A DNA stretch of 64,000 bases, taken from contig JAJEHL010000002.1 of assembly GCA_022823725.1 (NCBI GenBank), positions 1 through 64,000 on the forward strand, given 5' to 3'. The position numbers and the translations under genes are program-made. Source of the DNA: Candidatus Latescibacterota bacterium. Lineage in GTDB: Bacteria > Latescibacterota > UBA2968. How positions within the stretch are numbered: the first letter of the stretch is position 1; each line of letters opens with the position of its first letter. The notes under the pieces were generated by a model that was not told where the DNA came from, made no database searches, and saw only the letters and a list, made by a program, of their open reading frames with translations. Positions 1-64,000 of this stretch are shown piece after piece.

Positions 1-234
1 CTTGATATTGCGGCCCTGAGGATACGAAAACGAAGACTGTGCCAGCTTTGTCTCGTTATCTTTTTTCCCCGTCATGCCCGGATTGTGGAGCGTGTGACCG
101 ATTTGACCCCGGGACATCGAGATTCTGGCATTGCCGGGCCACTGAGCCTGAGCCTGACCCAATAGCCCAGTCGCGAGCATGCCAATCCCTGCAAAAAAAC
201 CAGCAAAAAAAGACCAATAACGTCTAATTTTCAT
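1..234 (-). CDS. Secreted protein, 5' end only
   Basis: The left edge cuts a minus-strand gene whose first 78 codons are present. The ATG at 234 is preceded by an AAGGAG ribosome-binding site eight bases upstream. The product begins with a basic MKIRR, a hydrophobic stretch and an AQAQ cleavage region near residue 31, so it is exported by Sec. After cleavage the reading continues with ARISMSRGQIGHTLHNPGMT and a segment containing SYPQG. The style resembles the start of the mature 1041-residue protein at 3525-6635, which is also a secreted surface protein, but the similarity is only impressionistic. Function unknown. The frame is open to the window edge without a stop, which supports it over the opposite-strand reading. 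Confidence 0.7.
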   Translation of the reverse strand, partial: MKIRRYWSFFAGFFAGIGMLATGLLGQAQAQWPGNARISMSRGQIGHTLHNPGMTGKKDNETKLAQSSFSYPQGRNIK

Positions 235-822
235 CTGGCAACTCCTTCTGTTAAATGTGTTTAAGACTAACTTCTCCTGCAATTACCCCCGCATTATCTC
301 TTTATACCGCGCCCTCCTTTCAGTATGAATTTCTCAATCTCAATTTGAGTGTCCGAATTGCCATTATTCGGCTTCTCTCAATACTAATGTGTGGGGAGGG
401 TGCGTCTCCCTCCCCCACACACTATTTTGCTGAGGCCAACACTTCTCCATAGCAGTGCTCGCCAGTAGCAAAGATGTCATCAATCATCAGTTATTAAAGC
501 AAAATGAGTGCCAAGCTTTTTTAACCGCGCTGGCGATTCGCCACCAATAGCCTCTGATGCGAATACAAGACATCTTTATCTTTGATACCATAGATCCTGC
601 CAAACAATTTTCTATATGTACCTAACTTATTGATTTGTAATATCAATTGGACAAAAATTTATCAATATATCTGAGCAATTACTCGCAGGTATTTAAGACG
701 ATGCCGACTCTATGTATCGATTAAAAAATATTTTTAATTTCTTGACAACACAGATAGAAACGGTCGTACCAACAGCGTCAAAATGTCGCTGAGTGCGTCA
801 TAGTGTCGCCTGAAAAACAAAA

Positions 823-853
823 AAGGCGCAATCAAAAAAACAGATTGCGCCTT
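823..853 (-). terminator. Rho-independent terminator, minus-oriented
   Basis: A perfect 11-bp stem (823-833 with 843-853) closes a 9-base A-rich loop. Read on the minus strand it is followed by TTTTTTGTTTTT, which is terminator-like. No minus-strand gene lies directly upstream of it, because the adjacent activator runs the other way. It may block antisense transcription from the duplicated promoter region. Confidence 0.6.
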
Positions 854-861
854 AAGATTCA

Positions 862-963
862 GATACAAATTTTAACAATTTAGTATGGAACTAAACAGAT
901 ATAATCGCGATCAAAAAAAGGTACAAATTTAAAAAGCTTAGTGTGGAACTAAACAGGTATAAT
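862..963 (+). promoter_or_regulatory. Tandem duplicated promoter-like repeats
   Basis: Two direct repeats of 44 bases (862-905 and 920-963) match at about 37 positions. Each carries TACAAATT, then AGTRTGGAACTAAACAG, then a perfect TATAAT (900-905 and 958-963). The second lies 68 bases before the activator ATG. No good -35 hexamer is seen at the normal distance, so these may be activator-dependent promoters or a duplicated operator plus -10 box. There is no -12 GC element typical of sigma-54 promoters. Confidence 0.55.
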
Positions 964-1030
964 ATAGTTTAACAATAGTAAGCGTTTACTAACAAACTTT
1001 CCAAACACCATCTCTAATTGCGGGAGGCCT

Positions 1031-2377
1031 ATGAAAACACAGATACTGATTGTTGAACCCAGAGATGATCAATTTGAGCAAATCGCCAATACCTTTCAAA
1101 CACCTCAGCACCATATTCACAGGGCAATAGACGGTCAACAGGCAATCTCTTTTATTCAAAACAATACCATTGATATTGCCGTCATCCACAGAGATTTGCC
1201 CGACGTTGATGGTCTCGAAATTCTAAAGACCCTTCAAAAAAAAGAACCATCTATTCCCATTATCATCAGTTCCAGCCAAAAAGGTATAGACCCGATGACC
1301 TCATCTCTGCGTTTGGGGGCAATTGATCACATCTCTGAACCGTTCGATCCCAAAGTGCTGCAAATCGCTTTGCGGCGTGCAACAGAATCTCGGATGTTGG
1401 CCTTAACCGAAGATGCAGGGGACATATCAAAACACCTGCTTCAAGGGGCATCGCCGTGCATGGTGGAAGTCAGAGAACAGATTCAATACTTTGCTTCCTT
1501 TAAGACAACCGTGCTCATCACAGGAGAAAGCGGCACGGGCAAAGAATTGGCGGCAAAAACACTCCACGACATAGGCCCCAGAGCCGCCCATCCTTTTATA
1601 ACTGTAAATTGTGCTGCAATTCCCCGCGAACTAACCGAAAGCCATCTTTTCGGCCATATCAAAGGGGCTTTTACCAGCGCGACCACAACCCGACAAGGCG
1701 TATTTGAGGCAGCGCATCGCGGCACCCTATTTCTCGATGAAATCGGCGATCTGGGCCTTGACGTACAGGCCAAGTGGCTGCGCGTTCTGGAAAGCCAGCA
1801 GATAATGCGCGTGGGCAGTACAGATCCCATCGATATCGATGTGCGGATTATTGCCGCCACAAATAACGACCTCAAGAAAGCCGTTGCCAATGGCTCATTC
1901 CGCGAAGACCTCTACTATCGCCTCAATATTCTTCGCATAGACATGCCCCCTTTGCGGCTACATCCCGAAGACATCCCCGCGATGGCAACTGGTTTTCTCA
2001 CAAACTTTGTCAGTGACAACGACCTCGCACCCAAAGAACTCGCCCTCGATACAATCCCGTACCTCATGACTTATCCCTGGCCAGGCAATGTGCGCGAACT
2101 CAAAAATACCCTCGAACGCCTCGCCGTTATGGTCAGAAGCGATACCATATTGCCCACAGACCTTCCCTCCGATATTTATGCCCCGCAGCGAGAGATTTTA
2201 AATGCCGCAGACATCGATTTGAGTATGTTCGAAGGGCTACCTCTGCACACCATTGAAAGACTCATCATTGACTACACCCTCAACCGCGTCAATGGCAACC
2301 GCACACATGCTGCAAAAAGGCTGGGCATTAGCCTTCGCACCCTCCAGCGCAAGCTCAAAGAATATTGCAACTGCTAA
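1031..2377 (+). CDS. NtrC-family sigma-54-dependent response regulator
   Basis: This 448-residue protein has the three-domain order of NtrC activators. Residues 1-120 form a receiver domain, about 135-370 an AAA+ sigma-54 interaction domain, and the last 45 residues a Fis-type helix-turn-helix. The AAA+ domain has Walker A GESGTGKE (165-172), the sigma-54 contact loop GAFTSA (212-217), and Walker B GTLFLDEIGD (231-240). The receiver keeps a phosphorylatable Asp (D55), but the usual acidic pair is replaced by E-P (9-10) and the conserved Lys near 103 is Glu, so signalling may be altered. A GGGAGG site sits only three bases before the ATG. No sensor kinase is adjacent. It should activate sigma-54 promoters; its targets cannot be read from the window. 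Confidence 0.9.
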   Translation: MKTQILIVEPRDDQFEQIANTFQTPQHHIHRAIDGQQAISFIQNNTIDIAVIHRDLPDVDGLEILKTLQKKEPSIPIIISSSQKGIDPMTSSLRLGAIDHISEPFDPKVLQIALRRATESRMLALTEDAGDISKHLLQGASPCMVEVREQIQYFASFKTTVLITGESGTGKELAAKTLHDIGPRAAHPFITVNCAAIPRELTESHLFGHIKGAFTSATTTRQGVFEAAHRGTLFLDEIGDLGLDVQAKWLRVLESQQIMRVGSTDPIDIDVRIIAATNNDLKKAVANGSFREDLYYRLNILRIDMPPLRLHPEDIPAMATGFLTNFVSDNDLAPKELALDTIPYLMTYPWPGNVRELKNTLERLAVMVRSDTILPTDLPSDIYAPQREILNAADIDLSMFEGLPLHTIERLIIDYTLNRVNGNRTHAAKRLGISLRTLQRKLKEYCNC

Positions 2378-2390
2378 AGTACATACAAAA

Positions 2391-2421
2391 AAGCTCAGAA
2401 ATCATTGCGATTTCTGAGCTT
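2391..2421. terminator. Bidirectional terminator
   Basis: A 13-bp perfect stem (2391-2403 with 2409-2421) with a five-base loop is flanked by an A-run on the left and a T-run on the right. It lies between the convergent activator gene and the PorV-like gene and can terminate both. Confidence 0.85.
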
Positions 2422-2442
2422 TTTGATTTATCGCCTTACAAG

Positions 2443-3498
2443 TCAGAATCCAAGCCCCACAGTCAACCAGTGATTATCCTGAAAGTACTCAGTTCTGCCA
2501 TAGGCATAATCCACTTGAAAATCCATATTGCCCATAGGCATATTGAGACCAAATCCAAACGTCGGGCCCAGAATATACTCCTTCTTAAACCCATTGGGCA
2601 GGGCATCACCTGTTGGAGAAGCCACATACCCGCCGCGCAACTGGAGTACTTGCTTCATCGAATACTCAACACCAGCCTGATACTCGTCAGTCGCCAGATT
2701 GTTATTGCGGAACGTCGCAGAAAAAGCAGCTTTGCCCAGCGCATCTTCATAGAAAGCATAGGAAAAACCGATTTCTATGGACGTGGGCAACTCGGCGGCT
2801 GCCAGCGACGTGCGGAAAGTGCGCGACCCGGCTTGAGGATCGGCCTCGGGAACCGCGTCTTGCAATTTCACCACCCGATCCAGATCCGGACCATCAAACC
2901 GCAAATCGGGACCAAAATTTCGCATGGCAATACCCAGCGTCAGACCTTTTAGCGCGGTTTTGTACTGGAAACCAAAGTCAAACGCCAAGCCATTGGCGAC
3001 CTCGCGCTTAATCGCCTCGTGAATATATTTGATCGTGGTGCCAAATGCCACGCGGTCTGTCAACAATTGCGAATACGTAAATGTCACACACGAAAACCTC
3101 GGCGAAAGTATCTCACCCGTGCCCTCGGGAGATTCCTCGGTCGTCACAATAATATCGCCCACCGCAAACACGCGGGCACTGATCCCCACCGAAATATCAT
3201 CTCGCAGACGCGTAGTGATTGCAAAATAATTCACGTTCATATCCGCGATATAATCCAGATATGAAAACACGGCTTCGCGCTTGTGAGTTCCAAATACCAA
3301 TCCCGAGGGATTCCACTGCAATGCCTCGGCGCCTTTTACATGAGCCATTATTGAACCGCCGAGTGCTGTACCGCGCGATCCAATTGGAATGCGCAACTCC
3401 TGTGCCGCGGCTGTACCGATGCGGCTCTCATCGCCTGCACGGGCATCCTGAACGATCAATGCCAGCGCGGCAAACAGAAAAATCATCTGTTTGAACAT
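2443..3498 (-). CDS. PorV/PorQ-type outer-membrane protein
   Basis: The 351-residue protein starts with a signal peptide ending near DARAG (residues 1-22). A region rich in GTAAAQELRIPIGSRGTALG follows, which is typical of the PorV/PorQ (UPF0164) family of beta-barrel proteins. Alternating hydrophobic strands run to a C-terminal phenylalanine (VGLGF), as expected for an outer-membrane barrel. A GGAGG site lies eight bases before the ATG. It is the last gene of a run with a large secreted protein and a TonB receptor. In Bacteroidota, PorV works with type IX secretion to deliver proteins with a C-terminal sorting domain to the surface. A similar role here is inferred from the neighbouring 1041-residue protein. 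Confidence 0.75.
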   Translation of the reverse strand: MFKQMIFLFAALALIVQDARAGDESRIGTAAAQELRIPIGSRGTALGGSIMAHVKGAEALQWNPSGLVFGTHKREAVFSYLDYIADMNVNYFAITTRLRDDISVGISARVFAVGDIIVTTEESPEGTGEILSPRFSCVTFTYSQLLTDRVAFGTTIKYIHEAIKREVANGLAFDFGFQYKTALKGLTLGIAMRNFGPDLRFDGPDLDRVVKLQDAVPEADPQAGSRTFRTSLAAAELPTSIEIGFSYAFYEDALGKAAFSATFRNNNLATDEYQAGVEYSMKQVLQLRGGYVASPTGDALPNGFKKEYILGPTFGFGLNMPMGNMDFQVDYAYGRTEYFQDNHWLTVGLGF

Positions 3499-3524
3499 AA
3501 GTTATTCCTCCATTCAGCGGTTCG

Positions 3525-6500
3525 TTAAAATGAGTTCAGTGTCTCAGCTTCCATAAACACCGCGCACTTGATAAAATGCGTACCGATATTCGGCGCATCA
3601 AAATGCGCGATATAAATGCCGCTGGCAACCAGCACGCCCTGATCTGTTTTCAGATCCCAGGTATCAAACGACAGACCGTTATTGTGGTCAATCGTTCGCA
3701 CCAGATCGCCCGACAGACTGAAAATTCGGATCGTGCATTGCGCCGGCAGATTGGTAAAACGCATCTGGCGTGAAAGCGAACTAAATTCATAAGAAGAACG
3801 CCCCAGATACGGATTGGGCACCGCCAGAATTTTGGTCAAATCCTCCACCGCCAACTCTTGATCGCCCCGGACAGCCCCCTGCGTGCTAAATGAAAACACA
3901 TCGTTGGGACCATTGACGTGATTTGCCAGAATCAAAAACGAATCGCCATCCTGCGGGAACCGATCTGGCGTGCGGCGTCCAGCGAATATGATATACATAA
4001 TAGGCGGTGCTGGATTGTCGTTGATCAAGCCCTGAGACAACTCCGCCACATTGGAATCATCGCCCGGCTCGGTATAATCCCGATCAAAAATGAACAGCCA
4101 CTCGCGCGGTCCACTGCCAGCCAGATTGCTGAACTCGCCAGCCCAGGCCGGACCCCAGGCCCCATTGACCAGGCCGCCAGGCTGGTTATTCTCCAGCCAC
4201 CCCACTTCGAGACGGCGGTTATTTTCCACATCCCAGGCCGAAAGCGCGATGGGATTGCGTTCCTGATACACATATACGCCGGGACCCGATGTATTGAGAA
4301 TATAATGGCTCCAGTCATAGGGTTCTTTTGTAGTCGTCTGATCTGCAGGTGCAGGAGGAGGAGCACCTGCGCCGCGCAAATACCGATAGCCATAAGACAC
4401 ATTGGGATTGGTCAGGTCAATAGGCTTGTACTGATCCTCGCCTTCATCTTCAATCACACTGGTAAATCGCAACTCCACATTGACCAACCGCGAAGGCGAC
4501 ACACTCGTGGGACCAAACCAATAATGGGCAATATCGCCCGTTATCGTACCGCCAAAGCCTTCAGCACCCCAGTTACCTGCCGGATGGAGCCAGCGTACGC
4601 CCGATGGAATATCCCAATCTTTCATGCCGAGGGGCGGACCCGTCACGCGCACGAGCAAACCCTCGACAATCGGATTGGAAACTGCAGCATCCAGCGAGGC
4701 GTGCTGCTGCATATCTGAAAGTACGGCCTGACCACTCGACAGATTGATCAGATCCCACACCGTTCCAGCCTCGGTCTCGCGGAAGCGCACTTCGTAAGAC
4801 GCGCCCGTAATCTGTGTATCGTCAACCACCTGCACAGCCACGATACCATCGCTTGAACCCGATGTATGCTCTACGACACTATCCACCTCCACGGTATTGA
4901 AACGCGCACCCGCAATAGGCCCACGCGGCACGATGCCATTGGCCGGAATCAACTCATCCGAAAGGGGCTTAAACGTCATGCGCCCATCGGCCAGAGGCGT
5001 GATGGATGTCTCGAGCGTTTTTGGCGACCTGCTCTCATTCAACGAATAGGCCGTCACGGCAAAATAATAAGTTTTACCCGTCACCAGCCTGCCGCCCAAA
5101 ACCTTATCCTCGGTCAATTCGATAAAGCGCCGAATGCCCGAGTCACCGCCAAATTGCACGGGCGAATTGACCACCACGCCAGCACCTTCATCGAACTCAT
5201 TGTCAAAAATAATGGCCGCGCCATTGACCACGTCATAAGTCGCGAGACGCCGCCAGGGACCAGCGACCGACTCGCCCTGATACACGTTATAACCTTCAAA
5301 CTCATAATCGCCCGAAGCTCCTTCTGAGTCAGCGCCCCAGGTCAACTGAATTTTGCCATTGCCCCCGTGATCGCCCGTTACCCCCACGGTTACTTTGGGT
5401 GCAGGCGGAGGCGATGGCAACTCAAAATTGGCATCAAAAGCCGATTGTGCAAATGTATCGTTAAAACGCGCAGCCGTAATTGACGTAAGCCGGTCTTGAC
5501 CTTGCCCTATAATGATAGCACCCACCACTTCCTGTGTATCGCCGGGCGCGAAGGTAAACGGCCCCGCCGTAAGCATCAATCGGCGGTCGGCCGGGTTTTC
5601 GTCAAGCCAGCCCGTACCCGTAACCGGATCACCATCGACCATAAAAGCCTTCACCTGTCCCGTAATCGGGTCGGTGTGATCGGCCACGCCGCCATCCGGG
5701 TCAAGACCTTTCATATAGTTATAAGTCTGTAATGCGGTACGAGGGTCCGTGCCGTTTATATATTTGTTAAACGACGTCATCGGCAATTCCACACCGTCAT
5801 CGCCAATCGGGCCCTTGAAAAAGTCATACCCCACGGCCGGAGGTGACGAACCGTATTGCGCGTCTATATTTGACCCATTATAACAAAATCCAAAGCTGGT
5901 CTCCACATCACACCCTACCAGGTCGTTATCGAACTGACCCAGATCGGGATCAGACCACAGCGATACATACGTGCTATCGATGGTATTGCCACCCTTGTTG
6001 ATGATCAAAAATTTGACGAATACCACATTGCCCAGCGGACCTGTGCGGTCGAACCCAAATGTCGTCTGCTGTATTTCAACGCCCAGAGGCGCGGTCTGCA
6101 TATTGGTGTGAACGCCGGGGTCGGCATCATTATATACCGCCCACAGGGTCTGATCACCCAGCACCATTGGCGTGCCATCGGAATTGACCGGCGCGCCGTC
6201 TTCAACCGGCCACTGCGCGTAATCCGGGTTTTCCATGCCATCGCCTTTGTTGATCTTATACACGCGATAGCGGTCGAGTGCCGGGTCGGCGGGTGTGCCG
6301 TCGGGCAAAATTGGCCCGGGCGCATATTCAAACGAATACTCGGCAATCGCCACGCGAATCTCGCCATTGACCTTCCCAGCAATCCAGGGACCCGCGGCAT
6401 AGACCGCGGTTTTGCCCGTACCCTTGGGAAATTCAAGGCCTGGACCCTGAGTCGGGGGATCAAAGGAAAATGATCCCTGGTTTGTCACTATCATTGAGAT

Positions 6501-6635
6501 ATTATTTACATCGAAGCGTTGATCGGTGCTAATTTTACCCAATCGCGGCGTTTGCGAGGGCGATACAGCCAGCGCAACACCAGCTATGCTCGCGCTCATC
6601 AAAGTTAGTGTCAGAATATTCAAAAAGCTTTTCAT
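3525..6635 (-). CDS. Large secreted protein with T9SS-like C-terminal domain
   Basis: I place the start at the ATG at 6635 (MKSFLNILTL), preceded by GGGAG, rather than the in-frame ATG five codons upstream. That gives 1036 residues. A signal peptide ends near VALA. The N-terminal part contains segments such as AAGPWIAGKVNGEIRVA, the middle holds a fibronectin-III-like unit (about residues 415-540), and the C-terminus carries a FlgD/T9SS-like beta-sandwich (CTIRIFSLSGDLVRTID, then WDLKTDQGVLVASGIYIA). The latter is the kind of domain used for type IX-like sorting. The gene abuts the upstream TonB receptor, whose stop codon is fifteen bases before this start, so the two are co-transcribed. Its substrate or role is unknown. 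Confidence 0.7.
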   Translation of the reverse strand: MKSFLNILTLTLMSASIAGVALAVSPSQTPRLGKISTDQRFDVNNISMIVTNQGSFSFDPPTQGPGLEFPKGTGKTAVYAAGPWIAGKVNGEIRVAIAEYSFEYAPGPILPDGTPADPALDRYRVYKINKGDGMENPDYAQWPVEDGAPVNSDGTPMVLGDQTLWAVYNDADPGVHTNMQTAPLGVEIQQTTFGFDRTGPLGNVVFVKFLIINKGGNTIDSTYVSLWSDPDLGQFDNDLVGCDVETSFGFCYNGSNIDAQYGSSPPAVGYDFFKGPIGDDGVELPMTSFNKYINGTDPRTALQTYNYMKGLDPDGGVADHTDPITGQVKAFMVDGDPVTGTGWLDENPADRRLMLTAGPFTFAPGDTQEVVGAIIIGQGQDRLTSITAARFNDTFAQSAFDANFELPSPPPAPKVTVGVTGDHGGNGKIQLTWGADSEGASGDYEFEGYNVYQGESVAGPWRRLATYDVVNGAAIIFDNEFDEGAGVVVNSPVQFGGDSGIRRFIELTEDKVLGGRLVTGKTYYFAVTAYSLNESRSPKTLETSITPLADGRMTFKPLSDELIPANGIVPRGPIAGARFNTVEVDSVVEHTSGSSDGIVAVQVVDDTQITGASYEVRFRETEAGTVWDLINLSSGQAVLSDMQQHASLDAAVSNPIVEGLLVRVTGPPLGMKDWDIPSGVRWLHPAGNWGAEGFGGTITGDIAHYWFGPTSVSPSRLVNVELRFTSVIEDEGEDQYKPIDLTNPNVSYGYRYLRGAGAPPPAPADQTTTKEPYDWSHYILNTSGPGVYVYQERNPIALSAWDVENNRRLEVGWLENNQPGGLVNGAWGPAWAGEFSNLAGSGPREWLFIFDRDYTEPGDDSNVAELSQGLINDNPAPPIMYIIFAGRRTPDRFPQDGDSFLILANHVNGPNDVFSFSTQGAVRGDQELAVEDLTKILAVPNPYLGRSSYEFSSLSRQMRFTNLPAQCTIRIFSLSGDLVRTIDHNNGLSFDTWDLKTDQGVLVASGIYIAHFDAPNIGTHFIKCAVFMEAETLNSF

Positions 6636-6650
6636 GTCCTGATCTCCCAT

Positions 6651-9539
6651 TTAGAAGCTGAGCGCGAGTCCAAAGCGAACCTGCCGCGGCGTGCCAAAGT
6701 TGAACGGACTGTTCTCTTTGAGCTTGTATTTGTCTTCACCCAGTTGACCAAAGCGCTCCACAAATTTGCGGCCTTCGTCTGTATTCAACCAGCCTGAGGT
6801 CGTTGGGCTACCCGTGCTCGAATACACGGGACTGGTTGCGTTGGCGCGGTTGAACAAATTGAGCACCCACACATACAGGTCGCCCTGAAGCCCTATAATT
6901 CTGAAACGCTTATTCGCCTTCACATCGGTCCTGAATGTCCAGGGACCATAGCTGGAATTCACCGGTCCCGAAGGACGTGACGAAGACGCCCCTGTGGTCA
7001 CTTCATTAAACGTAAATGTGGGGGTATAGGGAAACCCACTCCCGGCAGTGAACAACACATTGATCCCGGCATTGGACAACGGTTGACCGCCCAGGAACCT
7101 CGGGCCATCTTTATCTACAAAGCGATAGTCGATCGATGCCGAAATTTTGTGGCGTTGATCAAAGTCGAGTGGTGAGGTCGATTTGGGCGGCTCGGTCACA
7201 CCGGGTTGGAATGTCCACGCGATCCGTCGCTGAGTTTGTGGCGATGATCCCGTGCCCGTCGCATAAGCCAGAGAATAAGACAGACGTACAGTTGTGCGTC
7301 CTGTACGCCGCATCAACAAACCAAAGTCCAGTCCCTTGATGGTTCCGTAGTCGCTGTTGCGGAACGAGGCAAAAGCCGCGGGATCAGACGGAATTGTCGT
7401 CACCTGGACGAGATTTTCCACGGCTTTGTAATAAGCAGTCACATCGACACTGGCATGACCGCCCACTTGCTGCACCACACCCACTTCGTAAGCCGTGGTT
7501 TTTTCCGGCCTGAGATTGGGATTGCCAAAGGCGAAATAATATCCCCCCAGTGGCGCTTTGTATTCCAGATAATCCAGACCCACATACAAGTCTTCCAGCT
7601 TGGGTTGCTGGTAAAAAATGCCGTAGTTCATGTGAAACACGGTCTTATCTGTAACCGGAAACCCAACACCCAGGCGCGGGCTGAGCTTGTGATACACGCT
7701 ATTGCCAGCCAGATCCGACGGATCCAGTGTGGAATCGCCACCCAGTGGCACGCCTTCATTCGCCAGCACATCGGTACTCGCATTCAAATAATCGTACCGA
7801 ACCCCCGCGTTGATAATCAACCCATCGTATTCCATCTTGTCCTGCACGTAAAAAGAAGCCAAAATAGGCTCTTTTAGCGCGTCTCGGGTCGAATCCAGAG
7901 GCTCAATTACCTGTTTATCCCAGTTGTAATTATACCCGTAGCGGTTCACATCCTGAAAGCCACCCCTGTCGTCTGGGCTGACAAACGGACCGCGAAAGAT
8001 CAAACTGGGGACCAGATGCCGGTAATAACGCAACCGATGCATCTGCACGTCAAAACCGAGCTTAAACTGGTGATTGCGGCTGATCTGGCTGGTCAAATCA
8101 AAGTCGATAGGCGTGAGATAAAATGAGCTACTTTGCTCAAAACTGTTATATATGCGCCCCTCATCGCCTTCAAAAAACGTTATAGATCGGTCATTGATGG
8201 TGTCCGTTGTCTGAGTAATCTCAGTGGAATCCACATCGCCGCGTGCAAACAAACTTTCCGCGTCATAAAGCGGATTGCCCTGGGGACGGGCATAGTCGTG
8301 CAAATTGTCGAAATGAACCCCGTCGCCCGCCTTAAAGTTCTGGTCGAACATACTCGTTTGCAAAGTGAAGAAGGTCTTTGCACCGAGCGTATAGGTCACG
8401 CGGGCAAATGCCGAGTTGTTATTTCTTTTTACACGCGGCGCGTGCCGCAAATTATAGCGATATGAGTGAAGATAGCTCAAGCGATCCGTTTTTGAGCCTA
8501 CTATCCCGGCTTTCAGATCGATTTCGTCGGACAACCGATACGAGAGCTTGGCCTGCCAGCCCCATCTTTCGAGCGTATAATGCGGCAATATGCCCTCGCT
8601 GAGCAGATCGTAATCTTCCTGTGGCAAAAGATCTTTTTCCCAATCGTGAACTTCCACCCCCCAGCGCGGACTGCGATCGAGGCGATCAATGCGTTCTCCA
8701 GAGACAAAAAACGAAGGTCCATTCGTCCCGGGAACGAGTGGACCACCAAATGTCGCATCGGTAGTGTTATACCCATAAGAGGGCGCACCGGCCCAACTGC
8801 GGTCATTCATTTCATCGGTGATATGTTCCACAGATCCCGAATAATTCTGTCCACCTTCGCGCGTCACCACCTTAACAACGCCCGACATCACGCGACCATA
8901 CTCTGCTTCAAACCCACCCACAATCACAGATACCTGATCGATAGCACCACTGCTCAGGGTCGTGGTCGATGAGCCGAACTGCAAATCCTTCTGCGATACG
9001 CCATCGACGATGTAGTCAACTTCTGAGAACCGCCCACCGCGTATATAAAGTGTGCCGTTTCGATTCGTCACACCCGCCTGCAAGGACGTGGCCGCTGCAT
9101 ACCCGCGAACCGGCATATACTCGAGTTCTTCGCTGGTTACGAGACGCATTGAAGCCGTCTTGTCTTTCTGTACCAGTGGGCGCACCGCCACCACTTCGAT
9201 AGTTTCGCCTTCCAGAGCTTGCTCTGTGAGCACAAAATCAACTTCGGTAGTCAAATCGGGCAACACCTTGATGCCTTTGAGCACCACATCACGATACCCG
9301 ATAAAACTGCATTTTACGTCATACGTGCCTGCCGGCACATTCAAAATCACAAAATTACCTTCGGGATCTGATGTCGCACCATAGACACTGTGCAGACCGA
9401 GAACCACCACATTGGCACCGGGCAAGCCACCACCATCGTCTTTGTCGGTAATCTGACCCGCAATTTTACCCGTCACCCCGGCCATCGCCGACGCGGATAA
9501 AAACGACATCGCAACAAGTGCGATTATCCATCTCGTCAT
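6651..9539 (-). CDS. TonB-dependent receptor with carboxypeptidase-like domain
   Basis: The 962-residue product has a signal peptide (MTRWIIALVAMSFLSASAMA). Next comes a carboxypeptidase-regulatory-like beta domain (about residues 24-105, with GKIAGQITDKDDGGGLPGAN), a plug domain containing LYIRGGRFSEVDYIVDGVS, and a long beta-barrel ending in RFGLALSF. The C-terminal aromatic residue is the usual barrel signature. This SusC-like architecture imports or docks large ligands at the outer membrane using TonB energy. No SusD-type lipoprotein follows; the next gene is a large secreted protein, then a PorV-like barrel. GGGAG lies seven bases before the ATG. The ligand cannot be told from sequence. 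Confidence 0.85.
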   Translation of the reverse strand: MTRWIIALVAMSFLSASAMAGVTGKIAGQITDKDDGGGLPGANVVVLGLHSVYGATSDPEGNFVILNVPAGTYDVKCSFIGYRDVVLKGIKVLPDLTTEVDFVLTEQALEGETIEVVAVRPLVQKDKTASMRLVTSEELEYMPVRGYAAATSLQAGVTNRNGTLYIRGGRFSEVDYIVDGVSQKDLQFGSSTTTLSSGAIDQVSVIVGGFEAEYGRVMSGVVKVVTREGGQNYSGSVEHITDEMNDRSWAGAPSYGYNTTDATFGGPLVPGTNGPSFFVSGERIDRLDRSPRWGVEVHDWEKDLLPQEDYDLLSEGILPHYTLERWGWQAKLSYRLSDEIDLKAGIVGSKTDRLSYLHSYRYNLRHAPRVKRNNNSAFARVTYTLGAKTFFTLQTSMFDQNFKAGDGVHFDNLHDYARPQGNPLYDAESLFARGDVDSTEITQTTDTINDRSITFFEGDEGRIYNSFEQSSSFYLTPIDFDLTSQISRNHQFKLGFDVQMHRLRYYRHLVPSLIFRGPFVSPDDRGGFQDVNRYGYNYNWDKQVIEPLDSTRDALKEPILASFYVQDKMEYDGLIINAGVRYDYLNASTDVLANEGVPLGGDSTLDPSDLAGNSVYHKLSPRLGVGFPVTDKTVFHMNYGIFYQQPKLEDLYVGLDYLEYKAPLGGYYFAFGNPNLRPEKTTAYEVGVVQQVGGHASVDVTAYYKAVENLVQVTTIPSDPAAFASFRNSDYGTIKGLDFGLLMRRTGRTTVRLSYSLAYATGTGSSPQTQRRIAWTFQPGVTEPPKSTSPLDFDQRHKISASIDYRFVDKDGPRFLGGQPLSNAGINVLFTAGSGFPYTPTFTFNEVTTGASSSRPSGPVNSSYGPWTFRTDVKANKRFRIIGLQGDLYVWVLNLFNRANATSPVYSSTGSPTTSGWLNTDEGRKFVERFGQLGEDKYKLKENSPFNFGTPRQVRFGLALSF

Positions 9540-9686
9540 GGTTAACTCCCTTCAGAAATAATTTCGAAAACCAGACTTAAAGACGCCTTTGCGCCTCTGT
9601 CACTTCCCCTCATGTAAATCGATCTCAGCTATATCGCTACTACATCACCTCCTTGTTCTTCCCCGACAATAAGCCATTTGATTACC

Positions 9687-10778
9687 TCACACCGATGACA
9701 GCGATATACCCCGATGAATGGGCTTTCCCTGTGACCGGCGCGCCTGAATGAGTTCAGAAACAATACTCACGGCAATTTCTTCGGGTGTATCTGCGCCGAT
9801 ATCCAATCCAATCGGCGCGTGAACCGCATCCAATTTTTCTCGCGGAATGCCCTTGGCTTCAAACTCTTTCCACATCAGCGCAATCTTGCGGCGGCTGCCA
9901 ATCATACCAACATACGCCGCCCGGGTATTAATCGCCTGCTCAATGACCGGCTTGTCGTGCTGGTGCCCGCGCGTCACAGCCACCACATAAGATAAATCGT
10001 CAATAATGAGATGATCAAAAGCCGTCTCCATCTCCAGCGTCAGCGTTTCACTCGCCAGGGGAAACCGCTCTTTGTTGGCAAACATAGGCCGATCGTCAAT
10101 AACCACAATCCGAAACCCAACCGAATGCGCGATCTGTGCGATAGCATAGGAAACGTGCCCCCCGCCAAACAAAAACAACGTGGGTTCGGGACAAATAGAT
10201 TCCAAAAAGACCACAACGGGTTCCGAGCCGATCTTTATAACTTTGAGCAAACTCTCTGGAATTGCCTCAAAAGACGCCACCTCTTCCCGCACACATGCTT
10301 CGGCAAGGTCATGGCCCAGGCTCCCCACCGTCCTGCCATCGGGATGTACCAATAGCTTCGCACCCACCTGATCGCCGCCCGAGACCAGCGTTGCCAGCAC
10401 AGCCGAACCCCGCACTTTGCGAACCCGAGCGATATCGCCGAGCATATCATCTGCGCGACCGGGCAACAAAGGCTCGGTAAAAATCTCGACATTGCCACCG
10501 CAATTGAGGCCATTTTCGCCCGCGTGTTTTTCAGTCAAAATAAACTTCTGCAACGTCGGTGCTTCGGTTTCCATCACATGACGGGCTTCGGCCCACACAT
10601 CGGCTTCCAAACACCCGCCGCCTACCGTACCTATAATTTTGCCATCGGGACGCACGAGCATCTTGGCCTTCTTGCTCATCGGCAAAGACCCCTTGCTCGA
10701 CACAATCGTCGATAAGGCGGCTTTTTCACCCTGTAAAACCAGAGCCAACGCCTCTTGAAAAACATCTTGACCAGCCAT
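9687..10778 (-). CDS. XdhC/CoxI-family molybdoenzyme maturation protein
   Basis: The protein has 363 residues. The N-terminal XdhC/CoxI domain has STIVSSKGSLPMSKKAKMLV and TVGGGCLEADVWAEA (about 51-65), with a later NCGGNVEIF motif. The C-terminal half is a Rossmann-like domain starting LFLFGGGHVSYAIAQIA and ending with VGMIGSRRK. XdhC proteins bind molybdenum cofactor and help insert its sulfurated form into xanthine dehydrogenase and related hydroxylases. It is the last gene of a four-gene run with a VWA protein, a MoxR ATPase and a NUDIX protein, the same kinds found as CoxE and CoxD in CO dehydrogenase clusters. No structural hydroxylase genes are in the window, so the client enzyme is unknown. 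Confidence 0.9.
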   Translation of the reverse strand: MAGQDVFQEALALVLQGEKAALSTIVSSKGSLPMSKKAKMLVRPDGKIIGTVGGGCLEADVWAEARHVMETEAPTLQKFILTEKHAGENGLNCGGNVEIFTEPLLPGRADDMLGDIARVRKVRGSAVLATLVSGGDQVGAKLLVHPDGRTVGSLGHDLAEACVREEVASFEAIPESLLKVIKIGSEPVVVFLESICPEPTLFLFGGGHVSYAIAQIAHSVGFRIVVIDDRPMFANKERFPLASETLTLEMETAFDHLIIDDLSYVVAVTRGHQHDKPVIEQAINTRAAYVGMIGSRRKIALMWKEFEAKGIPREKLDAVHAPIGLDIGADTPEEIAVSIVSELIQARRSQGKPIHRGISLSSV

Positions 10779-10787
10779 AACATCCCC

Positions 10788-11924
10788 CTACTTCCAAACA
10801 GACCGCAGTGTTCGAGCCAATTGAATCAAACTCTCCAAATTGTGTGCGGGCAAAAAATAATCCAAATAGGGAAGTGCTGTCTTCATCCCCAAACACAGAG
10901 GTTGATAGCCCGGCGTGCCCAAAAGTGGATTGAGCCACATCAATTTATGCACGCGCTTTCGCAAACGCGCCATCTCTTGTCGCATCAAATCGGGATCGCC
11001 CCGATCCCAGCCATCGCTCACAATAATCATCACAGTGCGCGAGTGCAGCATATCGCGCGCAAACTGGTCGTTAAACTCGCGCAAACACCCACCAATATCT
11101 GTTCCACCCGCCCAGTCGTGTACCGTATCAGCCACTTCCACGAGCGATTCTTCAATGCCTTTTGTTTTGAGCAGTCGCGAAATCGCGGTCATCCGCGTGG
11201 AAAACACCCCGACCTCCACATCTCGGATTTCGCGCTTGAGCGCGTAGATGAAACGAATTAAAAAGCGACTATAACAATCCATAGACCCGCTCACATCACA
11301 CAACAACATCAGCCTGGTCTTTTTGATGCGCCGCCGCTTCATCATCAATTCCACACCATCAGAACCATATAGCGCATTGCGCCGCCATGTGCGCCTGAAA
11401 TCCAGCTCAGCCCCCCGATTTTCGGGCACGCGCCTGCGACTGCGGCGATTGGCAATAATATTCACAATCTCGTGAATCACCTTTCGGGCTTGCTCAATCT
11501 CGCGATCGGACATTGCGGCCAAATCTTTTCCCATCAAAGCCTCATCGGGGCTATATCCAACCTCCTCGGACTCGCCCTCCCCCTCGGCCTCTTCCTGCAA
11601 ATCTGCGGTATCCACCACCTCATTGACATCTGCCTGAACATCGAGATCCGGATCTCCGCCGGCCTCCGTATCGGTCAGCGTCATATCGTCGGGCAAAATC
11701 GGTCGCGCCCAGAAAGCCCTGAAAACCTCGTCAAAAGTCTCCAGATCGTCATAGCGCGACACCAGTGTTGCACGCGCAGCAGCATAAAAATCGCTTCGAT
11801 TGTGCAGGCTGATATATTGAAAACTATCGCACAAATCGATGAGATTGCCCGCATTGACTTCAACGCCTGCACTGTGCAAAGCCCTTGAAAAACCGACAAC
11901 TCGTCCCAACATGGTTCTTGGCAT
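10788..11924 (-). CDS. VWA-domain protein, CoxE-like
   Basis: The 378-residue protein has an N-terminal helical region, a strongly acidic linker (about residues 85-125) and a C-terminal von Willebrand factor A domain. The metal-binding MIDAS motif is visible as DVSGS (210-214), with the matching T in WAGGTDIGG and D in VSDGWDRGD. CoxE-type VWA proteins act with a MoxR ATPase as a chaperone pair that matures the active site of CO dehydrogenase-like molybdenum hydroxylases. An AGGAG site lies six bases before the ATG, and the MoxR stop codon is eight bases upstream, which indicates a tight operon. Confidence 0.85.
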   Translation of the reverse strand: MPRTMLGRVVGFSRALHSAGVEVNAGNLIDLCDSFQYISLHNRSDFYAAARATLVSRYDDLETFDEVFRAFWARPILPDDMTLTDTEAGGDPDLDVQADVNEVVDTADLQEEAEGEGESEEVGYSPDEALMGKDLAAMSDREIEQARKVIHEIVNIIANRRSRRRVPENRGAELDFRRTWRRNALYGSDGVELMMKRRRIKKTRLMLLCDVSGSMDCYSRFLIRFIYALKREIRDVEVGVFSTRMTAISRLLKTKGIEESLVEVADTVHDWAGGTDIGGCLREFNDQFARDMLHSRTVMIIVSDGWDRGDPDLMRQEMARLRKRVHKLMWLNPLLGTPGYQPLCLGMKTALPYLDYFLPAHNLESLIQLARTLRSVWK

Positions 11925-11932
11925 GTGATCTC

Positions 11933-12844
11933 CTAAACGCCAACTTGCGTGCGTTCTTTTAACAATCGAGCCTTCTCAATCAGTTGTGGCAGACCGTCTT
12001 CCTGAATTTTTTCAATATCTTCTTTATACTTCAAAACACATCCCAATGTCGCATCAACTATCTGAGGATCCAGTTCTTCAACTTGCATAGCCATCAAAGC
12101 CAGTGCCCAATCAATCGTTTCGGCAACACCGGGTTTTTTGTAAAAATCGCGATTGCGCAACAGTTGCATAAACCCGCAAACCTGTTGTGCCAATTCGTCC
12201 TGCACGCCCGACACACGCGACCGCACAATATCCATTTCTTTGGTAAACGTGGGATAGTCAATCCACAAATACAAACACCGGCGCTTCAGTGCATCGTGCA
12301 ACTCGCGCGTTCGGTTGGACGTAAGTACGACAAACGGCACTTGCATCGCTTTTATCGCACCAATCTCGGGAATCGTAATCTGGAAATCGGACAACACCTC
12401 CAGCAAAAACGCCTCAAATTCTTCGTCCGACCGATCCACTTCGTCAATCAACAACACCTGTTGCTTTTCTGCGCTGCCCTCAAGAGCCGACAAAAGGGGA
12501 CGCTTGAGCAAAAAATCTTCGCGAAAAATATTCTGACCAATCTCGGCCTTGTCGATTCCCCGCGCTTCTTCGAGCCTTAGCTCCAGCATCTGGCGCGGAT
12601 AGTTCCATTCGTACAATGCCGTATTGGCATCAATGCCTTCATAGCACTGCAATCGAATCAATTCGGTATTAAAAATACCGGCCATAACTTTGGCCACTTC
12701 TGTCTTTCCAACGCCTGGTTCCCCCTCCAAAAAAATCGGTTTGCCAAGCGACTGCGCCAAAAAAATCGTCGTTGCCAATGTGCGGTCCGTGATATACCCC
12801 TGCTCGGCAAACCGCTCTTCAACATCTTCAATAGAATTCAGCAT
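11933..12844 (-). CDS. MoxR-family AAA+ ATPase, CoxD-like
   Basis: The start is placed at 12844 (MLNSIEDVEERF), with AAAGG upstream, rather than fifteen codons earlier, giving 303 residues. Walker A is GEPGVGKTE (41-49) and Walker B is LLIDEVDRSDEEF. A sensor region LTSNRTRELHDALKRRC follows, as in MoxR AAA+ proteins. These ATPases remodel or insert cofactors into client proteins, usually with a VWA partner; here that partner is the next gene. The start overlaps the last seven bases of the NUDIX gene, so translation is probably coupled. In CO dehydrogenase systems CoxD is the corresponding protein. Confidence 0.9.
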   Translation of the reverse strand: MLNSIEDVEERFAEQGYITDRTLATTIFLAQSLGKPIFLEGEPGVGKTEVAKVMAGIFNTELIRLQCYEGIDANTALYEWNYPRQMLELRLEEARGIDKAEIGQNIFREDFLLKRPLLSALEGSAEKQQVLLIDEVDRSDEEFEAFLLEVLSDFQITIPEIGAIKAMQVPFVVLTSNRTRELHDALKRRCLYLWIDYPTFTKEMDIVRSRVSGVQDELAQQVCGFMQLLRNRDFYKKPGVAETIDWALALMAMQVEELDPQIVDATLGCVLKYKEDIEKIQEDGLPQLIEKARLLKERTQVGV

Positions 12845-13386
12845 AATAACCTTTCTTTTTGATACATTTCGCCATACTGCGCCACCCAAATTTGCAATGC
12901 CTCTCTGGTCGTGTCAAAAGCCAGATCATTCCAGGGAATATCCCGGGGGGCAAATGTAGCCACAGCCTGCGATTCAAAATTACCTGCCAACTTTCCGCCC
13001 ACAACCCGTCCAGTATAAACAATCAGCACCACCCGTTCCCCTTCATAAGACAACACGCCGAGCAACTCACCGATCTCAACCTCTAACCCCACTTCCTCGC
13101 GGGTCTCGCGTACAGCCGCGACATCGGTAGGCTCGCCCGCATCCACATATCCGCCAGGGAACACCCACTTGCCAAACCCGGGTTCAATATTGCGCTTGAG
13201 CAAGACAACGCCACCATCGAGAGTGACAATAACCCCAGCTGCTACTTTGGGGTCGAGATAAGCCACAAATCCACACGACGGACAACACGGTCTCTCCCGA
13301 TCTTCAACTGCTTTTACAACCAGCAAAGTCCCACAGCGTTCGCAAAACCGGGCTTCGGATTTTATGCAATTGGGCAAAGGGATCAA
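12838..13386 (-). CDS. NUDIX hydrolase with N-terminal zinc ribbon
   Basis: The 182-residue protein begins with a two-CxxC zinc ribbon (FCERCGTLL and CCPSCGFVAY, residues 14-42). A NUDIX fold follows with a complete box, GYVDAGEPTDVAAVRETREE then VGLEVE: G-x5-E-x7-REU-x-EE-x-GU is satisfied. Zinc-ribbon NUDIX enzymes cleave nucleoside diphosphate derivatives such as NADH or other dinucleotides; the exact substrate here is unknown. It is the first gene of the run leading to MoxR, VWA and XdhC and overlaps MoxR by seven bases. Its inclusion in a molybdoenzyme maturation operon hints at a role in cofactor or nucleotide clean-up, but that is inference. Confidence 0.85.
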   Translation of the reverse strand: MIPLPNCIKSEARFCERCGTLLVVKAVEDRERPCCPSCGFVAYLDPKVAAGVIVTLDGGVVLLKRNIEPGFGKWVFPGGYVDAGEPTDVAAVRETREEVGLEVEIGELLGVLSYEGERVVLIVYTGRVVGGKLAGNFESQAVATFAPRDIPWNDLAFDTTREALQIWVAQYGEMYQKERLLC

Positions 13387-13468
13387 CCACCTTATTTACT
13401 TAAAATAATACAGTATAACTTATAGGCAGTAAAATACACATGTAATAGTTTTGGGTCAACGAAAAAGC

Positions 13469-13522
13469 CCCGAATGCAAATTCGGGACAAAAAAATGGGA
13501 ACCGGGTCGCGGGCCGGTTCCC
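13469..13522 (-). terminator. Two hairpins at the end of the pst operon
   Basis: The first hairpin (13469-13475 with 13480-13486, GCAA loop) is followed on the minus strand by CTTTTTC and fits a terminator. The second (13497-13505 with 13514-13522) is a 9-bp GC-rich stem. Both lie between the phoU stop at 13605 and the unrelated NUDIX gene, so they end the phosphate transport operon. The rest of this 218-base gap shows nothing else. Confidence 0.65.
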
Positions 13523-13604
13523 AAGAGGGAGAATACGTCGTGCTTTGAATACGATATCATTGCCGTGTTACAATCGCGTGTCGTTTACGCGACAAAACCG
13601 TTAA

Positions 13605-14285
13605 TTACTCTTCTCCTGCGCGCAATTCCTCTTTTTGATGTCTCACAATACGCCCCTGAACGAGATAGACGACATTTTCGGCAATATTGGATGAATGATC
13701 GCCAATGCGCTCCAAATGTCGGGACACGAGAATGAGCAAAATAGCCTGATCCACAGTCGAAGACATACCCGTATTTAAGTACGTCAACAACTCGCGGAAA
13801 ATTTGATCGCGCAACGCATCCATTGTATCGTCAATTTTACGCACCTTATTGGCCAATTCCACATCGCGATTGACAAAAGCATCCAGAGCATCCCTGACCA
13901 TACCCCGTGCCAGCACGGCCATCCGCGGAATATCGATCAGCGGTTTCAATTGCGGCATCTGATTGAGCAAACGCGCGCGTTGCGCGATATTCACCGCCTG
14001 GTCATTGATGCGCTCGAGATCGTAATTGATCTTAATCATACTCGCCACCAGGCGCAAATCGCCAGCCACGGGTTGCTGCACAGCCAACACCTTCAAACAC
14101 TCTTCTTCTATCGCCACTTCCCAATCGTCAATGTTATGCCCACCTTCTTCGACCACATCGGCGAGGTGATTGTCGCGTTCTACAAGCGATTGTACTGCCT
14201 GTTCAATCGACTCTTCTACCGCACTACCCATCTTCAGTAATTCACCTTTGAGGTGGTCGAGATGCTGGTCGAGAGTACGCTCCAT
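13605..14285 (-). CDS. phoU: Phosphate-signalling protein PhoU
   Basis: The start is placed at 14285 (MERTLDQHLDHLKGELLKMG) with GGAG upstream, giving 226 residues, a normal PhoU length. The protein has two three-helix repeats with the PhoU metal-binding type motifs EEECLKVLAVQQPVAGDLR and SRHLERIGDHSSNIAENVVY. PhoU works with the Pst transporter to keep the phosphate sensor kinase off when phosphate is plentiful and limits uptake. It is the last gene of pstSCAB-phoU, sixteen bases after pstB. No PhoB or PhoR gene is in the window. Confidence 0.95.
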   Translation of the reverse strand: MERTLDQHLDHLKGELLKMGSAVEESIEQAVQSLVERDNHLADVVEEGGHNIDDWEVAIEEECLKVLAVQQPVAGDLRLVASMIKINYDLERINDQAVNIAQRARLLNQMPQLKPLIDIPRMAVLARGMVRDALDAFVNRDVELANKVRKIDDTMDALRDQIFRELLTYLNTGMSSTVDQAILLILVSRHLERIGDHSSNIAENVVYLVQGRIVRHQKEELRAGEE

Positions 14286-14301
14286 AATAATCACTCCGTT
14301 C

Positions 14302-15114
14302 TTAACCAAACCGTCCCGTCACGTAATCTTCGGTTTGTTTGAGCTGCGGATTGGTAAACATCTCGCTCGTTTCGGCCATCTCAATCAAACGTCCCAAATA
14401 GAAAAACGCCGTATAGTCCGAAATGCGCGACGCCTGCTGCATATTGTGTGTTACAATCACAATCGTATATTGTTTTTTCAGATCTTCAATCGTCTCTTCA
14501 ATACGCCCTGTCGCAATTGGATCCAGTGCCGAACAGGGTTCATCCATCAAGATCACCGAAGGCTCAACAGCAATTGCACGCGCAATACACAACCTCTGCT
14601 GCTGACCTCCTGAAAGCCCCAGGGCACTGTCATTGAGCCGGTCTTTTACCTCATCCCAAAGCGCGGCAGCCTGCAAACTGCGTTCCACCACCTCATCGAG
14701 CATCGCCCGCCGATTCTCACCTGCAATTCTCAAACCGTAAACGAGATTCTCATAAATCGACTTGGGAAAAGGATTGGATTTTTGAAACACCATCCCGACC
14801 TGACGGCGCAACGAAATCACATCGTATCCGGGACCGTAAATGTCGTCATTATCAATTTCAACCACACCCTCAATACGCACCGAATCGATCAAATCGTTTA
14901 GCCGATTCATGCACCGCAACAGCGTTGACTTCCCGCATCCCGAAGGACCTATAAGAGCCGTCACCCGATGCTCGGGAATCTGCATGTCAATGTCAAAAAG
15001 GGCCTGCGTCTCACCGTAATATAGATTCAGATTCGATACAGTGACAATGGGATTTTGAATATCCGGGACAATTGCTTCTAACTGTGTATTTACTGCAAGT
15101 TCTGCTTCAGCCAT
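14302..15114 (-). CDS. pstB: Phosphate ABC transporter ATPase PstB
   Basis: The 270-residue ABC ATPase has Walker [10 protein letters not shown], the PstB-typical stretch [19 protein letters not shown], signature [14 protein letters not shown], and Walker [14 protein letters not shown]. These match PstB closely. It powers uptake of inorganic phosphate through PstC and PstA in the inner membrane. It sits between pstA and phoU. The 133-base gap to pstA holds a stretch with TTCATCTG and TTCATCTGCG repeats of no clear function. A 20-25 residue N-terminal extension precedes the usual start of the fold. Confidence 0.95.
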
Positions 15115-15247
15115 CGCGATTCCTTAGATCAGTTGTCAGTTGCCAGTCCGCCCTGCCACCACACCCACCAGTCCAGCCCCTTTTTATTCATCTGCATTCA
15201 TCTGCGTTCATGCTCGAATTACTCGCCTTCATTCTGCGGATCACACA

Positions 15248-16855
15248 TCAAAACGTCGCACCACTAAAGCGCTTGCGAAGTCGATTGCGAACCAGAATCG
15301 CCACCAGATTCAGAGCCAGCACAATCCCCATCAGCAACAAAGTCGTCGTATAGACCATGGGGCGGGCCGCCTCGACATTGGGCGACTGGAACCCCACATC
15401 GTAAATGTGAAAACCCAGATGCATAAACTTGCGTTCCAGGTGAAAAAAGGGCCAGATACCATCCACGGGTAATGAAGGTGCCAATTTCACAACGCCAGTA
15501 ATCATCAGCGGCGCCACTTCGCCAGCGCCGCGCGCAATCACGAGAATAATACCCGTGAGAATCCCCGGCAGCGCGCCGGGCAAAACCACGCGCAAAATAG
15601 TCTGCAATTTGGTCGCCCCCAGTGCCAGCGACCCGGCACGCACATCACTCGGCACGGCAGAAAGCGCTTCTTCGGCTGAAACAATCATCACCGGCACCGT
15701 CAGCAATGCCAGGGTCAACGAAGCCCACAGAATGCCGCCAGTGCCATACGTGGGCGTGGGCAACGCTTCGGAAAAAAAGAACTGATCGATACTTCCGCCA
15801 ATACCGTAAACAAAAAATCCCAGCCCAAACATACCAAAAACAATAGAAGGTACACCCGCCAGATTATTAACCGCAATGCGAATCCCTCTAACTAAGATAC
15901 CTTGCCTGGCGTATTCGCGCAAATACAGCGCCGCCAATATGCCAAATGGCACAGCCGCCAAACTCATCAAAAAAACCATCATAACAGTGCCAAAGATCGC
16001 GGGAAATATCCCACCTTCTGTATTGGACTCGCGGGGTTCATCGAATAAAAACTCCCCGATGCGCTCGCAATAAACGCCCGATTTTCCCAAAATCCCCAGT
16101 TGATTGGGACGATATGCACGCACGATATCGGCTGTGGCAATCTGCCGCACCTCGCCGCCAATTAGCCGCACATCTACGCGGTAAATCTCGTTGGCTGAAC
16201 GCAATTGCGCCAGTTCGTCAGCCAATTGTTCATAAGCTTCCCAATAGGATCTGCTCTCTCGATCAATCGCATCAATTTCATCGGCATCTCCACCGCCCAA
16301 TTCTATCTCGCGTTTTTTCAAGCGCAGGCTTTCGATTTGTCGATTTAAGTCACCAATCGCATCTTTTTCAATTTCCCTAATCTGCTCGTGTCGCTCTCGC
16401 GTCTCACCCAATTGTGCTTGCAGCACATCCCAGGTGTTCGACATCTGGATTTCACCTTCGTACAGAGCTTCGATAAACCCGTAAAAATTGCCCCACTCAC
16501 GCCGCTCAAAAACCACCGCATCTCTGGGATAATCCGTCGATTGAATATCCGATTCATCAATCCATTGAAAATCGCTGCCATACACATCGCGATTGCCCAC
16601 CTTGATCTGAATGCGAAATTGCCCGGACCCCGTTCGGTTCGATGTGGGAATCTCCTGTTTGTCCCAGCGCTGTCCCATCGCTTTCCGACCATCTTTGAGT
16701 ACCACAGCTTCGATATCCGACGGCCAGAAAAATCCGGTACCATGGTACAAAACCAGCGCGACCAGCCCTATAACCATGAGCAAACAAAGTGCCAGCGCGC
16801 TGCCGGTCAACCAGATAAAAGGCACACCTGTTTTCCAGAAATTTTTCACATCCAT
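15248..16855 (-). CDS. pstA: Phosphate transporter permease PstA, enlarged
   Basis: About 535 residues, nearly twice the length of the E. coli protein. One membrane helix (about residues 15-38) is followed by a roughly 240-residue extracytoplasmic segment with a coiled-coil-like stretch (HEQIREIEKDAIGDLNRQIE). The permease core of five or so helices then follows, with the inner-membrane loop SAVPSDVRAGSLALGATKLQ. This loop contacts PstB. Such long PstA proteins are known in Proteobacteria and marine bacteria. The start is uncertain: the ATG at 16855 follows GGAG directly, and a GTG at 16849 has better spacing. The gene follows pstC by ten bases. Confidence 0.9.
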   Translation of the reverse strand: MDVKNFWKTGVPFIWLTGSALALCLLMVIGLVALVLYHGTGFFWPSDIEAVVLKDGRKAMGQRWDKQEIPTSNRTGSGQFRIQIKVGNRDVYGSDFQWIDESDIQSTDYPRDAVVFERREWGNFYGFIEALYEGEIQMSNTWDVLQAQLGETRERHEQIREIEKDAIGDLNRQIESLRLKKREIELGGGDADEIDAIDRESRSYWEAYEQLADELAQLRSANEIYRVDVRLIGGEVRQIATADIVRAYRPNQLGILGKSGVYCERIGEFLFDEPRESNTEGGIFPAIFGTVMMVFLMSLAAVPFGILAALYLREYARQGILVRGIRIAVNNLAGVPSIVFGMFGLGFFVYGIGGSIDQFFFSEALPTPTYGTGGILWASLTLALLTVPVMIVSAEEALSAVPSDVRAGSLALGATKLQTILRVVLPGALPGILTGIILVIARGAGEVAPLMITGVVKLAPSLPVDGIWPFFHLERKFMHLGFHIYDVGFQSPNVEAARPMVYTTTLLLMGIVLALNLVAILVRNRLRKRFSGATF

Positions 16856-16865
16856 CTCCAAAACA

Positions 16866-19106
16866 TCAAATTCTGCTATACTTTTCGCGCAAATGCTGCC
16901 GCACCACTTCTGCCAGCGTATTCACCAAAAAAGTAATCGCCGCCAGCAAAACCCCTGTCAAAAACAACACGCGATAAAGCGTACCTTCATGGGGTGCTTC
17001 GGGAATCTCCACAGCGATATTGGCCGACATCGTGCGCATGCCATTAAAAATGGTCCAGTCCAAAATCGGCGTATTACCCGTAGCCATCAACACAATCATC
17101 GTCTCGCCCACAGCGCGGCCAAATCCAATCATAGTCGCGGAAAAAATACCCGGGCTCGCCGTGGGCAACACCACGCGGATAGCCGTCTGCCAGGGCGTTG
17201 CGCCAAGCGCGAGTGACCCTGCGCGCAGATGCTGCGGCACACTCGACAGGGCATCTTCGCAGATCGTGTAAATAATAGGCACCACGGCAAAGCCCATCGC
17301 AAAGCCCACCACGAGACAATTGCGCTGATCGTAGCGCGTATTCGTTGTGCCGAGCAGCCAGCTTTGAAAATTGCCGCCGAACAAAAGCGATTCGGCTACT
17401 GGACCGAGTGCGAACGACAGATAGAGCGCGAACAACGCGATACCCGCCAGCAAAGTTAGAATCCAGTGATCGGGTACTCTGCGTGCAAAATCTTCGGACA
17501 TCTGCCCCCACGCCCACGCGCATATCACCACAACAATGGGTACACAAGGTAATAACAACAGCGCACCAACAATTCTCGTCTCCAGAAGCGGTGCCAACCA
17601 CAAACCAGCCAAAAAGCCCAAAATCACGCTGGGAAGCGAGGCCATCAACTCCACCACGGGTTTGACCACACCACGCACGTTGGGAGACGCAAAATCCGAT
17701 GTGTAAATCGCCGCCAGAACAGCCAGAGGCAGCGCGAATAACATGGCGTAAAGCGTACCCTTAAATGTGCCAAATACCAGAGGTACAATACTCAACTTGG
17801 GTTCAAAATCATCCGACCCACCTGTAGATTGCCACACGTATTGAGGCTCCGTATATCCCTCGTACCACACCTTGCCAAAAAGCGTTTGCAACGTCACTTC
17901 GGGATGTGGATTTTGAAGATCGAAATCCGTCACCTGTCCCGACTTGCTCACAGCCAAAAAGCCATTTGCTTTTGGCGCAAAAGACAGCGTTTGGATGGCA
18001 CCATCACCGGACAATTGAAAAAACGTCTGTTCCGATGTCATATGATGCAATGCAACCACTCCCGACACATCGCCCGATAAAAACTGTTTGTCTCGAGCAG
18101 ACGACGCCAGAGCAGTCACCGCCGCTGGATGAGACCGCAAAGCGTGGATCTTTTTGAACATCTTTTTATTGTCACCCTCGTGCGTCCTGACGGGCATCCA
18201 GACAGACACGCGGCCACCCACATCGCCCACGACGAGCGACACATCACCCAGCACAAAATCCAGCGCAGTCACCGCCTGATCGGAAATCCGAAAATAGTCC
18301 AACAATTTGGGTCTGGAACTCGCCCGTCCAACTTCCCATCGAAATACTTCACCGCGATCTGTACCCACCAGAACATAGCGTCCCGATTTGGTCACAGCAC
18401 CCACTCTGGCGCGCCCTTTGATCTCAGCGGTCAAATCGTACAGATGAACAGTTGTTTTGCCATCACCTAAAAGACCGCGCTGTGTTTCGGAAATTCCCAA
18501 AACGAGTTGCCCGGAATCCGCAATACCAAGTACTGTGCCCCGGGATTTCCCATCGTGCCGAAACACGAGATGCTCAAGAGTCTCATCGGTTAGATCCATG
18601 GTCGATTCAACAGAAAAAGACGGCGTCACAATCTGCTTTCCCTCCGCATCGTAATCCACGGCAAAATTCACGCGACAACCCAGCATTGTACCATCGTCCA
18701 GCCCCAGGCCAACATGCGTGTTATCCAGAGCGCGATAAGCCGCCCGAATGCGCCGCCCCTGTAATTCTGGGGGAGACACAGATTCTGTCACCGATTTTGT
18801 GGTCATATCCACGAAATCAATCCCCGTTTCGTGCACGACAAACATCACGGCCTGATAGGGATCAACCCCCGTACACAGGACGGGTTCACGGTGCGAAAAA
18901 TCAAAAGTATGTGCCCTGGACACGTCCGGCTTCAAAAACAGGGGATAGGACTCCATCAACACAAAAAGAAAAATGCCCAGCACAGACAGGATCACCCCGA
19001 TGCCGCCAGCAGTGATCACCCACCGTCCAGCGCGGTCCATCAGACGTGCCCCTGGCGTGATGCCGGGCAATTTTCGCTTTGATGTTGGTTCTGTGGGAAG
19101 TGCCAT
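16866..19106 (-). CDS. pstC: Phosphate transporter permease PstC with propeller-like insert
   Basis: The ATG at 19106 (MALPTEPTSKRKLPG) is chosen over an upstream TTG, giving 746 residues against about 320 for E. coli PstC. After the first membrane helix (about residues 25-45) lies a roughly 370-residue extracytoplasmic region. It has repeated WD40-like blades such as VTALDFVLGDVSLVVGDVGG and VTALASSARDKQFLSGDVSG. The C-terminal part is a normal permease core with SSVPQHLRAGSLALGATPWQ, which contacts the ATPase. It transports phosphate together with PstA. Large PstC proteins of this kind occur elsewhere; the role of the propeller is unknown. No strong ribosome-binding site precedes the ATG. 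Confidence 0.9.
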   Translation of the reverse strand: MALPTEPTSKRKLPGITPGARLMDRAGRWVITAGGIGVILSVLGIFLFVLMESYPLFLKPDVSRAHTFDFSHREPVLCTGVDPYQAVMFVVHETGIDFVDMTTKSVTESVSPPELQGRRIRAAYRALDNTHVGLGLDDGTMLGCRVNFAVDYDAEGKQIVTPSFSVESTMDLTDETLEHLVFRHDGKSRGTVLGIADSGQLVLGISETQRGLLGDGKTTVHLYDLTAEIKGRARVGAVTKSGRYVLVGTDRGEVFRWEVGRASSRPKLLDYFRISDQAVTALDFVLGDVSLVVGDVGGRVSVWMPVRTHEGDNKKMFKKIHALRSHPAAVTALASSARDKQFLSGDVSGVVALHHMTSEQTFFQLSGDGAIQTLSFAPKANGFLAVSKSGQVTDFDLQNPHPEVTLQTLFGKVWYEGYTEPQYVWQSTGGSDDFEPKLSIVPLVFGTFKGTLYAMLFALPLAVLAAIYTSDFASPNVRGVVKPVVELMASLPSVILGFLAGLWLAPLLETRIVGALLLLPCVPIVVVICAWAWGQMSEDFARRVPDHWILTLLAGIALFALYLSFALGPVAESLLFGGNFQSWLLGTTNTRYDQRNCLVVGFAMGFAVVPIIYTICEDALSSVPQHLRAGSLALGATPWQTAIRVVLPTASPGIFSATMIGFGRAVGETMIVLMATGNTPILDWTIFNGMRTMSANIAVEIPEAPHEGTLYRVLFLTGVLLAAITFLVNTLAEVVRQHLREKYSRI

Positions 19107-19254
19107 AATAAGAGATAAAACGCAAAAGGTGAGACGCAAGAGACATGGGCTGAGGGCTGGGGGGTTGGTCGCAGTTCCTCGCCTCTAACTGAGAACCGGA
19201 TAGCCCTCTAACGTCTAACGTCCCACCTTTGAGATAGAGTATTTGGGTATCTAA

Positions 19255-20214
19255 CTACTGTAATTTCTCGAGTTCCTCTTTAACCACCTGATAGGGAACG
19301 GGCATATAGCCATCTTTAACGACAATCTCTTGCCCTTCTTTGGAAAAAATGAACTTACAAAATTCTCTCACAAGTGGATCGAGAGGTTTATTGGGTGCCT
19401 TGTTGATGTACAAATACAAAAAACGCCCCAGAGGATAAGATCCATCGATCACATTTTCTATCGTACCCTCTCTAAAGGGTTCGCCAGTCTCCAACGCCAG
19501 AGGTACGACGCGCACGCCCGATGTCTTGTAACCTATGCCACTATAACCCATGCTATACCTGTCTTCGGCCACGCCCTGCACCACCGAGGCAGACCCCGGT
19601 TGCTCTTTCACTTCATCTTTGAAATCGCCCTTAAACAGCGCGTGATCTTTGAAAAACCCATAAGTACCCGAAGCGGAATTGCGCCCATAAAGGCTGAATG
19701 CGGCACTTTTCCAATCGCCGTCCAAACCCAACTGTCCCCATCTCGCAATATCTTCCTGATACTCACCGCGTCGCGTCTTAGAAAAAATCGCATCTACCTG
19801 CTGCAAAGTCAACCCATTAATCGGGTTGTCTTTATTGACAAAAACAGCCAGTGCATCCAGCGAGGTGCGCAACACCGTTGGTGGATATCCAAAATGCTTT
19901 TCAAACTTGTCTATCTCCGAAGCCTTCATCGGACGCGACATAGGCCCGAATTGCGCGGTACCTTCAATCAGCGCGGGCGGTGCTGTACTCGATCCCTTGC
20001 CCTCAACCTGAATTGTTACATTGGGATAGTACTTGCGGAATCCCTCCAGCCACAGCGTCATCAAATTATTCATCGTATCTGACCCAATACTGTTGGCACT
20101 TCCGGAAATCCCACTCACTTTTTGATAGGCGGAAACAGGCGAATCCTGCTGTGCCTGAACTGTAGCCTGTGTTAAAATAACCACACATGCAATCATACAA
20201 ATAAATCTGGTCAT
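19255..20214 (-). CDS. pstS: Phosphate-binding protein PstS
   Basis: The 319-residue protein has a signal peptide ending near VQAQQ. The mature protein has phosphate-binding motifs of the PstS family: GSDTMNNLMTLWLEGFRKYY near the start, VEGKGSSTAPPALIEGTAQF, and SASGTYGFFKDHALF. It captures phosphate in the periplasm for PstCAB. The gap to pstC (148 bases) has no gene. Its promoter region at 20215-20321 contains an 11-bp repeat array resembling Pho boxes. A porin gene lies immediately upstream on the same strand. Confidence 0.95.
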   Translation of the reverse strand: MTRFICMIACVVILTQATVQAQQDSPVSAYQKVSGISGSANSIGSDTMNNLMTLWLEGFRKYYPNVTIQVEGKGSSTAPPALIEGTAQFGPMSRPMKASEIDKFEKHFGYPPTVLRTSLDALAVFVNKDNPINGLTLQQVDAIFSKTRRGEYQEDIARWGQLGLDGDWKSAAFSLYGRNSASGTYGFFKDHALFKGDFKDEVKEQPGSASVVQGVAEDRYSMGYSGIGYKTSGVRVVPLALETGEPFREGTIENVIDGSYPLGRFLYLYINKAPNKPLDPLVREFCKFIFSKEGQEIVVKDGYMPVPYQVVKEELEKLQ

Positions 20215-20275
20215 TCAATCTCCCTTGGCGTAGTGTTGCTGTGTTATAGCTTACAAAAAATAAACCTGTATCGCG

Positions 20276-20319
20276 TTACAATTATGTGACGAAAACACGA
20301 CATTTATGTGATAACCCCT
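20276..20319 (-). promoter_or_regulatory. Pho-box-like 11-bp repeat array before pstS
   Basis: On the plus strand four successive 11-base units read TTACAATTATG / TGACGAAAACA / CGACATTTATG / TGATAACCCCT. The first three have AC at positions 3-4. The period and the TTACA-like core match the direct-repeat layout of PhoB and PhoP sites. The array is 62 bases from the pstS start. Assignment to a phosphate response regulator is inference from period and context. Confidence 0.55.
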
Positions 20320-20321
20320 GC

Positions 20322-21275
20322 TCAAAACTTAACATATAGCGTCAGCCGCGGAATCATCTCAATATCTACATCTGGAGCCTGAAAATTTGTAGCCACCACA
20401 TTGGGCATAATGTGAATATCCTTTACCGGCTCAATGTCAAGCCCTCCGAGAAAGCAATATTCCCCATCGTCGTCAGACTTATCGTCTGGATCAAAAAAAT
20501 CGCCGCGAGCAAACACCTTTATCTTCTCGCTGATCTGTCCTGCGCCGAACAGTGAAAGCCCCCGCACCTGTGCGGTATGGTTGCGCCATTGCACAAAGCC
20601 TTCCAATCCACCGTGGAAATTTTTCTTTTTCAACCCGATAAACGTAGCAAAAGTCGTGCGATCTCGATTATCCGGGCGTTTTTCCCAATCTACATAAGTC
20701 GTCACATTCAGAGTACCGGGATTAAAATGCAACAAACCGTAAACTTTCTTGTACTGATCTGTCTCGGACTGCTGTCCGCTGCCATTGGCCAGCATAACCT
20801 GGGCATTTAACTTTCCAGCGTCATCCAATCGCGCGCGATATGCAATGCCTATATCAGCCGAAGAGGCAATTTTCTTTCGATCCATGAGGGTCTTCTCGAC
20901 CGAGCGATAACCCCAAACAGACTCCGATACGTTCCATGTTGGCGTACCCGACATCCCCATATAGAGCGCATGGCCATTTTTGCGATAGCGCAAATACGCA
21001 TGCTTTACAAAAGGTTCTATTTTCTTCTCACTATTAAACCCCGCATCTTTAGCCTCCAGCCGAACCCGTCCAGAAAAAGCATCGTTCCACTTCAGGTCAT
21101 GGGTGAGATAAATGCGTCGAAACCGAAAGCCATTCTCTTCTTCTCCATTTCCCCTGACGATATAATAATCGGCAAACATAACACCCTGAAGCTTAGTATC
21201 TACAGCTTCACCCCGTCCTCCCAACACAAAACCCAAACACAACAGTATTCCCCAAATTGCTTTACAAATGCGCAT
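20322..21275 (-). CDS. Outer-membrane porin, phosphate/anion type
   Basis: The start is the ATG at 21275 (MRICKAIWGILLCLGF) with GGGAG five bases upstream. The gene encodes 317 residues with a signal peptide ending near GRGEA. The mature protein is a chain of amphipathic strands with aromatic girdles (for example FRFRRIYLTHDLKWNDAFSG and LSLFGAGQISEKIKVFARGD) and ends in LTLYVKF, a typical barrel terminus. The early FRFRRIYLTHDLKW segment resembles OprP/OprO-type porins. It would let phosphate across the outer membrane, upstream of PstS. An array of six Pho-like units lies directly upstream, shared with the divergent TonB receptor. Confidence 0.7.
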   Translation of the reverse strand: MRICKAIWGILLCLGFVLGGRGEAVDTKLQGVMFADYYIVRGNGEEENGFRFRRIYLTHDLKWNDAFSGRVRLEAKDAGFNSEKKIEPFVKHAYLRYRKNGHALYMGMSGTPTWNVSESVWGYRSVEKTLMDRKKIASSADIGIAYRARLDDAGKLNAQVMLANGSGQQSETDQYKKVYGLLHFNPGTLNVTTYVDWEKRPDNRDRTTFATFIGLKKKNFHGGLEGFVQWRNHTAQVRGLSLFGAGQISEKIKVFARGDFFDPDDKSDDDGEYCFLGGLDIEPVKDIHIMPNVVATNFQAPDVDIEMIPRLTLYVKF

Positions 21276-21336
21276 GTGCTCTCCCTTCGAATAAGAAAAT
21301 AAACGGCGTTCTCCGCGACAAGACATCGCCATAGTG

Positions 21337-21402
21337 TTACAAATCACCTACAAAACAGTTACGGTTCAGTCACGGAATTGTGACATTTGTGTTACAAATG
21401 CG
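21337..21402. promoter_or_regulatory. Six-unit 11-bp Pho-box-like array
   Basis: Six contiguous 11-base units, TTACAAATCAC / CTACAAAACAG / TTACGGTTCAG / TCACGGAATTG / TGACATTTGTG / TTACAAATGCG, all carry AC at positions 3-4. It lies between the divergent porin (start 21275) and TonB receptor (start 21630) genes. The strict helical period is what PhoB or PhoP dimers bind. A related array precedes pstS. Confidence 0.65.
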
Positions 21403-21509
21403 CCATTTCCCTATTCTCCAGGGATTTTTCGTAGAAAATCAAACTTGTGACCCTGACATCTCCCTAACTCTCTCCTCGCCTCGCAAACCATTGCTTTGTA
21501 GCCAAATCG

Positions 21510-21542
21510 TAACTCATTTGTAACTCCAACTCAACACAGTCA
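21510..21542 (+). promoter_or_regulatory. Second 11-bp array near the receptor promoter
   Basis: Three units in the same style, TAACTCATTTG / TAACTCCAACT / CAACACAGTCA, keep AC at positions 3-4. A TATAAA at 21562-21567, about 20 bases downstream, could be the -10 box of the receptor gene. PhoB-activated promoters usually have the Pho box in place of the -35. The remaining sequence of this 354-base gap shows nothing else. Confidence 0.45.
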
Positions 21543-21629
21543 AACTAAATTCGCACAGAATTATAAAGAACTCTTACTTCTGTCGCGGAAGTTGTGATTT
21601 AAACCGTATTAATGAAAGGATACGTCGTT

Positions 21630-24416
21630 ATGAAAAAAATGTTATTGCTCTTTTTTTCTTTTGCCTTCATCAGCGGTACAATCCAAGCACAGGACATGGG
21701 CAAAATCCAGGGTGTTGTCGTGGATGCGGAAACAGGAGAACCGCTCATCGGCGCCAACATCGTCATTAAAGACGAAACAGGCCTGCCCGCTTATGGCACC
21801 TCCACCGACCTCGACGGTCGCTTTGTCCTGACTGCACCAATAGGCACGCACAACGTCGAATTTAGCTATATCTCCTACGCCACGAAAACAGTCACTGGCG
21901 TTGAAGTCAAAACCGACGCCCCTGCATCAATCAGTATTTCACTACCGCCAGAAGCCATGCAGGCAGATGAAATAGTCGTCACGGCCAGAGCCGTACAAGA
22001 CAGCGAAGTATCAATGCTCGGCATACAACAAAAAGCACCCGTAGTCACGGACGGCATCAGCGCCGAATTGATGAGCCGCTCCTCGTCTTCTGATGCGGGC
22101 GATGCTCTCAAGCGCGTAACCGGGATCACCATTGTAGATAAATTCGTGTACGTGCGCGGCCTGGGCGAACGCTATAGCAACACGCAAGTCAATGGCGCAG
22201 ATATTCCCAGCCCCGAGCCAAACAAACGCGTTGTCCCCATGGACATCTTCCCCGCTGGCCTTCTCGAAAATATTCAGGTATCCAAAACCTTCTCCCCCGA
22301 TCAACCGGGAGATTTTTCAGGCGGCTCCGTACAGATCAAAACCCGCGATTTTCCCAGTGAATTTACATTTTCGGTTTCGACATCAGCCGGGTATCACAGC
22401 CAAACCAGTTTCAAAGATATTCAGACCTACGACGGAGGCTCCTGGGACTTTTTGGGTGTGGATGACGGCACGCGTTCTCTGCCCGAACAGATCAAAACTC
22501 AGGCCGCTGAGGAGCCAGTGCGCAAAAGTGGACGTTTTACCCCAGAAATCGGATTTTCCTCTGAAGAAATCCAGCAATTTGGACAGGCTTTTGCCAACGT
22601 ATGGCAGCCCAAAACCAGAACCGCACCAGTCAATCAAGGCTATAGCATCAGCATTGGCAACGCCATTGGTGGAGGCGAGCGGGAACTCGGCTATGTCTTC
22701 TCATTTACTTATGACAACAGCTTTAACAATAGAAGTGAAAATTGGAATTCCTTCCGCATCACTGCTGGCTCATCGGGAGAACAAGTACTCACGCCCTTTA
22801 CCTCGTATGAAGTAAACAGCACGACCAACAATATTCTGTGGGGCCTATTGTTCAATAGCAGTATGCGGATGTCTCCGCTCCACAAAATCAGCTTAAAAAC
22901 CCTCTTTAATCGCAACACCGACAACGAGGCACGCACGTACACCGGTTACAATTCCGACCGGGGCACGGACCTGCGCGACTTCCGCTTGCGATTTGTCGAA
23001 CGCGGTATTTTCACGGGGCAACTGTCTGGAGAGCATCACATTCTCAATTCCAATATCGATTGGCTGTACAGTCTATCCAAAGCCACACGCGACGAACCCG
23101 ATAACCGCGAAGTACTCTACGAAGACCGCAATGGCAGTTGGACCTTTTTTGACATCACGCAAAGCGGCAGCCGCTTCTTCTTTGACCTCGTTGACAATGC
23201 CCAAAGCGGCAAAATCGATTGGACCATTCCCTTCACGGCTTTCAGTGGCCTATCCTCTAAATTTAAAATGGGCGGTAAAACCCTCTCCAAAGACCGCACC
23301 TTTGATGCCCGCCGATTTCGCTTTGAGCAATCCAGTGGCATCCGGCGACACGTTGATCTGACACTCGACCCCGAAGAAATTTTTATTTCAGACAATATCG
23401 CGCCCGGCCGATTTGAATTGCGCGAAACCACCCGCAATGTCGATAACTACAGCGCCTCACAGACCACCCGGGCAGCTTACGCGATGACCGACCTTCAGTT
23501 CTCGGGCCAATGGCGTTTTGTGGGCGGACTGCGCGTTGAGCAATCCAAACAGGAACTTACATCATTTGATCCTTTTAGCACAACTGTTGAGCCTATCCAG
23601 GTAACTCTGGACAACACAGATCTCCTGCCCGGATTCAATCTGGTCTATAAACTGAATGACCGCACCAATTTCCGTACGGCATATTCGCGCACACTGGCAC
23701 GTCCGGATTTCCGCGAACTCGCACCTTTCGAATTTACGGACTTTATCGGCGGACGGGCAGTCTCGGGCAATCCCGAACTCCAGCGCAGTTCCATCGACAA
23801 TTTTGATTTCCGATTCGAAATGTTTCCGCGCCTGGGAGAACTGGTGGCGATCAGTGCTTTCTACAAAAAATTCCACGATCCCATCGAGCAGATCATTCGC
23901 CCCACCGCACAACTCAGCGTCACATTTCAAAATGCCAAAGCAGCGACGAACTACGGTGTCGAAATTGAATTTCGGCGGCGCCTCGACATACTGTCTCCAT
24001 CCCTTGAACCCCTATCTATCAACACCAATGTCACGCTGGTCAAATCGCAGATTGAAATCAATCCCGACATTGGCGTACAGACATCCAACGAACGCGCCCT
24101 TCAGGGCCAATCTCCTTATGCGGTCAACGCGACCCTCAGCTACGACAAACCCGAACAAGCGTTTCAAGCCAACCTGCTCTACAATGTATTTGGCAGGCGG
24201 ATCAGCGAAGTAGGCGCGCAGGGGTTGCCCGATGTTTATGAACAACCCCGGCACCAGCTCGATTTTAATATGAAGAAAAAGTTCGGTCACTTCGCGTTGA
24301 AGGTATCGACGAAAAACTTGCTCGACAGCAAAGTGCTCTTCAAGCAAAAGGAAGGTGTTTTCCGAGAATACAAAATCGGGCGCTCCCTTTCGCTTGGCAT
24401 AAGTTATGAATACTAA
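21630..24416 (+). CDS. TonB-dependent receptor in phosphate island
   Basis: The start is placed at the ATG at 21630 ([16 protein letters not shown]), with AAAGGA about eight bases upstream, giving 928 residues. A signal peptide ends near IQAQ. A carboxypeptidase-like regulatory domain ([20 protein letters not shown]), a plug domain ([17 protein letters not shown]) and a large barrel ending ISYEY follow. The motif [20 protein letters not shown] is typical of receptors in the Bacteroidota/FCB CarboxypepD-TonB class. It is divergent from the porin-pst operon with Pho-like boxes between, so it is probably induced by phosphate limitation and may take up a phosphorylated ligand. That substrate is inferred only from context. 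Confidence 0.85.
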
Positions 24417-24584
24417 TCGTTGAGAGTTTCATCACCGGGCCAAAACAGATCATCGCATCTGGCGTAGTCGCGGGCGCCATTTAGCACATTAACAGGATGA
24501 CAGGATAAGCCCCCTATATCCTGTACACCCATCGTTAACACCTGAATCTGCAAGGCTCATCACTCAAAATGAAAGGACACACTT

Positions 24585-26372
24585 GTGAGACGTTTTTACC
24601 GCGTATGCTTTATACTGGGGTTAACATTTGGCCTGGCTGGTTTTGCCCATGCACAAACAGACCCGGCACAAGCTGACTTCGATGGCAATGGAACGGTTGA
24701 ATTTCCCGACTTCCTCCAGTTTGTTGCTCTTTTCGGCAAGACTTCAGCAGACCCAGATTTTGATAGCAGGATGGACTTTGATGGCAATGGAACAATTGAC
24801 TTTCCCGACTTTCTCCAATTTGTATCCGTTTTTGGACAATCATCCGGGATAACCCCTGCCGCTCCTACCCCAACACTCGCAGTAGAAAGCAACATGTCCA
24901 TTGCCATAAGTTGGACAGCTATTGCCAATGCAACAGGTTATAATGTGGAGCGCAGGATGCAGGGTTTGCCCGACTTCACAACTGTTGCTGAAAATGTAAC
25001 TGGTACAAGCTATACAGATACCGGTCTGGTTCCCGGAACCGACTATGATTATCGCATTGTGGTCATCAGTGCTGCAGGTCCCTCGGAACCCGGTTCAGTT
25101 GCTATGGCAATGACCACCCCTTCGGGCATGGCATCTGGTATGCCCGAAATCCTCACAGGTAGCATCACCTCTGATCGCCTCCTCACATCTGACAAATACT
25201 ATCTCTTATCCGGCGCAGTCTTCATACAAGACGGTGCAACACTCACCATTGAACCCGGTACACAGATCTTCGGCGAAGGTGCTACAAACGGCACACTCAT
25301 CGTCGCACAAGGTGGAAAAGTCATCGCCAATGGCCGCGCCGACAGACCCATCGTCTTCACCTCTGATGCATTGGACAACGAAAAAGACCGCGGACAGTGG
25401 GGCGGTCTGATCATCAACGGCCGCGCACCCGTCAACACAGGGGCTATTGCACAGGGCGAAGGTGACACAGGCACTTATGGCGGCTCTGATTCAACGGACA
25501 ATAGCGGCGTTCTGCGCTATGTGCGCGTCGAGTTCGCTGGCATTGAGTTTTCGCCAGACAACGAACTCAACGGCATCGCCTTCCAGGGCGTCGGCTCTGG
25601 CACGACTGTTGAGTACGTTCAGGTACACTACAACCAGGACGATGGCATAGAGTTCTTCGGTGGCACAGTCAATGCCAAATACCTCTACTGCACGGGCATC
25701 CGAGATGACTCTTTCGACTGGACAGACGGATGGACAGGCAAAGGACAATTCTGGGTCGCACAGCAGCGCGGTGACGACGCTGACAATGGCTTTGAATCTG
25801 ACAACGAAGGCGACAACAACGAAGCCCTGCCAAGGTCCAATCCCACCATCTACAACGTAACCCTCGTCGGTGATCCCAACGGTCCAGAATCTGACACAGG
25901 ACTCTTGCTGCGCGAAGGCACAGCAGCCACATTGCGCAACTTCATCGTAATTGGCTTCAACAAAGGTGGCCTCGACATCGATACTGGCTCTTCAATCCAA
26001 CTGGCCAACAGTGGTGAGTTGTCGGTACAAAACACCATCTTCTACAACAACAAGGTCGATGGCACACCTGGCAACTTTGAAGTTGATAACGACGGTGAGG
26101 AAGGGACTCCGGATAGCTTTGACGAAGCGTCCTGGGCGAGAATGCCTGCTTTCAACAATGCTGAAGTCAATCCCATGTTGATGGCGCCCTACAGCACATC
26201 TACGCCCGACTTCACACCCGAGTCTAATTCTCCTGCTGTTGACGGCACAGTACCTGTGGCATCGCCTCCCGACGACGGATTTTTCACATCGGTCAACTTT
26301 ATCGGTGGCGTTGATCCCCTGAGAAATTGGTTGGCTGGCTGGACGACCAATGAAAGACCTGCAGGTCAGTAA
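24585..26372 (+). CDS. Secreted dockerin-like repeat / FN3 / beta-helix protein
   Basis: GTG start at 24585 with AAAGGA seven bases before; 595 residues. A signal peptide ends near AHAQ. Two dockerin-like calcium-loop repeats follow (DFDGNGTVEFPDFLQFVALF at 31-50 and a second at 64-84), then a fibronectin-III domain (about 95-175). A C-terminal domain of about 400 residues has TLTIEPGTQIFGEGATNGTL and GVLRYVRVEFAGIE, likely a right-handed beta-helix. I recall a similar C-terminal domain in Bacteroidota proteins encoded beside TonB receptors. It follows the receptor by 168 bases and is probably the receptor's surface partner. Function unknown. Confidence 0.75.
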   Translation: MRRFYRVCFILGLTFGLAGFAHAQTDPAQADFDGNGTVEFPDFLQFVALFGKTSADPDFDSRMDFDGNGTIDFPDFLQFVSVFGQSSGITPAAPTPTLAVESNMSIAISWTAIANATGYNVERRMQGLPDFTTVAENVTGTSYTDTGLVPGTDYDYRIVVISAAGPSEPGSVAMAMTTPSGMASGMPEILTGSITSDRLLTSDKYYLLSGAVFIQDGATLTIEPGTQIFGEGATNGTLIVAQGGKVIANGRADRPIVFTSDALDNEKDRGQWGGLIINGRAPVNTGAIAQGEGDTGTYGGSDSTDNSGVLRYVRVEFAGIEFSPDNELNGIAFQGVGSGTTVEYVQVHYNQDDGIEFFGGTVNAKYLYCTGIRDDSFDWTDGWTGKGQFWVAQQRGDDADNGFESDNEGDNNEALPRSNPTIYNVTLVGDPNGPESDTGLLLREGTAATLRNFIVIGFNKGGLDIDTGSSIQLANSGELSVQNTIFYNNKVDGTPGNFEVDNDGEEGTPDSFDEASWARMPAFNNAEVNPMLMAPYSTSTPDFTPESNSPAVDGTVPVASPPDDGFFTSVNFIGGVDPLRNWLAGWTTNERPAGQ

Positions 26373-26393
26373 AGCTGATGCAGTAGATTCACA

Positions 26394-26430
26394 AAAAGGT
26401 CGGATGGATCTATTGCCCATCCGACCTTTT
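26394..26430 (+). terminator. Strong rho-independent terminator
   Basis: A perfect 14-bp stem (26394-26407 with 26417-26430) with a 9-base loop is followed by C and five T. It ends the receptor and dockerin-like protein transcript. Confidence 0.9.
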
Positions 26431-26504
26431 CTTTTTGACTCATAGACTTTCTATTATATTTTTATGATTCAATATTGATTACTGTGAAAGGATTGAAGTA
26501 TCAC

Positions 26505-26990
26505 ATGAAATGTCTTAAACTTATTGTTGCATGTTGCACACTTGTCATGTGTGCCTGTGGCGACGCCACATTGAAACGCGGATATGGCGAAACGCCCGAA
26601 GATCTGGGACGCGCCGTTGTGTCGGCACTCAACGCAAAATCAGCCGAAAACCTCTTCCACCTGCGCGTAGATAAAGACCAGTACATTGACGAACTCTGGC
26701 CAGAATTTCCATCCAAACACAACAGTTTCACCGCTGAATTTGCCTGGAGCAACCTCAACAAAAGGAACTTGAAAGGCATTCCAAAATGGGTGCAAAATTA
26801 CGGTGGCAAAAATTACGACTTTGTGCGCCTTCGGTTCATCAGGCCCACGCGCGACTACAAAACATTTAAACTGCGCGGAGGCACGGTGCTCACCATCAAA
26901 ACACCCGAAGGCGACGAACGCGACCTGCACATCCTGGGTTCTGTTGTCGAAAAAGAGCGATACTACCGCTTATTGAGTTATGACGACTAA
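26505..26990 (+). CDS. Putative lipoprotein, unknown function
   Basis: I choose the ATG at 26505 (MKCLKLIVACCTLVMCACGD), giving 161 residues; a TTG ten codons upstream is possible. The N-terminus has a short hydrophobic segment and a cysteine cluster ending CACGD, where the last Cys with Ala at -1 could be lipidated. The rest is soluble, with TPEDLGRAVVSALNAKSAEN and many charged residues. I do not recognise the family. It overlaps the next gene by eleven bases, which suggests translational coupling with the transglutaminase-like protein. Confidence 0.6.
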   Translation: MKCLKLIVACCTLVMCACGDATLKRGYGETPEDLGRAVVSALNAKSAENLFHLRVDKDQYIDELWPEFPSKHNSFTAEFAWSNLNKRNLKGIPKWVQNYGGKNYDFVRLRFIRPTRDYKTFKLRGGTVLTIKTPEGDERDLHILGSVVEKERYYRLLSYDD

Positions 26991-27933
26991 CTTCTCAAAA
27001 ATCGCTTTTACCGGGCTGGTGTGTGCAAGCATCAGCCTATTTTTTTTATTTGGGACAAGCACCTTTGCCCAACTCTACCCCCCTGATCGCGTCCCCAGGC
27101 TCATTGATGATCTACCCGTCTTTTTTAAACCCCTCGAAATTCAACTCCTATCCGACACATCCGATGGTCTTCTCAACTCATTTACGCTGCTCGATGCCGG
27201 TCTGATTGCTTCTGGCGCCACCACGCCAGTATCTCTTTCTCACAATCGCCGCCGCTTCAAACACCTCCAACAACACGCGCTCTTATCCATCCCCTACCTC
27301 CTGCACGCCGAACACCGAGCAGCCGAACTTTTTTATTATCTTCACCGGCAAATCCTTCGTCGATTCGAAACCCGCCCCGTCACGCTACTCGACCTCTGGA
27401 CACGCGGACGTTACAACTGTATCACAGCCTCCTATCTCTATTTTGTATTTGCCCGCCGCTACGACCTGCCAGTTGCAATTGTCGAAACCCCGATGCACGC
27501 CTATATTCGTCTCAATACCCACCCCTCCCTCGTAATTGAACTCACACTCCCCAAACGCGGATTTGGATTCTCGCAGACCCGCGACGACGTACTTGAAAAT
27601 CTGCTCAATACGGGTTTAATCACACCCGATAATCTATCAACATCGGGAGCAAATACTCTATTTGAAGCTTATCAAGAGCGCCAACGCATCTTGACACCCG
27701 TGCAAATTCTCGCCGTATTTTTCTACAACCGCGCCCTTGCTGCTTATGAACACCGCGATATGCCTTATGCATTCCAATACGCCTTAGCCGCTCACCTCAT
27801 CCATCCAGAAGATGCGCGATATCGACGCCTCACCCGCGACTTTGCCCGCGCCTATGCCACAACCCTCCGCCAGGACGGGGAAACCGAAAACCTCCAAGCA
27901 ATAATGGCCTTTTTGAAGGACTTTGCATTATAG
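26980..27933 (+). CDS. Secreted transglutaminase-like/SirB1-like protein
   Basis: The 317-residue protein has a signal peptide (residues 1-31, ending TFAQ). A central segment reads GRYNCITASYLYFVFARRYD followed by LPVAIVETPMHAYIRL. The Cys147 in a helix and the His173 about 26 residues later match the Cys-His arrangement of the transglutaminase-like fold, as in SirB1 and bacterial transglutaminase relatives; the third catalytic residue is not obvious. The C-terminal part looks like tetratricopeptide-type helices (ALAAYEHRDMPYAFQYALAA). It overlaps the upstream lipoprotein gene. It may act as a peptidase or an inactive binding module. Confidence 0.6.
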   Translation: MTTNFSKIAFTGLVCASISLFFLFGTSTFAQLYPPDRVPRLIDDLPVFFKPLEIQLLSDTSDGLLNSFTLLDAGLIASGATTPVSLSHNRRRFKHLQQHALLSIPYLLHAEHRAAELFYYLHRQILRRFETRPVTLLDLWTRGRYNCITASYLYFVFARRYDLPVAIVETPMHAYIRLNTHPSLVIELTLPKRGFGFSQTRDDVLENLLNTGLITPDNLSTSGANTLFEAYQERQRILTPVQILAVFFYNRALAAYEHRDMPYAFQYALAAHLIHPEDARYRRLTRDFARAYATTLRQDGETENLQAIMAFLKDFAL

Positions 27934-27952
27934 GTACAAGACTGTTTTTCAT

Positions 27953-27980
27953 TTGACAATCTGCCCGGTATCATTATAAT
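27953..27980 (+). promoter_or_regulatory. Consensus sigma-70 promoter for ppk
   Basis: TTGACA at 27953-27958 and TATAAT at 27975-27980 are both perfect hexamers with a 16-base spacer. It lies 47 bases before the ppk ATG. No Pho-like array is seen here. Confidence 0.75.
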
Positions 27981-28026
27981 ATCAGACAAATAGCGCAATT
28001 TCGTCGCCTCTTCCCCGGAGTGTGTT

Positions 28027-30147
28027 ATGGACCTCGGCGATACCAGTCTCTATCTCAATAGAGAACTTTCATGGCTGCGCTTTAATCAGCGCGTATTACA
28101 AGAAGCCCGTACCCCTGAAAATCCCCTGTTGGAACGGGTCAAATTCCTGGGCATTGTAGCCAATAACCTCGACGAATTTTTTGAAGTGCGCGTAGCGGGA
28201 CTGCTCCAGCAAGTAGAAGCGGGCATTTCCGACTACGGTCCCGATGGCCTCCTGCCCGAAGAACAAATTTCAGCCATTGCAAAAGAAGCCCATCGCATGG
28301 TCGATGAGCAATACGCCTGCTGGAACGATGAACTCCTTCCCGCATTGCGCGATGCAGATGTTCACATCCGCACCATCAGCACGCTTTCCAAACGCGAAAA
28401 ATCCTTCCTCAACGACTACTGCCACACAGAACTCTACCCGGTTTTAACGCCACTCACCATCAGCCCCGCACACCCATTACCGCGCCTGATCAACAAAGCC
28501 CTCTGCATCGCCCTTTTGCTCAAAAACCACGAAGGCGAAACCCTGCTCGGCGTCGTGCAAGTTCCCCGCCTGTTGCCGCGTCTGATTCGCTTGCCCCGCG
28601 AAGAAGACAGCCAGCGCATCGACTTTGTCTTCCTCGCCGATATTGTCCAGGCACATATTCCCGAACTCTTCCGGGGATATCAAATTCTCGACACAGCCGC
28701 TTTTCGCATTACCCGAAACAGCGATCTCTACCTGGACGAAGAAGAAACAGACGACTTATTGCTCGCCATTGAAGACGAATTGCAAAATCGTCGCAAAGGC
28801 GACACGGTCCGTCTCGAAATCGAAGCAGATGCGAGCAAGGCACTTGTCAAGCGCTTGCAATCGACATATAATTTAAAAAACAATCAGGTATATCAGGTCA
28901 ACGGACCGGTGAACCTCAACCGTTTAATGGGACTTTATAGCGCGACCCCCAGATCCGACCTGAAATACTCACCCTATCACCCGCCCGACCATACGTATGA
29001 AGAAGTCGATACCCTCTTTGACCAGATCAGACAAAAAGATATACTGCTCCACCACCCCTACGATGCTTTTACACCCGTTGTTCAATTTGTCAATTCAGCA
29101 GCAACCGATCCCGATGTACTGGCCATCAAACAGACGCTCTATCGCACCAGCGAAGATTCGCCCGTTATCGATGCCCTGATCCGCGCTGCAGAAACGGGCA
29201 AAGAGGTTACGGTGGTCGTTGAACTCAAAGCGCGCTTTGACGAGGAATCCAATATCCGATGGGCGCGCCGCCTTCAGGATGCGGGTGTATGTGTCGTATA
29301 TGGGGTCGTGGGCCTTAAAACGCACTGCAAACTCTCGCTGCTGGTCAGGCGCGAAGCCAACAACGGGCTACGCCGCTATGCCCACATCGGCACGGGCAAT
29401 TACAATCCCTCAACAGCCCGACTTTATACGGACCTGGGATTGTTCACAGCACGCGAAGACATCACAAATGATGTGGCCGAAGTTTTTAACCTGCTCACCA
29501 CGCAATCTGCACATCCCCAGGTCAGCAAATTTCTCATTGCACCCTCTACCATGCTCGATTCCATCCTCAACAAAATCGACCGCGAAATCGGCAATGCGCG
29601 CCAGGGGCGCACAGCCCGCATTGTTGCGAAAATGAATTCACTTCAAGACCCCAAAGTGATCCGCGCGCTGTATCGCGCATCGCAAAACGGCGTGCAAATT
29701 GACCTGATTGTACGCGGTATATGCTGTCTGCGTGCGGGTGTTCCCGGTATAAGCGACAACATCAGAGTGCGCAGCATCATCGGGCGATTTCTGGAACACA
29801 GCCGCATCTACTACTTTGAAAATGACGGGAATCCCGATGTGTACATCGGCAGTGCGGATTGGATGCCTCGAAATTTACGCCGCCGCGTCGAAACGCTTTG
29901 CCCCATTGAAGACCCGGATTTGATTGCACGGATAAAATCAGAACTCCTCAGTGCATGTTTTGCCGACAATATCAAATCGCGCGAACTCCTGCCCGATGGC
30001 GCAGACCGTCACATTGCACCTGCCCAAAACGAACCCGCATTCTGTATGCACGACATGCTCATGAACCTGTCCCTGGGAGAACCCGTCGATATCCCCGACT
30101 TTTTTGTCCAAACACGATCCTCAATCGAATCGACCGCTGCTACTTAA
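28027..30147 (+). CDS. ppk1: Polyphosphate kinase Ppk1
   Basis: The 706-residue protein is normal length for Ppk1 and starts with LYLNRELSWLRFNQRVLQEA, the conserved N-terminal motif. The catalytic histidine is H453 in HIGTGNYNPSTARLYTDLG and a second is H591 in EHSRIYYFENDGNPDVY. The enzyme makes polyphosphate from ATP, probably at the membrane. Its place in a phosphate-uptake island fits storage of imported phosphate. It is driven by a consensus promoter at 27953-27980. Its last 27 bases overlap the convergent ion-channel gene. Confidence 0.97.
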   Translation: MDLGDTSLYLNRELSWLRFNQRVLQEARTPENPLLERVKFLGIVANNLDEFFEVRVAGLLQQVEAGISDYGPDGLLPEEQISAIAKEAHRMVDEQYACWNDELLPALRDADVHIRTISTLSKREKSFLNDYCHTELYPVLTPLTISPAHPLPRLINKALCIALLLKNHEGETLLGVVQVPRLLPRLIRLPREEDSQRIDFVFLADIVQAHIPELFRGYQILDTAAFRITRNSDLYLDEEETDDLLLAIEDELQNRRKGDTVRLEIEADASKALVKRLQSTYNLKNNQVYQVNGPVNLNRLMGLYSATPRSDLKYSPYHPPDHTYEEVDTLFDQIRQKDILLHHPYDAFTPVVQFVNSAATDPDVLAIKQTLYRTSEDSPVIDALIRAAETGKEVTVVVELKARFDEESNIRWARRLQDAGVCVVYGVVGLKTHCKLSLLVRREANNGLRRYAHIGTGNYNPSTARLYTDLGLFTAREDITNDVAEVFNLLTTQSAHPQVSKFLIAPSTMLDSILNKIDREIGNARQGRTARIVAKMNSLQDPKVIRALYRASQNGVQIDLIVRGICCLRAGVPGISDNIRVRSIIGRFLEHSRIYYFENDGNPDVYIGSADWMPRNLRRRVETLCPIEDPDLIARIKSELLSACFADNIKSRELLPDGADRHIAPAQNEPAFCMHDMLMNLSLGEPVDIPDFFVQTRSSIESTAAT

Positions 30148-30822
30148 ATGCAGTCCCACCAGGCGAGCGACCAGCACCGCCAGATAGGTTTGCCCCCAAA
30201 CAGCTTCCAAAAGGGCCAGATTTTTCGCCATCCGGCTCACAGGCGTTATATCCCCATAGCCCAGCGTAGTCATCGTTACAAAAGAAAAATAAATTATATC
30301 TGACAACCCACCCTGTACATCATCTGAAAATAAAATCGCATTTGAATTAAATAAGAGCAGCATCTGATAAAAAAATGCCCACAACAGGCCGCTCAAAAAA
30401 TAAATGGCTATCCCCCCCTGGATAGAATCCATAGTAACCATCGTATCCGAGAAAATCCTGTGCAAAAAGACGAAAAGGCATATCCCGTAAAACAGGATAT
30501 AAACCCCCATCTCTGCCATCACAAACACTCTGGATACTGCCTCAGAGACACCAGTGGTGTGGATAAGTAAATGAAATCCAAATCCCAGAAATCCGGGCAC
30601 CAGACACAACGTCAATAACCACCTGGGAAGTCTTAAAGTCCAGAGCACTGCGGCCATGACCATTAACAAAAGAAACGGTACAAAATCCTCCCCCTCGCGC
30701 TCTTCCAAAAATGGCATCGCAAAAAAAAGAAAAACCATTGAAAGGGCGAGAACGGTGTATTTATAGCTCGAAAAGCGCGCCCAGAATTTTAAATCTGGAC
30801 CTTTACTATTTGATCTCTCCAC
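30121..30822 (-). CDS. Potassium channel family protein
   Basis: The 233-residue protein has about six hydrophobic segments and the selectivity filter TTLGYGDITP late in the protein, as in the two-helix pore domain of K+ channels. The last two helices flank the filter (SGLLWAFFYQMLLLF before, ALLEAVWGQTYLAVLVARLV after). GTG start with GGAGG five bases before. There is no RCK or cyclic-nucleotide-binding domain after the pore. It converges on ppk with a 27-base overlap. It is 38 bases after a sulfatase gene, so it may share that transcript. Confidence 0.85.
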   Translation of the reverse strand: MERSNSKGPDLKFWARFSSYKYTVLALSMVFLFFAMPFLEEREGEDFVPFLLLMVMAAVLWTLRLPRWLLTLCLVPGFLGFGFHLLIHTTGVSEAVSRVFVMAEMGVYILFYGICLFVFLHRIFSDTMVTMDSIQGGIAIYFLSGLLWAFFYQMLLLFNSNAILFSDDVQGGLSDIIYFSFVTMTTLGYGDITPVSRMAKNLALLEAVWGQTYLAVLVARLVGLHLSSSGRFD

Positions 30823-30860
30823 GCCGGTCCTCCATTGTTCTGCTTACTATTCTCCATCAA

Positions 30861-32153
30861 TCACCTCGTCACGCGCCTGTACCAGTTTTGCAACACAGCG
30901 TACAAATGCGCTTGTTTCTCGGCGTTCGTGGGATCGTTCAACAAATTATTCATCTCGTAGGGATCATCTTCCAAATCGAACAAATGTGTTGCCACAAAAC
31001 CTTCTTTTTTAACCACCAGTTTAAACGCGCCTTCGCGCACCATACACCAGGGCTGCATCTCTGAAAACACCGGTCGATCTAAAGTTTGAGAAGGATCGCT
31101 CATCAGAGGCGCGAAACTATCGCCCTCAACCGAAGGAACGGGAGACTGTCCCGCGTAATCTACACATGTCGCAAAAAAATCCACACCAGACACCAGATCA
31201 TCCACCACCGCGCCAGCCGCGCCCCCCGGTGCGCGAACAATCAGGGGAATGCGACTCGACTCCTCCCAGGCCTTGCCCTTATTTATCTCTCCGTGACTAC
31301 CCTGCAAATCCCCGTGATCCGACGTAAACATCACCACCGTATTATCCCGCAACCCCAGGCGATCCAGCGCATCCATCATCTGCCCCACATTTGCATCCAA
31401 CTGCGTCACCATCGCGTAATACGCGCGCAAATATTCATCGAGATCATCGCCATAGCGTTGATAAATCGGATCGTTTTCCTGCGGTTTGGGACTCGGCGGA
31501 CTGTGCGTCCTCGTATAAGGCTCAACCTCCTCGCAATTTGGACGTCGCGCAAGGGTCACGCCCCGATACATCTCGTCGTATTCATACCCCGGCTGCTCGG
31601 GATAATGCGGATTCTGATAAGACACAAACAGCGCAAAAGGCGCGTTTTCCGCCATCTTCTCCATGCGCTCAATCGCAATATCACTCGTCACATCCGTTCT
31701 GTGATGATCGTACCAATGCTCATCGCCCGCTTCATCGTAAAACTTCACACTGTGCAAAAAATCGTTATAACACTGATACCCGATAAACTCCGTAAAATCC
31801 GCCCGCAACTCGGGTGGGATCCACACATTACCCGTTGCGCCCAAATGCCACTTGCCCACCCAACCGGTTCGATACCCCGCGTCATTCAGCACGCCAGCCA
31901 GTGTGCGCGTCCCCTCGGGAATATACCGCCCATTGCGCAACGTATCTGTCTGCGATCCATATTGCCCCGAAATGAGCGTCGCGCGAAACGGCGTACAAAC
32001 CGGCGCATTGGAATAACAATTGCGAAACAAAACCCCTTCTCGCGCCAGCTTGTCCAGATTTGGCGTATGAATATCCTCCGTTCCCATACATCCCATCGCA
32101 AAAGCGTGCATCTGATCGGCAAAAAGAAAAAGAATATTCGGTCTATCGCTCAT
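30861..32153 (-). CDS. Sulfatase, formylglycine type
   Basis: The 430-residue protein belongs to the sulfatase/alkaline phosphatase superfamily. The N-terminus RPNILFLFADQMHAFAM starts the fold, and CTPFRATLISG (Cys53) is the C-x-P-x-R site whose Cys becomes formylglycine. A metal-ligand region FTSDHGDLQGSHGEINKGKA is present. There is no signal peptide, so it may act in the cytoplasm. AGGAGG precedes the ATG. The next gene is an Ldh-type dehydrogenase, followed by a second sulfatase, which suggests desulfation and oxidation of a common substrate. Confidence 0.9.
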   Translation of the reverse strand: MSDRPNILFLFADQMHAFAMGCMGTEDIHTPNLDKLAREGVLFRNCYSNAPVCTPFRATLISGQYGSQTDTLRNGRYIPEGTRTLAGVLNDAGYRTGWVGKWHLGATGNVWIPPELRADFTEFIGYQCYNDFLHSVKFYDEAGDEHWYDHHRTDVTSDIAIERMEKMAENAPFALFVSYQNPHYPEQPGYEYDEMYRGVTLARRPNCEEVEPYTRTHSPPSPKPQENDPIYQRYGDDLDEYLRAYYAMVTQLDANVGQMMDALDRLGLRDNTVVMFTSDHGDLQGSHGEINKGKAWEESSRIPLIVRAPGGAAGAVVDDLVSGVDFFATCVDYAGQSPVPSVEGDSFAPLMSDPSQTLDRPVFSEMQPWCMVREGAFKLVVKKEGFVATHLFDLEDDPYEMNNLLNDPTNAEKQAHLYAVLQNWYRRVTR

Positions 32154-32183
32154 GCGTTGATCCTCCTATTGGTTAATACCTTT

Positions 32184-33194
32184 CTAAAACCTCGATCCTT
32201 CAAATTCCCCAAACGGCGATGGAACCCCGACACCATCGCCCACTTCCTCCAGCAGATCGCGATGATCATCAGTCATGGGAATACCGATCTCGCGGTGCTC
32301 TCTTTCCCATTGCCATTCCATACCGCCAGCCAACTCGGCGCGATCGTGTCCCGGCAAGGGCTTTGTAGCACGCGCCTCGCCGACATAGCGATCCATCTCC
32401 TGCTTAAACGCCTCCACATCTGCAAATCGCTTCACATCAAACACCGCAATAAACGCCCCTTGATGTGGCGCTGCCCCTTCACCTTCACCCGTAAACTCAT
32501 ATCCCTCATTCCAGATACCGGCCAAAATCCCTCCCATCGCCTGCAGCACAGCCGCCAGCCCCAAACCCTTGAAAATTGCCGCTGGAAACTCCTCAAATGA
32601 TTCTTCACTATATCGAATAAAATGCGCCGCCATATCCATAACCAGAGGGGGTTGTTCACCAGCGGGCACAGCAACACTAATCGGCGACCCACCCGACGCG
32701 CTCATAACCGTCGCATCTGGACGCGGGCGATAGCGATGGGAAGACAGGGCCATCCCAATACAATCGCTGGCAAGCGCCATGCGGGAATAATTGCCCGCTG
32801 CGCCAAAGTGGAAGTGATTGCGCGTCGTCACCGTACTCACCCCCACATTTAACGCCTTTTCAATCGCCATCTCCGTTCCCCGATGCGATGGGAAATACCC
32901 CAACCCACCATCCCCATCCAGTATAGCCGTCGCCTCGGACTCGGACACCACCGTCACATTGGGCCGCGGATTGGTATGTCCATTTTTCATTTGGGATATA
33001 TAGTCGCGCACCTGCCGCGTGCCGTGGCTGAACACACAGCGCAAATCATTTGCCGTCAACGTAACCGCCATGTGCCGCGCGTGTTCTTCAGACGTACCCA
33101 CAGCGAGAAAAAGCGCGCGTACAAAAGCTTCCATCACCTCGCCTGGCACGCGAATTCCGTGATCTGGATGTGAATTGAACAATCGCGAAGGCAT
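32184..33194 (-). CDS. Malate/L-lactate/ureidoglycolate-type dehydrogenase
   Basis: The 336-residue protein fits the Ldh_2 (YlbC/MdH/ComC) family of NAD(P)-dependent 2-hydroxyacid dehydrogenases. Visible features are FSHGTRQVRDYISQMKNGHT, then ATAILDGDGGLGYFPSHRG, and TVTTRNHFHFGAAGNYSRMA, which contains the conserved N-H-F/G region. These enzymes oxidise 2-hydroxyacids or related polyols. It lies between two sulfatase genes with GGAGGAG before the ATG. The substrate is unknown, but a hydroxyacid released from a sulfated compound fits the context. Confidence 0.85.
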   Translation of the reverse strand: MPSRLFNSHPDHGIRVPGEVMEAFVRALFLAVGTSEEHARHMAVTLTANDLRCVFSHGTRQVRDYISQMKNGHTNPRPNVTVVSESEATAILDGDGGLGYFPSHRGTEMAIEKALNVGVSTVTTRNHFHFGAAGNYSRMALASDCIGMALSSHRYRPRPDATVMSASGGSPISVAVPAGEQPPLVMDMAAHFIRYSEESFEEFPAAIFKGLGLAAVLQAMGGILAGIWNEGYEFTGEGEGAAPHQGAFIAVFDVKRFADVEAFKQEMDRYVGEARATKPLPGHDRAELAGGMEWQWEREHREIGIPMTDDHRDLLEEVGDGVGVPSPFGEFEGSRF

Positions 33195-33229
33195 AACTCC
33201 TCCATTAATATTTTTGGGCTTTTATTTGC

Positions 33230-34705
33230 TCACGCATACCATTGAATCTGAGGCATATCGGATTTTGGTGGCGGAGGCCAGTGCTGCCCGCGCTGGCTGG
33301 TCAGCCCCCGGTTGGGACCGGGGTGATACGGCTGGTCTGGCAGGCCCACCAATTGTCCATCCTCAACCCATTTTTCATCCTCGCCGTAAAGTTCGCCAAT
33401 CAAGAGCGCAGTCAACCGCTTCAGGGTCTCAGCGTATTGCGGATCAGACGACAAATCCACGAGTTCCTGAGGATCGTTTTCCATATCAAAAAGCTGCCAG
33501 CAATTTCCCACAGAATAGTAAATCAACTTGTAGTGTCCATCGCAAATCATCCGCGTCGCGTGGGCATCTTCGCCGACCTCGCCGTAAAACCAATCCCGCT
33601 TCTGCTCGCCAACCATCGACATTCCCTCCACAGTCTCAGGAATATCTACACCCGCCAGATCCAACAACGTAGGCATCACATCTTGCCACCCCACCAGGCG
33701 ATCATCCACCCGGTTGAACCCGACCCGTTCATCGCCAGCCGTACCGAGCAAAATCATCGGAATATTGGCCGACCCCTCGTAAAAAAGACGCTTCGCCAAC
33801 ATATTGTGATTGCCCAACATATCGCCGTGATCCGACGTAAAACAAATAATTGTATTGTCGAGCAAGCCCTCCTCCCTCAGCGTGCCAATCAGCACGCGCA
33901 GGCTATGATCAATATGGGTACAAAGGGCATAAAACGCACGCCGCGCCATCTCAATTTGCACCGCACTGTGCTTGTCTCCTCGTGCGGTCATCGATTGGAG
34001 ACTATAGGGAAGATTTCCAGACCGAACCCAATCGCCCACAAACGGCGTATCCATCTCCATATCCCGATAAAAATCCAGATACTTTTGCAACGGCACAATC
34101 GGCGGATGTGGATGCCGATAGGAAACAAACCAGAACGATGGACGCGTGGGATCTCGTCTTTTAATAACTCGCGCCATATTCTGAGTCGCCCAATTTGTCG
34201 CATGGGTTTCATCGGGCAAATGCCAGGGCACCGCGCCATACTCGTTATTACTCATACCGTGATTGAAATGCTCGCCCGCATAGCCCTGATCGCCCAAAAA
34301 AAGCTCGTAATCGTCGAGAACCCCATATTGCGTGCGCCCCTCCTCATCTAAAATCACATCGTCAAACCCAATGCGATCTCGCTGTGGAAACACATGCAAC
34401 TTGCCCACGGCATACGCCTGATATCCCGCATTGCGAAACGTCTGCGCCATCGTTGGCATATCGGGCATTTCGAGTGTCTCCTTAAACACGCGATCCCCGT
34501 GCGTTCGAGGCGTGGTACCCGTCATCAACGTGCGCCGCGCCGGAATACACACCGGACATTCGGCATAACAATTGGAAAAACGCACACCACTTCGCGCCAA
34601 TTCATCCAGTGTTGGCGTCTGAATAACAGGATGACCAGCACATCCCAAAAGGTGGGCAGGCCAGTGATCTGTCGAAATTAACAAGACGTTCGGTTGTACA
34701 GACAT
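33230..34705 (-). CDS. Second sulfatase, formylglycine type
   Basis: The start is the ATG at 34705 (MSVQPNVLLISTDHWPAHLL) with GAGGA six bases upstream; an upstream GTG would add 28 residues with no homology features. The 491-residue protein has CIPARRTLMTG (Cys53), the C-x-P-x-R site, and a metal-binding segment CFTSDHGDMLGNHNMLAKRL. It is longer at the C-terminus than the other sulfatase in the window. It heads a run with the dehydrogenase and the other sulfatase. No signal peptide is seen. No formylglycine-generating enzyme gene is present in the window. Confidence 0.9.
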   Translation of the reverse strand: MSVQPNVLLISTDHWPAHLLGCAGHPVIQTPTLDELARSGVRFSNCYAECPVCIPARRTLMTGTTPRTHGDRVFKETLEMPDMPTMAQTFRNAGYQAYAVGKLHVFPQRDRIGFDDVILDEEGRTQYGVLDDYELFLGDQGYAGEHFNHGMSNNEYGAVPWHLPDETHATNWATQNMARVIKRRDPTRPSFWFVSYRHPHPPIVPLQKYLDFYRDMEMDTPFVGDWVRSGNLPYSLQSMTARGDKHSAVQIEMARRAFYALCTHIDHSLRVLIGTLREEGLLDNTIICFTSDHGDMLGNHNMLAKRLFYEGSANIPMILLGTAGDERVGFNRVDDRLVGWQDVMPTLLDLAGVDIPETVEGMSMVGEQKRDWFYGEVGEDAHATRMICDGHYKLIYYSVGNCWQLFDMENDPQELVDLSSDPQYAETLKRLTALLIGELYGEDEKWVEDGQLVGLPDQPYHPGPNRGLTSQRGQHWPPPPKSDMPQIQWYA

Positions 34706-34766
34706 AAAAATCCTCGCGTTTCGGTTGATAGTTATCAGTCTCTCTGACGAGCCGTAATACAGAGAC

Positions 34767-34795
34767 TTGACACCGTGCAAAAGGTTCACTAAGTT
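34767..34795 (+). promoter_or_regulatory. Promoter for the 2PGK-like gene
   Basis: TTGACA at 34767-34772 and TAAGTT at 34790-34795 lie 17 bases apart on the plus strand, 50 bases before the ATG. The -35 is perfect and the -10 is weak. Confidence 0.4.
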
Positions 34796-34845
34796 CGATT
34801 ATGAGCAATCATTTTTGAAAAAGCTGCGTCTTGTGGGAGATTGCC

Positions 34846-35985
34846 ATGGCGACAATTGTTGATGGCAAAAAAAGGATTCCATTTTTGCGGGGCATGCTGG
34901 CACACTATTTAATTGAGCATGGATTCGCATTTCAAGAGGCATACAACTTCGCAGATGGCATCCGTCGGTCACTTCAAAAAGCGAAAGACATCAAAGCCGA
35001 AGATATGGCCGATCTGGTGCGCAAACAGGTGCAGCGCGAATTTGGTGACCGAATGATCGGCGATGCCATCTTTTGGGAACCCACATCGCGGCAAATTTTT
35101 ATCGAAGAAGGCGAAAATAGGGCACTGTTTTCTCTGGAGCGACTCGCCGATTCGCTTGAAGCCATTGGGCTGGATCACGACCTCACACACCAGATTGCCT
35201 CAGAAGTCGAGCAACAACTTTCGAGGTCACAAGGCACAGTAATTAAGCGATCCCAGCTTTTTAAGACCACGCTGAAAAGCTTAAAAGACAGCTATGGCTC
35301 TCGTTATGCCGAGCGCTATGAGGCCTGGTATCAATTTCGCAGGGATCGACAGCACAAGCCACTCATTATTCTCATCAGCGGCGCAACTGGGGTAGGCAAA
35401 ACATCCGTGGGAGTGGCATTGGCCAACCAGCTAAAAATTTCGCGTGTCGCATCCACCGACGCCATTCGACAGATTATGCGGTTGATGATCGCACCCGAAC
35501 TGATGCCCGCGTTGCACGCCTCCTCATTTTCTGCCTGGCAACATACGGGCGCGGAGTTGGCCGGTGAGAACTCACCAGTTGTACAGGCATTTCGCGAACA
35601 AGCTGTTCGCGTTGGCGTTGGCGTGCGAGCGATGATTGAGCGCGCCGTTGAAGAGCATGTCAACTTGATAATTGACGGGGTACATCTCCTGCCCGATTTG
35701 ATCGATTTGAGCACGTATAAAGATCAGGCAACATTTATCTGGATGATCTTGTACTTAGATGACAAAAAGCAATATGCCGAGCGTTTTGAATTCCGCAGTG
35801 AAGAGGCATTGCAAAGGACATCGCACCACTACGTAGAAAACCTCAATGCCATTTTGGAAATTCAACAACATATCTTAGAGGTGGGCGAAGCCCATCGCAT
35901 CATAACCGTTGAGAATGCAAATTTTGACGAAACAGTGCAATCACTCTCCGCACACATTATGGATGTGTTGCGAAAACGCTACTGA
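34846..35985 (+). CDS. 2-phosphoglycerate kinase-like protein with ATP-cone
   Basis: The start is the ATG at 34846 (MATIVDGKKRIPFLRGMLA) with GGGAG upstream, giving 379 residues. Residues 1-90 look like an ATP-cone nucleotide-binding domain, preceding a P-loop kinase with Walker A SGATGVGKTS (178-187). The region VASTDAIRQIMRLMIAPELM and INTE-like segments fit the 2-phosphoglycerate kinase family. The archaeal members make 2,3-bisphosphoglycerate for cyclic 2,3-bisphosphoglycerate. In bacteria the role is unclear. It stands alone between convergent and divergent units, with a promoter at 34767-34795. I cannot confirm the substrate. Confidence 0.65.
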   Translation: MATIVDGKKRIPFLRGMLAHYLIEHGFAFQEAYNFADGIRRSLQKAKDIKAEDMADLVRKQVQREFGDRMIGDAIFWEPTSRQIFIEEGENRALFSLERLADSLEAIGLDHDLTHQIASEVEQQLSRSQGTVIKRSQLFKTTLKSLKDSYGSRYAERYEAWYQFRRDRQHKPLIILISGATGVGKTSVGVALANQLKISRVASTDAIRQIMRLMIAPELMPALHASSFSAWQHTGAELAGENSPVVQAFREQAVRVGVGVRAMIERAVEEHVNLIIDGVHLLPDLIDLSTYKDQATFIWMILYLDDKKQYAERFEFRSEEALQRTSHHYVENLNAILEIQQHILEVGEAHRIITVENANFDETVQSLSAHIMDVLRKRY

Positions 35986-35993
35986 TCTGCCAC

Positions 35994-36299
35994 TCATTTT
36001 CTAATAATCACGGCATATTGAAGCGGGACATCGCCGATATTTTTTATTCCGTGCAAAATACTACATTCCAAGTGCATAGCCTCACCCGTATTGACCGGGT
36101 GTGTTTGGTCGCCGTACAGAACTTCGCCATTGCCTTTGATAACGTAAAAAATCTCCCAACCATCGTGGCGGTGTGGCGGGTGGGCGCGCTGGCCTGGACC
36201 AACTTCTGAAACGTGCAGGTGGAGACGGTCGGCATCTGTACCTTCGGTAAATAGAAAACGAGAAATGCCCTTGATATCGGTGCGGGTTTTGACAGACAT
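35994..36299 (-). CDS. Small cupin-domain protein
   Basis: The 101-residue single-domain cupin has HPPHRHDGWEIFYVIKGNGE, which includes the metal-binding His-x-His...Glu pattern, and HLECSILHGIKNIG with the third His. Such small cupins often bind a metal and a small molecule. An AGGAG site is six bases before the ATG. The 5' neighbour on the same strand is a small protein of unknown function that ends eighteen bases away, so they are probably co-transcribed. Confidence 0.85.
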   Translation of the reverse strand: MSVKTRTDIKGISRFLFTEGTDADRLHLHVSEVGPGQRAHPPHRHDGWEIFYVIKGNGEVLYGDQTHPVNTGEAMHLECSILHGIKNIGDVPLQYAVIIRK

Positions 36300-36316
36300 A
36301 GATGAACTCCTGAAGA

Positions 36317-36568
36317 CTAATGGGGATGGCCGCCGCAGTCGGGACGGTTGGGATCGTCAGTGAAAGTACCCGTATCGAGATATTCGAGAGCCTTGGTATA
36401 ACTACGGCGCTCGAGAAAATGTCTGAGTTGTGCTGGCGTATCCCGATCAAGGCTGCGCTGAATATCGTCGAGCTTGAGCAAATGCTCGGCGATATTTTCT
36501 TTTTTGTCAATAGCCTCAAACATCGCAATAAGTGTAGATCGAATTTCAGTGGCTTGGCTTACTGTCAT
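36317..36568 (-). CDS. Small hypothetical protein
   Basis: The start is the ATG at 36568 (MTVSQATEIRSTLIAMFEAI) with GGAGG five bases upstream, giving 83 residues. It is mostly helical, with the segment LRHFLERRSYTKALEYLDTG in the second half, and ends NRPDCGGHPH. The C-terminal CGGHPH might bind a metal. I recognise no family. The cupin gene follows on the same strand. Confidence 0.6.
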   Translation of the reverse strand: MTVSQATEIRSTLIAMFEAIDKKENIAEHLLKLDDIQRSLDRDTPAQLRHFLERRSYTKALEYLDTGTFTDDPNRPDCGGHPH

Positions 36569-36621
36569 CAGGGCCTCCAAAAAAATAAATAAACTTAAAA
36601 GAGAAGTGTCAAATTATGCAA

Positions 36622-36678
36622 AAAACGCCCGTCGGGATCAACTGCTACCACAGTTGTACACTTATCGACGAGCGTTTT
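36622..36678 (-). terminator. Terminator after the DoxX gene
   Basis: AAAACGC (36622-36628) pairs with GCGTTTT (36672-36678), with further GTCG/CGAC and AACTG/CAGTT pairing inside. On the minus strand a TTTTTT run follows. It ends the DoxX transcription unit. Confidence 0.7.
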
Positions 36679-36700
36679 ACTGTTTTTGATCTCACAAGTC

Positions 36701-37084
36701 TTACACTCTGGTATCAGAACAAATCTTTGAAAATACCGAGCGATAGTGATAGAGCAGGTAGAGTTCAAGCAAAAAAATGAACAAGCCCATCAGAAAGCCC
36801 CCCGGGTCGAGAAAAATATGAAAGAGAAAGATATTCACGACAACAGGTGCGAGAAGCAAGAGGGCAAACGGAATGCAAATGCCAATCAGCAGCATAATCC
36901 CACCCACCAACTCCACAATTTTTATAAAATAGAACATATAACCCGACGCCATCAGTGCCCCGAGGAATGCGCCAGCCTCTGGAGTAGGCTCTGGCATAGG
37001 CAAAAAGGGCACAAAGAAATTGATGCTGAACACAGTAAAAATCAGCCCCAATATAATGCGAGCGATCAATGGCAACTTACTCAT
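36701..37084 (-). CDS. DoxX-family membrane protein
   Basis: The start is the ATG at 37084 (MSKLPLIARIILGLIFTVFS) with GAGAGG upstream, giving 127 residues and four membrane helices. The pattern of an N-terminal ARIILGLIF helix, GYMFYFIKIVELVGGIMLLI and a loop rich in Phe is that of the DoxX/SURF4-like family. DoxX proteins are small membrane proteins linked to sulfur and redox metabolism; here the role is unknown. A terminator follows at 36622-36678. The 5' neighbour on the same strand is the SAM decarboxylase cluster, 55 bases away. Confidence 0.8.
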   Translation of the reverse strand: MSKLPLIARIILGLIFTVFSINFFVPFLPMPEPTPEAGAFLGALMASGYMFYFIKIVELVGGIMLLIGICIPFALLLLAPVVVNIFLFHIFLDPGGFLMGLFIFLLELYLLYHYRSVFSKICSDTRV

Positions 37085-37139
37085 ATCGTCCTCTCCGAAG
37101 AGATGGTTAGCCAAACAGCTTTGTTCAAGTATAACCGCC

Positions 37140-37502
37140 TCAAGAAATCGTGGTGCCCACTTTTGCAGGTGGCGCGTCGTGCCCAGCAGAGGCAGATAAC
37201 TGATCCAGCAACTTCTGTAACGACGCCTGGTCGGGGTTGTTCACATACTCCCAGAAATTGCCGGGCAACAATCCATCAACCAACGTTTTGTTGAGTTGCG
37301 CGATCACAAACCAGGTACCTGGCAAGTGATTGCGGAAAATCGCGCTGAGTTCCTGAGTGGTGAGGTTGGAGTTCAGGATGGCAGAGTAGGGAAACGGCGC
37401 AATCCAATCCCGGATCGCATCGGTGGTATTGAGCACTGCATGCACCCGTGCTTGGGGACATACCGAACTATATGTAAAAAGATAGGCTTTCATGAGACTC
37501 AT
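37140..37502 (-). CDS. Small SinR/Cas2-fold-like protein
   Basis: 120 residues from the ATG at 37502, which overlaps the TGA stop of the upstream gene (ATGA). A start nine bases later (MKAYLFTY) is also possible. The protein begins with a beta strand MKAYLFTYSS, has a segment NSNLTTQELSAIFRNHLPGT, a strand FVIAQLNKTL, and ends with GNFWEYV. The order resembles the SinR-annotated ferredoxin-fold proteins related to Cas2, but this is weak and there are no CRISPR elements nearby. Function unknown. Confidence 0.4.
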   Translation of the reverse strand: MSLMKAYLFTYSSVCPQARVHAVLNTTDAIRDWIAPFPYSAILNSNLTTQELSAIFRNHLPGTWFVIAQLNKTLVDGLLPGNFWEYVNNPDQASLQKLLDQLSASAGHDAPPAKVGTTIS

Positions 37503-37936
37503 TCCTCATCAGTATCGTTGGATGTAAGTGACCCTTCTCCTTGGGCTGACGCTTCAGGCTCAGGCAAATTGGGCGCAAGATCTGGGAGCGGAAGCTCGTC
37601 TGCAGACACTGGCTCTGGCAATTTCTTGGCCGCAATCATCTGCAACCGTGCGGTTTCATATCGGTATTCCTCGGACTGTAGCCGATCTGGGTCGTGCTTT
37701 GCAAATCGCCCATAGTGGCGAGTGTAGTTGAATATGAGCCACAATGCTACGAGCACACATGCGACGGTTATGACAGGAACGTCCTTGATCACAAGTATTG
37801 ACTCAAACAGCCAGGCAAAAAATAACAACACAGGGCTGAGCAAGAGTGGCAGAACCAATGGCCCCATGGCCGTGCCCCTCTTGACAATCAAGCCACCGAT
37901 TTCCTGTAGGCTGCTCAAGATGTTGTGAAACGACAA
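37499..37936 (-). CDS. Small membrane protein, unknown
   Basis: The 145-residue protein has two adjacent membrane helices (about residues 25-68) and a polar C-terminal tail rich in Pro, Glu and Asp ending SLTSNDTDEE. I know no family. It starts three bases before the SAM decarboxylase stop and its own stop overlaps the next gene by four bases (ATGA). The three genes speH, this and the SinR-like gene thus form a translationally coupled cluster. Confidence 0.55.
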   Translation of the reverse strand: MSFHNILSSLQEIGGLIVKRGTAMGPLVLPLLLSPVLLFFAWLFESILVIKDVPVITVACVLVALWLIFNYTRHYGRFAKHDPDRLQSEEYRYETARLQMIAAKKLPEPVSADELPLPDLAPNLPEPEASAQGEGSLTSNDTDEE

Positions 37937-37939
37937 TTG

Positions 37940-38335
37940 TCACCTCTCCAAGGTTGCCGCTGGGTCGGTCTTTACAGCCAATGAATCACCTTGCCCACGC
38001 TTGAATTGTCGCACTTCAATCCGCGTACATTGAAGTGCGCGCTTCAAGTGGGTCAAAGCGCGTCTCGGTCTGGTCTGCGTGCCACAGGTGAACAGATCAA
38101 CAGCAGCAAAACCCTGCTCTGGCCAGGTGTGGATGGTCAGGTGGCTCTCCTGAATGACCACAACACCCGATACACCGAAAGGCGAAAAGTGATGAAACAT
38201 ACTATTGATAACCGTGGCACCTGCGCGTTGGGCAGCTTCAATCATAACCTTTTCAAGCGCAGTGACATCATTGAGCAAATCGGCAGGACAGCCGTACAGA
38301 TCAACGAGCAGGTGTTTGCTCAGTGCATGGGACAT
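37940..38335 (-). CDS. speH: S-adenosylmethionine decarboxylase proenzyme
   Basis: The 131-residue protein matches the bacterial SpeH (class 1B) family. It has the self-cleavage site ESHLTIHTWPE, where S64 becomes the pyruvoyl group, with H69 and C84 as catalytic partners. The enzyme decarboxylates SAM to give the aminopropyl donor for spermidine. No spermidine synthase is adjacent; instead two small unknown genes follow. The TIM-barrel isomerase gene on the upstream side ends nine bases before the ATG. Confidence 0.95.
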   Translation of the reverse strand: MSHALSKHLLVDLYGCPADLLNDVTALEKVMIEAAQRAGATVINSMFHHFSPFGVSGVVVIQESHLTIHTWPEQGFAAVDLFTCGTQTRPRRALTHLKRALQCTRIEVRQFKRGQGDSLAVKTDPAATLER

Positions 38336-38343
38336 AGGCTCAT

Positions 38344-39114
38344 TCAGGATAGGATTTTTTCGACATATTCACGTGCAGCAGCGCAAGCCTGGACGGGTTC
38401 ACCCCAGGTGACTTTTTCCAGTTCAATGACGAGTTCACCATCATAACCCGCGCTTTTGAGAATACCGACAACATCTTCAAAAGGCAAATCTCCCTCGCCA
38501 AAAGGCACAGGTGTCTCCCCCTTCTGATCTCTCAGGTGAACAAGGCCAATGCGATCGGCAAAAGCTTCTGCAAAAGCGCACACATCAACACCTGCCGAGA
38601 GAAGATGCCCCGTATCCATCAACACCCTGGCGCGATCGGGAAGCTCGGGCAAAATGCCTTGATAATCTTCGATATTCTCGAATAAATTCCCCTTGTGGTT
38701 GCCTATGTTGAGGGTAAAATTGGGAATGCGCTCGAGCACGTGATTAATACCCGTAATAAAATCTTCACGCGCCTCCTCTGTGCGATCACCACCTTTGAGA
38801 TTGGCACACTGCAGCCGCAGAGCACGAGAAAGATGGATATCCCATTCGACCTGGCGCATATTGTATCCCAGACTGCGTTCGTCCTTACTGGAGTCGCGAC
38901 CCGTGATATTGCGAATATTGAGACCCGTGAGCGTAACGCCCGCATTGTCCAGACGCTCGCGCACCATACGCACCGACGTATTCGCATGAACGGGCGAACT
39001 CTCACTAAACGTGCGAAAAAGTTCAATGCGATTAAAACCCGCTGCTGTGGCAACGTTCAGGGCATCGGGCAAAAGCAAATCGGGACAAACTGTGGTGCTA
39101 AAAGTAAGTTGCAT
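38344..39114 (-). CDS. TIM-barrel sugar phosphate isomerase/epimerase
   Basis: The 256-residue protein belongs to the AP-endonuclease-2-type TIM barrel family. It opens with MQLTFSTTVCPDLLLPDALN and has the metal-ligand regions VLMDTGHLLSAGVD and LVHLRDQKGETPVPFGEGDL, followed by GYDGELVIELE. Such enzymes isomerise or epimerise sugars or their phosphates in the cytoplasm. No signal peptide. The ribosome-binding site is weak (GAGATACC). Its location beside the SAM decarboxylase seems incidental. Confidence 0.85.
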   Translation of the reverse strand: MQLTFSTTVCPDLLLPDALNVATAAGFNRIELFRTFSESSPVHANTSVRMVRERLDNAGVTLTGLNIRNITGRDSSKDERSLGYNMRQVEWDIHLSRALRLQCANLKGGDRTEEAREDFITGINHVLERIPNFTLNIGNHKGNLFENIEDYQGILPELPDRARVLMDTGHLLSAGVDVCAFAEAFADRIGLVHLRDQKGETPVPFGEGDLPFEDVVGILKSAGYDGELVIELEKVTWGEPVQACAAAREYVEKILS

Positions 39115-39170
39115 AAGGTATCTCGATAAAAAAAATTGTCAGTAATCAGGTCCGCCCTTCCCCTCACATC

Positions 39171-39524
39171 TCACCTGAGATAAAGCACAACATCATCACC
39201 CTCGGCTTCCACGTGGTAGGTACGCACACGCAAATCGTCATCCGTAATAGATTTGCCAGTCTTCAGATCAAATTCCCAGTTGTGCCAGGGGCATTTGATA
39301 ATCTCGTTTTCGCGTTCATGGCCGATATTGGTCTCGCCCTCCCAAACGACAAGGGGACGCACGCGCCCCTTGCAGATCGGACCCAGGCGGTGAGGGCAAA
39401 TATTGCGCAGGGCATACAGATTGCCATCCACATTGAGAATACCGATCTCCCGGTTATTAACCGTCACAATTTTGCGCTCGCCGGGAGGCAGATCCGCTAT
39501 TTTCGCTACCCTGTGTTTCGACAT
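39171..39524 (-). CDS. Rieske [2Fe-2S] protein
   Basis: The 117-residue small Rieske protein has the cluster ligands C43 and H45 in NICPHRLGPI and C78 and H81 in KCPWHNWEFD, with a longer gap between the two halves than in dioxygenase ferredoxins. It may carry electrons for an oxygenase or bind a cluster in a regulatory role. It overlaps the upstream amidohydrolase stop by one base (TAATG), so both are made together. Confidence 0.9.
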   Translation of the reverse strand: MSKHRVAKIADLPPGERKIVTVNNREIGILNVDGNLYALRNICPHRLGPICKGRVRPLVVWEGETNIGHERENEIIKCPWHNWEFDLKTGKSITDDDLRVRTYHVEAEGDDVVLYLR

Positions 39525-40636
39525 TAGAAAAACCCAAGTACCTCAGCGGCATTCTCGCCCATAATTCGCTTCTTCAGATCGGGATCGATATTGCGAAGGA
39601 CATGGCCTGGCTCATCCCAATCCCAATGTGGATAGTCACTGGCGAAAATGAGGGTATCTTCCGCGTGCATCCAGCGCAAATACGTCTCCAGATCTTCTTT
39701 CCCCCCGGGTATATCGGGCATGGGTTGCGTACCCAGGCGGATGTGCTCGCGGATATACTCGCTGGGCAGGCGTTTGACCCACGGCGTGTAGTCGCGCAGC
39801 GCGCGCCAATCGAGATCGAGGTGCCACATAAGACCCGGCAGCCAGAAAGTATCCATCTCTACAAAAATAAAGTGCAAATTCTGGAATTTCTCAAACACGC
39901 CCTCCACAACGAGACTCGTGACATGAGCCTGTGCAATTTGGGGCCGTGCCATACGCATCTCGAGATAATAGGTGGGATATCCCGCAGCAGTGGGCGGTGC
40001 TGCAAGACCAGCACCTTCAGCCCCGAAATGAACCGAAACGGGCAATCCGTGTCTTTCACAGGCTTCGTAAATGGGATGGTAGTGGCGGTTGCCAAAAGGC
40101 ATGCGGGCACCCGCGGGCATCATAACCTGCACAAAATCCGGATCGGGACCCAGGCGATCAATCTCCTCTACCGCGAGTTGCGGATCTACAGGACAGATAT
40201 GAATCGAAGCCCGAAACCGCGGGTCGGCGCTGATCCAGTGGTCTTTTGTCCAATCGTTAAAAGCACTGCAATAAGCCGATGCGTAATCCGGGTTGTTGTG
40301 AACGGCTGCTGCATAAGGTCCTCCCGTGAGAACCGCGTAATCTATATCATACACATCGAGATGCTTCTCAATACAAACTTGCGGCTGATGGGAGGGATTT
40401 TGCTTTGGATCTTCCCACAGATCTTTTCGCGCACCGCCTCCCGGCATATTTGTATATCCGAGTCTTGGCATCATCGTCCCAAAATCTTTGATATACTCGA
40501 CAAAGTGACGCGGCATATACGGATAGAGCGCATCGCCTTTGCCCGGCGAATGATGCACATCGCAATCTACAATCTTCATTTTTGTAAGAGCATTAGCTCT
40601 GCCATTTGTACGCGGGACAGTTTCTGTAGCAGACAT
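39524..40636 (-). CDS. Amidohydrolase family 2 (decarboxylase-like)
   Basis: The start is the ATG at 40636 (MSATETVPRTNGRANALTKM) with GGAGG five bases upstream, giving 370 residues. The metal-dependent hydrolase fold shows KIVDCDVHHSPGKG near the start, VSVHFGAEGAG in the middle, and FASDYPHWDWD near the end. It resembles amidohydrolases of the ACMSD (aminocarboxymuconate semialdehyde decarboxylase) type, often found with Rieske oxygenases for aromatic acids. The stop codon is shared with the Rieske start by one base. The substrate is unknown. Confidence 0.85.
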   Translation of the reverse strand: MSATETVPRTNGRANALTKMKIVDCDVHHSPGKGDALYPYMPRHFVEYIKDFGTMMPRLGYTNMPGGGARKDLWEDPKQNPSHQPQVCIEKHLDVYDIDYAVLTGGPYAAAVHNNPDYASAYCSAFNDWTKDHWISADPRFRASIHICPVDPQLAVEEIDRLGPDPDFVQVMMPAGARMPFGNRHYHPIYEACERHGLPVSVHFGAEGAGLAAPPTAAGYPTYYLEMRMARPQIAQAHVTSLVVEGVFEKFQNLHFIFVEMDTFWLPGLMWHLDLDWRALRDYTPWVKRLPSEYIREHIRLGTQPMPDIPGGKEDLETYLRWMHAEDTLIFASDYPHWDWDEPGHVLRNIDPDLKKRIMGENAAEVLGFF

Positions 40637-40692
40637 CGCAGCCTCCATAAGTGATGGTCAGGAGAATAGATTACTTCCTTTTGAATGTCAAG

Positions 40693-41439
40693 TCAAACAA
40701 TATCAAACGTGCGGGCCACCACCCAGTCGGGCCTGGGATTTTCTACCGCACGGGGCTTGTTGGATATGGCATTGTAAGCGATGATAAATGTCTTGCGGGG
40801 CAACGGCGACATGTTATGACCTGATCCATGCACGATATTGCAATCAAAAAACAGCACATCGCCCGGTTTTCCCGTGATGTGCTCAATATCTTCTTCGCAG
40901 ATTTTTTCTTTCAAAGTATCTGTATCAATGCACCACTGCTTATAGCTCGTCGTAACCGTGTCCGCATAGTGCTCCTGCCGCCCCCATTTATGGGACCCCG
41001 ATACCACCATCAAACAACCGTTATTGAGCGTGGCCCGATCCAGAAAAACCATAGCGGATACCAGACGCGGACCAACCCCATCCCACATCCAGTACCCATA
41101 GTCCTGATGCCACAGCCAGACCGTGCCCTCAAACGCATCCTTGACATTGAGTTTCGAGTGCCAAACATACACATCGTCTTTGAGAATCTGCCGAACCGGA
41201 TACAGTATTTTCGGATAACTAATAAGCTCCTGAAACGCATCAATACTCCGATGGGCGAGATAAACCTGACGTACAGCCCCACCGCGCTCGCGTTCCCGAT
41301 GCAACCCGTCGTTCTCCCCATTGAGCAAAAGCGGAACATCGCTATTGAGTGCATCAACCTCATCGGATGAAAGCAAACCGGGCATAAAGAGATAGCCCTG
41401 TTCATCGTATTGTGCGAGCTGTTCCTCTGTCCACCTCAT
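40693..41439 (-). CDS. Phytanoyl-CoA dioxygenase family protein
   Basis: The start is the ATG at 41439 (MRWTEEQLAQYDEQGYLFMP) with GGGAG upstream, giving 248 residues; longer upstream reading overlaps the neighbouring gene and is rejected. The Fe(II)/2-oxoglutarate site is visible as H-x-D in WHQDYGYWMWDG and a distal H in CNIVHGSGHNMS. The Arg at FIIAYN region likely binds 2-oxoglutarate. Such enzymes hydroxylate a wide range of small molecules, including ectoine. The neighbouring gene on the 3' side is an amidohydrolase; the upstream gene is an S55 peptidase. Confidence 0.9.
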   Translation of the reverse strand: MRWTEEQLAQYDEQGYLFMPGLLSSDEVDALNSDVPLLLNGENDGLHRERERGGAVRQVYLAHRSIDAFQELISYPKILYPVRQILKDDVYVWHSKLNVKDAFEGTVWLWHQDYGYWMWDGVGPRLVSAMVFLDRATLNNGCLMVVSGSHKWGRQEHYADTVTTSYKQWCIDTDTLKEKICEEDIEHITGKPGDVLFFDCNIVHGSGHNMSPLPRKTFIIAYNAISNKPRAVENPRPDWVVARTFDIV

Positions 41440-41458
41440 GAGTAACTCCCGGGTATTG

Positions 41459-43438
41459 TTAATTCCCAACCACGCGTATCTGAAGCGTTTGAGACCCTTC
41501 CAAAAATAAATCGACATCTTTCTCCATAGAAACAGGAGCAGTCGTGTTCTGACTACCGAAAAAATCGGTTGGGCTACCGAAAAAATCAGGCGGTAGATCA
41601 CTTTCCTCACCTGACGTTACAAATGTCAAACGCGCCATTAAAATAACATTTTCATCTATTCCATTCACGCGAACAAAAAAATCTTCGAGCGTTTCATCAC
41701 GCCCAACAGGCTCAAAAAATCCAAAAGGATCGCTACCTCCTCCACCGGAATCTGGCCCTAATGTTGCAGCAGAACCCACTTCGAGTTGGTAAACACCTGC
41801 AGGAAGCGTATCGGGTATGCTAAATGCCATCTCGATTTCCCGATCCTCACGCCGCCCCACGCGCAGCGAAGTCGCAACAGAAAACGCACTCCCGGCACTG
41901 ATAATCGTATCCGCAGCAACACCTACTATCTTTGCAAAACGAGATTCGGGCAATATATCAATATGAATCTCGGCCTCGCGCATCTGTACGGCGTAATCAT
42001 CCCTTGTCATGAGTTGTGAGAGTATCTCACCCAGGTCGGCAGAGGCATTAAAAATTAAAGACAAAAGCTCTCCTTCTGGCTCTGCATAAAGCCGAGAGCG
42101 AGCCAGCATTGAATCTGTTTCCACAAAAGAAATATCCGTCCTTACGCGCACACTGTGATTTGGCTCGTTTTCAACCCGATTAACCAGAGGCGAGATCAAA
42201 GCCTCCGCAACGAGACCGGCTGTCGTATATGGATCAAGAGTCGCCAATCTGTGCGTAAGCTCAAGCACCTGCCCCGAAGAAAACGTATATATGCTCTTGA
42301 CAGGCATCAATTCTGGTCCCTCGCCAAGCACACCGCGAACCGCGGGCAAACGGTCTTCAGTTAGCGTCCCCTGCACAGTTGGATTCAGCGTTGCAAACTT
42401 AAACGGCGCAGAGAGATTGGATATTGGACCGAGCACCACTGCTTCTATGATAGGCAGTTCGACCATCCCCACACCATCCATCGGATGTCCAAAACCATAT
42501 ATCCGATTGCCATCGAGGTATGATACAGTTCCCAACGCGGCAATCGTAACCTCACCCAGCATCAAACCAACCGCGAGTGGCCTACCCGCCTCAAAACTAT
42601 CCTGATTTTGTGCGGCTCTCCCGGCTGGCGTCAACTCACTCTGAAAGGACGAATCAGATAGCTGGTATGCAGGATTGAATCCCGTACCCAGCAGGGGAAT
42701 AGTCAGAGGTTTAATACCGTTCCCCTCCCAAGTAGCCAGGCGCTTAGTCAATGGAATCGCGCCCTTATTGCCAATCACCCATTCTATCGGCGTTGCAAAA
42801 AAGTAGTACGGCGGGCTATCCTGTGAATTAAAACCATACGCAATAGCACCCCATGTACCATGCTCAGTGAAAATGGGAGAACCACTCATACCCCTGGCAA
42901 TTCCCCCAAGCTGTATCAAAACGGGATCGGAAGCTTCAACCATATAAACAGGCATTGGCGGCAAAAAATCGTCAACCACCTCAATGAACGTCATTTCGAG
43001 ATCTGCAAGCTGTCCATTGGCAAATTCGGTCCGCATGAATACAGGCGTGCCTACAGGCATAGAACGAACCGCATCAACCGAAACAATGGATGAAAGATCC
43101 CAGGGCTTTAATTCCCCTGTTGGACGCACAATATCTTCTGTGTCATTCACAAACACTGCTTTACCAAAGTGCTCGACAAATAACAGAAAATCGTTAAAAG
43201 CAATCTCGCCATCACCATTCAGATCGTACCTGAATTCATACGCCGCATCGCCACGACTGAACCCGAACTTATCTACAAATTGCAAAAAGTCGGGAAAATC
43301 GACAACACCGCTTCCATCAAAATCTGGATTGAAGCCTGATTGTAACGCGCTCTGAAGGGGTTGAATCAAAAGAAAAATGGATAGACTTGCAAAGATCAAA
43401 ACCTGCGCCAAGCAGGTGTAGAATCGCCGTTTCCGCAT
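41459..43438 (-). CDS. SpoIVB-type S55 peptidase with dockerin-like repeats
   Basis: The 659-residue protein has a signal peptide (1-34). Two dockerin-like calcium-loop repeats follow (DFDGSGVVDFPDFLQFVDKF at 39-58; DLNGDGEIAFNDFLLFVEHF at 72-91). An S55 peptidase domain then appears with IARGMSGSPIFTEHGTWGAI, whose GMSGSPI is the SpoIVB catalytic Ser motif, and a second half with LDGNRIYGFGHPMDGVG. SpoIVB cleaves regulatory proteins in sporulating Firmicutes; this Gram-negative bacterium has no sporulation genes in the window. The same FPDFLQF module is in the protein at 24585-26372. GAGAGGA lies eight bases before the ATG. A secreted role is likely; the target is unknown. Confidence 0.8.
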   Translation of the reverse strand: MRKRRFYTCLAQVLIFASLSIFLLIQPLQSALQSGFNPDFDGSGVVDFPDFLQFVDKFGFSRGDAAYEFRYDLNGDGEIAFNDFLLFVEHFGKAVFVNDTEDIVRPTGELKPWDLSSIVSVDAVRSMPVGTPVFMRTEFANGQLADLEMTFIEVVDDFLPPMPVYMVEASDPVLIQLGGIARGMSGSPIFTEHGTWGAIAYGFNSQDSPPYYFFATPIEWVIGNKGAIPLTKRLATWEGNGIKPLTIPLLGTGFNPAYQLSDSSFQSELTPAGRAAQNQDSFEAGRPLAVGLMLGEVTIAALGTVSYLDGNRIYGFGHPMDGVGMVELPIIEAVVLGPISNLSAPFKFATLNPTVQGTLTEDRLPAVRGVLGEGPELMPVKSIYTFSSGQVLELTHRLATLDPYTTAGLVAEALISPLVNRVENEPNHSVRVRTDISFVETDSMLARSRLYAEPEGELLSLIFNASADLGEILSQLMTRDDYAVQMREAEIHIDILPESRFAKIVGVAADTIISAGSAFSVATSLRVGRREDREIEMAFSIPDTLPAGVYQLEVGSAATLGPDSGGGGSDPFGFFEPVGRDETLEDFFVRVNGIDENVILMARLTFVTSGEESDLPPDFFGSPTDFFGSQNTTAPVSMEKDVDLFLEGSQTLQIRVVGN

Positions 43439-43506
43439 TGGTTTTTTCCTCTCATTGGATTTTAGAATTATTTTGAACTATATCCCAATCACACACTTCA
43501 AACAGA

Positions 43507-43744
43507 CGCGATGTGTGACTTTAAAATCGCCACAGAATAATGCCGACAAATAGACATAAGAAAAGCCTGCCCCCCGTATGAAAGCACTACGGGGCTGGCT
43601 CTGCATGATTTTGAGCAGGGGTCAAAAACACTGGATTGCGGCTAACCCCCTGCCGCAATGACGGCTCTAAAATCCTTATTTTGCTAACTGCTGACCACTG
43701 ATTGCTTGTTTTTTTTATCATTATTCTAAAGTCACACATGACGT
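43507..43744. mobile_element. Small inverted-repeat element, copy 1
   Basis: Inverted ends CGCGATGTGTGACTTTAA and (reverse complement) ACGTCATGTGTGACTTTA bound this 238-base element. It is flanked by a 10-base direct repeat TTCAAACAGA (43497-43506 and 43745-43754). Inside are two hairpins, 43572-43578 with 43588-43594 and a palindrome around ATTGCGGC/GCCGCAAT (about 43635-43659). No transposase is encoded, so it is a MITE-like element. It fills most of the gap between the S55 peptidase (upstream end 43438) and the glutamine cyclotransferase (43796). Confidence 0.75.
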
Positions 43745-43795
43745 TTCAAACAGATTACATCATACCTACCTCCCCTCTCCCCCAGCCTTTCACCA

Positions 43796-44641
43796 TTACT
43801 GAACAAGTTTAATTTCAAATAATTTGGGCCACCACTTGCCCGTAACAAAAATGCGGTCAGTCGCGGTATCATAAGCAATGCCATTGAGCACACCAACGCG
43901 GTGGTGCAAGCGATCGGCTTGAGAGAGAATACCCGCGAGATTGATCCATCCCGTAATCCTACCACTTTTGGGATCAATGCGGGCAATGCGGTCGGTTTGC
44001 CATACATTGGCAAAAATTTGTCCCTTGATATATTCAAGCTCGTTGAGATAATGAACGGGACCCGTGCTATCGGTCACTTCGATACGCCCAACTTCTCTAA
44101 ATGTATTGGGATCCCGAAAATAAATAATATTCGTACCATCGCTCATAATCAGCTTTTCGCCATCGTGAGTAAGCCCCCAACCCTCCGTAGAATATGTAAA
44201 TTGGACCTGTAATTCAAATGTGTCTTTGTCGTACACAAAACATATACCCGATTTCCACGTAAGTTGATACAGACGATCGCCAAAAATCGCGACACCCTCG
44301 CCAAAAAAATTGGGAGCAATACTTTCTTGTGTCAAAACTGCGCCTGTAGAAGGCATAACCTTGCGAATCGTTGAAGCACCGTATTGTCCGGTACCCTCGT
44401 AAAAAAAACCATCTTCAAAAACCAACCCTTGAGTAAACGCATTGGGATCGTGTAAATAGGTATTGACAATAGTATAGGTATAGATAGACGGAAGCGTGGA
44501 TTCAGAAGAAGAGGAATCTGCACCCGGAAGAGGCGGCGTCTGTTTGCACATCGTAAAAAAGAATATGCACCAACAAATACAAAAAACGCGCACACATCTC
44601 TTGGCATTGGCAATCAATGGCTTAATCCCAAAAATTTTCAT
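43796..44641 (-). CDS. Glutaminyl-peptide cyclotransferase
   Basis: The start is taken at 44641 (MKIFGIKPLIANAKRCVRVF), giving 281 residues; a GTG eight codons upstream is possible and no strong ribosome-binding site is seen. It has an N-terminal membrane segment with cysteines (CICWCIFFFTMCKQ). The plant-type glutaminyl cyclase beta-propeller has IVNTYLHDPNAFTQGLVFED, then EGVAIFGDRLYQLTWKSGIC and YLNELEYIKGQIFANVWQTD. These enzymes form pyroglutamate on peptide N-termini. Next to a secreted S55 peptidase, it may modify exported proteins. Confidence 0.9.
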   Translation of the reverse strand: MKIFGIKPLIANAKRCVRVFCICWCIFFFTMCKQTPPLPGADSSSSESTLPSIYTYTIVNTYLHDPNAFTQGLVFEDGFFYEGTGQYGASTIRKVMPSTGAVLTQESIAPNFFGEGVAIFGDRLYQLTWKSGICFVYDKDTFELQVQFTYSTEGWGLTHDGEKLIMSDGTNIIYFRDPNTFREVGRIEVTDSTGPVHYLNELEYIKGQIFANVWQTDRIARIDPKSGRITGWINLAGILSQADRLHHRVGVLNGIAYDTATDRIFVTGKWWPKLFEIKLVQ

Positions 44642-44738
44642 CTGTTTGGACGGTTGGCGCAACACTTGTTAAATATACGATTATGACACATAATACTCAA
44701 GTAGATGAATATCCAAAAAACGCGAATGGAGGTTAGTT

Positions 44739-45989
44739 ATGGCCGAAGGTAAATTCGACCTGCTGTTGAAAGGCGGGCGGGTAATTGATCCCGCCAATAA
44801 GATAAATGGATTATGCGATGTGGGAATTGCAAATGGGAAAATTGCAAAGGTAGAAGCGGATATCGCTGCAGAAGAAGCAGACCATGTGGTAGATGTGTCA
44901 GATCTGATAGTAACGCCCGGGTTAATCGACATTCACATCCACGCCTACTTCACCCGAGCATCAGGAGAGGGCCTCTTCAGTTCAAGCCTGAATCCAGACG
45001 CACATTTTCCACATTCTGGCGTAACAACATGCGTAGATACGGGCACCGCGGGATGCGAAGAAATAGCGCATTTTCGCCAAACCGTCATGGAACAGGCAAA
45101 AACACGAGTACTGGCTTATGTAAATATTTCTGCACCCGGTATGGGCGCGCCCGAGCAGGATATCCGGACCTTTGACGTAGATGGCGCGGCAAAAGCCGCC
45201 CTCGAACACAGCGAAGTCGTCGTCGGCATCAAAACAGCACATTATTGGACAAGCGCACCATTTGACGACATGCATCCGCCCTGGGAATCGGTTGAAAAAG
45301 CAGTAGAAGCCGGCGATGGATGTGGTATGCCCGTCATGGTCGATTTTTGGCCGCGTCCCGAACGGCCCTATCCCGCACTGATTCTCGAAAAACTCCGTCC
45401 AGGCGATATTCACACCCATGTTTATGCGAGGCAATTCCCCGTAGTAGATGACAACGGAAACGTCCAGCCGTATATGTTTGAAGCCAGACAACGCGGAATC
45501 TGGTTTGACCTGGGACACGGCGCCGCGAGCTTCTGGTATCGAAACGGCGCGCGAGCCATTGCCAATGGATTTGCCCCCGACTCTATCAGCACAGACCTGC
45601 ACATGGGCAATATTGCTGGTACCGTATTCAGCATGCAAGACACCATGTCAAAATGCCTGGCAATGGGCATGACCCTCGAAGACGTAATTTACAGATCAAC
45701 CGCGACGCCAGCGCGCGCAATCGGACGCCCGGAATTGGGCACACTATCGGTAGGAGCAGAGGCGGATATTGCAGTACTCGCCCTCGAAACGGGAAACTTC
45801 TCATTTCAAGACTGCGGCTATACGCGAATAGATACCGATCAACGCCTGATCTGCAGGCTCACAATTCGCAATGGACAGATCATTTTTGATCGAGATGCAC
45901 GCACCGTCCCCCATTGGGAAGACGCGCCCCCCGAATACTGGCCGGTAACTGAAACCCCCGTCAGGGTCCCCAGATTGTGGCGGGCATAA
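44739..45989 (+). CDS. Amidohydrolase/deacetylase (dihydroorotase-like)
   Basis: The 416-residue protein starts with KFDLLLKGGRVIDPANKING and has the metal site LIDIHIHAYF (H-x-H), a carboxylated-Lys candidate in VGIKTAHYW, IHTHVYARQF (His) and ISTDLHMG (Asp). It fits the amidohydrolase/deacetylase group related to dihydroorotase, whose substrates are often N-acyl amino acids or cyclic imides. GGAGG precedes the ATG. It is the only plus-strand gene between two minus-strand genes in this area. The substrate is unknown. Confidence 0.9.
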   Translation: MAEGKFDLLLKGGRVIDPANKINGLCDVGIANGKIAKVEADIAAEEADHVVDVSDLIVTPGLIDIHIHAYFTRASGEGLFSSSLNPDAHFPHSGVTTCVDTGTAGCEEIAHFRQTVMEQAKTRVLAYVNISAPGMGAPEQDIRTFDVDGAAKAALEHSEVVVGIKTAHYWTSAPFDDMHPPWESVEKAVEAGDGCGMPVMVDFWPRPERPYPALILEKLRPGDIHTHVYARQFPVVDDNGNVQPYMFEARQRGIWFDLGHGAASFWYRNGARAIANGFAPDSISTDLHMGNIAGTVFSMQDTMSKCLAMGMTLEDVIYRSTATPARAIGRPELGTLSVGAEADIAVLALETGNFSFQDCGYTRIDTDQRLICRLTIRNGQIIFDRDARTVPHWEDAPPEYWPVTETPVRVPRLWRA

Positions 45990-45996
45990 GTAAACG

Positions 45997-47004
45997 TCAG
46001 CCCAGCGTCTCTGGCCGCACCATCTCGCCCCGTTCGGCCGATGTATCGGCAGCGCATGCCGCCGCGAGAGAGTCGAAGGCATCTTCACCGGTCACCGCGA
46101 TCGGTGCATCGTTCACGACCGAATCGACAAACGCGTGAACGGCCCCCGCTATCCCCGACGCTGTACTGTTGTCCAAACCGCTTAAATCTTCCCAGTCCTC
46201 TGCCCCTTCGCGATAGACATGTGCTCCCACAATCATGCCTGCAGAAGCAACCACTCGGAACGTATCATCGAGAGAATTTGAACGCGGCCATCGCGCCTCA
46301 TAGGTCACCGTGACCTGACCCACGACGCCACCTGCAAACTGGAACAGGGCGGATGTTGTTTTATCTCTTGGGAACGCCAGATTGCCGAGCCGATTGGCAA
46401 AAGCACCGACAGACTCGACAGGTCGTCCTGCGTAATGTCGCGCAAGATCCACTTCGTGAATGCCCGAACCATTCAAGGCGCTCCGCCCCGCCTCTACCGA
46501 CGCATACCACGGCGAACGCGCAAATTGCCCGCGTTTGTCCTGGATCGCATCGATACGGAGGTGGATCAGATCGCCCACTTCGCCAGCATCGAGAATCGCT
46601 TTGATTCGCTTGACGCGCGGCCGGAACCTGCGCTCGTGCGCCACCATCACTTTCTTCCCCGTCGCCTTTGCCGCGGCCAAAATTGCACGCGCATCCTCGA
46701 GGTTCGTCGCAAGCGGTTTTGTCTGCAACACATGGGCGCCAGCCTCGAAGCAAGCCGTTGAATGTGGCCGATGGAGATGGTCGGGGGTCACAACACACAC
46801 CGCGTCGGGACGCTCCTTTTCGAGCATAACCTCAATCATCTCATAGATGGCATCCACCTCGTCGTGCTCCCTTTGAACCATTTCGGCTCGATCGGCGTCT
46901 GGATCCACCAGAACAAGCCTGTCTATATCCGGATGCCCAACCAGCGCACGAACGAAATGCTGCCCCAACCCAAGCCCTACAACTGCTGCCTTTATTGATC
47001 CCAT
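45997..47004 (-). CDS. Gfo/Idh/MocA-family oxidoreductase
   Basis: The 335-residue protein has an N-terminal Rossmann domain (AAVVGLGLGQHFVRALVGHP) and the family motif near HVLQTKPLATNLEDA, where E-K-P is replaced by T-K-P. The C-terminal substrate domain follows with GSGIHEVDLARHYAG, including the conserved His of the active site. Such enzymes use NAD(P) to oxidise or reduce sugars and inositols. AAGGAG precedes the ATG. Convergent with the amidohydrolase; the spacing is only seven bases. Confidence 0.9.
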   Translation of the reverse strand: MGSIKAAVVGLGLGQHFVRALVGHPDIDRLVLVDPDADRAEMVQREHDEVDAIYEMIEVMLEKERPDAVCVVTPDHLHRPHSTACFEAGAHVLQTKPLATNLEDARAILAAAKATGKKVMVAHERRFRPRVKRIKAILDAGEVGDLIHLRIDAIQDKRGQFARSPWYASVEAGRSALNGSGIHEVDLARHYAGRPVESVGAFANRLGNLAFPRDKTTSALFQFAGGVVGQVTVTYEARWPRSNSLDDTFRVVASAGMIVGAHVYREGAEDWEDLSGLDNSTASGIAGAVHAFVDSVVNDAPIAVTGEDAFDSLAAACAADTSAERGEMVRPETLG

Positions 47005-47140
47005 AACGTCTCCTTTTCGGAACGAAAAATCCAGGTAGTGGCCTAAAATATAGGAAAAACACCAAACCTATAAACAAAGTTTCTTGTTAGAGCCACAAAT
47101 TAAACGATTCAGCTCAAATCTTTCTTTTATGGATTAGCAA

Positions 47141-47172
47141 AAAGGCGACCCACCACATGGTAGATCGCCTTT
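47141..47172 (-). terminator. Terminator of the ZIP gene
   Basis: AAAGGCGA (47141-47148) pairs with TCGCCTTT (47165-47172), with ACC/GGT pairing in the middle. On the minus strand it is followed by a run of five T. It sits 26 bases after the ZIP stop codon. Confidence 0.75.
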
Positions 47173-47197
47173 CTCTTGGATTATCATATTTATTGCG

Positions 47198-48061
47198 TCA
47201 ATGCATCTCGTGCGTCTCCAACCCATGCACAGCTCCGGACTCGATGAAATACAACCCATACGCGAGCACAATCCCCATGAGGAAGCACACCGTGAGCTTG
47301 ACGCGATCATGACTGTGAAAATGTATTTCCGGCAACAAATCGCTCAGGGAAACACACAGAAACGCACCGGCGGCCAGGACCAGCACATAACCGACCACCT
47401 CTTCCTCCCAATGTCCCAGAAGCCCAATCCCCCAAAAAGTCAACAAAGCCACCACCGGACAGAGCATAGCGAACCCGACATTGACTGCTATACGAGCACG
47501 AAGGCTATGACCGGCGGCCTGCAACAAACCGATAATAGAAAACGCGTCGAGTGGCTTGTGCAAAAGAATCGCAAGAAACACCCCGAGTCCCGCCAAACCG
47601 GCTTCACCTTCATGTATTTCGCCAACCCGAATGCTGGTACCCAGAGCGATCCCCTCGGTCACTGTATGCAACCCCAGCCCCAGACCGATACTGATCAGCC
47701 GCCTCTTGGAACTGCTGTGTTCATGCTCGTGTTCATGCTCGTGGGGGAAATCATCTGCTTCGTCGCCAAATTCGTGCTGATGAAAATTGAAGATACGCAA
47801 CAACAACACCATCAGTATGATGCCAAACATCATCAAACCCACGGCTTTTTCGACAGCACCAGGACCGGGAATCAATACCAGACCGTGCGGCAGGAGATGA
47901 TACAGCGCGACGCCAAGGATGAACCCCGCAACAAAACTCATCACCATCTGGATGCGCGTATGCGTCATCGTAACAATTGCCGGCAAATATCCACCGAGCA
48001 AAGACGCGGCAAGAATAGCGAGGGCATATCCCAACAAAAGTATGAGAAAATTCGAATCCAC
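47198..48061 (-). CDS. ZIP-family metal transporter
   Basis: GTG start; 287 residues with eight membrane helices. The ZIP signatures are LGLHTVTEGIALGTS in helix 4 (H132) and LLHKPLDAFSIIGLL in helix 5, where the usual HxxPEG/HELGDF is HKPLDAF. The cytoplasmic loop between helices 3 and 4 has an acidic His-rich run HEHEHEHEH (107-115), a feature of metal binding. ZIP proteins bring divalent metals, mostly zinc or iron, into the cytoplasm. It lies at the end of the metal island (RND efflux, SPFH-permease fusion) and has its own terminator at 47141-47172. Confidence 0.9.
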   Translation of the reverse strand: MDSNFLILLLGYALAILAASLLGGYLPAIVTMTHTRIQMVMSFVAGFILGVALYHLLPHGLVLIPGPGAVEKAVGLMMFGIILMVLLLRIFNFHQHEFGDEADDFPHEHEHEHEHSSSKRRLISIGLGLGLHTVTEGIALGTSIRVGEIHEGEAGLAGLGVFLAILLHKPLDAFSIIGLLQAAGHSLRARIAVNVGFAMLCPVVALLTFWGIGLLGHWEEEVVGYVLVLAAGAFLCVSLSDLLPEIHFHSHDRVKLTVCFLMGIVLAYGLYFIESGAVHGLETHEMH

Positions 48062-48200
48062 AGTTTTAAACCAGAACCTGACTCACAATAATCTGAGATG
48101 GGGTAGAATGGATGAGGGGAATTAGAAAGGATGATAGAAAAATGGCAGGACAGGTATTTCCGGCACGCAATAAGACATTGGATCATTAAACTCTTATGCG

Positions 48201-48689
48201 TTAGAAGAAAATGATCAACAGAATAATACTGCTCAATCCACCAAGCAGAAATCCCACAGCACTGACAATACCGGCCGCCGTAGCGTAATCGGCGAGGCGA
48301 AAAGTCTGTTCTTCTACCGTAAACATCACCTGTGTTCGATCAATCTCGCCATCGACAAACCGTTTCAATGCATTCTCTGCACCGTGAGCCTCCTTTACCG
48401 AGACTACGGCGACCATGATCATAGCCATAGCTGATGCAAGCGTTCCCACCGCAAACATGAGCAACGTTAGCAAGGAAGCCCAGTGATAAGCGGGATCTTC
48501 ACCACCCGTGGATGCACTCATAAAACCGATAATCAACGCGGCACCACCTGCATTGCCAAACAACAACAGGCGTGCTGTCTCGGTAATCATCCTGAACATG
48601 GTACCGCGCCGCAAAGCAACAACCTTATAAAGCTCGCGCAACCACTCTTCGCCGATCTCTTCGACAGAAAATTCGTCTATATTCTTCAA
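48201..48689 (-). CDS. Small three-helix membrane protein
   Basis: TTG start at 48689 with AAGGAG seven bases before; it overlaps the TGA of the upstream binding-protein gene. 162 residues with a soluble N-terminal region (about 1-38) and three membrane helices (about 40-60, 69-97, 136-162). The charged loop between helix 2 and 3 contains VDGEIDRTQVMFTVEEQTF. I do not recognise it. Coupling with the binding protein suggests that it may be that protein's membrane partner. Confidence 0.6.
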   Translation of the reverse strand: MKNIDEFSVEEIGEEWLRELYKVVALRRGTMFRMITETARLLLFGNAGGAALIIGFMSASTGGEDPAYHWASLLTLLMFAVGTLASAMAMIMVAVVSVKEAHGAENALKRFVDGEIDRTQVMFTVEEQTFRLADYATAAGIVSAVGFLLGGLSSIILLIIFF

Positions 48690-49861
48690 GGATGATTCTC
48701 CTTTTCAGAATGATCGTCACCCAAATGGATCAACCTGATGTAGCTTGAACCCGCATTCTCACCGGATTTAAAATGAATGACCCAATCGCCAATCACGAAA
48801 GGCTTGGCTGGGGACATTGCATCTTTCAAGAACTGTTCTCGCGTCAACTCATTGCCCATACGATCCAACACAGCGATGAGATATCGGCCCAATATATAAC
48901 CCTCCAGACATACCTCATTAAATGGGTGCTGGTGGTCTTCCGATGACAATCTTATGGCTTGTTGAAACTGTCGCACAATCTGACTATCCAGATTTTGTGC
49001 GTCTGGCATCACCTCGGTCACCACGATCCTATCACTCGGCGAATGGATCCGCTTCTCCAACTCGCGGGATAAAACAAAGGACAGATTGGCTATGATGTAT
49101 TTATGTCCCAGAGAATTGGCCAGATTGATGATTTCCGCATTGGCGGCATAGGCTCCCACTATCAGAATGGCGTCCAGATCGGCTTTATCCAATGCGAACA
49201 GGCTCGCATGGACGGCATGTGTATTCCGCGAGTAGGAGGTCTTCGCCAGTATGGGAAGGTCGCGGCTATCGAGAATCTCCTTGTAGTTCCTCAAGACGGA
49301 ACGCCCGAACGCATCATCCTGATATATAATACCGAAACGACTTTTGCCGAGATCGTCAATCATGTGATGCACCAGTTCATAGATCTCGTCAAAGTAACCA
49401 GCTCTCAGATTGATGATGTGTGGATACTTTTTAGCCTCGCGCAAAAAGTCGGCCCCCGTAAACGGTCCCACAAAGGGAATCTGAGCCGTTCGCAGCACTG
49501 GAACAATGCGCTTGGCAGTCGGCGTTCCCACGCCACCGATGACGGCAAACATATTGTTTTCGGAAACGAATCTCTCTGCATTTGCGGCTGCCAGATCAGG
49601 CTCGTACGCGTCATCTAAAGAAATGAGCCTCAACAACCTGCCATACACTCCGCCACGATCATTCTGTTCCTGAAAAGCGGTCAAAATGCCGGCTCGATAC
49701 CACAAACCCAAATTTTTGTTCGGACCCGAGAAACAGGCGGTTTGTCCGAATACAATCGTACTATCAGTAACTCCCGGAGCCGCCGCCGAGGGCAGGGTGA
49801 GCACCAGCAGGATAAGACAGGAAGCTATGCCCGTCGATGTAAGCTTATTGAGCAGACTCAC
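48686..49861 (-). CDS. Orphan periplasmic binding protein (LivJ-type)
   Basis: GTG start at 49861 with AAGGAG eight bases upstream; 391 residues. A signal peptide (VSLLNKLTSTGIASCLILLV...) ends near SAAAP. The mature protein is a type I periplasmic binding fold: STIVFGQTACFSGPNKNLGL, FAVIGGVGTPTAKRIVPVLR, GIIYQDDAFGRSVLRNYKEI and AILIVGAYAANAEIINLAN. This is the Peripla_BP_6/LivJ family. No LivHMGF transporter genes are nearby; it sits between the HflK-like and a small membrane protein gene. It may be a sensor or adaptor rather than a transporter component. Overlap with HflK-like: 17 bases. Confidence 0.85.
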   Translation of the reverse strand: MSLLNKLTSTGIASCLILLVLTLPSAAAPGVTDSTIVFGQTACFSGPNKNLGLWYRAGILTAFQEQNDRGGVYGRLLRLISLDDAYEPDLAAANAERFVSENNMFAVIGGVGTPTAKRIVPVLRTAQIPFVGPFTGADFLREAKKYPHIINLRAGYFDEIYELVHHMIDDLGKSRFGIIYQDDAFGRSVLRNYKEILDSRDLPILAKTSYSRNTHAVHASLFALDKADLDAILIVGAYAANAEIINLANSLGHKYIIANLSFVLSRELEKRIHSPSDRIVVTEVMPDAQNLDSQIVRQFQQAIRLSSEDHQHPFNEVCLEGYILGRYLIAVLDRMGNELTREQFLKDAMSPAKPFVIGDWVIHFKSGENAGSSYIRLIHLGDDHSEKENHP

Positions 49862-51173
49862 TTTTTTTCTCCTTATCCACAGTTTTGCTGCTGTCCTGCC
49901 TGCTTTCAGCAGCTTTCGTCTCAATCACCGCCTGCTGGTCTGCCTGTCGCACGGTGGTCTGGGGATGGGTTGACGTGTGCTCATGAGAAAATACACTGGG
50001 CATGTCGAATATTAGTGATCTCATATTGGCGACCCTCTGGTGATGGCGTTCCACGCGTCTTTTGTGGAATTGCCCGTCCAGCAAGTGTTTGTCCTCACCG
50101 ACATTTTCAAAAGTATGTGTATCCTGCTGCCGCGCCGTTGAAAAAGAGGGCCTCTCGATAGACGGGCCGTCAACCGGAGACGCGTCCAGCAACATATCTA
50201 CGGGTGTATGCGCCGCGAGACCTTCTATCATATTGATATCGATTGTCGCCTCATTGCGGGGATTGACCGCCGACAGACTCGCTTCTGAGAAGATCGTGCG
50301 CATGCGCTGCCAGTACCGCGTGATAGCCACTTGCGTTCGTTGACTTTTGTACTCGGCGAGCAGAGCGAGGAATGCGTCGGCACTGCTTTGAGCCTGCACA
50401 ATGCGTTCCCCTGCCCTGGCACGGGCATCCATCACCACTGCCTCTGCCTGTCCCCTGCTGTGCGCGAGCATCTTCTCCCGGGTGCGGTTGGCATTGCTCT
50501 CTGCTTGCGCACGCTCGGCAATCGCATCGTTGACATCCCGGAATGCAGCAATCGTTTCTTCAATCGGGCTTATATCAACGATGTTGAGAGAAACGACCTC
50601 TACGCCAACATCGTATCCTTCAAGAAGATTGGTAATCTCGTGCAGCAGGTGGTGTTGAATGATATTGCGGTTGGAAGTCAGGATCAAATCAATAAAATTC
50701 TGCCCCATGATATTGATCAACTCTTCCCGCAAGAGCATAGAGACCACCTCAAGAGGATCGACAGTTGCATACAGAAAATTTCTCAGATTATCGATCCGGT
50801 ATTGAAGGGCGATATCCACCTCAAACAGATTCGTGTCCCCAGACAATATTGTAAAATTGGCTGTGCCGCCGCTCTTACTGGCTATCTGGTGCTGGACGAT
50901 CCGCTTGACCTTGCGAATCTGAACTTCGTCAATAACGGGGATGCAGTAGCGTATCCCGGGACCGATATTCATACTGACCACCCTGCCGAAACGCAGAACC
51001 ACAGCCTCTTCCTCTTTCTTTACGATATAGAACCCGCTACCCAACACCACAGCGAGGACAATCGCGACGAGCACCGTGATGATTCGCCTTTTGGGATACT
51101 GCCCAACGAAATCAAAAGCGGCGTAGATCATGCGCGTACTGCGCGGTAATGGTTGTTGTTCGTTCATCGTCAT
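49845..51173 (-). CDS. HflK-like SPFH (band 7) protein with long C-terminus
   Basis: The 442-residue protein has an N-terminal membrane helix (about 29-51) and an SPFH domain (about 52-290), with IALQYRIDNLRNFLYATVDP and LEGYDVGVEVVSLNIVDISP characteristic of HflK. The proline/His-rich C-terminal tail of about 130 residues (from RPSFSTARQQD) is unusual. HflK and HflC form a membrane cage around FtsH in E. coli. Here it follows an HflC-like gene and the SPFH-permease fusion. It overlaps the orphan binding-protein gene by 17 bases. The start may be the second Met (51167). Confidence 0.8.
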   Translation of the reverse strand: MTMNEQQPLPRSTRMIYAAFDFVGQYPKRRIITVLVAIVLAVVLGSGFYIVKKEEEAVVLRFGRVVSMNIGPGIRYCIPVIDEVQIRKVKRIVQHQIASKSGGTANFTILSGDTNLFEVDIALQYRIDNLRNFLYATVDPLEVVSMLLREELINIMGQNFIDLILTSNRNIIQHHLLHEITNLLEGYDVGVEVVSLNIVDISPIEETIAAFRDVNDAIAERAQAESNANRTREKMLAHSRGQAEAVVMDARARAGERIVQAQSSADAFLALLAEYKSQRTQVAITRYWQRMRTIFSEASLSAVNPRNEATIDINMIEGLAAHTPVDMLLDASPVDGPSIERPSFSTARQQDTHTFENVGEDKHLLDGQFHKRRVERHHQRVANMRSLIFDMPSVFSHEHTSTHPQTTVRQADQQAVIETKAAESRQDSSKTVDKEKKSESAQ

Positions 51174-51182
51174 AGCCCCATA

Positions 51183-52070
51183 TTACCTGGGTATAGATTT
51201 GCTGTCCAGATATTTGAATAATTCACTGTCTGCGGGCAGCATAAGCGTCGTATTTTTATCGATGATCAGATCGTAGCTGTCGAGTGCGCGGATAAACTTG
51301 TAAAACTCCGGATCTTCCCGATAGGCTTTGCCCAGCAATGCCATAGCCTGAGCCTCGGCATTGCCGAGAATAGTCGTTGCTTCCGCGTGGGCGTCAGCCA
51401 TAATTTTTTCGTGCTCATTGATGGCAAGCGCCTCGATGGTTATCGCCTTCTCTTCTCCCTCGCTGCGATAGCGGGTGGCAATGCGCGCACGCTCGGAAAT
51501 CATTCGCTGGATCACACTCGGCCGGTTCTCCACCGGCAAAGTGTATTCGACGATACCGACCCTTATCACCTCAATCCCATAGTTGGCTTTGGCAATCGGT
51601 GCGATCCTGTTGTGCATTTCGCGGCACGCCTCGTGCAGGTCTTCGTGCTCCAGCCCCAGACTGATAAACGCATCGCGTGCCCTATTGCTGATGACAATAC
51701 CGCTACTCGCAAAATAGAGTTCCCGCAAACGCTCAACGGCATTTACATCGGTTCGGATGGCTTCGACATACTTGATGGGATCACTGATACGCCACATCGT
51801 ATAACCGTCAACCAGGACATTCTTCTGGTCTTCCGTAATCAACTCGTGGGTAAGGCCATTGAGTATCTGGATGCGTCGCTCAACCTTGTATATCTTCGAT
51901 ATTGGCCACGGCCATTTGACATGCAACCCGGGTTCTTTGACGGGCGGCGCGATTTTGCCAAAGTTGGTCAACACGCCTTGTTGCGTTTCATGGATAGTGT
52001 AAAAACAGCTATACGCGATTAAACCAACAAAAACCACGACAATAGCTGTGACAATTCTTTTAAAAGTCAT
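51183..52070 (-). CDS. HflC-like SPFH (band 7) protein
   Basis: The 295-residue protein has a membrane helix near the N-terminus (residues 5-22) followed by an SPFH domain with GKIAPPVKEPGLHVKWPWPI. The C-terminal EDPEFYKFIRALDSYDLIID followed by NTTLMLPADSELFKYL is the HflC signature. GGGAG precedes the ATG. In E. coli the order is hflK-hflC; here HflC-like is first. It is encoded sixteen bases after the fusion gene and probably forms a hetero-oligomeric SPFH ring with the HflK-like protein. Confidence 0.85.
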   Translation of the reverse strand: MTFKRIVTAIVVVFVGLIAYSCFYTIHETQQGVLTNFGKIAPPVKEPGLHVKWPWPISKIYKVERRIQILNGLTHELITEDQKNVLVDGYTMWRISDPIKYVEAIRTDVNAVERLRELYFASSGIVISNRARDAFISLGLEHEDLHEACREMHNRIAPIAKANYGIEVIRVGIVEYTLPVENRPSVIQRMISERARIATRYRSEGEEKAITIEALAINEHEKIMADAHAEATTILGNAEAQAMALLGKAYREDPEFYKFIRALDSYDLIIDKNTTLMLPADSELFKYLDSKSIPR

Positions 52071-52085
52071 AATATTTTCTCCCTA

Positions 52086-54437
52086 TCAGTGCTGGGCGTT
52101 CGCGTTTGTCTTCGCCGACTTACTCTTCCACAGCGCGACCTTTTCGAGACTCCGCTTATTGGGAACGATAATTTTCGCATTGCCAGAAAGCGCGGTTTCC
52201 AGCTTCTCCCGCCATAACATGGTCTGGAGAACATTGGGCGCGCGATTCACTGCCCTGGCCACGACTTTTATCGCATCAGCTTCAGCGGCAGAAGTGGTCA
52301 CTTTTCTAAACGCTTCGCCACTCGCCTGTTCCACTTCGTAAATCGCATTTCCATGGGCACGGGGAACTAACGACGTCAGAAAACGCTGGGCATTGATGAT
52401 AATCCTCTCTCGATCTTCCTGAGAACTCGAGATTTCCCGAAAAGCACTCATTGTTTCCGCCGCCGGGTTAATACGCACCAGATTTACATCGATCAGTTCA
52501 ATACTCTCGAACACCGGGCGCGACGCCTCGACAGTACCCGCAAACAAATCTCTGACATGTTGCTCCAGACTTGCGCGATGAAAACTGAGCAGATGATCCA
52601 GATTGCGGGCGGATATGAACTCGCGCAGATGATCCTTGATGGCATCTTGAATGATCTGTTGCGGATTCTGGATCTGGTAATGATAAGTATAGGGATCCTT
52701 TACGCGATACTGCGTATTGATGGTGAGTGCGAGGATGTTCAAATCGCCCGAAATCAATTCGTACGGATTCGGGTTTGTGATGTACTTCACTTCTTTCACC
52801 GGCCATTTATCCACCTGCACAAAGGGACGGGGCGCGAGATAGGACAACCCCGGCTGCAGGTCTCGCCAATAGACCGCGCCGAACAAACGACCATAGCCCA
52901 CATGCCCGGGAGGAATCACTGTAAAACCGCTACCGAGGAACAGAGCGATCAACAGACCGTAGAACGCCTTTCCCAATGGCGTGGAGGGGGCAATAATGCC
53001 CACAAAAGAACGGTTGCGCGTCACGCGGCTCCAGAACTCTTTCCAGGGCCTGGACACAGGGCGAAGATTGAGCAATAAATCCTCGTAGCCGCTCTTAAAA
53101 GCACCTGCGCGGAACCGCCAGATAATCAGCGCGATCAGGGCAATAGCACTGCCCCATTGGATGAGTTGAATAGTCGTTGACTCCGAGGGACCGAGATACA
53201 GGGGAACCGTCACGCCAATAGCGATAAGCACAATATCGATTATAATGCCCAGAGCAACGGTAACAGCGATCACCGATGACACATAGATGGTTGCAAAGCG
53301 CGCTCCGAACTGACTGACGATAATCGCGATAGTACCCGTATTGGTCGCCGGTCCGGTCATAAGAAAAATCAGTGCCGCACCAGGGCTAAATCCCCTGGCG
53401 ACCAGCGCGGCAGCGATCGGAGTGCTCGCAGACGCGCAGATATAGAGAGGAACGCCAACCAGCACCATAACGGGATAGGACAACCAGCGCGCATACTCAT
53501 TTGACATCAAATCGCTCGGAATCACCAGGTAAAGCACGCCGCCCAGTGCGACGCCCACGAGCAACGCAAACAAAATATCGTCCGCTATCTCGACAAAGCC
53601 ATAGCGGAAAATATGCCTGACGATCTCCTTAAAATTCAAATCGTGTTTATATTTGGACGGGTCATCCTCAGAAGCTGTTTTATCCTCAGCCGGAAGCATG
53701 TCGCGATAAAAATCCGGTTTTACCCACGATCCGAATTTGTGCTGACTAACCACCTCGGTAAGCCCCTTCAACCAGGAATAAAACAACGCCTTCAACTGTG
53801 AGGGACTGACGTAGCAATCATCGCTCCCGGGCACCAGAGGTTCGTGTCCATGATCGTGATCGTGGCCGTGACTATGACCGTGCCCATGATCGTGGTCGTG
53901 ACTATGTCCATGGTCGTGATCATGGTCGTGGTCATGATCGTGGTCATGATCGTGCTCTCTCGCCCTGGCCTCGTCGCTATCATCTCGTATGAGACCGATG
54001 CAAAAAATACCGGCGACAACCGCGGTAATAAAACTGATAACGGGCCTGACAACAGCAGCGATAAATCCAAAAAACGCGTTCGTGACCAGAATTGAGTCCG
54101 CACCTGTTTCCGGTGCCGTAATCAAAAAAGACATACAGGAAGAACGGGACGCGCCCTTATTGCGCATCTCGGCAACTACTGGCACAACCGAGCAACTGCA
54201 AAGCGGCACGGGCACGCCGACAGCAGCACTTGTACTCACGGATTTCAAGCTATCTTCGCGCAACCACCGCAAAATGGCCTCACGCGAGATAAATACGTGA
54301 ATCAGACCAGAAAGAAACAGCCCCAGCATTAGCATTGGTGCTAACAACAGAAACGACATCAAGAGAAAGTCGAAGAAACTGGTCAATATTTGTATTAAGC
54401 CAATACTTGTATTAATTGGAGCATCAATAGCCCTCAC
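52086..54437 (-). CDS. Permease–SPFH fusion with His-rich loop
   Basis: GTG start (uncertain); 783 residues. Residues 1-460 are a membrane permease of the SO_0444/ArsP (DUF318) type, with VPVPLCSCSVVPVVAEMRNK (CSCS 80-83) and a second half with LYICASASTPIAAALVARGF and MTGPATNTGTIAI (360-372). A His/Asp-rich loop (162-198) lies between, as in metal carriers. After a new membrane helix (about 489-509), residues 510-745 form an SPFH (band 7) domain like HflK. The permease family moves metals, arsenic or Cu/Zn. The fusion with SPFH is unusual and its function is unknown. HflC-like and HflK-like genes follow at once. It has its own promoter at 54493-54521. Confidence 0.8.
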   Translation of the reverse strand: MRAIDAPINTSIGLIQILTSFFDFLLMSFLLLAPMLMLGLFLSGLIHVFISREAILRWLREDSLKSVSTSAAVGVPVPLCSCSVVPVVAEMRNKGASRSSCMSFLITAPETGADSILVTNAFFGFIAAVVRPVISFITAVVAGIFCIGLIRDDSDEARAREHDHDHDHDHDHDHDHGHSHDHDHGHGHSHGHDHDHGHEPLVPGSDDCYVSPSQLKALFYSWLKGLTEVVSQHKFGSWVKPDFYRDMLPAEDKTASEDDPSKYKHDLNFKEIVRHIFRYGFVEIADDILFALLVGVALGGVLYLVIPSDLMSNEYARWLSYPVMVLVGVPLYICASASTPIAAALVARGFSPGAALIFLMTGPATNTGTIAIIVSQFGARFATIYVSSVIAVTVALGIIIDIVLIAIGVTVPLYLGPSESTTIQLIQWGSAIALIALIIWRFRAGAFKSGYEDLLLNLRPVSRPWKEFWSRVTRNRSFVGIIAPSTPLGKAFYGLLIALFLGSGFTVIPPGHVGYGRLFGAVYWRDLQPGLSYLAPRPFVQVDKWPVKEVKYITNPNPYELISGDLNILALTINTQYRVKDPYTYHYQIQNPQQIIQDAIKDHLREFISARNLDHLLSFHRASLEQHVRDLFAGTVEASRPVFESIELIDVNLVRINPAAETMSAFREISSSQEDRERIIINAQRFLTSLVPRAHGNAIYEVEQASGEAFRKVTTSAAEADAIKVVARAVNRAPNVLQTMLWREKLETALSGNAKIIVPNKRSLEKVALWKSKSAKTNANAQH
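53844..53954. repeat. Tandem CAT/GAT codon repeat (His-Asp loop)
   Basis: This low-complexity stretch encodes the HDHDHDH...GHSHGH loop of the fusion protein. The DNA repeats with a six-base period (GTGATC/GTCATG). It is a slippage-prone coding repeat, not a CRISPR array. Confidence 0.9.
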
Positions 54438-54492
54438 CTCCTCCGATGGGAAGCGTGTGTTTTAGCTACATTCGTTAGATAATGTACGTCAG

Positions 54493-54521
54493 ATTATAAC
54501 GTAATATCTCCTGCGCTGCAA
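54493..54521 (-). promoter_or_regulatory. Promoter of the SPFH-permease gene
   Basis: On the minus strand TTGCAG (54516-54521) and TATAAT (54493-54498) are 17 bases apart. The -10 is perfect and the -35 weak. An imperfect dyad CGTTAGATAAT / ATTATAACG (54473-54501) overlaps the -10 and could be an operator. Confidence 0.55.
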
Positions 54522-54548
54522 GAACTAACGATAATGGCGGACAATCAT

Positions 54549-57500
54549 TTATGGCCGTCGCGTTTCAATCCACTCGTATATTACTGGCAGCAACACGAGT
54601 GTCAGCAAAGTCGAAGTGATCAACCCACCGACCACCACTGAAGCGAGCGGACGCTGCGTTTCGGCACCAACACCCGTCGCCAACAACAAGGGCACCAATC
54701 CGAGAATGGACGTACTCGCAGTCATCAAAACGGGACGCAAACGCAACTCCGCCCCTCGTCGCACTGCCTCTGCGACACCGAGTCCTTTTCCGCGCAACTC
54801 ATTGATAAAACTCACCAGCACAATGCCATTCAGCATCGCCACGCCAAACACCGCAATAAATCCAATCGCCGAAGGCACTGACACGTATTGTCCACTAAAG
54901 AAAAGGACCACCATCCCTCCAATTGCTGCAAACGGCACATTGGCGATAATCAGCGTGGCGTACTTAACCGAGTTGAATGCGGTATAGAGCAGCACAAAAA
55001 TGAAAAAAATCGTCAATGGCACAATCACCGACAAACGCGCCAACGCCCGCTGTTGATTCTCAAACGCACCACCCCACTCAATCCAATAGCCCGGAGGCAA
55101 GTCAATCTGCGCATCGATAGCCGCATTGGCATCGCGCACAAAGCCATCGACATCGCGCCCCCGCACATCCATCTGGATCACTGCGTAACGCTGCAATTGC
55201 TCGCGACGCACAAAAGAATAGCCTTCCGCAACACTGACATCTGCAACAGTCGCAAGAGGAACGATCGCACCATCGCTTGTTTTCAATGGAATGCGCTGAA
55301 TCGACTGCACCGACGCCTTTGATCGATCATCAAATCGCGCCGTAATATCGAATCGACGCACACCGTCAATCATAGTCGTAACCGGCTCATTGCCGATACC
55401 GGTGCGGACAACGGACAACACATCGTCCGCATTCACCCCAAACCGGGCGAGTTGATCGCGTTTGACCTGAATGCGGATCTGCGGCTTGCCGACATTGGCC
55501 TCAATCGAGAGATCCGCCACACCCTCAACTTCGGCAATGACATCTTTCACCGCCTCGCTCAACTGATCGAGCACTGCCAGATCCTCACCGTAAATCTTGG
55601 CGGCAAGCGTGGCGCGAACCCCCGAAATCAGTTCCTCTACGCGCATCTGAATCGGCTGGGTAAAAGCGACAACAGCCGACGGCACCACCACTTCCAACTC
55701 CTCGCGCATGGCCTCGGCAAGGGCCTGGATATCGCGGTCTCCGGGCCATTCGCTCTCGGGCTTGAGCGCCGTATAAATCTCCATATAATTGGCGTCGGCG
55801 GTCTCGCCTTTCTCGGCACGCCCGATCATTGCCACCGTAGTTTCAACCTCCGGGAATTGCGACAGCGCGTTCTCGATATCCTTGGAAATCTCAATCGAAT
55901 GCTGAAGCGAAGCCGAAGGTATCGAAGTCACGCGCCACATGATTGACCCTTCTTGCAGTTGCGGCATGAACTCTTTACCCAGAAACGGGAACAGCGACAT
56001 GCTCGCAACGAGCAAACCCACGGCACAGCCAACTACCACTTTTTTATTTTTCAGAGACCAAGAAAGCAAGGATAGATATCGCGGTTTAATGACGCGTACG
56101 AGCCATGTTTCGCGTTCTCTTTGCGGTTTTAATAACAAAGCCGCGAGCACGGGAATCAGGGTCAGCGCGAGCAATAAACTGCCACCCATAGCAAACGTGA
56201 TATTGAACGCCATCGGCTTGAACAGTTTGCCCTCCAGTCCCTCGAGCGCAAACAAAGGCAGAAATACCACCACAATAATCAAGATGGCAAAAGTCATCGG
56301 ATTCACGACTTCGCGGGCAGCAGCCAATACCGCATCCGTGCGGTTGACCCTCTCCGTCTCTGCCCTGCGTTCTGCCATAACGCGAAATGAATTCTCCACG
56401 ACGACCACTGCACCATCGACAATCATGCCAATACCAATGGCGAGACCGGCAAGTGACATGAGATTGGCCGAAAGGCCCGCTTCATCCATGAACACAAATG
56501 CAATGAGCATCGTGAGCGGAATAGAGACAATCACAACCACTGCGGGTCGCCATTCGCCGAGAAACAAAAACAGAATAACACCCACCAGAAGCGCGCCTTG
56601 AAATAGTGCATTCGTAGCCGTACCCACTGCTTTTTCAACGAGATCGGTACGCTCATAAATGGGGCGCAGAACGACGCCATCTGGCAGCGACTGATCGATA
56701 ATGGCGACCTTTTCCTTCGTCGCTTCAACCACCCGGGCGGCATTCTCACCGATGCGCGAGAGCACCATCCCGAGGACGACTTCCTTGCCATCGCGTGTCA
56801 CAGCACCAAAACGAAGTGCGCCTCCCTGGCGGATATCGGCGATATCCCGCAAATATACCGGCGCACCGCCTTCGACCTTAACCACCATATCGCCGATGTC
56901 GCGCTCGTTTCTAACCAGACCCAGACCGCGCACGAGGTACTGCTCTGAGCCGAGATTGATGTACTGACCGCCAACCTGGCGGTTGTTGGCCTCGATCACT
57001 TCCATGACATCGGTGAAGGTCAGGTCGTATTTGATGAGACTCAGAGGATCTATTACAACCTGAAATTGCCGCTCCTGTCCCCCCCATGAAATGACATCAT
57101 CAACGCCGGAAGCTGTTCGCAAGATCAAACGCACGTTCCAGTCGTGCAACGTCCGCAAATCCATATCGGTAATCGCCGCATTGAGCTTCTCATCCGCCCG
57201 TTCCAATGTGTACCAGAAAACCTGGCCGAGTCCGGACGAGTTGGGACCCATCTCGGGCGTGCCATAACCTTCTGGGATGCGCTCCCCTACCTCCTGCAAC
57301 CGCTCCATCACGAGACGTCGCGCGAAGTAGATATCCATATCGTCTTCAAAATAGACCGCGACATAGGATAAACCGAAGAGACTTACCGAGCGAATCTCCT
57401 TTACCTTCGGCAACCCGGCCATACTGGACTCGATGGGAAAAGTGAGAAGTTGCTCCACATCTTCAGCGGCAAGCCCGGGAGACTCGGTATAGATATTGAC

Positions 57501-57638
57501 CTGAGTGGGCGTCACATCTGGAAATGCATCGATCGGCACGGTTACAACCGCGCGCCAACCCAAAAAAGCCACGATGCCAAAGGCAATCAACACCAGGAAT
57601 TTATAGCGCAGAGAAGTATTTACCAATGCTTCCAACAT
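54549..57638 (-). CDS. Heavy-metal RND efflux pump, CusA/CzcA type
   Basis: The 1029-residue inner-membrane pump has the HME-RND opening PIDAFPDVTPTQVNIYTESP and FEDDMDIYFARRLVMERLQE. The proton-relay Asp lies in TM4 as AIGIGMIVDGAVVVVEN (D408). Two large periplasmic loops follow TM1 and TM7. CusA/CzcA pumps export Cu/Ag or Zn/Co/Cd; the TM4 sequence is closer to DGAVV of CzcA-type than to the CusA MVDAAI form, but this is not decisive. AGGAG lies before the ATG. It follows the adaptor gene by nine bases and is the last gene of the cusCBA-type operon. Confidence 0.92.
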   Translation of the reverse strand: MLEALVNTSLRYKFLVLIAFGIVAFLGWRAVVTVPIDAFPDVTPTQVNIYTESPGLAAEDVEQLLTFPIESSMAGLPKVKEIRSVSLFGLSYVAVYFEDDMDIYFARRLVMERLQEVGERIPEGYGTPEMGPNSSGLGQVFWYTLERADEKLNAAITDMDLRTLHDWNVRLILRTASGVDDVISWGGQERQFQVVIDPLSLIKYDLTFTDVMEVIEANNRQVGGQYINLGSEQYLVRGLGLVRNERDIGDMVVKVEGGAPVYLRDIADIRQGGALRFGAVTRDGKEVVLGMVLSRIGENAARVVEATKEKVAIIDQSLPDGVVLRPIYERTDLVEKAVGTATNALFQGALLVGVILFLFLGEWRPAVVVIVSIPLTMLIAFVFMDEAGLSANLMSLAGLAIGIGMIVDGAVVVVENSFRVMAERRAETERVNRTDAVLAAAREVVNPMTFAILIIVVVFLPLFALEGLEGKLFKPMAFNITFAMGGSLLLALTLIPVLAALLLKPQRERETWLVRVIKPRYLSLLSWSLKNKKVVVGCAVGLLVASMSLFPFLGKEFMPQLQEGSIMWRVTSIPSASLQHSIEISKDIENALSQFPEVETTVAMIGRAEKGETADANYMEIYTALKPESEWPGDRDIQALAEAMREELEVVVPSAVVAFTQPIQMRVEELISGVRATLAAKIYGEDLAVLDQLSEAVKDVIAEVEGVADLSIEANVGKPQIRIQVKRDQLARFGVNADDVLSVVRTGIGNEPVTTMIDGVRRFDITARFDDRSKASVQSIQRIPLKTSDGAIVPLATVADVSVAEGYSFVRREQLQRYAVIQMDVRGRDVDGFVRDANAAIDAQIDLPPGYWIEWGGAFENQQRALARLSVIVPLTIFFIFVLLYTAFNSVKYATLIIANVPFAAIGGMVVLFFSGQYVSVPSAIGFIAVFGVAMLNGIVLVSFINELRGKGLGVAEAVRRGAELRLRPVLMTASTSILGLVPLLLATGVGAETQRPLASVVVGGLITSTLLTLVLLPVIYEWIETRRP

Positions 57639-57647
57639 GCAGTTCTC

Positions 57648-58751
57648 CTAATGTACATGACCTGCGCCAAGCGAAGACTTGAGCACCAATGACTTGAGGT
57701 GGAAAACACCACTCACAGCGATCTCTTCACCTGCAATAAGCCCGCTGCGAACGACCGTCCACTCGCCCACTGTGGAACCAACCTCAACAGCCTCGGCATG
57801 GAATTCATGTCCGTCCTCGATCTTGAATACAGTCGGTGAGCCTTTGACCATTATCAATGCCGCACTCGGCACAGCGAGTACTGGTGCGCGCGTTCCGGTG
57901 ACAACCTCTACTTCGACAAACTGACCCGAATGCAAGCGATGAGCCGTATTGGGCACTTCAATGCGCAAGCCCTGAGTTCGGACCTTTTCGTCGAGGTGGT
58001 GATGAAGTTGAATGACCTTGCCTGGAAACCAGGTGATACCATCGGGGATGACCCGCACATTGGCACCAACACCAATTTCGGCTGACGTGGTCAGCACTAA
58101 ATATGCCTCCACCCACATCACCGATTCGTCGCTGATATTAATGAGTACCCGGCCAGGCTCGACCAATTCGCCGACAATAAAATCGTCCTTTAGCACCGTG
58201 CCCGCCTGTGGGGCGAGCAAATCGAAGGTACCGGTCGCTTTGCTGGCGTCTCCCGACTGCATAAGCGCCTCTGCCTGATCCATAGTCATACCGTAAGCGA
58301 GTACTTTGGCAAGAGCCTGTTGTTGTGCAACCTGCGCTTCGGTATAGCGTTGCTCAGACACAGCTTGCTGACCGAGGGTCTTGACGCGTTGCCATTCTCG
58401 ATTCGCGACAATCAATGCCCCTTGCGCTTCAGCCATCTCAACACTCGAGAGCGCCACCAGAGGTTGACCGACTTCGACTTCATCGCCGAGTTTTGCATGG
58501 CGCGCCACAACCTGTGCTGTAATGCGCGGGGTAACGAGCACAGACCGGTACGCGTTGATCACGACCTCGCCCGGAATCCGCAGGGTCTCGTTGAGCGCAC
58601 GCGGTTCAACCGTGCCAATAGCAATACCCGCCGCACGCTGTTCTTCTGCGCTCAGCTCAATTGCGGTGCCCTCATGGCCCTCCTCCTCGGCATACACCGG
58701 TTGGATCAATATCAAACACAGACACACCGCCCAAAATTTCAACATCGTCAT
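57648..58751 (-). CDS. RND periplasmic adaptor, CusB/CzcB type
   Basis: The start is the ATG at 58751 (MTMLKFWAVCLCLILIQPVY) with GGAGG five bases upstream; an upstream reading of 87 codons overlaps the TolC-type gene and is rejected. The 367-residue protein has a signal peptide ending VYAEE. The adaptor domains follow: AGIAIGTVEPRALNETLRIP, the helical hairpin VLVTPRITAQVVARHAKLGD with LALSSVEMAEAQGALIVANR, and the distal VEVVTGTRAPVLAVPSAALI. It links the inner-membrane pump and the outer-membrane TolC-like channel. The C-terminus has LGAGHVH, which might bind metal. Confidence 0.9.
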   Translation of the reverse strand: MTMLKFWAVCLCLILIQPVYAEEEGHEGTAIELSAEEQRAAGIAIGTVEPRALNETLRIPGEVVINAYRSVLVTPRITAQVVARHAKLGDEVEVGQPLVALSSVEMAEAQGALIVANREWQRVKTLGQQAVSEQRYTEAQVAQQQALAKVLAYGMTMDQAEALMQSGDASKATGTFDLLAPQAGTVLKDDFIVGELVEPGRVLINISDESVMWVEAYLVLTTSAEIGVGANVRVIPDGITWFPGKVIQLHHHLDEKVRTQGLRIEVPNTAHRLHSGQFVEVEVVTGTRAPVLAVPSAALIMVKGSPTVFKIEDGHEFHAEAVEVGSTVGEWTVVRSGLIAGEEIAVSGVFHLKSLVLKSSLGAGHVH

Positions 58752-58786
58752 CAGGGCCTCCAATGCGATTCTTTGTGTGTTGTAAT

Positions 58787-60046
58787 TTATCGGTTTGTAA
58801 GACCGAGCCAAGCATCTACCTGACCCGACGCGAGAAGCCACTCGAACCAGGCCTGCCAGACCTGACCGTGCAGATCGAGAGCACTCTCTCGCACATCTAT
58901 CGTCTGCCCTATTTGCCCCAAATAGTCGGACGTACTGAGATCCCCAGCCTGCCAGAGTCGGCGCAGTTGCTCGCTTTGTCGGTCCAGACTTTTCCGCCCC
59001 ATCTGTTCCCACTCACCCCAGGCACTGCGCGATAACTCGTAGCGCTCTGCCGCACTGGTCAGAAAAGCCTGCGCCACCTGCGTCGCATCATCGGCGAGTT
59101 GCCGCGCCTGGTCTCGCTCTGCCATGGCCGCGGTAACTTCATGTGTAAAGCGGTTCCGGATCGGAAGCGGAATGGACAGACCCAAACCGATCAACCTTTC
59201 GCCATCTTCGTATCCGCCGGTAAAATTCAGCGTCAGGTCTGGAAGCCGTTCGCGGCGTCTCAGTTTCACAACAGCATCAGCCATATTGACCCGGCGCCGC
59301 GCGGCGATAACCCCGGGTAATGCCTGCACCAGAGCCTGTGTATCAGCACTTTGATCCAGTATCTCCGGTAGTTTTTCGGGCAGAGAGGGCCACTGCGCCT
59401 CGGGAGTGCGCGGGCCAAGGCTGTACACCGCTTGCCGCGCCTCGGCCAGATCTGCAACCGTCATCGCTTTTTGAATACGCGACTCTGTCAAAGCAAGAAG
59501 AGCCTGATCGAGTTCTAACTGGTCTAACTCGCCGACCTCAAACCGGCGCTGCGCCAATGTCGCAAACTCCTCTGTCAACTGCTGGCGCATCTCGGCCAGA
59601 CGATTGCGTTCAACGCCTGTCTGGTATTGCGCGAGACCATTGAGCAAATCTACCGCAACCGCCCATCGGGCGTCCCTATATTCCGCCTCGGCAACGAGAC
59701 GGTCCAACTCCGCGACCTCAGTAAGTGCCTTGCCTTTGCCCCCCCAATCCAGCGTCTGACTAATCGATAGTGTGCGTATCCTGGCCTGTGCATTCTCAGC
59801 ATCCAGTGACAACTCGGGATTGTAAAGAGCGCGCGACGCGGCATCTCTAAGCGCACTGCTCGCTTCTAAACCCGCGCGTGCCGCCTGCACGCGATAATTG
59901 GAATCGACGACAGCTTGCACAAAACGCGTTAACGCGACACTGGCCCGGGCATTCCCCAGTACCGTTGTCTCAGCGACCAGTGTCGTCCACGACATTACTA
60001 TCAGGCCACACAATACGAAGGCGTGTCGATAGCATAGTTTGAGCAT
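58787..60046 (-). CDS. TolC-family outer-membrane efflux protein, CusC/CzcC type
   Basis: The ATG at 60046 (MLKLCYRHAFVLCGLIVMSW) follows GGAGGATGATTG, giving 419 residues. After a signal peptide (ending VAETT) the two-fold helical-barrel repeat of TolC is visible: ALRDAASRALYNPELSLDAE and LIGLGLSIPLPIRNRFTHEV. The latter is typical of the CzcC/CusC group. It forms the outer-membrane exit of the efflux system. It is the first gene of the operon, and a good promoter with a perfect -10 lies at 60108-60136. Confidence 0.9.
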   Translation of the reverse strand: MLKLCYRHAFVLCGLIVMSWTTLVAETTVLGNARASVALTRFVQAVVDSNYRVQAARAGLEASSALRDAASRALYNPELSLDAENAQARIRTLSISQTLDWGGKGKALTEVAELDRLVAEAEYRDARWAVAVDLLNGLAQYQTGVERNRLAEMRQQLTEEFATLAQRRFEVGELDQLELDQALLALTESRIQKAMTVADLAEARQAVYSLGPRTPEAQWPSLPEKLPEILDQSADTQALVQALPGVIAARRRVNMADAVVKLRRRERLPDLTLNFTGGYEDGERLIGLGLSIPLPIRNRFTHEVTAAMAERDQARQLADDATQVAQAFLTSAAERYELSRSAWGEWEQMGRKSLDRQSEQLRRLWQAGDLSTSDYLGQIGQTIDVRESALDLHGQVWQAWFEWLLASGQVDAWLGLTNR

Positions 60047-60107
60047 CAATCATCCTCCTGATGGTGACAATCAAAAGTAATCCGAAAAATTTATCGCGAA
60101 ATATATA

Positions 60108-60136
60108 ATTATATCACCAAACCACCCAATTGTCTA
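60108..60136 (-). promoter_or_regulatory. Promoter of the RND efflux operon
   Basis: On the minus strand TAGACA (60131-60136) and TATAAT (60108-60113) are 17 bases apart, giving five of six and six of six matches. It lies 62 bases before the start of the TolC-type gene. The surrounding sequence is AT-rich. Confidence 0.65.
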
Positions 60137-60153
60137 TATACAAATTGTAAAAA

Positions 60154-61536
60154 TTAAATCTGGTGCTTTTTCCAATCGCCCTGGGCAAACTTGCGAACGG
60201 TAAGCGCGCCCTGTACAATACTATAAACAATAAGCGCGGCCCAGATACCGTAGATATCAAACCCAAGTGTAAATCCCAGGAGATATGCCACAGGCAGACG
60301 AACCAGCCACTGGGCAATCAGGGTATAATACATCGGAGGCATCGTATCGCCGGCACCTCTGAGACTCCCGCTACTCGTATTGGCCGCACACAAAAATGGT
60401 TCGGCAATGACCATCGCATAAAGGTAGATAACACCGATGCCGATCACCTCCTGTACGTCGGTAAAAAATGACATGAAAAACCCCGCAAACACCACGGCGG
60501 GAAGAGACAGGGCAATATTGGTCACAACAGAAATAAAGAGAATCGTCCAACCGTGACGCTCTGCACCTGCAGGCTCTCTCGCCCCCAAATGCTGCCCCAC
60601 CATAGCCGTTGCAACTGTGCCAAAAGCCAGTCCGGTTCGCCGCAAAATGTGTTCCACTTGATTCCCAATCGCATACGCCGCAACCGCAGTTGTAGATAAT
60701 GAGGACATTGCAATAAATTTGAGATAAACCACACCTGAGCCGTTGCGTAAAATGCCCTGTAAGCCAGAAGGCACACCAATTTTGAGAATGCGCCGCGCAA
60801 CATCCCAGTTAAACCTGTAGGACGTATCGGGCAAAAGCGTGAGCGCAAAACGCCCGCTATAAAGACACCCAAGCCCAATCAAAGTTGCCGCACTGCGCCC
60901 CAAAAGACCGCCCACAGCAGCCCCCACAACGCCCAATGCTGGCAACCCCCAGTAACCAAAAATGAGGAGATAACACATTACAATTTGAATGCTACTACTG
61001 ATCAAGCTCAAATAAAAGGGCGTGCGCGTATCCCCAGCACCCTGAAAGCAACTCGCAATCGCGCGATTCAGCGTCATAAAAGGAACACCGATAAAAAAAA
61101 CCTGTAAATACGGCGTACCCAAAGCTGCCACCTCGGGGTCAGATGTCATCGCCGGAATCAAAAAAGGCGAAAGAGCCAAACTGCCCAGACCAAAAGCAAT
61201 ACTAAACAAAAAAAGCAGGGAAAACGCCTGCTTTGCCGCTGCGCTGGCTTCGCGCATAGAATCCGCACCAATCGCCTGTGCGACCATCGTCAGTGCGCCT
61301 CTCGAAATGGACATCATCGCAGTGAAGAGCACGCGCGTAAATACCTGGGCAATACCCACCGCAGAAAGAGCGACAGGACCGAGCTTCCCGATCATAAAGA
61401 GTTGCGCCATATGCACAACTGTCTCGATCATGCCTCCCCCTGCAACAGGTAAGGTCATCCAGAGGACCTTACTGGTTAGCGAAAAATCGACTTTGCGCCC
61501 GGTGGATTCTACTGTCGTTTTGAGTGGTTTGGACAT
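60154..61536 (-). CDS. MATE-family exporter
   Basis: The 460-residue protein has about twelve membrane helices in two six-helix halves. The first half has ALSAVGIAQVFTRVLFTAMM and the second ASSGSLRGAGDTMPPMYYTL-like (NTSSGSLRGAGDTMPPMYYT) sequence, a MATE hallmark. MATE exporters move drugs or cationic compounds out using Na+ or H+. The start overlaps the end of the upstream ABC ATPase gene by 28 bases, so it is probably co-translated with a sugar transporter operon. No regulator is nearby. Confidence 0.9.
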   Translation of the reverse strand: MSKPLKTTVESTGRKVDFSLTSKVLWMTLPVAGGGMIETVVHMAQLFMIGKLGPVALSAVGIAQVFTRVLFTAMMSISRGALTMVAQAIGADSMREASAAAKQAFSLLFLFSIAFGLGSLALSPFLIPAMTSDPEVAALGTPYLQVFFIGVPFMTLNRAIASCFQGAGDTRTPFYLSLISSSIQIVMCYLLIFGYWGLPALGVVGAAVGGLLGRSAATLIGLGCLYSGRFALTLLPDTSYRFNWDVARRILKIGVPSGLQGILRNGSGVVYLKFIAMSSLSTTAVAAYAIGNQVEHILRRTGLAFGTVATAMVGQHLGAREPAGAERHGWTILFISVVTNIALSLPAVVFAGFFMSFFTDVQEVIGIGVIYLYAMVIAEPFLCAANTSSGSLRGAGDTMPPMYYTLIAQWLVRLPVAYLLGFTLGFDIYGIWAALIVYSIVQGALTVRKFAQGDWKKHQI

Positions 61537-62291
61537 GGAATTAAAAGATGTTCGGGAATACCCTGCCCCATCACCATAGCTGCGATATCGTCCTGCGTGA
61601 CATCACAGATCGGAAAATCGCCGACCTTTTCGCCGTGGCTGAGAATGGTTGCCCGATCGGCAACTTCAAACACATGGGAAATATTATGGGTAATAAAAAT
61701 AACACCTATACCTTTTTCTTTAGCAGCCGTAATATAGCCGAGCACCTTGCGCGTTTCGCCAACGGAAAGCGCAGAAGTCGGCTCATCGAGAATAAGCACG
61801 CGAGACCCAAAGTGAAGGGCGCGGGCTATGGCAATCGATTGTCGCTCGCCACCGGACAAACGGGCAACGGATTCACCGGCATTGCGAATGTGAATACCTA
61901 TCTCACCCAGCGCCGAAGCCGCGCCTGTATCCATCGCTGCCTGATCGCAAAGCGTGAACGGACCGACCTGCTTGACGAGTTCTCGCCCCAGATAAAAATT
62001 GCGTGCAATACTCATGCTCGGCACGAGCGCGAGATCCTGATAAACGGTTTCAATCCCCAGATCTCGCGCATCCTGTGGCGAGTTAAATCGAATGACCTCG
62101 TCCTCAAAATACATATCGCCTTCACTCGGCGGATAAACACCCGTAATCACCTTAATCAGCGTAGATTTGCCCGCCCCATTATCGCCTAAAAGCGCGAGAA
62201 CCTCACCATCCTCAAGCGTGAAATCAATGCCTTTCAGCGCGACAATATGCCCAAAGCGGCGACCGATATTTTTTAGCTCAAGTAAAACCAA
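61509..62291 (-). CDS. Sugar ABC transporter ATPase, single domain
   Basis: TTG start with GAGG upstream; 260 residues. Walker A GDNGAGKSTLIK, signature LSGGERQSIAIARALHFGSR and Walker B VLILDEPTSALSVGETRKVL. The CUT2/ribose-type ATPases normally have two nucleotide-binding domains in about 500 residues; this one has a single domain. The gene is eight bases after the permease and overlaps the MATE gene by 28 bases. It supplies energy for a permease of the RbsC type. Confidence 0.9.
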   Translation of the reverse strand: MVLLELKNIGRRFGHIVALKGIDFTLEDGEVLALLGDNGAGKSTLIKVITGVYPPSEGDMYFEDEVIRFNSPQDARDLGIETVYQDLALVPSMSIARNFYLGRELVKQVGPFTLCDQAAMDTGAASALGEIGIHIRNAGESVARLSGGERQSIAIARALHFGSRVLILDEPTSALSVGETRKVLGYITAAKEKGIGVIFITHNISHVFEVADRATILSHGEKVGDFPICDVTQDDIAAMVMGQGIPEHLLIPCPNHSKRQ

Positions 62292-62299
62292 ATATAGCC

Positions 62300-63478
62300 T
62301 CAGCGTTCTTTCCGCACAAAATTGTTAATCACAACAGCCGCGATCATAATAGCGCCAATAGCCCCCCTAAAAGCATTGGAGGGAACCTGCATGAGAACAA
62401 GCCCCGTGCGCAACATGCCCGTCAGCGCAGTACCAATAGCCGAACCGATCAGACTGCCATAACCCCCCGTGAGAAGCGTCCCGCCAATAACAACCGCGGC
62501 GATAACCTCAAGCTCCAACCCCGTACCGCGCAATGGATCAACGCTCTTGAGACGTGCGACCTGAATAATACCTGCAAGCGCGGCGAGAAAACCCGAAATG
62601 ACAAAATTGGTTACGCGCACGCGGTCAATATGAATACCCTGCAAACGCGCCGCCTGTGCATTGCCTCCAGTGGCAAAAACAGCGTTCCCAAAACGCGTTT
62701 GACTCAACACAATTGCAAAAACTGAAGTAAGCCCTATCCACCACAGAATGCTGGTGCGATAATTACCCGTCCCAATACGCCCGTTGAGCGCGTCAAAAAA
62801 ATCAATTTTAACCGGCATCAAAGGATGGGGTACAAGTGCCTCGAACACGAAATAAGAAAAAAAAAGAAGCGCAACAGCAATCGGGATTTTGGACTTTACA
62901 GATTGATTTCTCGCCCGCCAGATATCCCGCGCTATCCACAGAACAAGAAAAAAAAGTGCAAGTGTCAAAATAAAAACCGCAAGACCGGGCACTTCGAGAA
63001 CCGGAGACTCGCGCGAATAGTCCGCATATCGAACAATGCGTCCCCCAGAAATAGCCGTAAGAGGAATGGCGCGATACGCGAGCATCGTCCCCAGCGTAAT
63101 AATAAAAGAGGGAATACCCGTCGATATGAGAAGCAATCCGTTGATCAAACCGAGCAGACAGCCGACAATTAAACCAATTCCCGCCGCGAGTAAAATAGGT
63201 ACACCATTTACAGTTGCATAGAGAAATGCGAGAGAAGACACCCCCAGAATAGAACCAACTGAAAGGTCAAATTCTCCAGAAATCATCAAAAGCGTAATAC
63301 CGATAGCGAGGATGCCCGGAACGGCCTGACTGTTGAGAATGGATGAAATCGCGCTATGGGAGAGAAATGTATCTGGCGTGGCGAGTGCGAAAACCAAAAA
63401 TATAACAGAAAAACCCGCTGCAGCGCCAGCTTCTGGAGAGCGCGCAAGGCGGGTGCGAATAGCGTCATAAGTCTTCAA
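62300..63478 (-). CDS. Ribose-type ABC transporter permease
   Basis: TTG start with AGGA upstream; 392 residues with about ten membrane helices. The sequence GITLLMISGEFDLSVGSILG and the later VAAVVIGGTLLTGGYGSLIG (AAVVIGGTLLTGGYGS) are the marks of the CUT2/RbsC family. It is larger than RbsC because of an extra loop (about residues 175-235). It probably imports a sugar together with the ATPase and the binding protein at the right edge. A MITE-like element (63493-63675) sits just upstream, between it and the binding-protein gene. Confidence 0.9.
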   Translation of the reverse strand: MKTYDAIRTRLARSPEAGAAAGFSVIFLVFALATPDTFLSHSAISSILNSQAVPGILAIGITLLMISGEFDLSVGSILGVSSLAFLYATVNGVPILLAAGIGLIVGCLLGLINGLLLISTGIPSFIITLGTMLAYRAIPLTAISGGRIVRYADYSRESPVLEVPGLAVFILTLALFFLVLWIARDIWRARNQSVKSKIPIAVALLFFSYFVFEALVPHPLMPVKIDFFDALNGRIGTGNYRTSILWWIGLTSVFAIVLSQTRFGNAVFATGGNAQAARLQGIHIDRVRVTNFVISGFLAALAGIIQVARLKSVDPLRGTGLELEVIAAVVIGGTLLTGGYGSLIGSAIGTALTGMLRTGLVLMQVPSNAFRGAIGAIMIAAVVINNFVRKER

Positions 63479-63492
63479 CAGAAATCCTATCT

Positions 63493-63675
63493 ACGTCATG
63501 TGTGACTTTAGGATCAGTGGTCATAAGAGCACTGTCATTCTGAGCGGAGCGCAGCGAAGTCGAAGAATCTGCTGCCTCAACAGTGTGCAGGGGCAACAGA
63601 TGCTTCGTCAGCCTATCCGGCTTCCTCAGCATGACACGGTGTATAGCACATTTATTTTTAAAGTCACACATCGCG
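63493..63675. mobile_element. Small inverted-repeat element, copy 2
   Basis: A 183-base element begins ACGTCATGTGTGACTTTA and ends with the complement of CGCGATGTGTGACTTTAA, as in copy 1 at 43507-43744 but in opposite orientation. It is flanked by a perfect 8-base direct repeat TCCTATCT (63485-63492 and 63676-63683), plus a shared A. The ends and ATCAGTGGTCA near one end are shared with copy 1; the interior differs and carries a GTCATTCTGAGCGGAGCGCA-type stretch. The element lies between two genes of an ABC transporter. No protein is encoded. Confidence 0.8.
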
Positions 63676-63677
63676 TC

Positions 63678-64000
63678 CTATCTATAACCTGCAGCCACTA
63701 ATCTGGCAATGCGGTCAACATTTGTTGCATTGATGGCGAACGGACCTGTGAGCACATCCTGTGCGAGGGTAAGCCCATAGGCATTATTCAAATACAAAAA
63801 GGAAACAGTCAGATAACCCTGCAAATAGGGCTGTTGATCGACAGCCTGAACCGTATATCCCCTCCGAATGTGGTCAAATATAGACGTACTCGTATCGTGG
63901 GTAACATGCAAAATTTCGCCAGCTTTTTTTCTTTCTTCCTCAGCAAAAAGATAAAAAGCATCTGCTGGCAGTGGTCCCAGAGTGGCGATGGCATTGGTTT
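63678..64000 (-). CDS. Periplasmic sugar-binding protein, 3' end
   Basis: The right edge cuts the gene; the last 106 codons are present, reading open to 64000. The end has TNAIATLGPLPADAFYLFAE and IRRGYTVQAVDQQPYLQGYL, which is the C-terminal part of RbsB-type (Peripla_BP_4) binding proteins. The TAG stop lies inside the duplicated target site of the element at 63493-63675. It would supply substrate to the RbsC-like permease and ATPase that follow. The signal peptide is outside the window. Confidence 0.85.
   Translation of the reverse strand, partial: TNAIATLGPLPADAFYLFAEEERKKAGEILHVTHDTSTSIFDHIRRGYTVQAVDQQPYLQGYLTVSFLYLNNAYGLTLAQDVLTGPFAINATNVDRIARLVAAGYR

Follow-up and report, generated by a model that had tools for sequence, protein, structure and literature searches.

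A permease-SPFH fusion within a conserved, horizontally moving five-gene cassette with a likely link to metal

Introduction

HflK and HflC with FtsH make up the best-understood bacterial SPFH cage; in Escherichia coli, the two proteins form a periplasmic cage around FtsH and modulate it. The PaFlo5-7 operon of Pseudomonas aeruginosa PA14 is, we presume, the PA2434-PA2439 locus of PAO1. PA2434-PA2439, which encodes HmtA together with HflC/HflK proteins, was upregulated 5.6-14.4 fold under zinc depletion and has a weak Zur site (PMC4542158), and the proteomics of this cluster under zinc depletion went in the same direction (PMC11761036). The text of the paper on the PA14 PaFlo5-7 operon draws no link to a metal transporter (PMC13086221), and an older survey of SPFH proteins makes no mention of permeases or transporters (PMC2636767). 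Cells need SO_0444 to grow when stressed by Zn or Cu (PMC3219624), and a member of the same family in Nitratiruptor is induced by Cd and Cu (PMC10092412). No permease-SPFH fusion turned up in our searches of the literature.

Here we describe such a fusion in a stretch of 64,000 nucleotides from a Candidatus Latescibacterota bacterium (contig JAJEHL010000002.1), hereafter the window. The original prediction had viewed six genes of this stretch as a metal homeostasis module with a membrane ring. The module and its ring are well supported by our results, whereas the real unit comprises five genes rather than six.

Results

Six genes lie on the minus strand of the window, five of them with short gaps or overlaps, as predicted (Table 1). 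The gap is 15 nt between the fusion and HflC-like genes and 9 nt between the HflC-like and HflK-like genes. The binding-protein gene overlaps the HflK-like gene by 17 nt and the P162 gene overlaps the binding-protein gene by 4 nt, while the ZIP gene follows the P162 gene after 139 nt. The binding protein probably starts at the GTG at 49861, which has a good ribosome site, and not at the longest-ORF start. The RND pump gene is located 111 nt upstream of the fusion gene and the RND set is complete with its adaptor and outer-membrane factor. The promoter-like element ahead of the fusion gene is also present in the genus-mates L048 and L050, and was not called by a consensus promoter scan. A Zur/Fur-type operator common to the upstream regions of the cassettes was looked for and none was found. 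Separately, a perfect palindrome, AGACGATATATCGTCT, is present upstream in two genus-mates and near-perfect in a third; it is absent from the window.

Table 1 Features of the locus and its neighbours, in window coordinates
Feature	Position	Strand	Evidence
Permease::SPFH fusion, 783 aa, GTG start	52086..54437	-	ArsP_1 4.6e-45 + Band_7 2.4e-16
Permease half, ~aa 1-460	53058..54437	-	Unfused homologues stop here
Permease His-rich loop, ~aa 162-199	53841..53954	-	19 His in densest 60 residues
HflK-clade SPFH half with own transmembrane segment, ~aa 485-783	52086..52985	-	Profile, AlphaFold model, tree
HflC-like SPFH protein, 295 aa	51183..52070	-	TIGR01932 175.5 bits; HflC clade
HflK-like SPFH protein, 442 aa, C-terminal extension	49845..51173	-	Band_7 8.7e-17; HflK clade
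LivJ-type periplasmic binding protein, 391 aa, Sec-type signal peptide	48686..49861	-	Peripla_BP_6 8.5e-44
P162, orphan 162-aa membrane protein, 3 predicted transmembrane helices	48201..48689	-	Hydropathy; helical model
ZIP-family transporter with His-rich loop, optional partner	47198..48061	-	PF02535 1.4e-22
Possible promoter TTGCAG-N17-TATAAT ahead of fusion gene	54493..54521	-	Direct reading; weak -35, perfect -10
CusA/CzcA-family RND pump, separable neighbour	54549..57638	-	TIGR00914 1067.5 bits vs cut-off 701
RND periplasmic adaptor	57648-59012	-	HlyD_D23
RND outer-membrane factor	58787-60049	-	OEP

The domain organization of the fusion protein was examined by a Pfam search, which placed ArsP_1 at residues 19-401 and Band_7 at residues 507-684; a transmembrane segment lies between the permease and the SPFH domain. 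The permease scored 325.6 bits against NF033936 (SO_0444 family Cu/Zn efflux transporter; cut-off 300), and its membership in this family suggests that it may export Cu/Zn. The SPFH half matches E. coli HflK (7vhp) at 8.2e-21 in a profile search. Unfused homologues of ~405-470 aa from relatives that lack the cassette align to fusion residues 13-462, ending ...GYEDMLFNIRPLFKL; they are without the long His-rich loop and have ZIP nearby. The densest 60 residues hold 8-23 His in the sampled fused cassette proteins, 19 in that of the window, and 4-6 in the unfused relatives. In the AlphaFold model of the fusion, pLDDT is ~75-86 across most of the SPFH domain and averages 60 across the permease, where the model is too weak to place the pump with respect to the ring.

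Where two SPFH proteins had been predicted, the cassette has three SPFH domains because the permease itself carries one. Their Band_7 scores are 60.7, 68.5 and 62.2 bits, all above the cut-off of 23.6. The HflC-like gene exceeded the cut-off of the HflC equivalog TIGR01932 (175.5 versus 134.4). The fusion and the third gene, with scores of 126.3 and 148, fell below the HflK equivalog cut-off of 159.4 and are therefore called HflK-like instead of HflK, though both are in the HflK clade. The HflC-like and HflK-like proteins each have one N-terminal transmembrane segment and match E. coli HflC and HflK. A tree was constructed from 49 SPFH domains; some of its joins, which involve long branches, are less certain. 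The fused ArsP_1-linked domains, in both the cassette and the sister operons described below, grouped inside the HflK clade (95/88). The HflC partners from the cassette and from all the related operons formed a branch separate from canonical HflC (97/94). For every position of the window-type cassette, the proteins formed a single clade (100/100). The canonical HflK/HflC pair of the window genome is on another contig and in a separate branch from the cassette SPFH proteins. The clear kinship with HflK/HflC raises the idea of a quality-control function, with the ring regulating FtsH turnover of the fused transporter and perhaps of ZIP, and the binding protein acting as a stress sensor. We regard this as improbable, since the cassette contains no protease gene and the genome has that separate canonical pair.

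The distribution of the genes was determined by scanning a P162 alignment against 84,980 genomes, which yielded 37 loci. These span at least seven or eight phyla by taxon labels that are the submitters' record titles, for MAG bins that may include foreign contigs: Latescibacterota, Gemmatimonadota, Acidobacteriota, Pseudomonadota, Binatota, Nitrospinota, Dadabacteria, Verrucomicrobiota and others. Several of the Gemmatimonadota-labelled records are probably Latescibacterota. The binding-protein gene was directly upstream of P162 in all 37 loci. Five genes, encoding permease::SPFH, the HflC-like protein, the HflK-like protein, the LivJ-type binding protein and P162, were in the same order in 31 of the 31 loci with enough contig, with split reading frames in L055 and L082; the fusion was kept in all complete loci, L055 having a split frame. 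Since this order recurs in every locus with sufficient sequence, the gene run is not due to chance, and P162 and the binding protein co-occur with SPFH genes well beyond the window, as the original prediction implied. P162 was found in 15 of 64 genomes from the phylum of the window and in 2 of 247 Acidobacteriota genomes, was absent from 397 other Pseudomonadota genomes, and never occurred without its cassette partners in the genomes searched. Within the window's phylum, both genus-mates and members of other families carry the fusion. The gene maps of most fusion-bearing genomes there read fusion-HflC-HflK-binding protein-P162-ZIP, while others, including some from the same genus, have the unfused permease only, with ZIP nearby. 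In the genus-mates L041 and L042, the genes around the locus are 91-96% identical to those of the window, indicating that the locus differs by the presence or absence of the entire cassette.

The neighbours on both sides are less constant. The ZIP protein scored 80.8 bits against PF02535 (cut-off 35.1) and 36.2 against the ZupT equivalog (cut-off 252). Its gene is next to the cassette on the same strand in 22 of the 37 loci and convergent in 2, and was unrecognised in the remainder; the RND pump is missing beside many cassettes. ZIP and the CusA-like RND pump are thus frequent yet separable neighbours outside the five-gene unit. Efflux and import genes had been predicted to flank the SPFH block. 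Instead, the putative exporter is covalently part of an SPFH protein and the importer is the separable ZIP neighbour.

The cassette moves horizontally, as judged from sequence identities. The identity of rpoB to that of the window genome falls from 80% within the same order to 48-52% in other phyla, whereas the cassette proteins stay mostly at 52-75% between phyla. The cross-phylum identities to the window are 69-76% for HflC, 64-77% for P162 and 61-74% for the permease, and the RND pump near the cassette in two Gammaproteobacteria is 84% identical to that of the window. In a tree of the concatenated cassette proteins, well-supported branches split Acidobacteriota and Latescibacterota. Several cassette loci are in chromosome-size contigs and searches for the cassette on plasmids found none. 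Such clear cross-phylum transfer could mean that the genes merely travel together on mobile DNA among symbionts, with no joint function. This is very improbable considering the strict order with conserved overlaps, the covalent fusion and the fact that P162 was never without its partners in the genomes searched. We have high confidence that the five genes constitute a real, conserved and horizontally moving system.

The records named jk18x..bins are MAGs from Ircinia sponges, and the Opitutales MAG with locus L059 is named in the same paper (PMC9531527). The p16x records resemble these in name format and accession series, which suggests the same source. Most of the other cassette records are presumably from sponges as well. 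An association of the cassette carriers with sponges is therefore likely.

The binding protein scored 151.1 bits against Peripla_BP_6 (cut-off 31.7), and its nearest solved structures are LivJ-type, the closest being 4kv7. Inspection of its conserved residues revealed no obvious metal site; they look more like those of amino-acid binders. This resemblance, along with the breadth of ArsP_1 as a permease family, would accommodate a permease whose exported solute is a different one, such as an organoarsenical or a metal-organic complex, with the LivJ-type protein sensing that solute or a related amino acid. The curated Cu/Zn family score, the His-rich loops and the repeated zinc-importer partners argue against such a solute, to which we give little credence. 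As predicted, there is no cognate ABC permease or ATPase for the binding protein among the cassette genes. The ABC genes at 61509-63478 were considered as partners and rejected because they persist in relatives without the cassette, and because no copy of the permease gene among them (62300-63478) was found close to cassettes from other phyla. A sensor role is plausible since a more distant relative of the binding protein (40% identical, L054) adjoins a TorS-like sensor kinase. A periplasmic sensor talking to the ring would be compatible with the strict linkage and the missing ABC partner. Given its Sec-type signal, the binding protein would be in the same compartment as the cage, the periplasm.

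P162 had no match in Pfam or NCBIfam. Hydropathy predicts three transmembrane helices and its helical model has a pLDDT of 76; fold comparison with this model gave nothing above helical-bundle noise. The mean column identity of P162 is 72% across phyla, and its N-terminal region is highly conserved.

Relatives of the SPFH trio were also found in other gene neighbourhoods. Three Binatia-type genomes hold a second operon, permease::SPFH-HflC-HflK-ZnuA-ZnuC-ZnuB, two of them with a further ZnuA. ZnuA is directly upstream of the cassette in Nitrospinota, and in L159 permease::SPFH-HflC-HflK is near a MacB-like ABC pair. In Bryobacterales, two SPFH genes come after a P-type ATPase::SPFH fusion, and the product of one of them has a His-rich N-terminus. 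An Aquibium plasmid carries HflK-HflC-HflK with a peptidyl-prolyl isomerase, a heavy-metal P-type ATPase and copper chaperones; in the tree, its HflC and first HflK group with the cassette SPFH proteins. When the Aquibium HflC was used to look for more metal-linked trios in Pseudomonadota, all 20 loci read were canonical HflK/HflC pairs. These loci serve as the canonical control: 20 of 20 have two SPFH genes and no P-type ATPase. The link to metal is strong in view of ZIP at 22 of the 37 loci, the sister operon with ZnuA, ZnuC and ZnuB, and the zinc-starvation-induced HmtA-HflK/C cluster. We consider it likely that the function of the cassette is tied to a metal, most likely zinc.

The same observations bear on the direction of transport. 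The induction of PA2434-PA2439 by zinc starvation together with an importer would fit uptake better than efflux. The SPFH ring could then be a periplasmic chamber for holding or loading, in which scarce zinc is concentrated for ZIP, ZnuABC or HmtA, with the binding protein carrying a metal chelate and the fused permease serving as a safety valve or running inward. The increased expression of HmtA-linked HflK/C genes under zinc depletion, the ZnuA-ZnuC-ZnuB end of the sister operon and the position of ZIP as the commonest next gene are in its favor. On the other hand, the characterised member of the permease family protects against excess Zn and Cu, and the window cassette is also beside a CusA/CzcA-type pump. 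We consider such an uptake module unlikely, but the most probable of the alternatives to an exporter.

Discussion

We tentatively propose, at a little short of even confidence, that the products of the five genes form an SPFH cage with a metal exporter incorporated in it. The SO_0444-type permease would move a metal, most likely Zn and perhaps Cu, out of the cytoplasm. Its His-rich loop, on its presumed side of the membrane, may collect ions. The fused HflK-like domain would take HflK positions, and the HflC-like and second HflK-like proteins would complete the ring. With two HflK-like proteins and one HflC-like protein, the two K-type proteins could share the K positions of an alternating K/C ring. 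The pump would then operate within a fenced patch of membrane, or at its rim, beneath a periplasmic dome. The secreted LivJ-type protein may dock to the assembly and report or buffer a periplasmic ligand, and P162 may link or anchor it. The same metal would be imported by ZIP, or in the sister operon by ZnuABC, such that the module balances efflux and uptake. Counting against this proposal are the zinc-starvation induction of the P. aeruginosa cluster, the cassettes beside which neither ZIP nor another importer was found, the binding protein's lack of an obvious metal site and the failure to find a shared upstream Zur/Fur-type box.

It is possible, although we lean against it, that the cassette belongs to a general and unrecognised class of SPFH systems. 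In such a class, K-C-K rings would serve metal transporters, with pumps fused independently, and fence a compartment for metal exchange. The most elaborate form would be controlled by the binding protein and P162 and circulate among sponge symbionts belonging to many phyla.

The covalent attachment of a transporter to one of its subunits tells us the purpose of this ring, and the permease::SPFH fusion is a construct for directly testing whether the cage fences a membrane enzyme. The cassette also suggests why HflK/C genes stand among the zinc-starvation genes of Pseudomonas, and it points to metal handling as a horizontally shared trait of sponge-associated bacteria.

The cassette resembles the HflK/HflC-FtsH complex (7vhp, 7wi3) in its K and C paralogues, each of which pairs an SPFH domain with a single transmembrane segment; its fused domain matches HflK of 7vhp and its HflC-like protein matches HflC of that structure. 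However, it has three genes in the order K-C-K with one K fused to a transporter, and it carries the binding protein and P162 in place of FtsH. The window permease is similar to the SO_0444 family in its curated score, PLCSC motif and membrane domain, but adds the C-terminal SPFH fusion and the long His-rich loop. Likewise, the binding protein shares the Peripla_BP_6 fold family with LivJ-type proteins (4kv7) and differs from them in having no cognate ABC transporter in the cassette. In PA2434-PA2439, as in the cassette, SPFH genes are beside a Zn/Cu transporter and the cluster is zinc-responsive; its transporter is a P-type ATPase, it is unfused, and no binding protein or P162 has been reported there. 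The Binatia operon has the same order of fusion, HflC and HflK as the cassette, whereas ZnuABC replaces the binding protein and P162 and its permease is without the long His loop.

Transporter genes around the cassette

A permease::SPFH-HflC-HflK operon in Binatia-type genomes continues into ZnuA, ZnuC and ZnuB, and in two of these genomes it carries an extra ZnuA. In three, the five-gene cassette (permease::SPFH fusion, HflC-like, HflK-like, LivJ-type binding protein and the orphan membrane protein P162) lies near this sister operon on the opposite strand. Phosphate transporter genes are close to the cassette in several phyla, possibly reflecting a link to metal-phosphate uptake. In Acidobacteriota, P162 is followed 3' by a membrane protein of ~200 residues with no Pfam match at either L063 or L160. 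It contains an HxFLEGAAL motif, appears ZIP-like by eye and may substitute for ZIP. In a cassette-less 20-kb stretch (L043, genome G049), two unfused permease genes each have a ZIP gene within a few kilobases.

The CusA/CzcA-type RND pump, which lies upstream of the cassette in the window and also occurs at L064, L068 and L071, shows 83-84% identity between Latescibacterota and Gammaproteobacteria. The rpoB identity between Latescibacterota and Gammaproteobacteria genomes sharing the pump is ~48-51% where measured. Sequence comparison indicates cross-phylum transfer of this pump between the two groups.

Coordinates of the features
Locus	Positions	Feature	Source
Window	54549-57638	CusA/CzcA-type RND pump	Latescibacterota
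L065	9520-17805	permease::SPFH-HflC-HflK-ZnuACB	Binatia-type
L117, L118, L119		same operon	Binatia-type
L065	1694-2881	Na/Pi cotransporter (Pfam)	
L080	1606-2754	Na/Pi cotransporter (Pfam)	
L063	16561-17925	Na/Pi cotransporter (sequence likeness)	
L070	10262-11641	PHO4-type phosphate transporter	
L063	9518-10129	~200-aa membrane protein	Acidobacteriota
L160	8225-8824	~200-aa membrane protein	Acidobacteriota
L115	5245-10780	P-type ATPase::SPFH, two SPFH genes	Bryobacterales
L116	5888-10920	P-type ATPase::SPFH, two SPFH genes	Bryobacterales
L054	12754-16543	binding-protein paralogue, kinase, HATPase_c_2	

Possible sensing and regulation

Since a 40% identical paralogue of the binding protein adjoins a TorS-like histidine kinase and an HATPase_c_2 protein (L054), the evidence suggests that this family serves as sensors. 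The palindrome AGACGATATATCGTCT, which may be either an operator site or a short, mobile repeat, lies ~65-100 bases 5' of the fusion gene in L029 (one mismatch), L051 and L073 and is not present in the window.

Other transporters associated with SPFH genes

The Bryobacterales P-type ATPase::SPFH fusion (1013 residues) is followed by an SPFH protein with a His-rich N-terminus and then by a third SPFH protein; L115 additionally has a 170-residue orphan. On the Aquibium oceanicum conjugative plasmid NZ_CP018172.1, HflK-HflC-HflK adjoins genes for a heavy-metal P-type ATPase, PCu(A)C and SCO. HflK-HflC immediately followed by nhaA (Na+/H+ antiporter) on Vibrio parahaemolyticus plasmid NZ_CP013250.1 is a further SPFH-transporter neighborhood.

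Follow-up and report, generated by a model that had tools for sequence, protein, structure and literature searches.

Introduction

SPFH rings occur in all domains of life, and the function of most of them is not established. In the HflK/HflC complex of E. coli, K- and C-type subunits alternate in a periplasmic cage. This cage (structures 7vhp, 7wi3, and 9cz1) encloses FtsH and controls the degradation of membrane proteins (PMC12048511).

An SPFH triplet is also found in the zinc regulon of Pseudomonas aeruginosa. The PA2439-PA2438-PA2437 (paFlo5-6-7) genes lie with the gene for the HmtA importer, and a znuA mutant expresses them at levels 9-14 fold higher (PMC4542158). Zinc-depleted cells contain more of the encoded proteins, a rise that the authors call significant for PA2438 and PA2439 (PMC11761036). 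The PA2439 promoter is bound by Zur (PMC8531726). The parts of a 2026 survey of P. aeruginosa SPFH genes used here record the triplet as an operon, without a metal role, and report mild phenotypes of single SPFH-gene deletions (PMC13086221).

Among metal permeases, SO_0444 (NF033936) of Shewanella oneidensis is required for growth under Zn or Cu stress, and the evidence for Cu/Zn efflux by this gene comes only from the fitness of mutants and their complementation (PMC3219624). No SPFH half or SPFH operon has been described for SO_0444, and we found no description of an SPFH-transporter fusion in the open literature, to which the search was confined.

Results

A single reading frame joins an SO_0444-family permease to an HflK-like half

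We analyzed a window of 64,000 nucleotides from a Candidatus Latescibacterota bacterium (GCA_022823725.1, contig JAJEHL010000002.1, positions 1 to 64,000). An earlier note, made from the sequence alone, had described a 783-residue reading frame in which a metal/metalloid permease with a CSCS motif and a His/Asp-rich loop is joined to a full SPFH domain. The frame lies at 52086..54437, as the note had placed it, on the minus strand, which also carries every other window feature given below. It has 783 codons and a GTG start preceded by GGAGGAG. A promoter-like TTGCAG-N17-TATAAT just upstream of the fusion (54493..54521) is mostly kept within the genus.

The permease half (residues 19-440; 53118..54383) matches Pfam ArsP_1 at residues 19-401 (E 4.6e-45) and scores 325.6 bits on NCBIfam NF033936 (SO_0444 Cu/Zn efflux transporter), which exceeds the curated cut-off of 300 bits. 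It retains the CSCS and GPATNT motifs of SO_0444. The CSCS motif, at residues 80-83 (54189..54200) as reported, is unchanged across seven aligned homologues. The His/Asp-rich loop, previously given as residues 162-198, spans about residues 161-199 (53841..53957) in the homologue alignment. It is present in all six aligned fusions and distinguishes them from SO_0444 and from a stand-alone gammaproteobacterial homologue (L006), which lacks it. Identity as an ArsP organoarsenical permease is not supported, since the best curated match is SO_0444 and the neighborhood is not one of arsenic genes: no ArsP-named NCBIfam model was among the matches to the permease half, and no ars genes were recognized among the neighbors of the fusion loci. 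The neighborhood points to zinc rather than arsenic.

The second half (residues 487-783; 52089..52979) was delimited by a Band_7 match at residues 507-684 (E 2.4e-16) and by alignment of residues 496-761 with residues 88-346 of E. coli HflK (E 2.8e-19; only 24% identity). The resemblance runs from the transmembrane helix, placed by hydropathy at residues 491-509 (52911..52967) at the start of this half, through the SPFH domain into the coiled-coil region. In place of the permease, the E. coli protein carries a short cytoplasmic tail. The linker before the helix (residues 440-490) is rich in K/R (10 K/R versus 3 D/E), which implies, from hydropathy and charge only, that the linker probably faces the cytoplasm and the SPFH half the periplasm. 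An AlphaFold model of the fusion, built from a seven-row alignment, has a mean pLDDT of 33, too low for use.

The fusion is present in 20 genomes of two phyla

The earlier note had reserved the possibility that two genes were wrongly joined by a sequencing or assembly error, or that no second genome would carry the fusion. We found the fusion in 20 of the 82 genomes searched, comprising 15 of 64 Latescibacterota and 5 of 18 genomes in a second phylum (that of L005). One copy counted among the 15, in G032, ends at a contig edge. The fusions are full-length matches that share 92-96% identity between sister species, about 72% with other families, and 66% with the second phylum. No internal stop codon or frameshift was present in the fusion copies of the 20 genomes, the G032 copy being read up to the contig end. 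Synonymous differences exceeded non-synonymous ones in the permease (62 versus 13, against the same-genus copy L052) and in the linker (19 versus 2 among same-genus copies), with a weaker excess in the SPFH half (31 versus 21, likewise among same-genus copies).

The one point in favor of an artefact is that stand-alone permeases of about 410 aa occupy the same locus in sister genomes. Against it stand the occurrence in 20 genomes of two phyla, one of them the one-contig genome G037, and the predominance of synonymous differences across the junction. An assembly or sequencing error is thereby refuted, and the fusion is real.

The fusion heads a conserved five-gene block

The note had pointed to HflC- and HflK-like genes directly after the fusion and to a possible conserved permease-SPFH-HflC-HflK order. 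Both genes are there, at gaps of 15 bp and 9 bp, and the order is the same in both phyla wherever contigs are long enough. The conserved unit is larger than proposed, with five genes rather than three: the fusion, HflC, HflK, Peripla_BP_6, and P0005, in which the 15- and 9-bp gaps are followed by overlaps.

The HflC-like gene P0002 (295 aa; 51183..52070) passes the equivalog cut-off of TIGR01932 (175.5 versus 134.4 bits). The HflK-like gene P0003 (442 aa; 49845..51173) has a Band_7 match (8.7e-17) and a C-terminal extension past the HflK match. It falls just under the equivalog cut-off of TIGR01933 (148.0 versus 159.4 bits), and the fused half scores 126.3 bits on the same model. By these scores, both P0003 and the fused half are classed as HflK-like and not as HflK equivalogs. 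The Peripla_BP_6 gene (48686..49861; Pfam 8.5e-44) starts at a GTG at 49861 with AAGGAG upstream, overlaps the end of the HflK-like gene, and encodes a binding protein with a probable signal peptide. In one second-phylum copy (L005, 11611-12927), the HflK-like gene is interrupted by a stop codon; the gene is intact in the relatives L116-L119.

P0005 (48201..48689) encodes a 162-aa membrane protein with three long helices and has no Pfam or NCBIfam match. All 20 fusion genomes have it, and the other 62 all lack it (Fisher p 1.6e-19, in a test that ignores the relatedness of the genomes). No homologue was found in 399 Pseudomonadota, in 141 genomes of the phylum of L012, or on plasmids, which is weak evidence of absence. 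A structure model (pLDDT 73) gave no significant match in the PDB, where the best hits, at E 0.19 and above, were helical-bundle lookalikes. A PADLOC match of P0005 to a restriction enzyme (E 5e-4) covers only 44 residues and was taken as chance.

In G034 and G029, which belong to the genus of the window, the locus consists of a permease gene (416 aa), ZIP, and Gfo/Idh, and the SPFH half is absent together with the four genes that follow it. This joint absence implies that the SPFH block behaves as a single module, either complete or entirely missing. The permease and ZIP genes stay paired with or without it. At least two gains or losses of the block are needed on the permease tree, which is poorly resolved at depth.

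The block encodes two K-type proteins and one C-type protein

At these loci, the fused halves, C-type proteins, and free K-type proteins each formed a single clade in a phylogeny of 73 SPFH domains (support 100/100, 100/100, and 100/99, respectively). Both K types fell on the K side of the tree and the C type on the C side; moreover, the fused half scores 224-268 against K-type proteins, versus 62-125 against C-type proteins. The block thus encodes two K-type subunits per C-type subunit, unlike E. coli HflK/HflC, although the two systems share the pairing of HflC-type with HflK-type partners. The ordinary HflC of the window's genome falls outside the P0002 clade. An ordinary hflK-hflC pair is also present elsewhere in every fusion genome examined in detail, and FtsH is present in these genomes.

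Neighboring genes point to zinc

The gene after the block in the window, P0006 (47198..48061; Pfam Zip 1.4e-22), encodes a ZIP metal transporter, and ZIP lies beside the fusion in all Latescibacterota copies. Upstream of the fusion is a CusA/CzcA-family RND metal efflux pump gene (54549..57638; TIGR00914, 1067.5 bits). This pump is a variable neighbor outside the conserved block and is absent beside the fusion in L054, L055, L057, L058, and L116-L119. In the second phylum, the fusion adjoins ZnuA, with a divergent Zur-like regulator, ZnuC, and ZnuB. The closest curated model for the regulator is Zur, at 120 bits and under the cut-off of 167. The interval between the regulator and ZnuA contains Zur-box-like sites, and the fusions there have their own promoter, in which no clear Zur box was seen. 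The fusion promoter of the window gave no convincing Zur box; a palindrome-like stretch considered as a candidate there looks more like a -10 element.

Just one ZnuA-family gene was detected in the genome of the window (L154, G000:C14:83500-93500). It is grouped, as judged by eye, with genes for ABC transporters, a FeoB-like protein, and a regulator resembling MntR, suggesting manganese or iron rather than zinc. Consequently, the zinc link in this genome rests on the neighbors of the fusion. We conclude that zinc is the most likely metal for the permease. The direction of transport is another matter. The gene context does not establish the earlier suggestion that the ring controls metal export, because the neighbors mix uptake (ZIP, ZnuCBA) with efflux (CusCBA, CDF), and with both kinds near fusion copies the direction cannot be read from context.

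Stand-alone permeases in G049 adjoin CobW, ZIP, and CDF genes. At one locus (L063), two stand-alone SO_0444-type permeases (7913-9322 and 13797-15041) face in opposite directions about 5 kb from each other; CobW and ZIP adjoin one of them, CDF and ZIP the other. In other Latescibacterota, a ZIP-like domain precedes ArsP_1 in one frame (L045 319-2256, L048 1321-3159, and L049 1237-3228); the Zip scores are under the Pfam gathering score in all three, just below it in one, so that we speak of resemblance to ZIP.

Discussion

The permease family, the SPFH type, and the theme of SPFH triplets beside zinc transporters are already known. What is new is the covalent permease-SPFH form and the conserved five-gene module with its one orphan family, P0005. 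A cage around a metal transporter is a use of SPFH rings absent from the literature searched. A transporter of known type joined to a ring subunit provides a direct test of whether SPFH rings enclose and control transporters.

We propose that the metal permease is a built-in part of a dedicated HflK/HflC-type ring that acts as a zinc/copper homeostasis complex, a reading of the sequences to which we give roughly even chances. What the sequences show is a covalent link between an SO_0444-family permease and an HflK-type subunit, together with co-inheritance of an HflC-type subunit, a permease-free HflK-type subunit, a periplasmic binding protein, and P0005. Since the joined gene constantly occurs with the same four partners, the cell probably builds a cage around a metal transporter. 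The in-frame HflK-type half, conserved with the HflC and HflK genes, likewise makes the placement of the permease within an SPFH ring, suggested in the earlier note, a fair reading. K-type subunits would alternate with C-type subunits in a periplasmic cage, as in E. coli HflK/C, and each K position would be taken by the fused or the free K protein, so that the bulky permease would stand at only some positions. The permeases would then be clustered in one membrane patch beneath the cage, and the binding protein and ZIP would act next to them. Metal transport may be channelled or buffered locally under the cage, which may also control the access of FtsH to the permease. Points against the proposal are the Peripla_BP_6 protein, whose family is known mainly for ligands such as amino acids, the lack of a convincing Zur box at the window's fusion promoter, the setting of the ZnuA-family gene in that genome, and the mixture of uptake and efflux neighbors.

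Several other roles of the ring have to be weighed. The ring and binding protein could gather zinc (or copper) under starvation and deliver it for import through the permease and ZIP, which we rate as possible but well short of probable. The constant ZIP neighbor in Latescibacterota and the adjoining Zur-ZnuCBA genes in the second phylum are consistent with import, as is the P. aeruginosa triplet, which lies beside the HmtA importer gene and is derepressed in zinc depletion (PMC4542158, PMC8531726). By contrast, what is known of the permease family comes from a metal-sensitive mutant, a phenotype that implies efflux (PMC3219624); moreover, CusCBA or CDF genes adjoin several copies, and the separate promoter of the second-phylum fusions lacks a clear Zur box.

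A role in turnover, where the ring would show the permease to FtsH or hide it so that permease amount tracks metal supply, would make degradation rather than transport the regulated step. The control of membrane-protein degradation by the FtsH-enclosing E. coli HflK/C (PMC12048511) is a precedent, and FtsH is encoded in these genomes. Yet the conserved block contains no protease gene, an ordinary hflK-hflC pair exists elsewhere, and a protein fused to the cage is permanently present, which is odd for a substrate; we consider this role unlikely. We think it quite improbable that the SPFH half is a membrane scaffold only, anchoring the permease in an ordered patch with neither a metal chamber nor a part for FtsH. 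Such a general role has been proposed for SPFH proteins and agrees with the mild single-deletion phenotypes in the consulted part of the P. aeruginosa survey (PMC13086221), but it leaves unexplained the constant retention of K- and C-type SPFH genes, the binding protein, and P0005.

If the ring does contain the permease as we propose, the block offers a reason for the so far unexplained SPFH triplet in the P. aeruginosa zinc regulon. Both loci hold three SPFH genes in one operon that adjoins a zinc/copper transporter gene. In P. aeruginosa, compared here by its published description rather than by sequence, the transporter is a separate P-type ATPase, whereas in the window it is fused. This Zur-regulated triplet beside a metal P-type ATPase (PMC4542158, PMC8531726) qualifies the remark in the earlier note that SPFH proteins are not usually fused to transporters. 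More tentatively still, transporter-bearing SPFH rings might form a general class, in which an SO_0444 permease, a CDF protein, or the separate P-type ATPase of P. aeruginosa is brought, through fusion or a shared operon, into dedicated HflK/C-type cages of two K types and one C type. Each cage would form a closed periplasmic chamber that holds metal and hands it from one transporter to another, a generalization about which we have considerable doubt.

The same remark is further qualified by a second transporter-HflK fusion, on a plasmid of Aquibium oceanicum (NZ_CP018172.1). A gene annotated 'hflK' there (L070, 6353-7900) encodes a CDF domain (Cation_efflux, residues 8-198) and an HflK half. 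The operon comprises this CDF-HflK fusion, HflC, HflK, PPIase, and a ZntA-like heavy-metal P-type ATPase. As in the window, a metal transporter-HflK fusion comes first, then HflC, then HflK, but CDF replaces the SO_0444 permease, and the binding protein, P0005, and ZIP are missing. Among the matches listed from 349 Pseudomonadota genomes, only ordinary HflK was seen and no CDF-HflK fusion; in a search of 399 genomes for close relatives of the Aquibium HflC, ordinary HflC swamped any triplet. A test of independent origin of the fused K halves of the window and Aquibium gave an AU p of 0.37. In the SPFH tree, the Aquibium HflC joins the C-type clade of the window as its nearest relative (support 97/85), on long branches.
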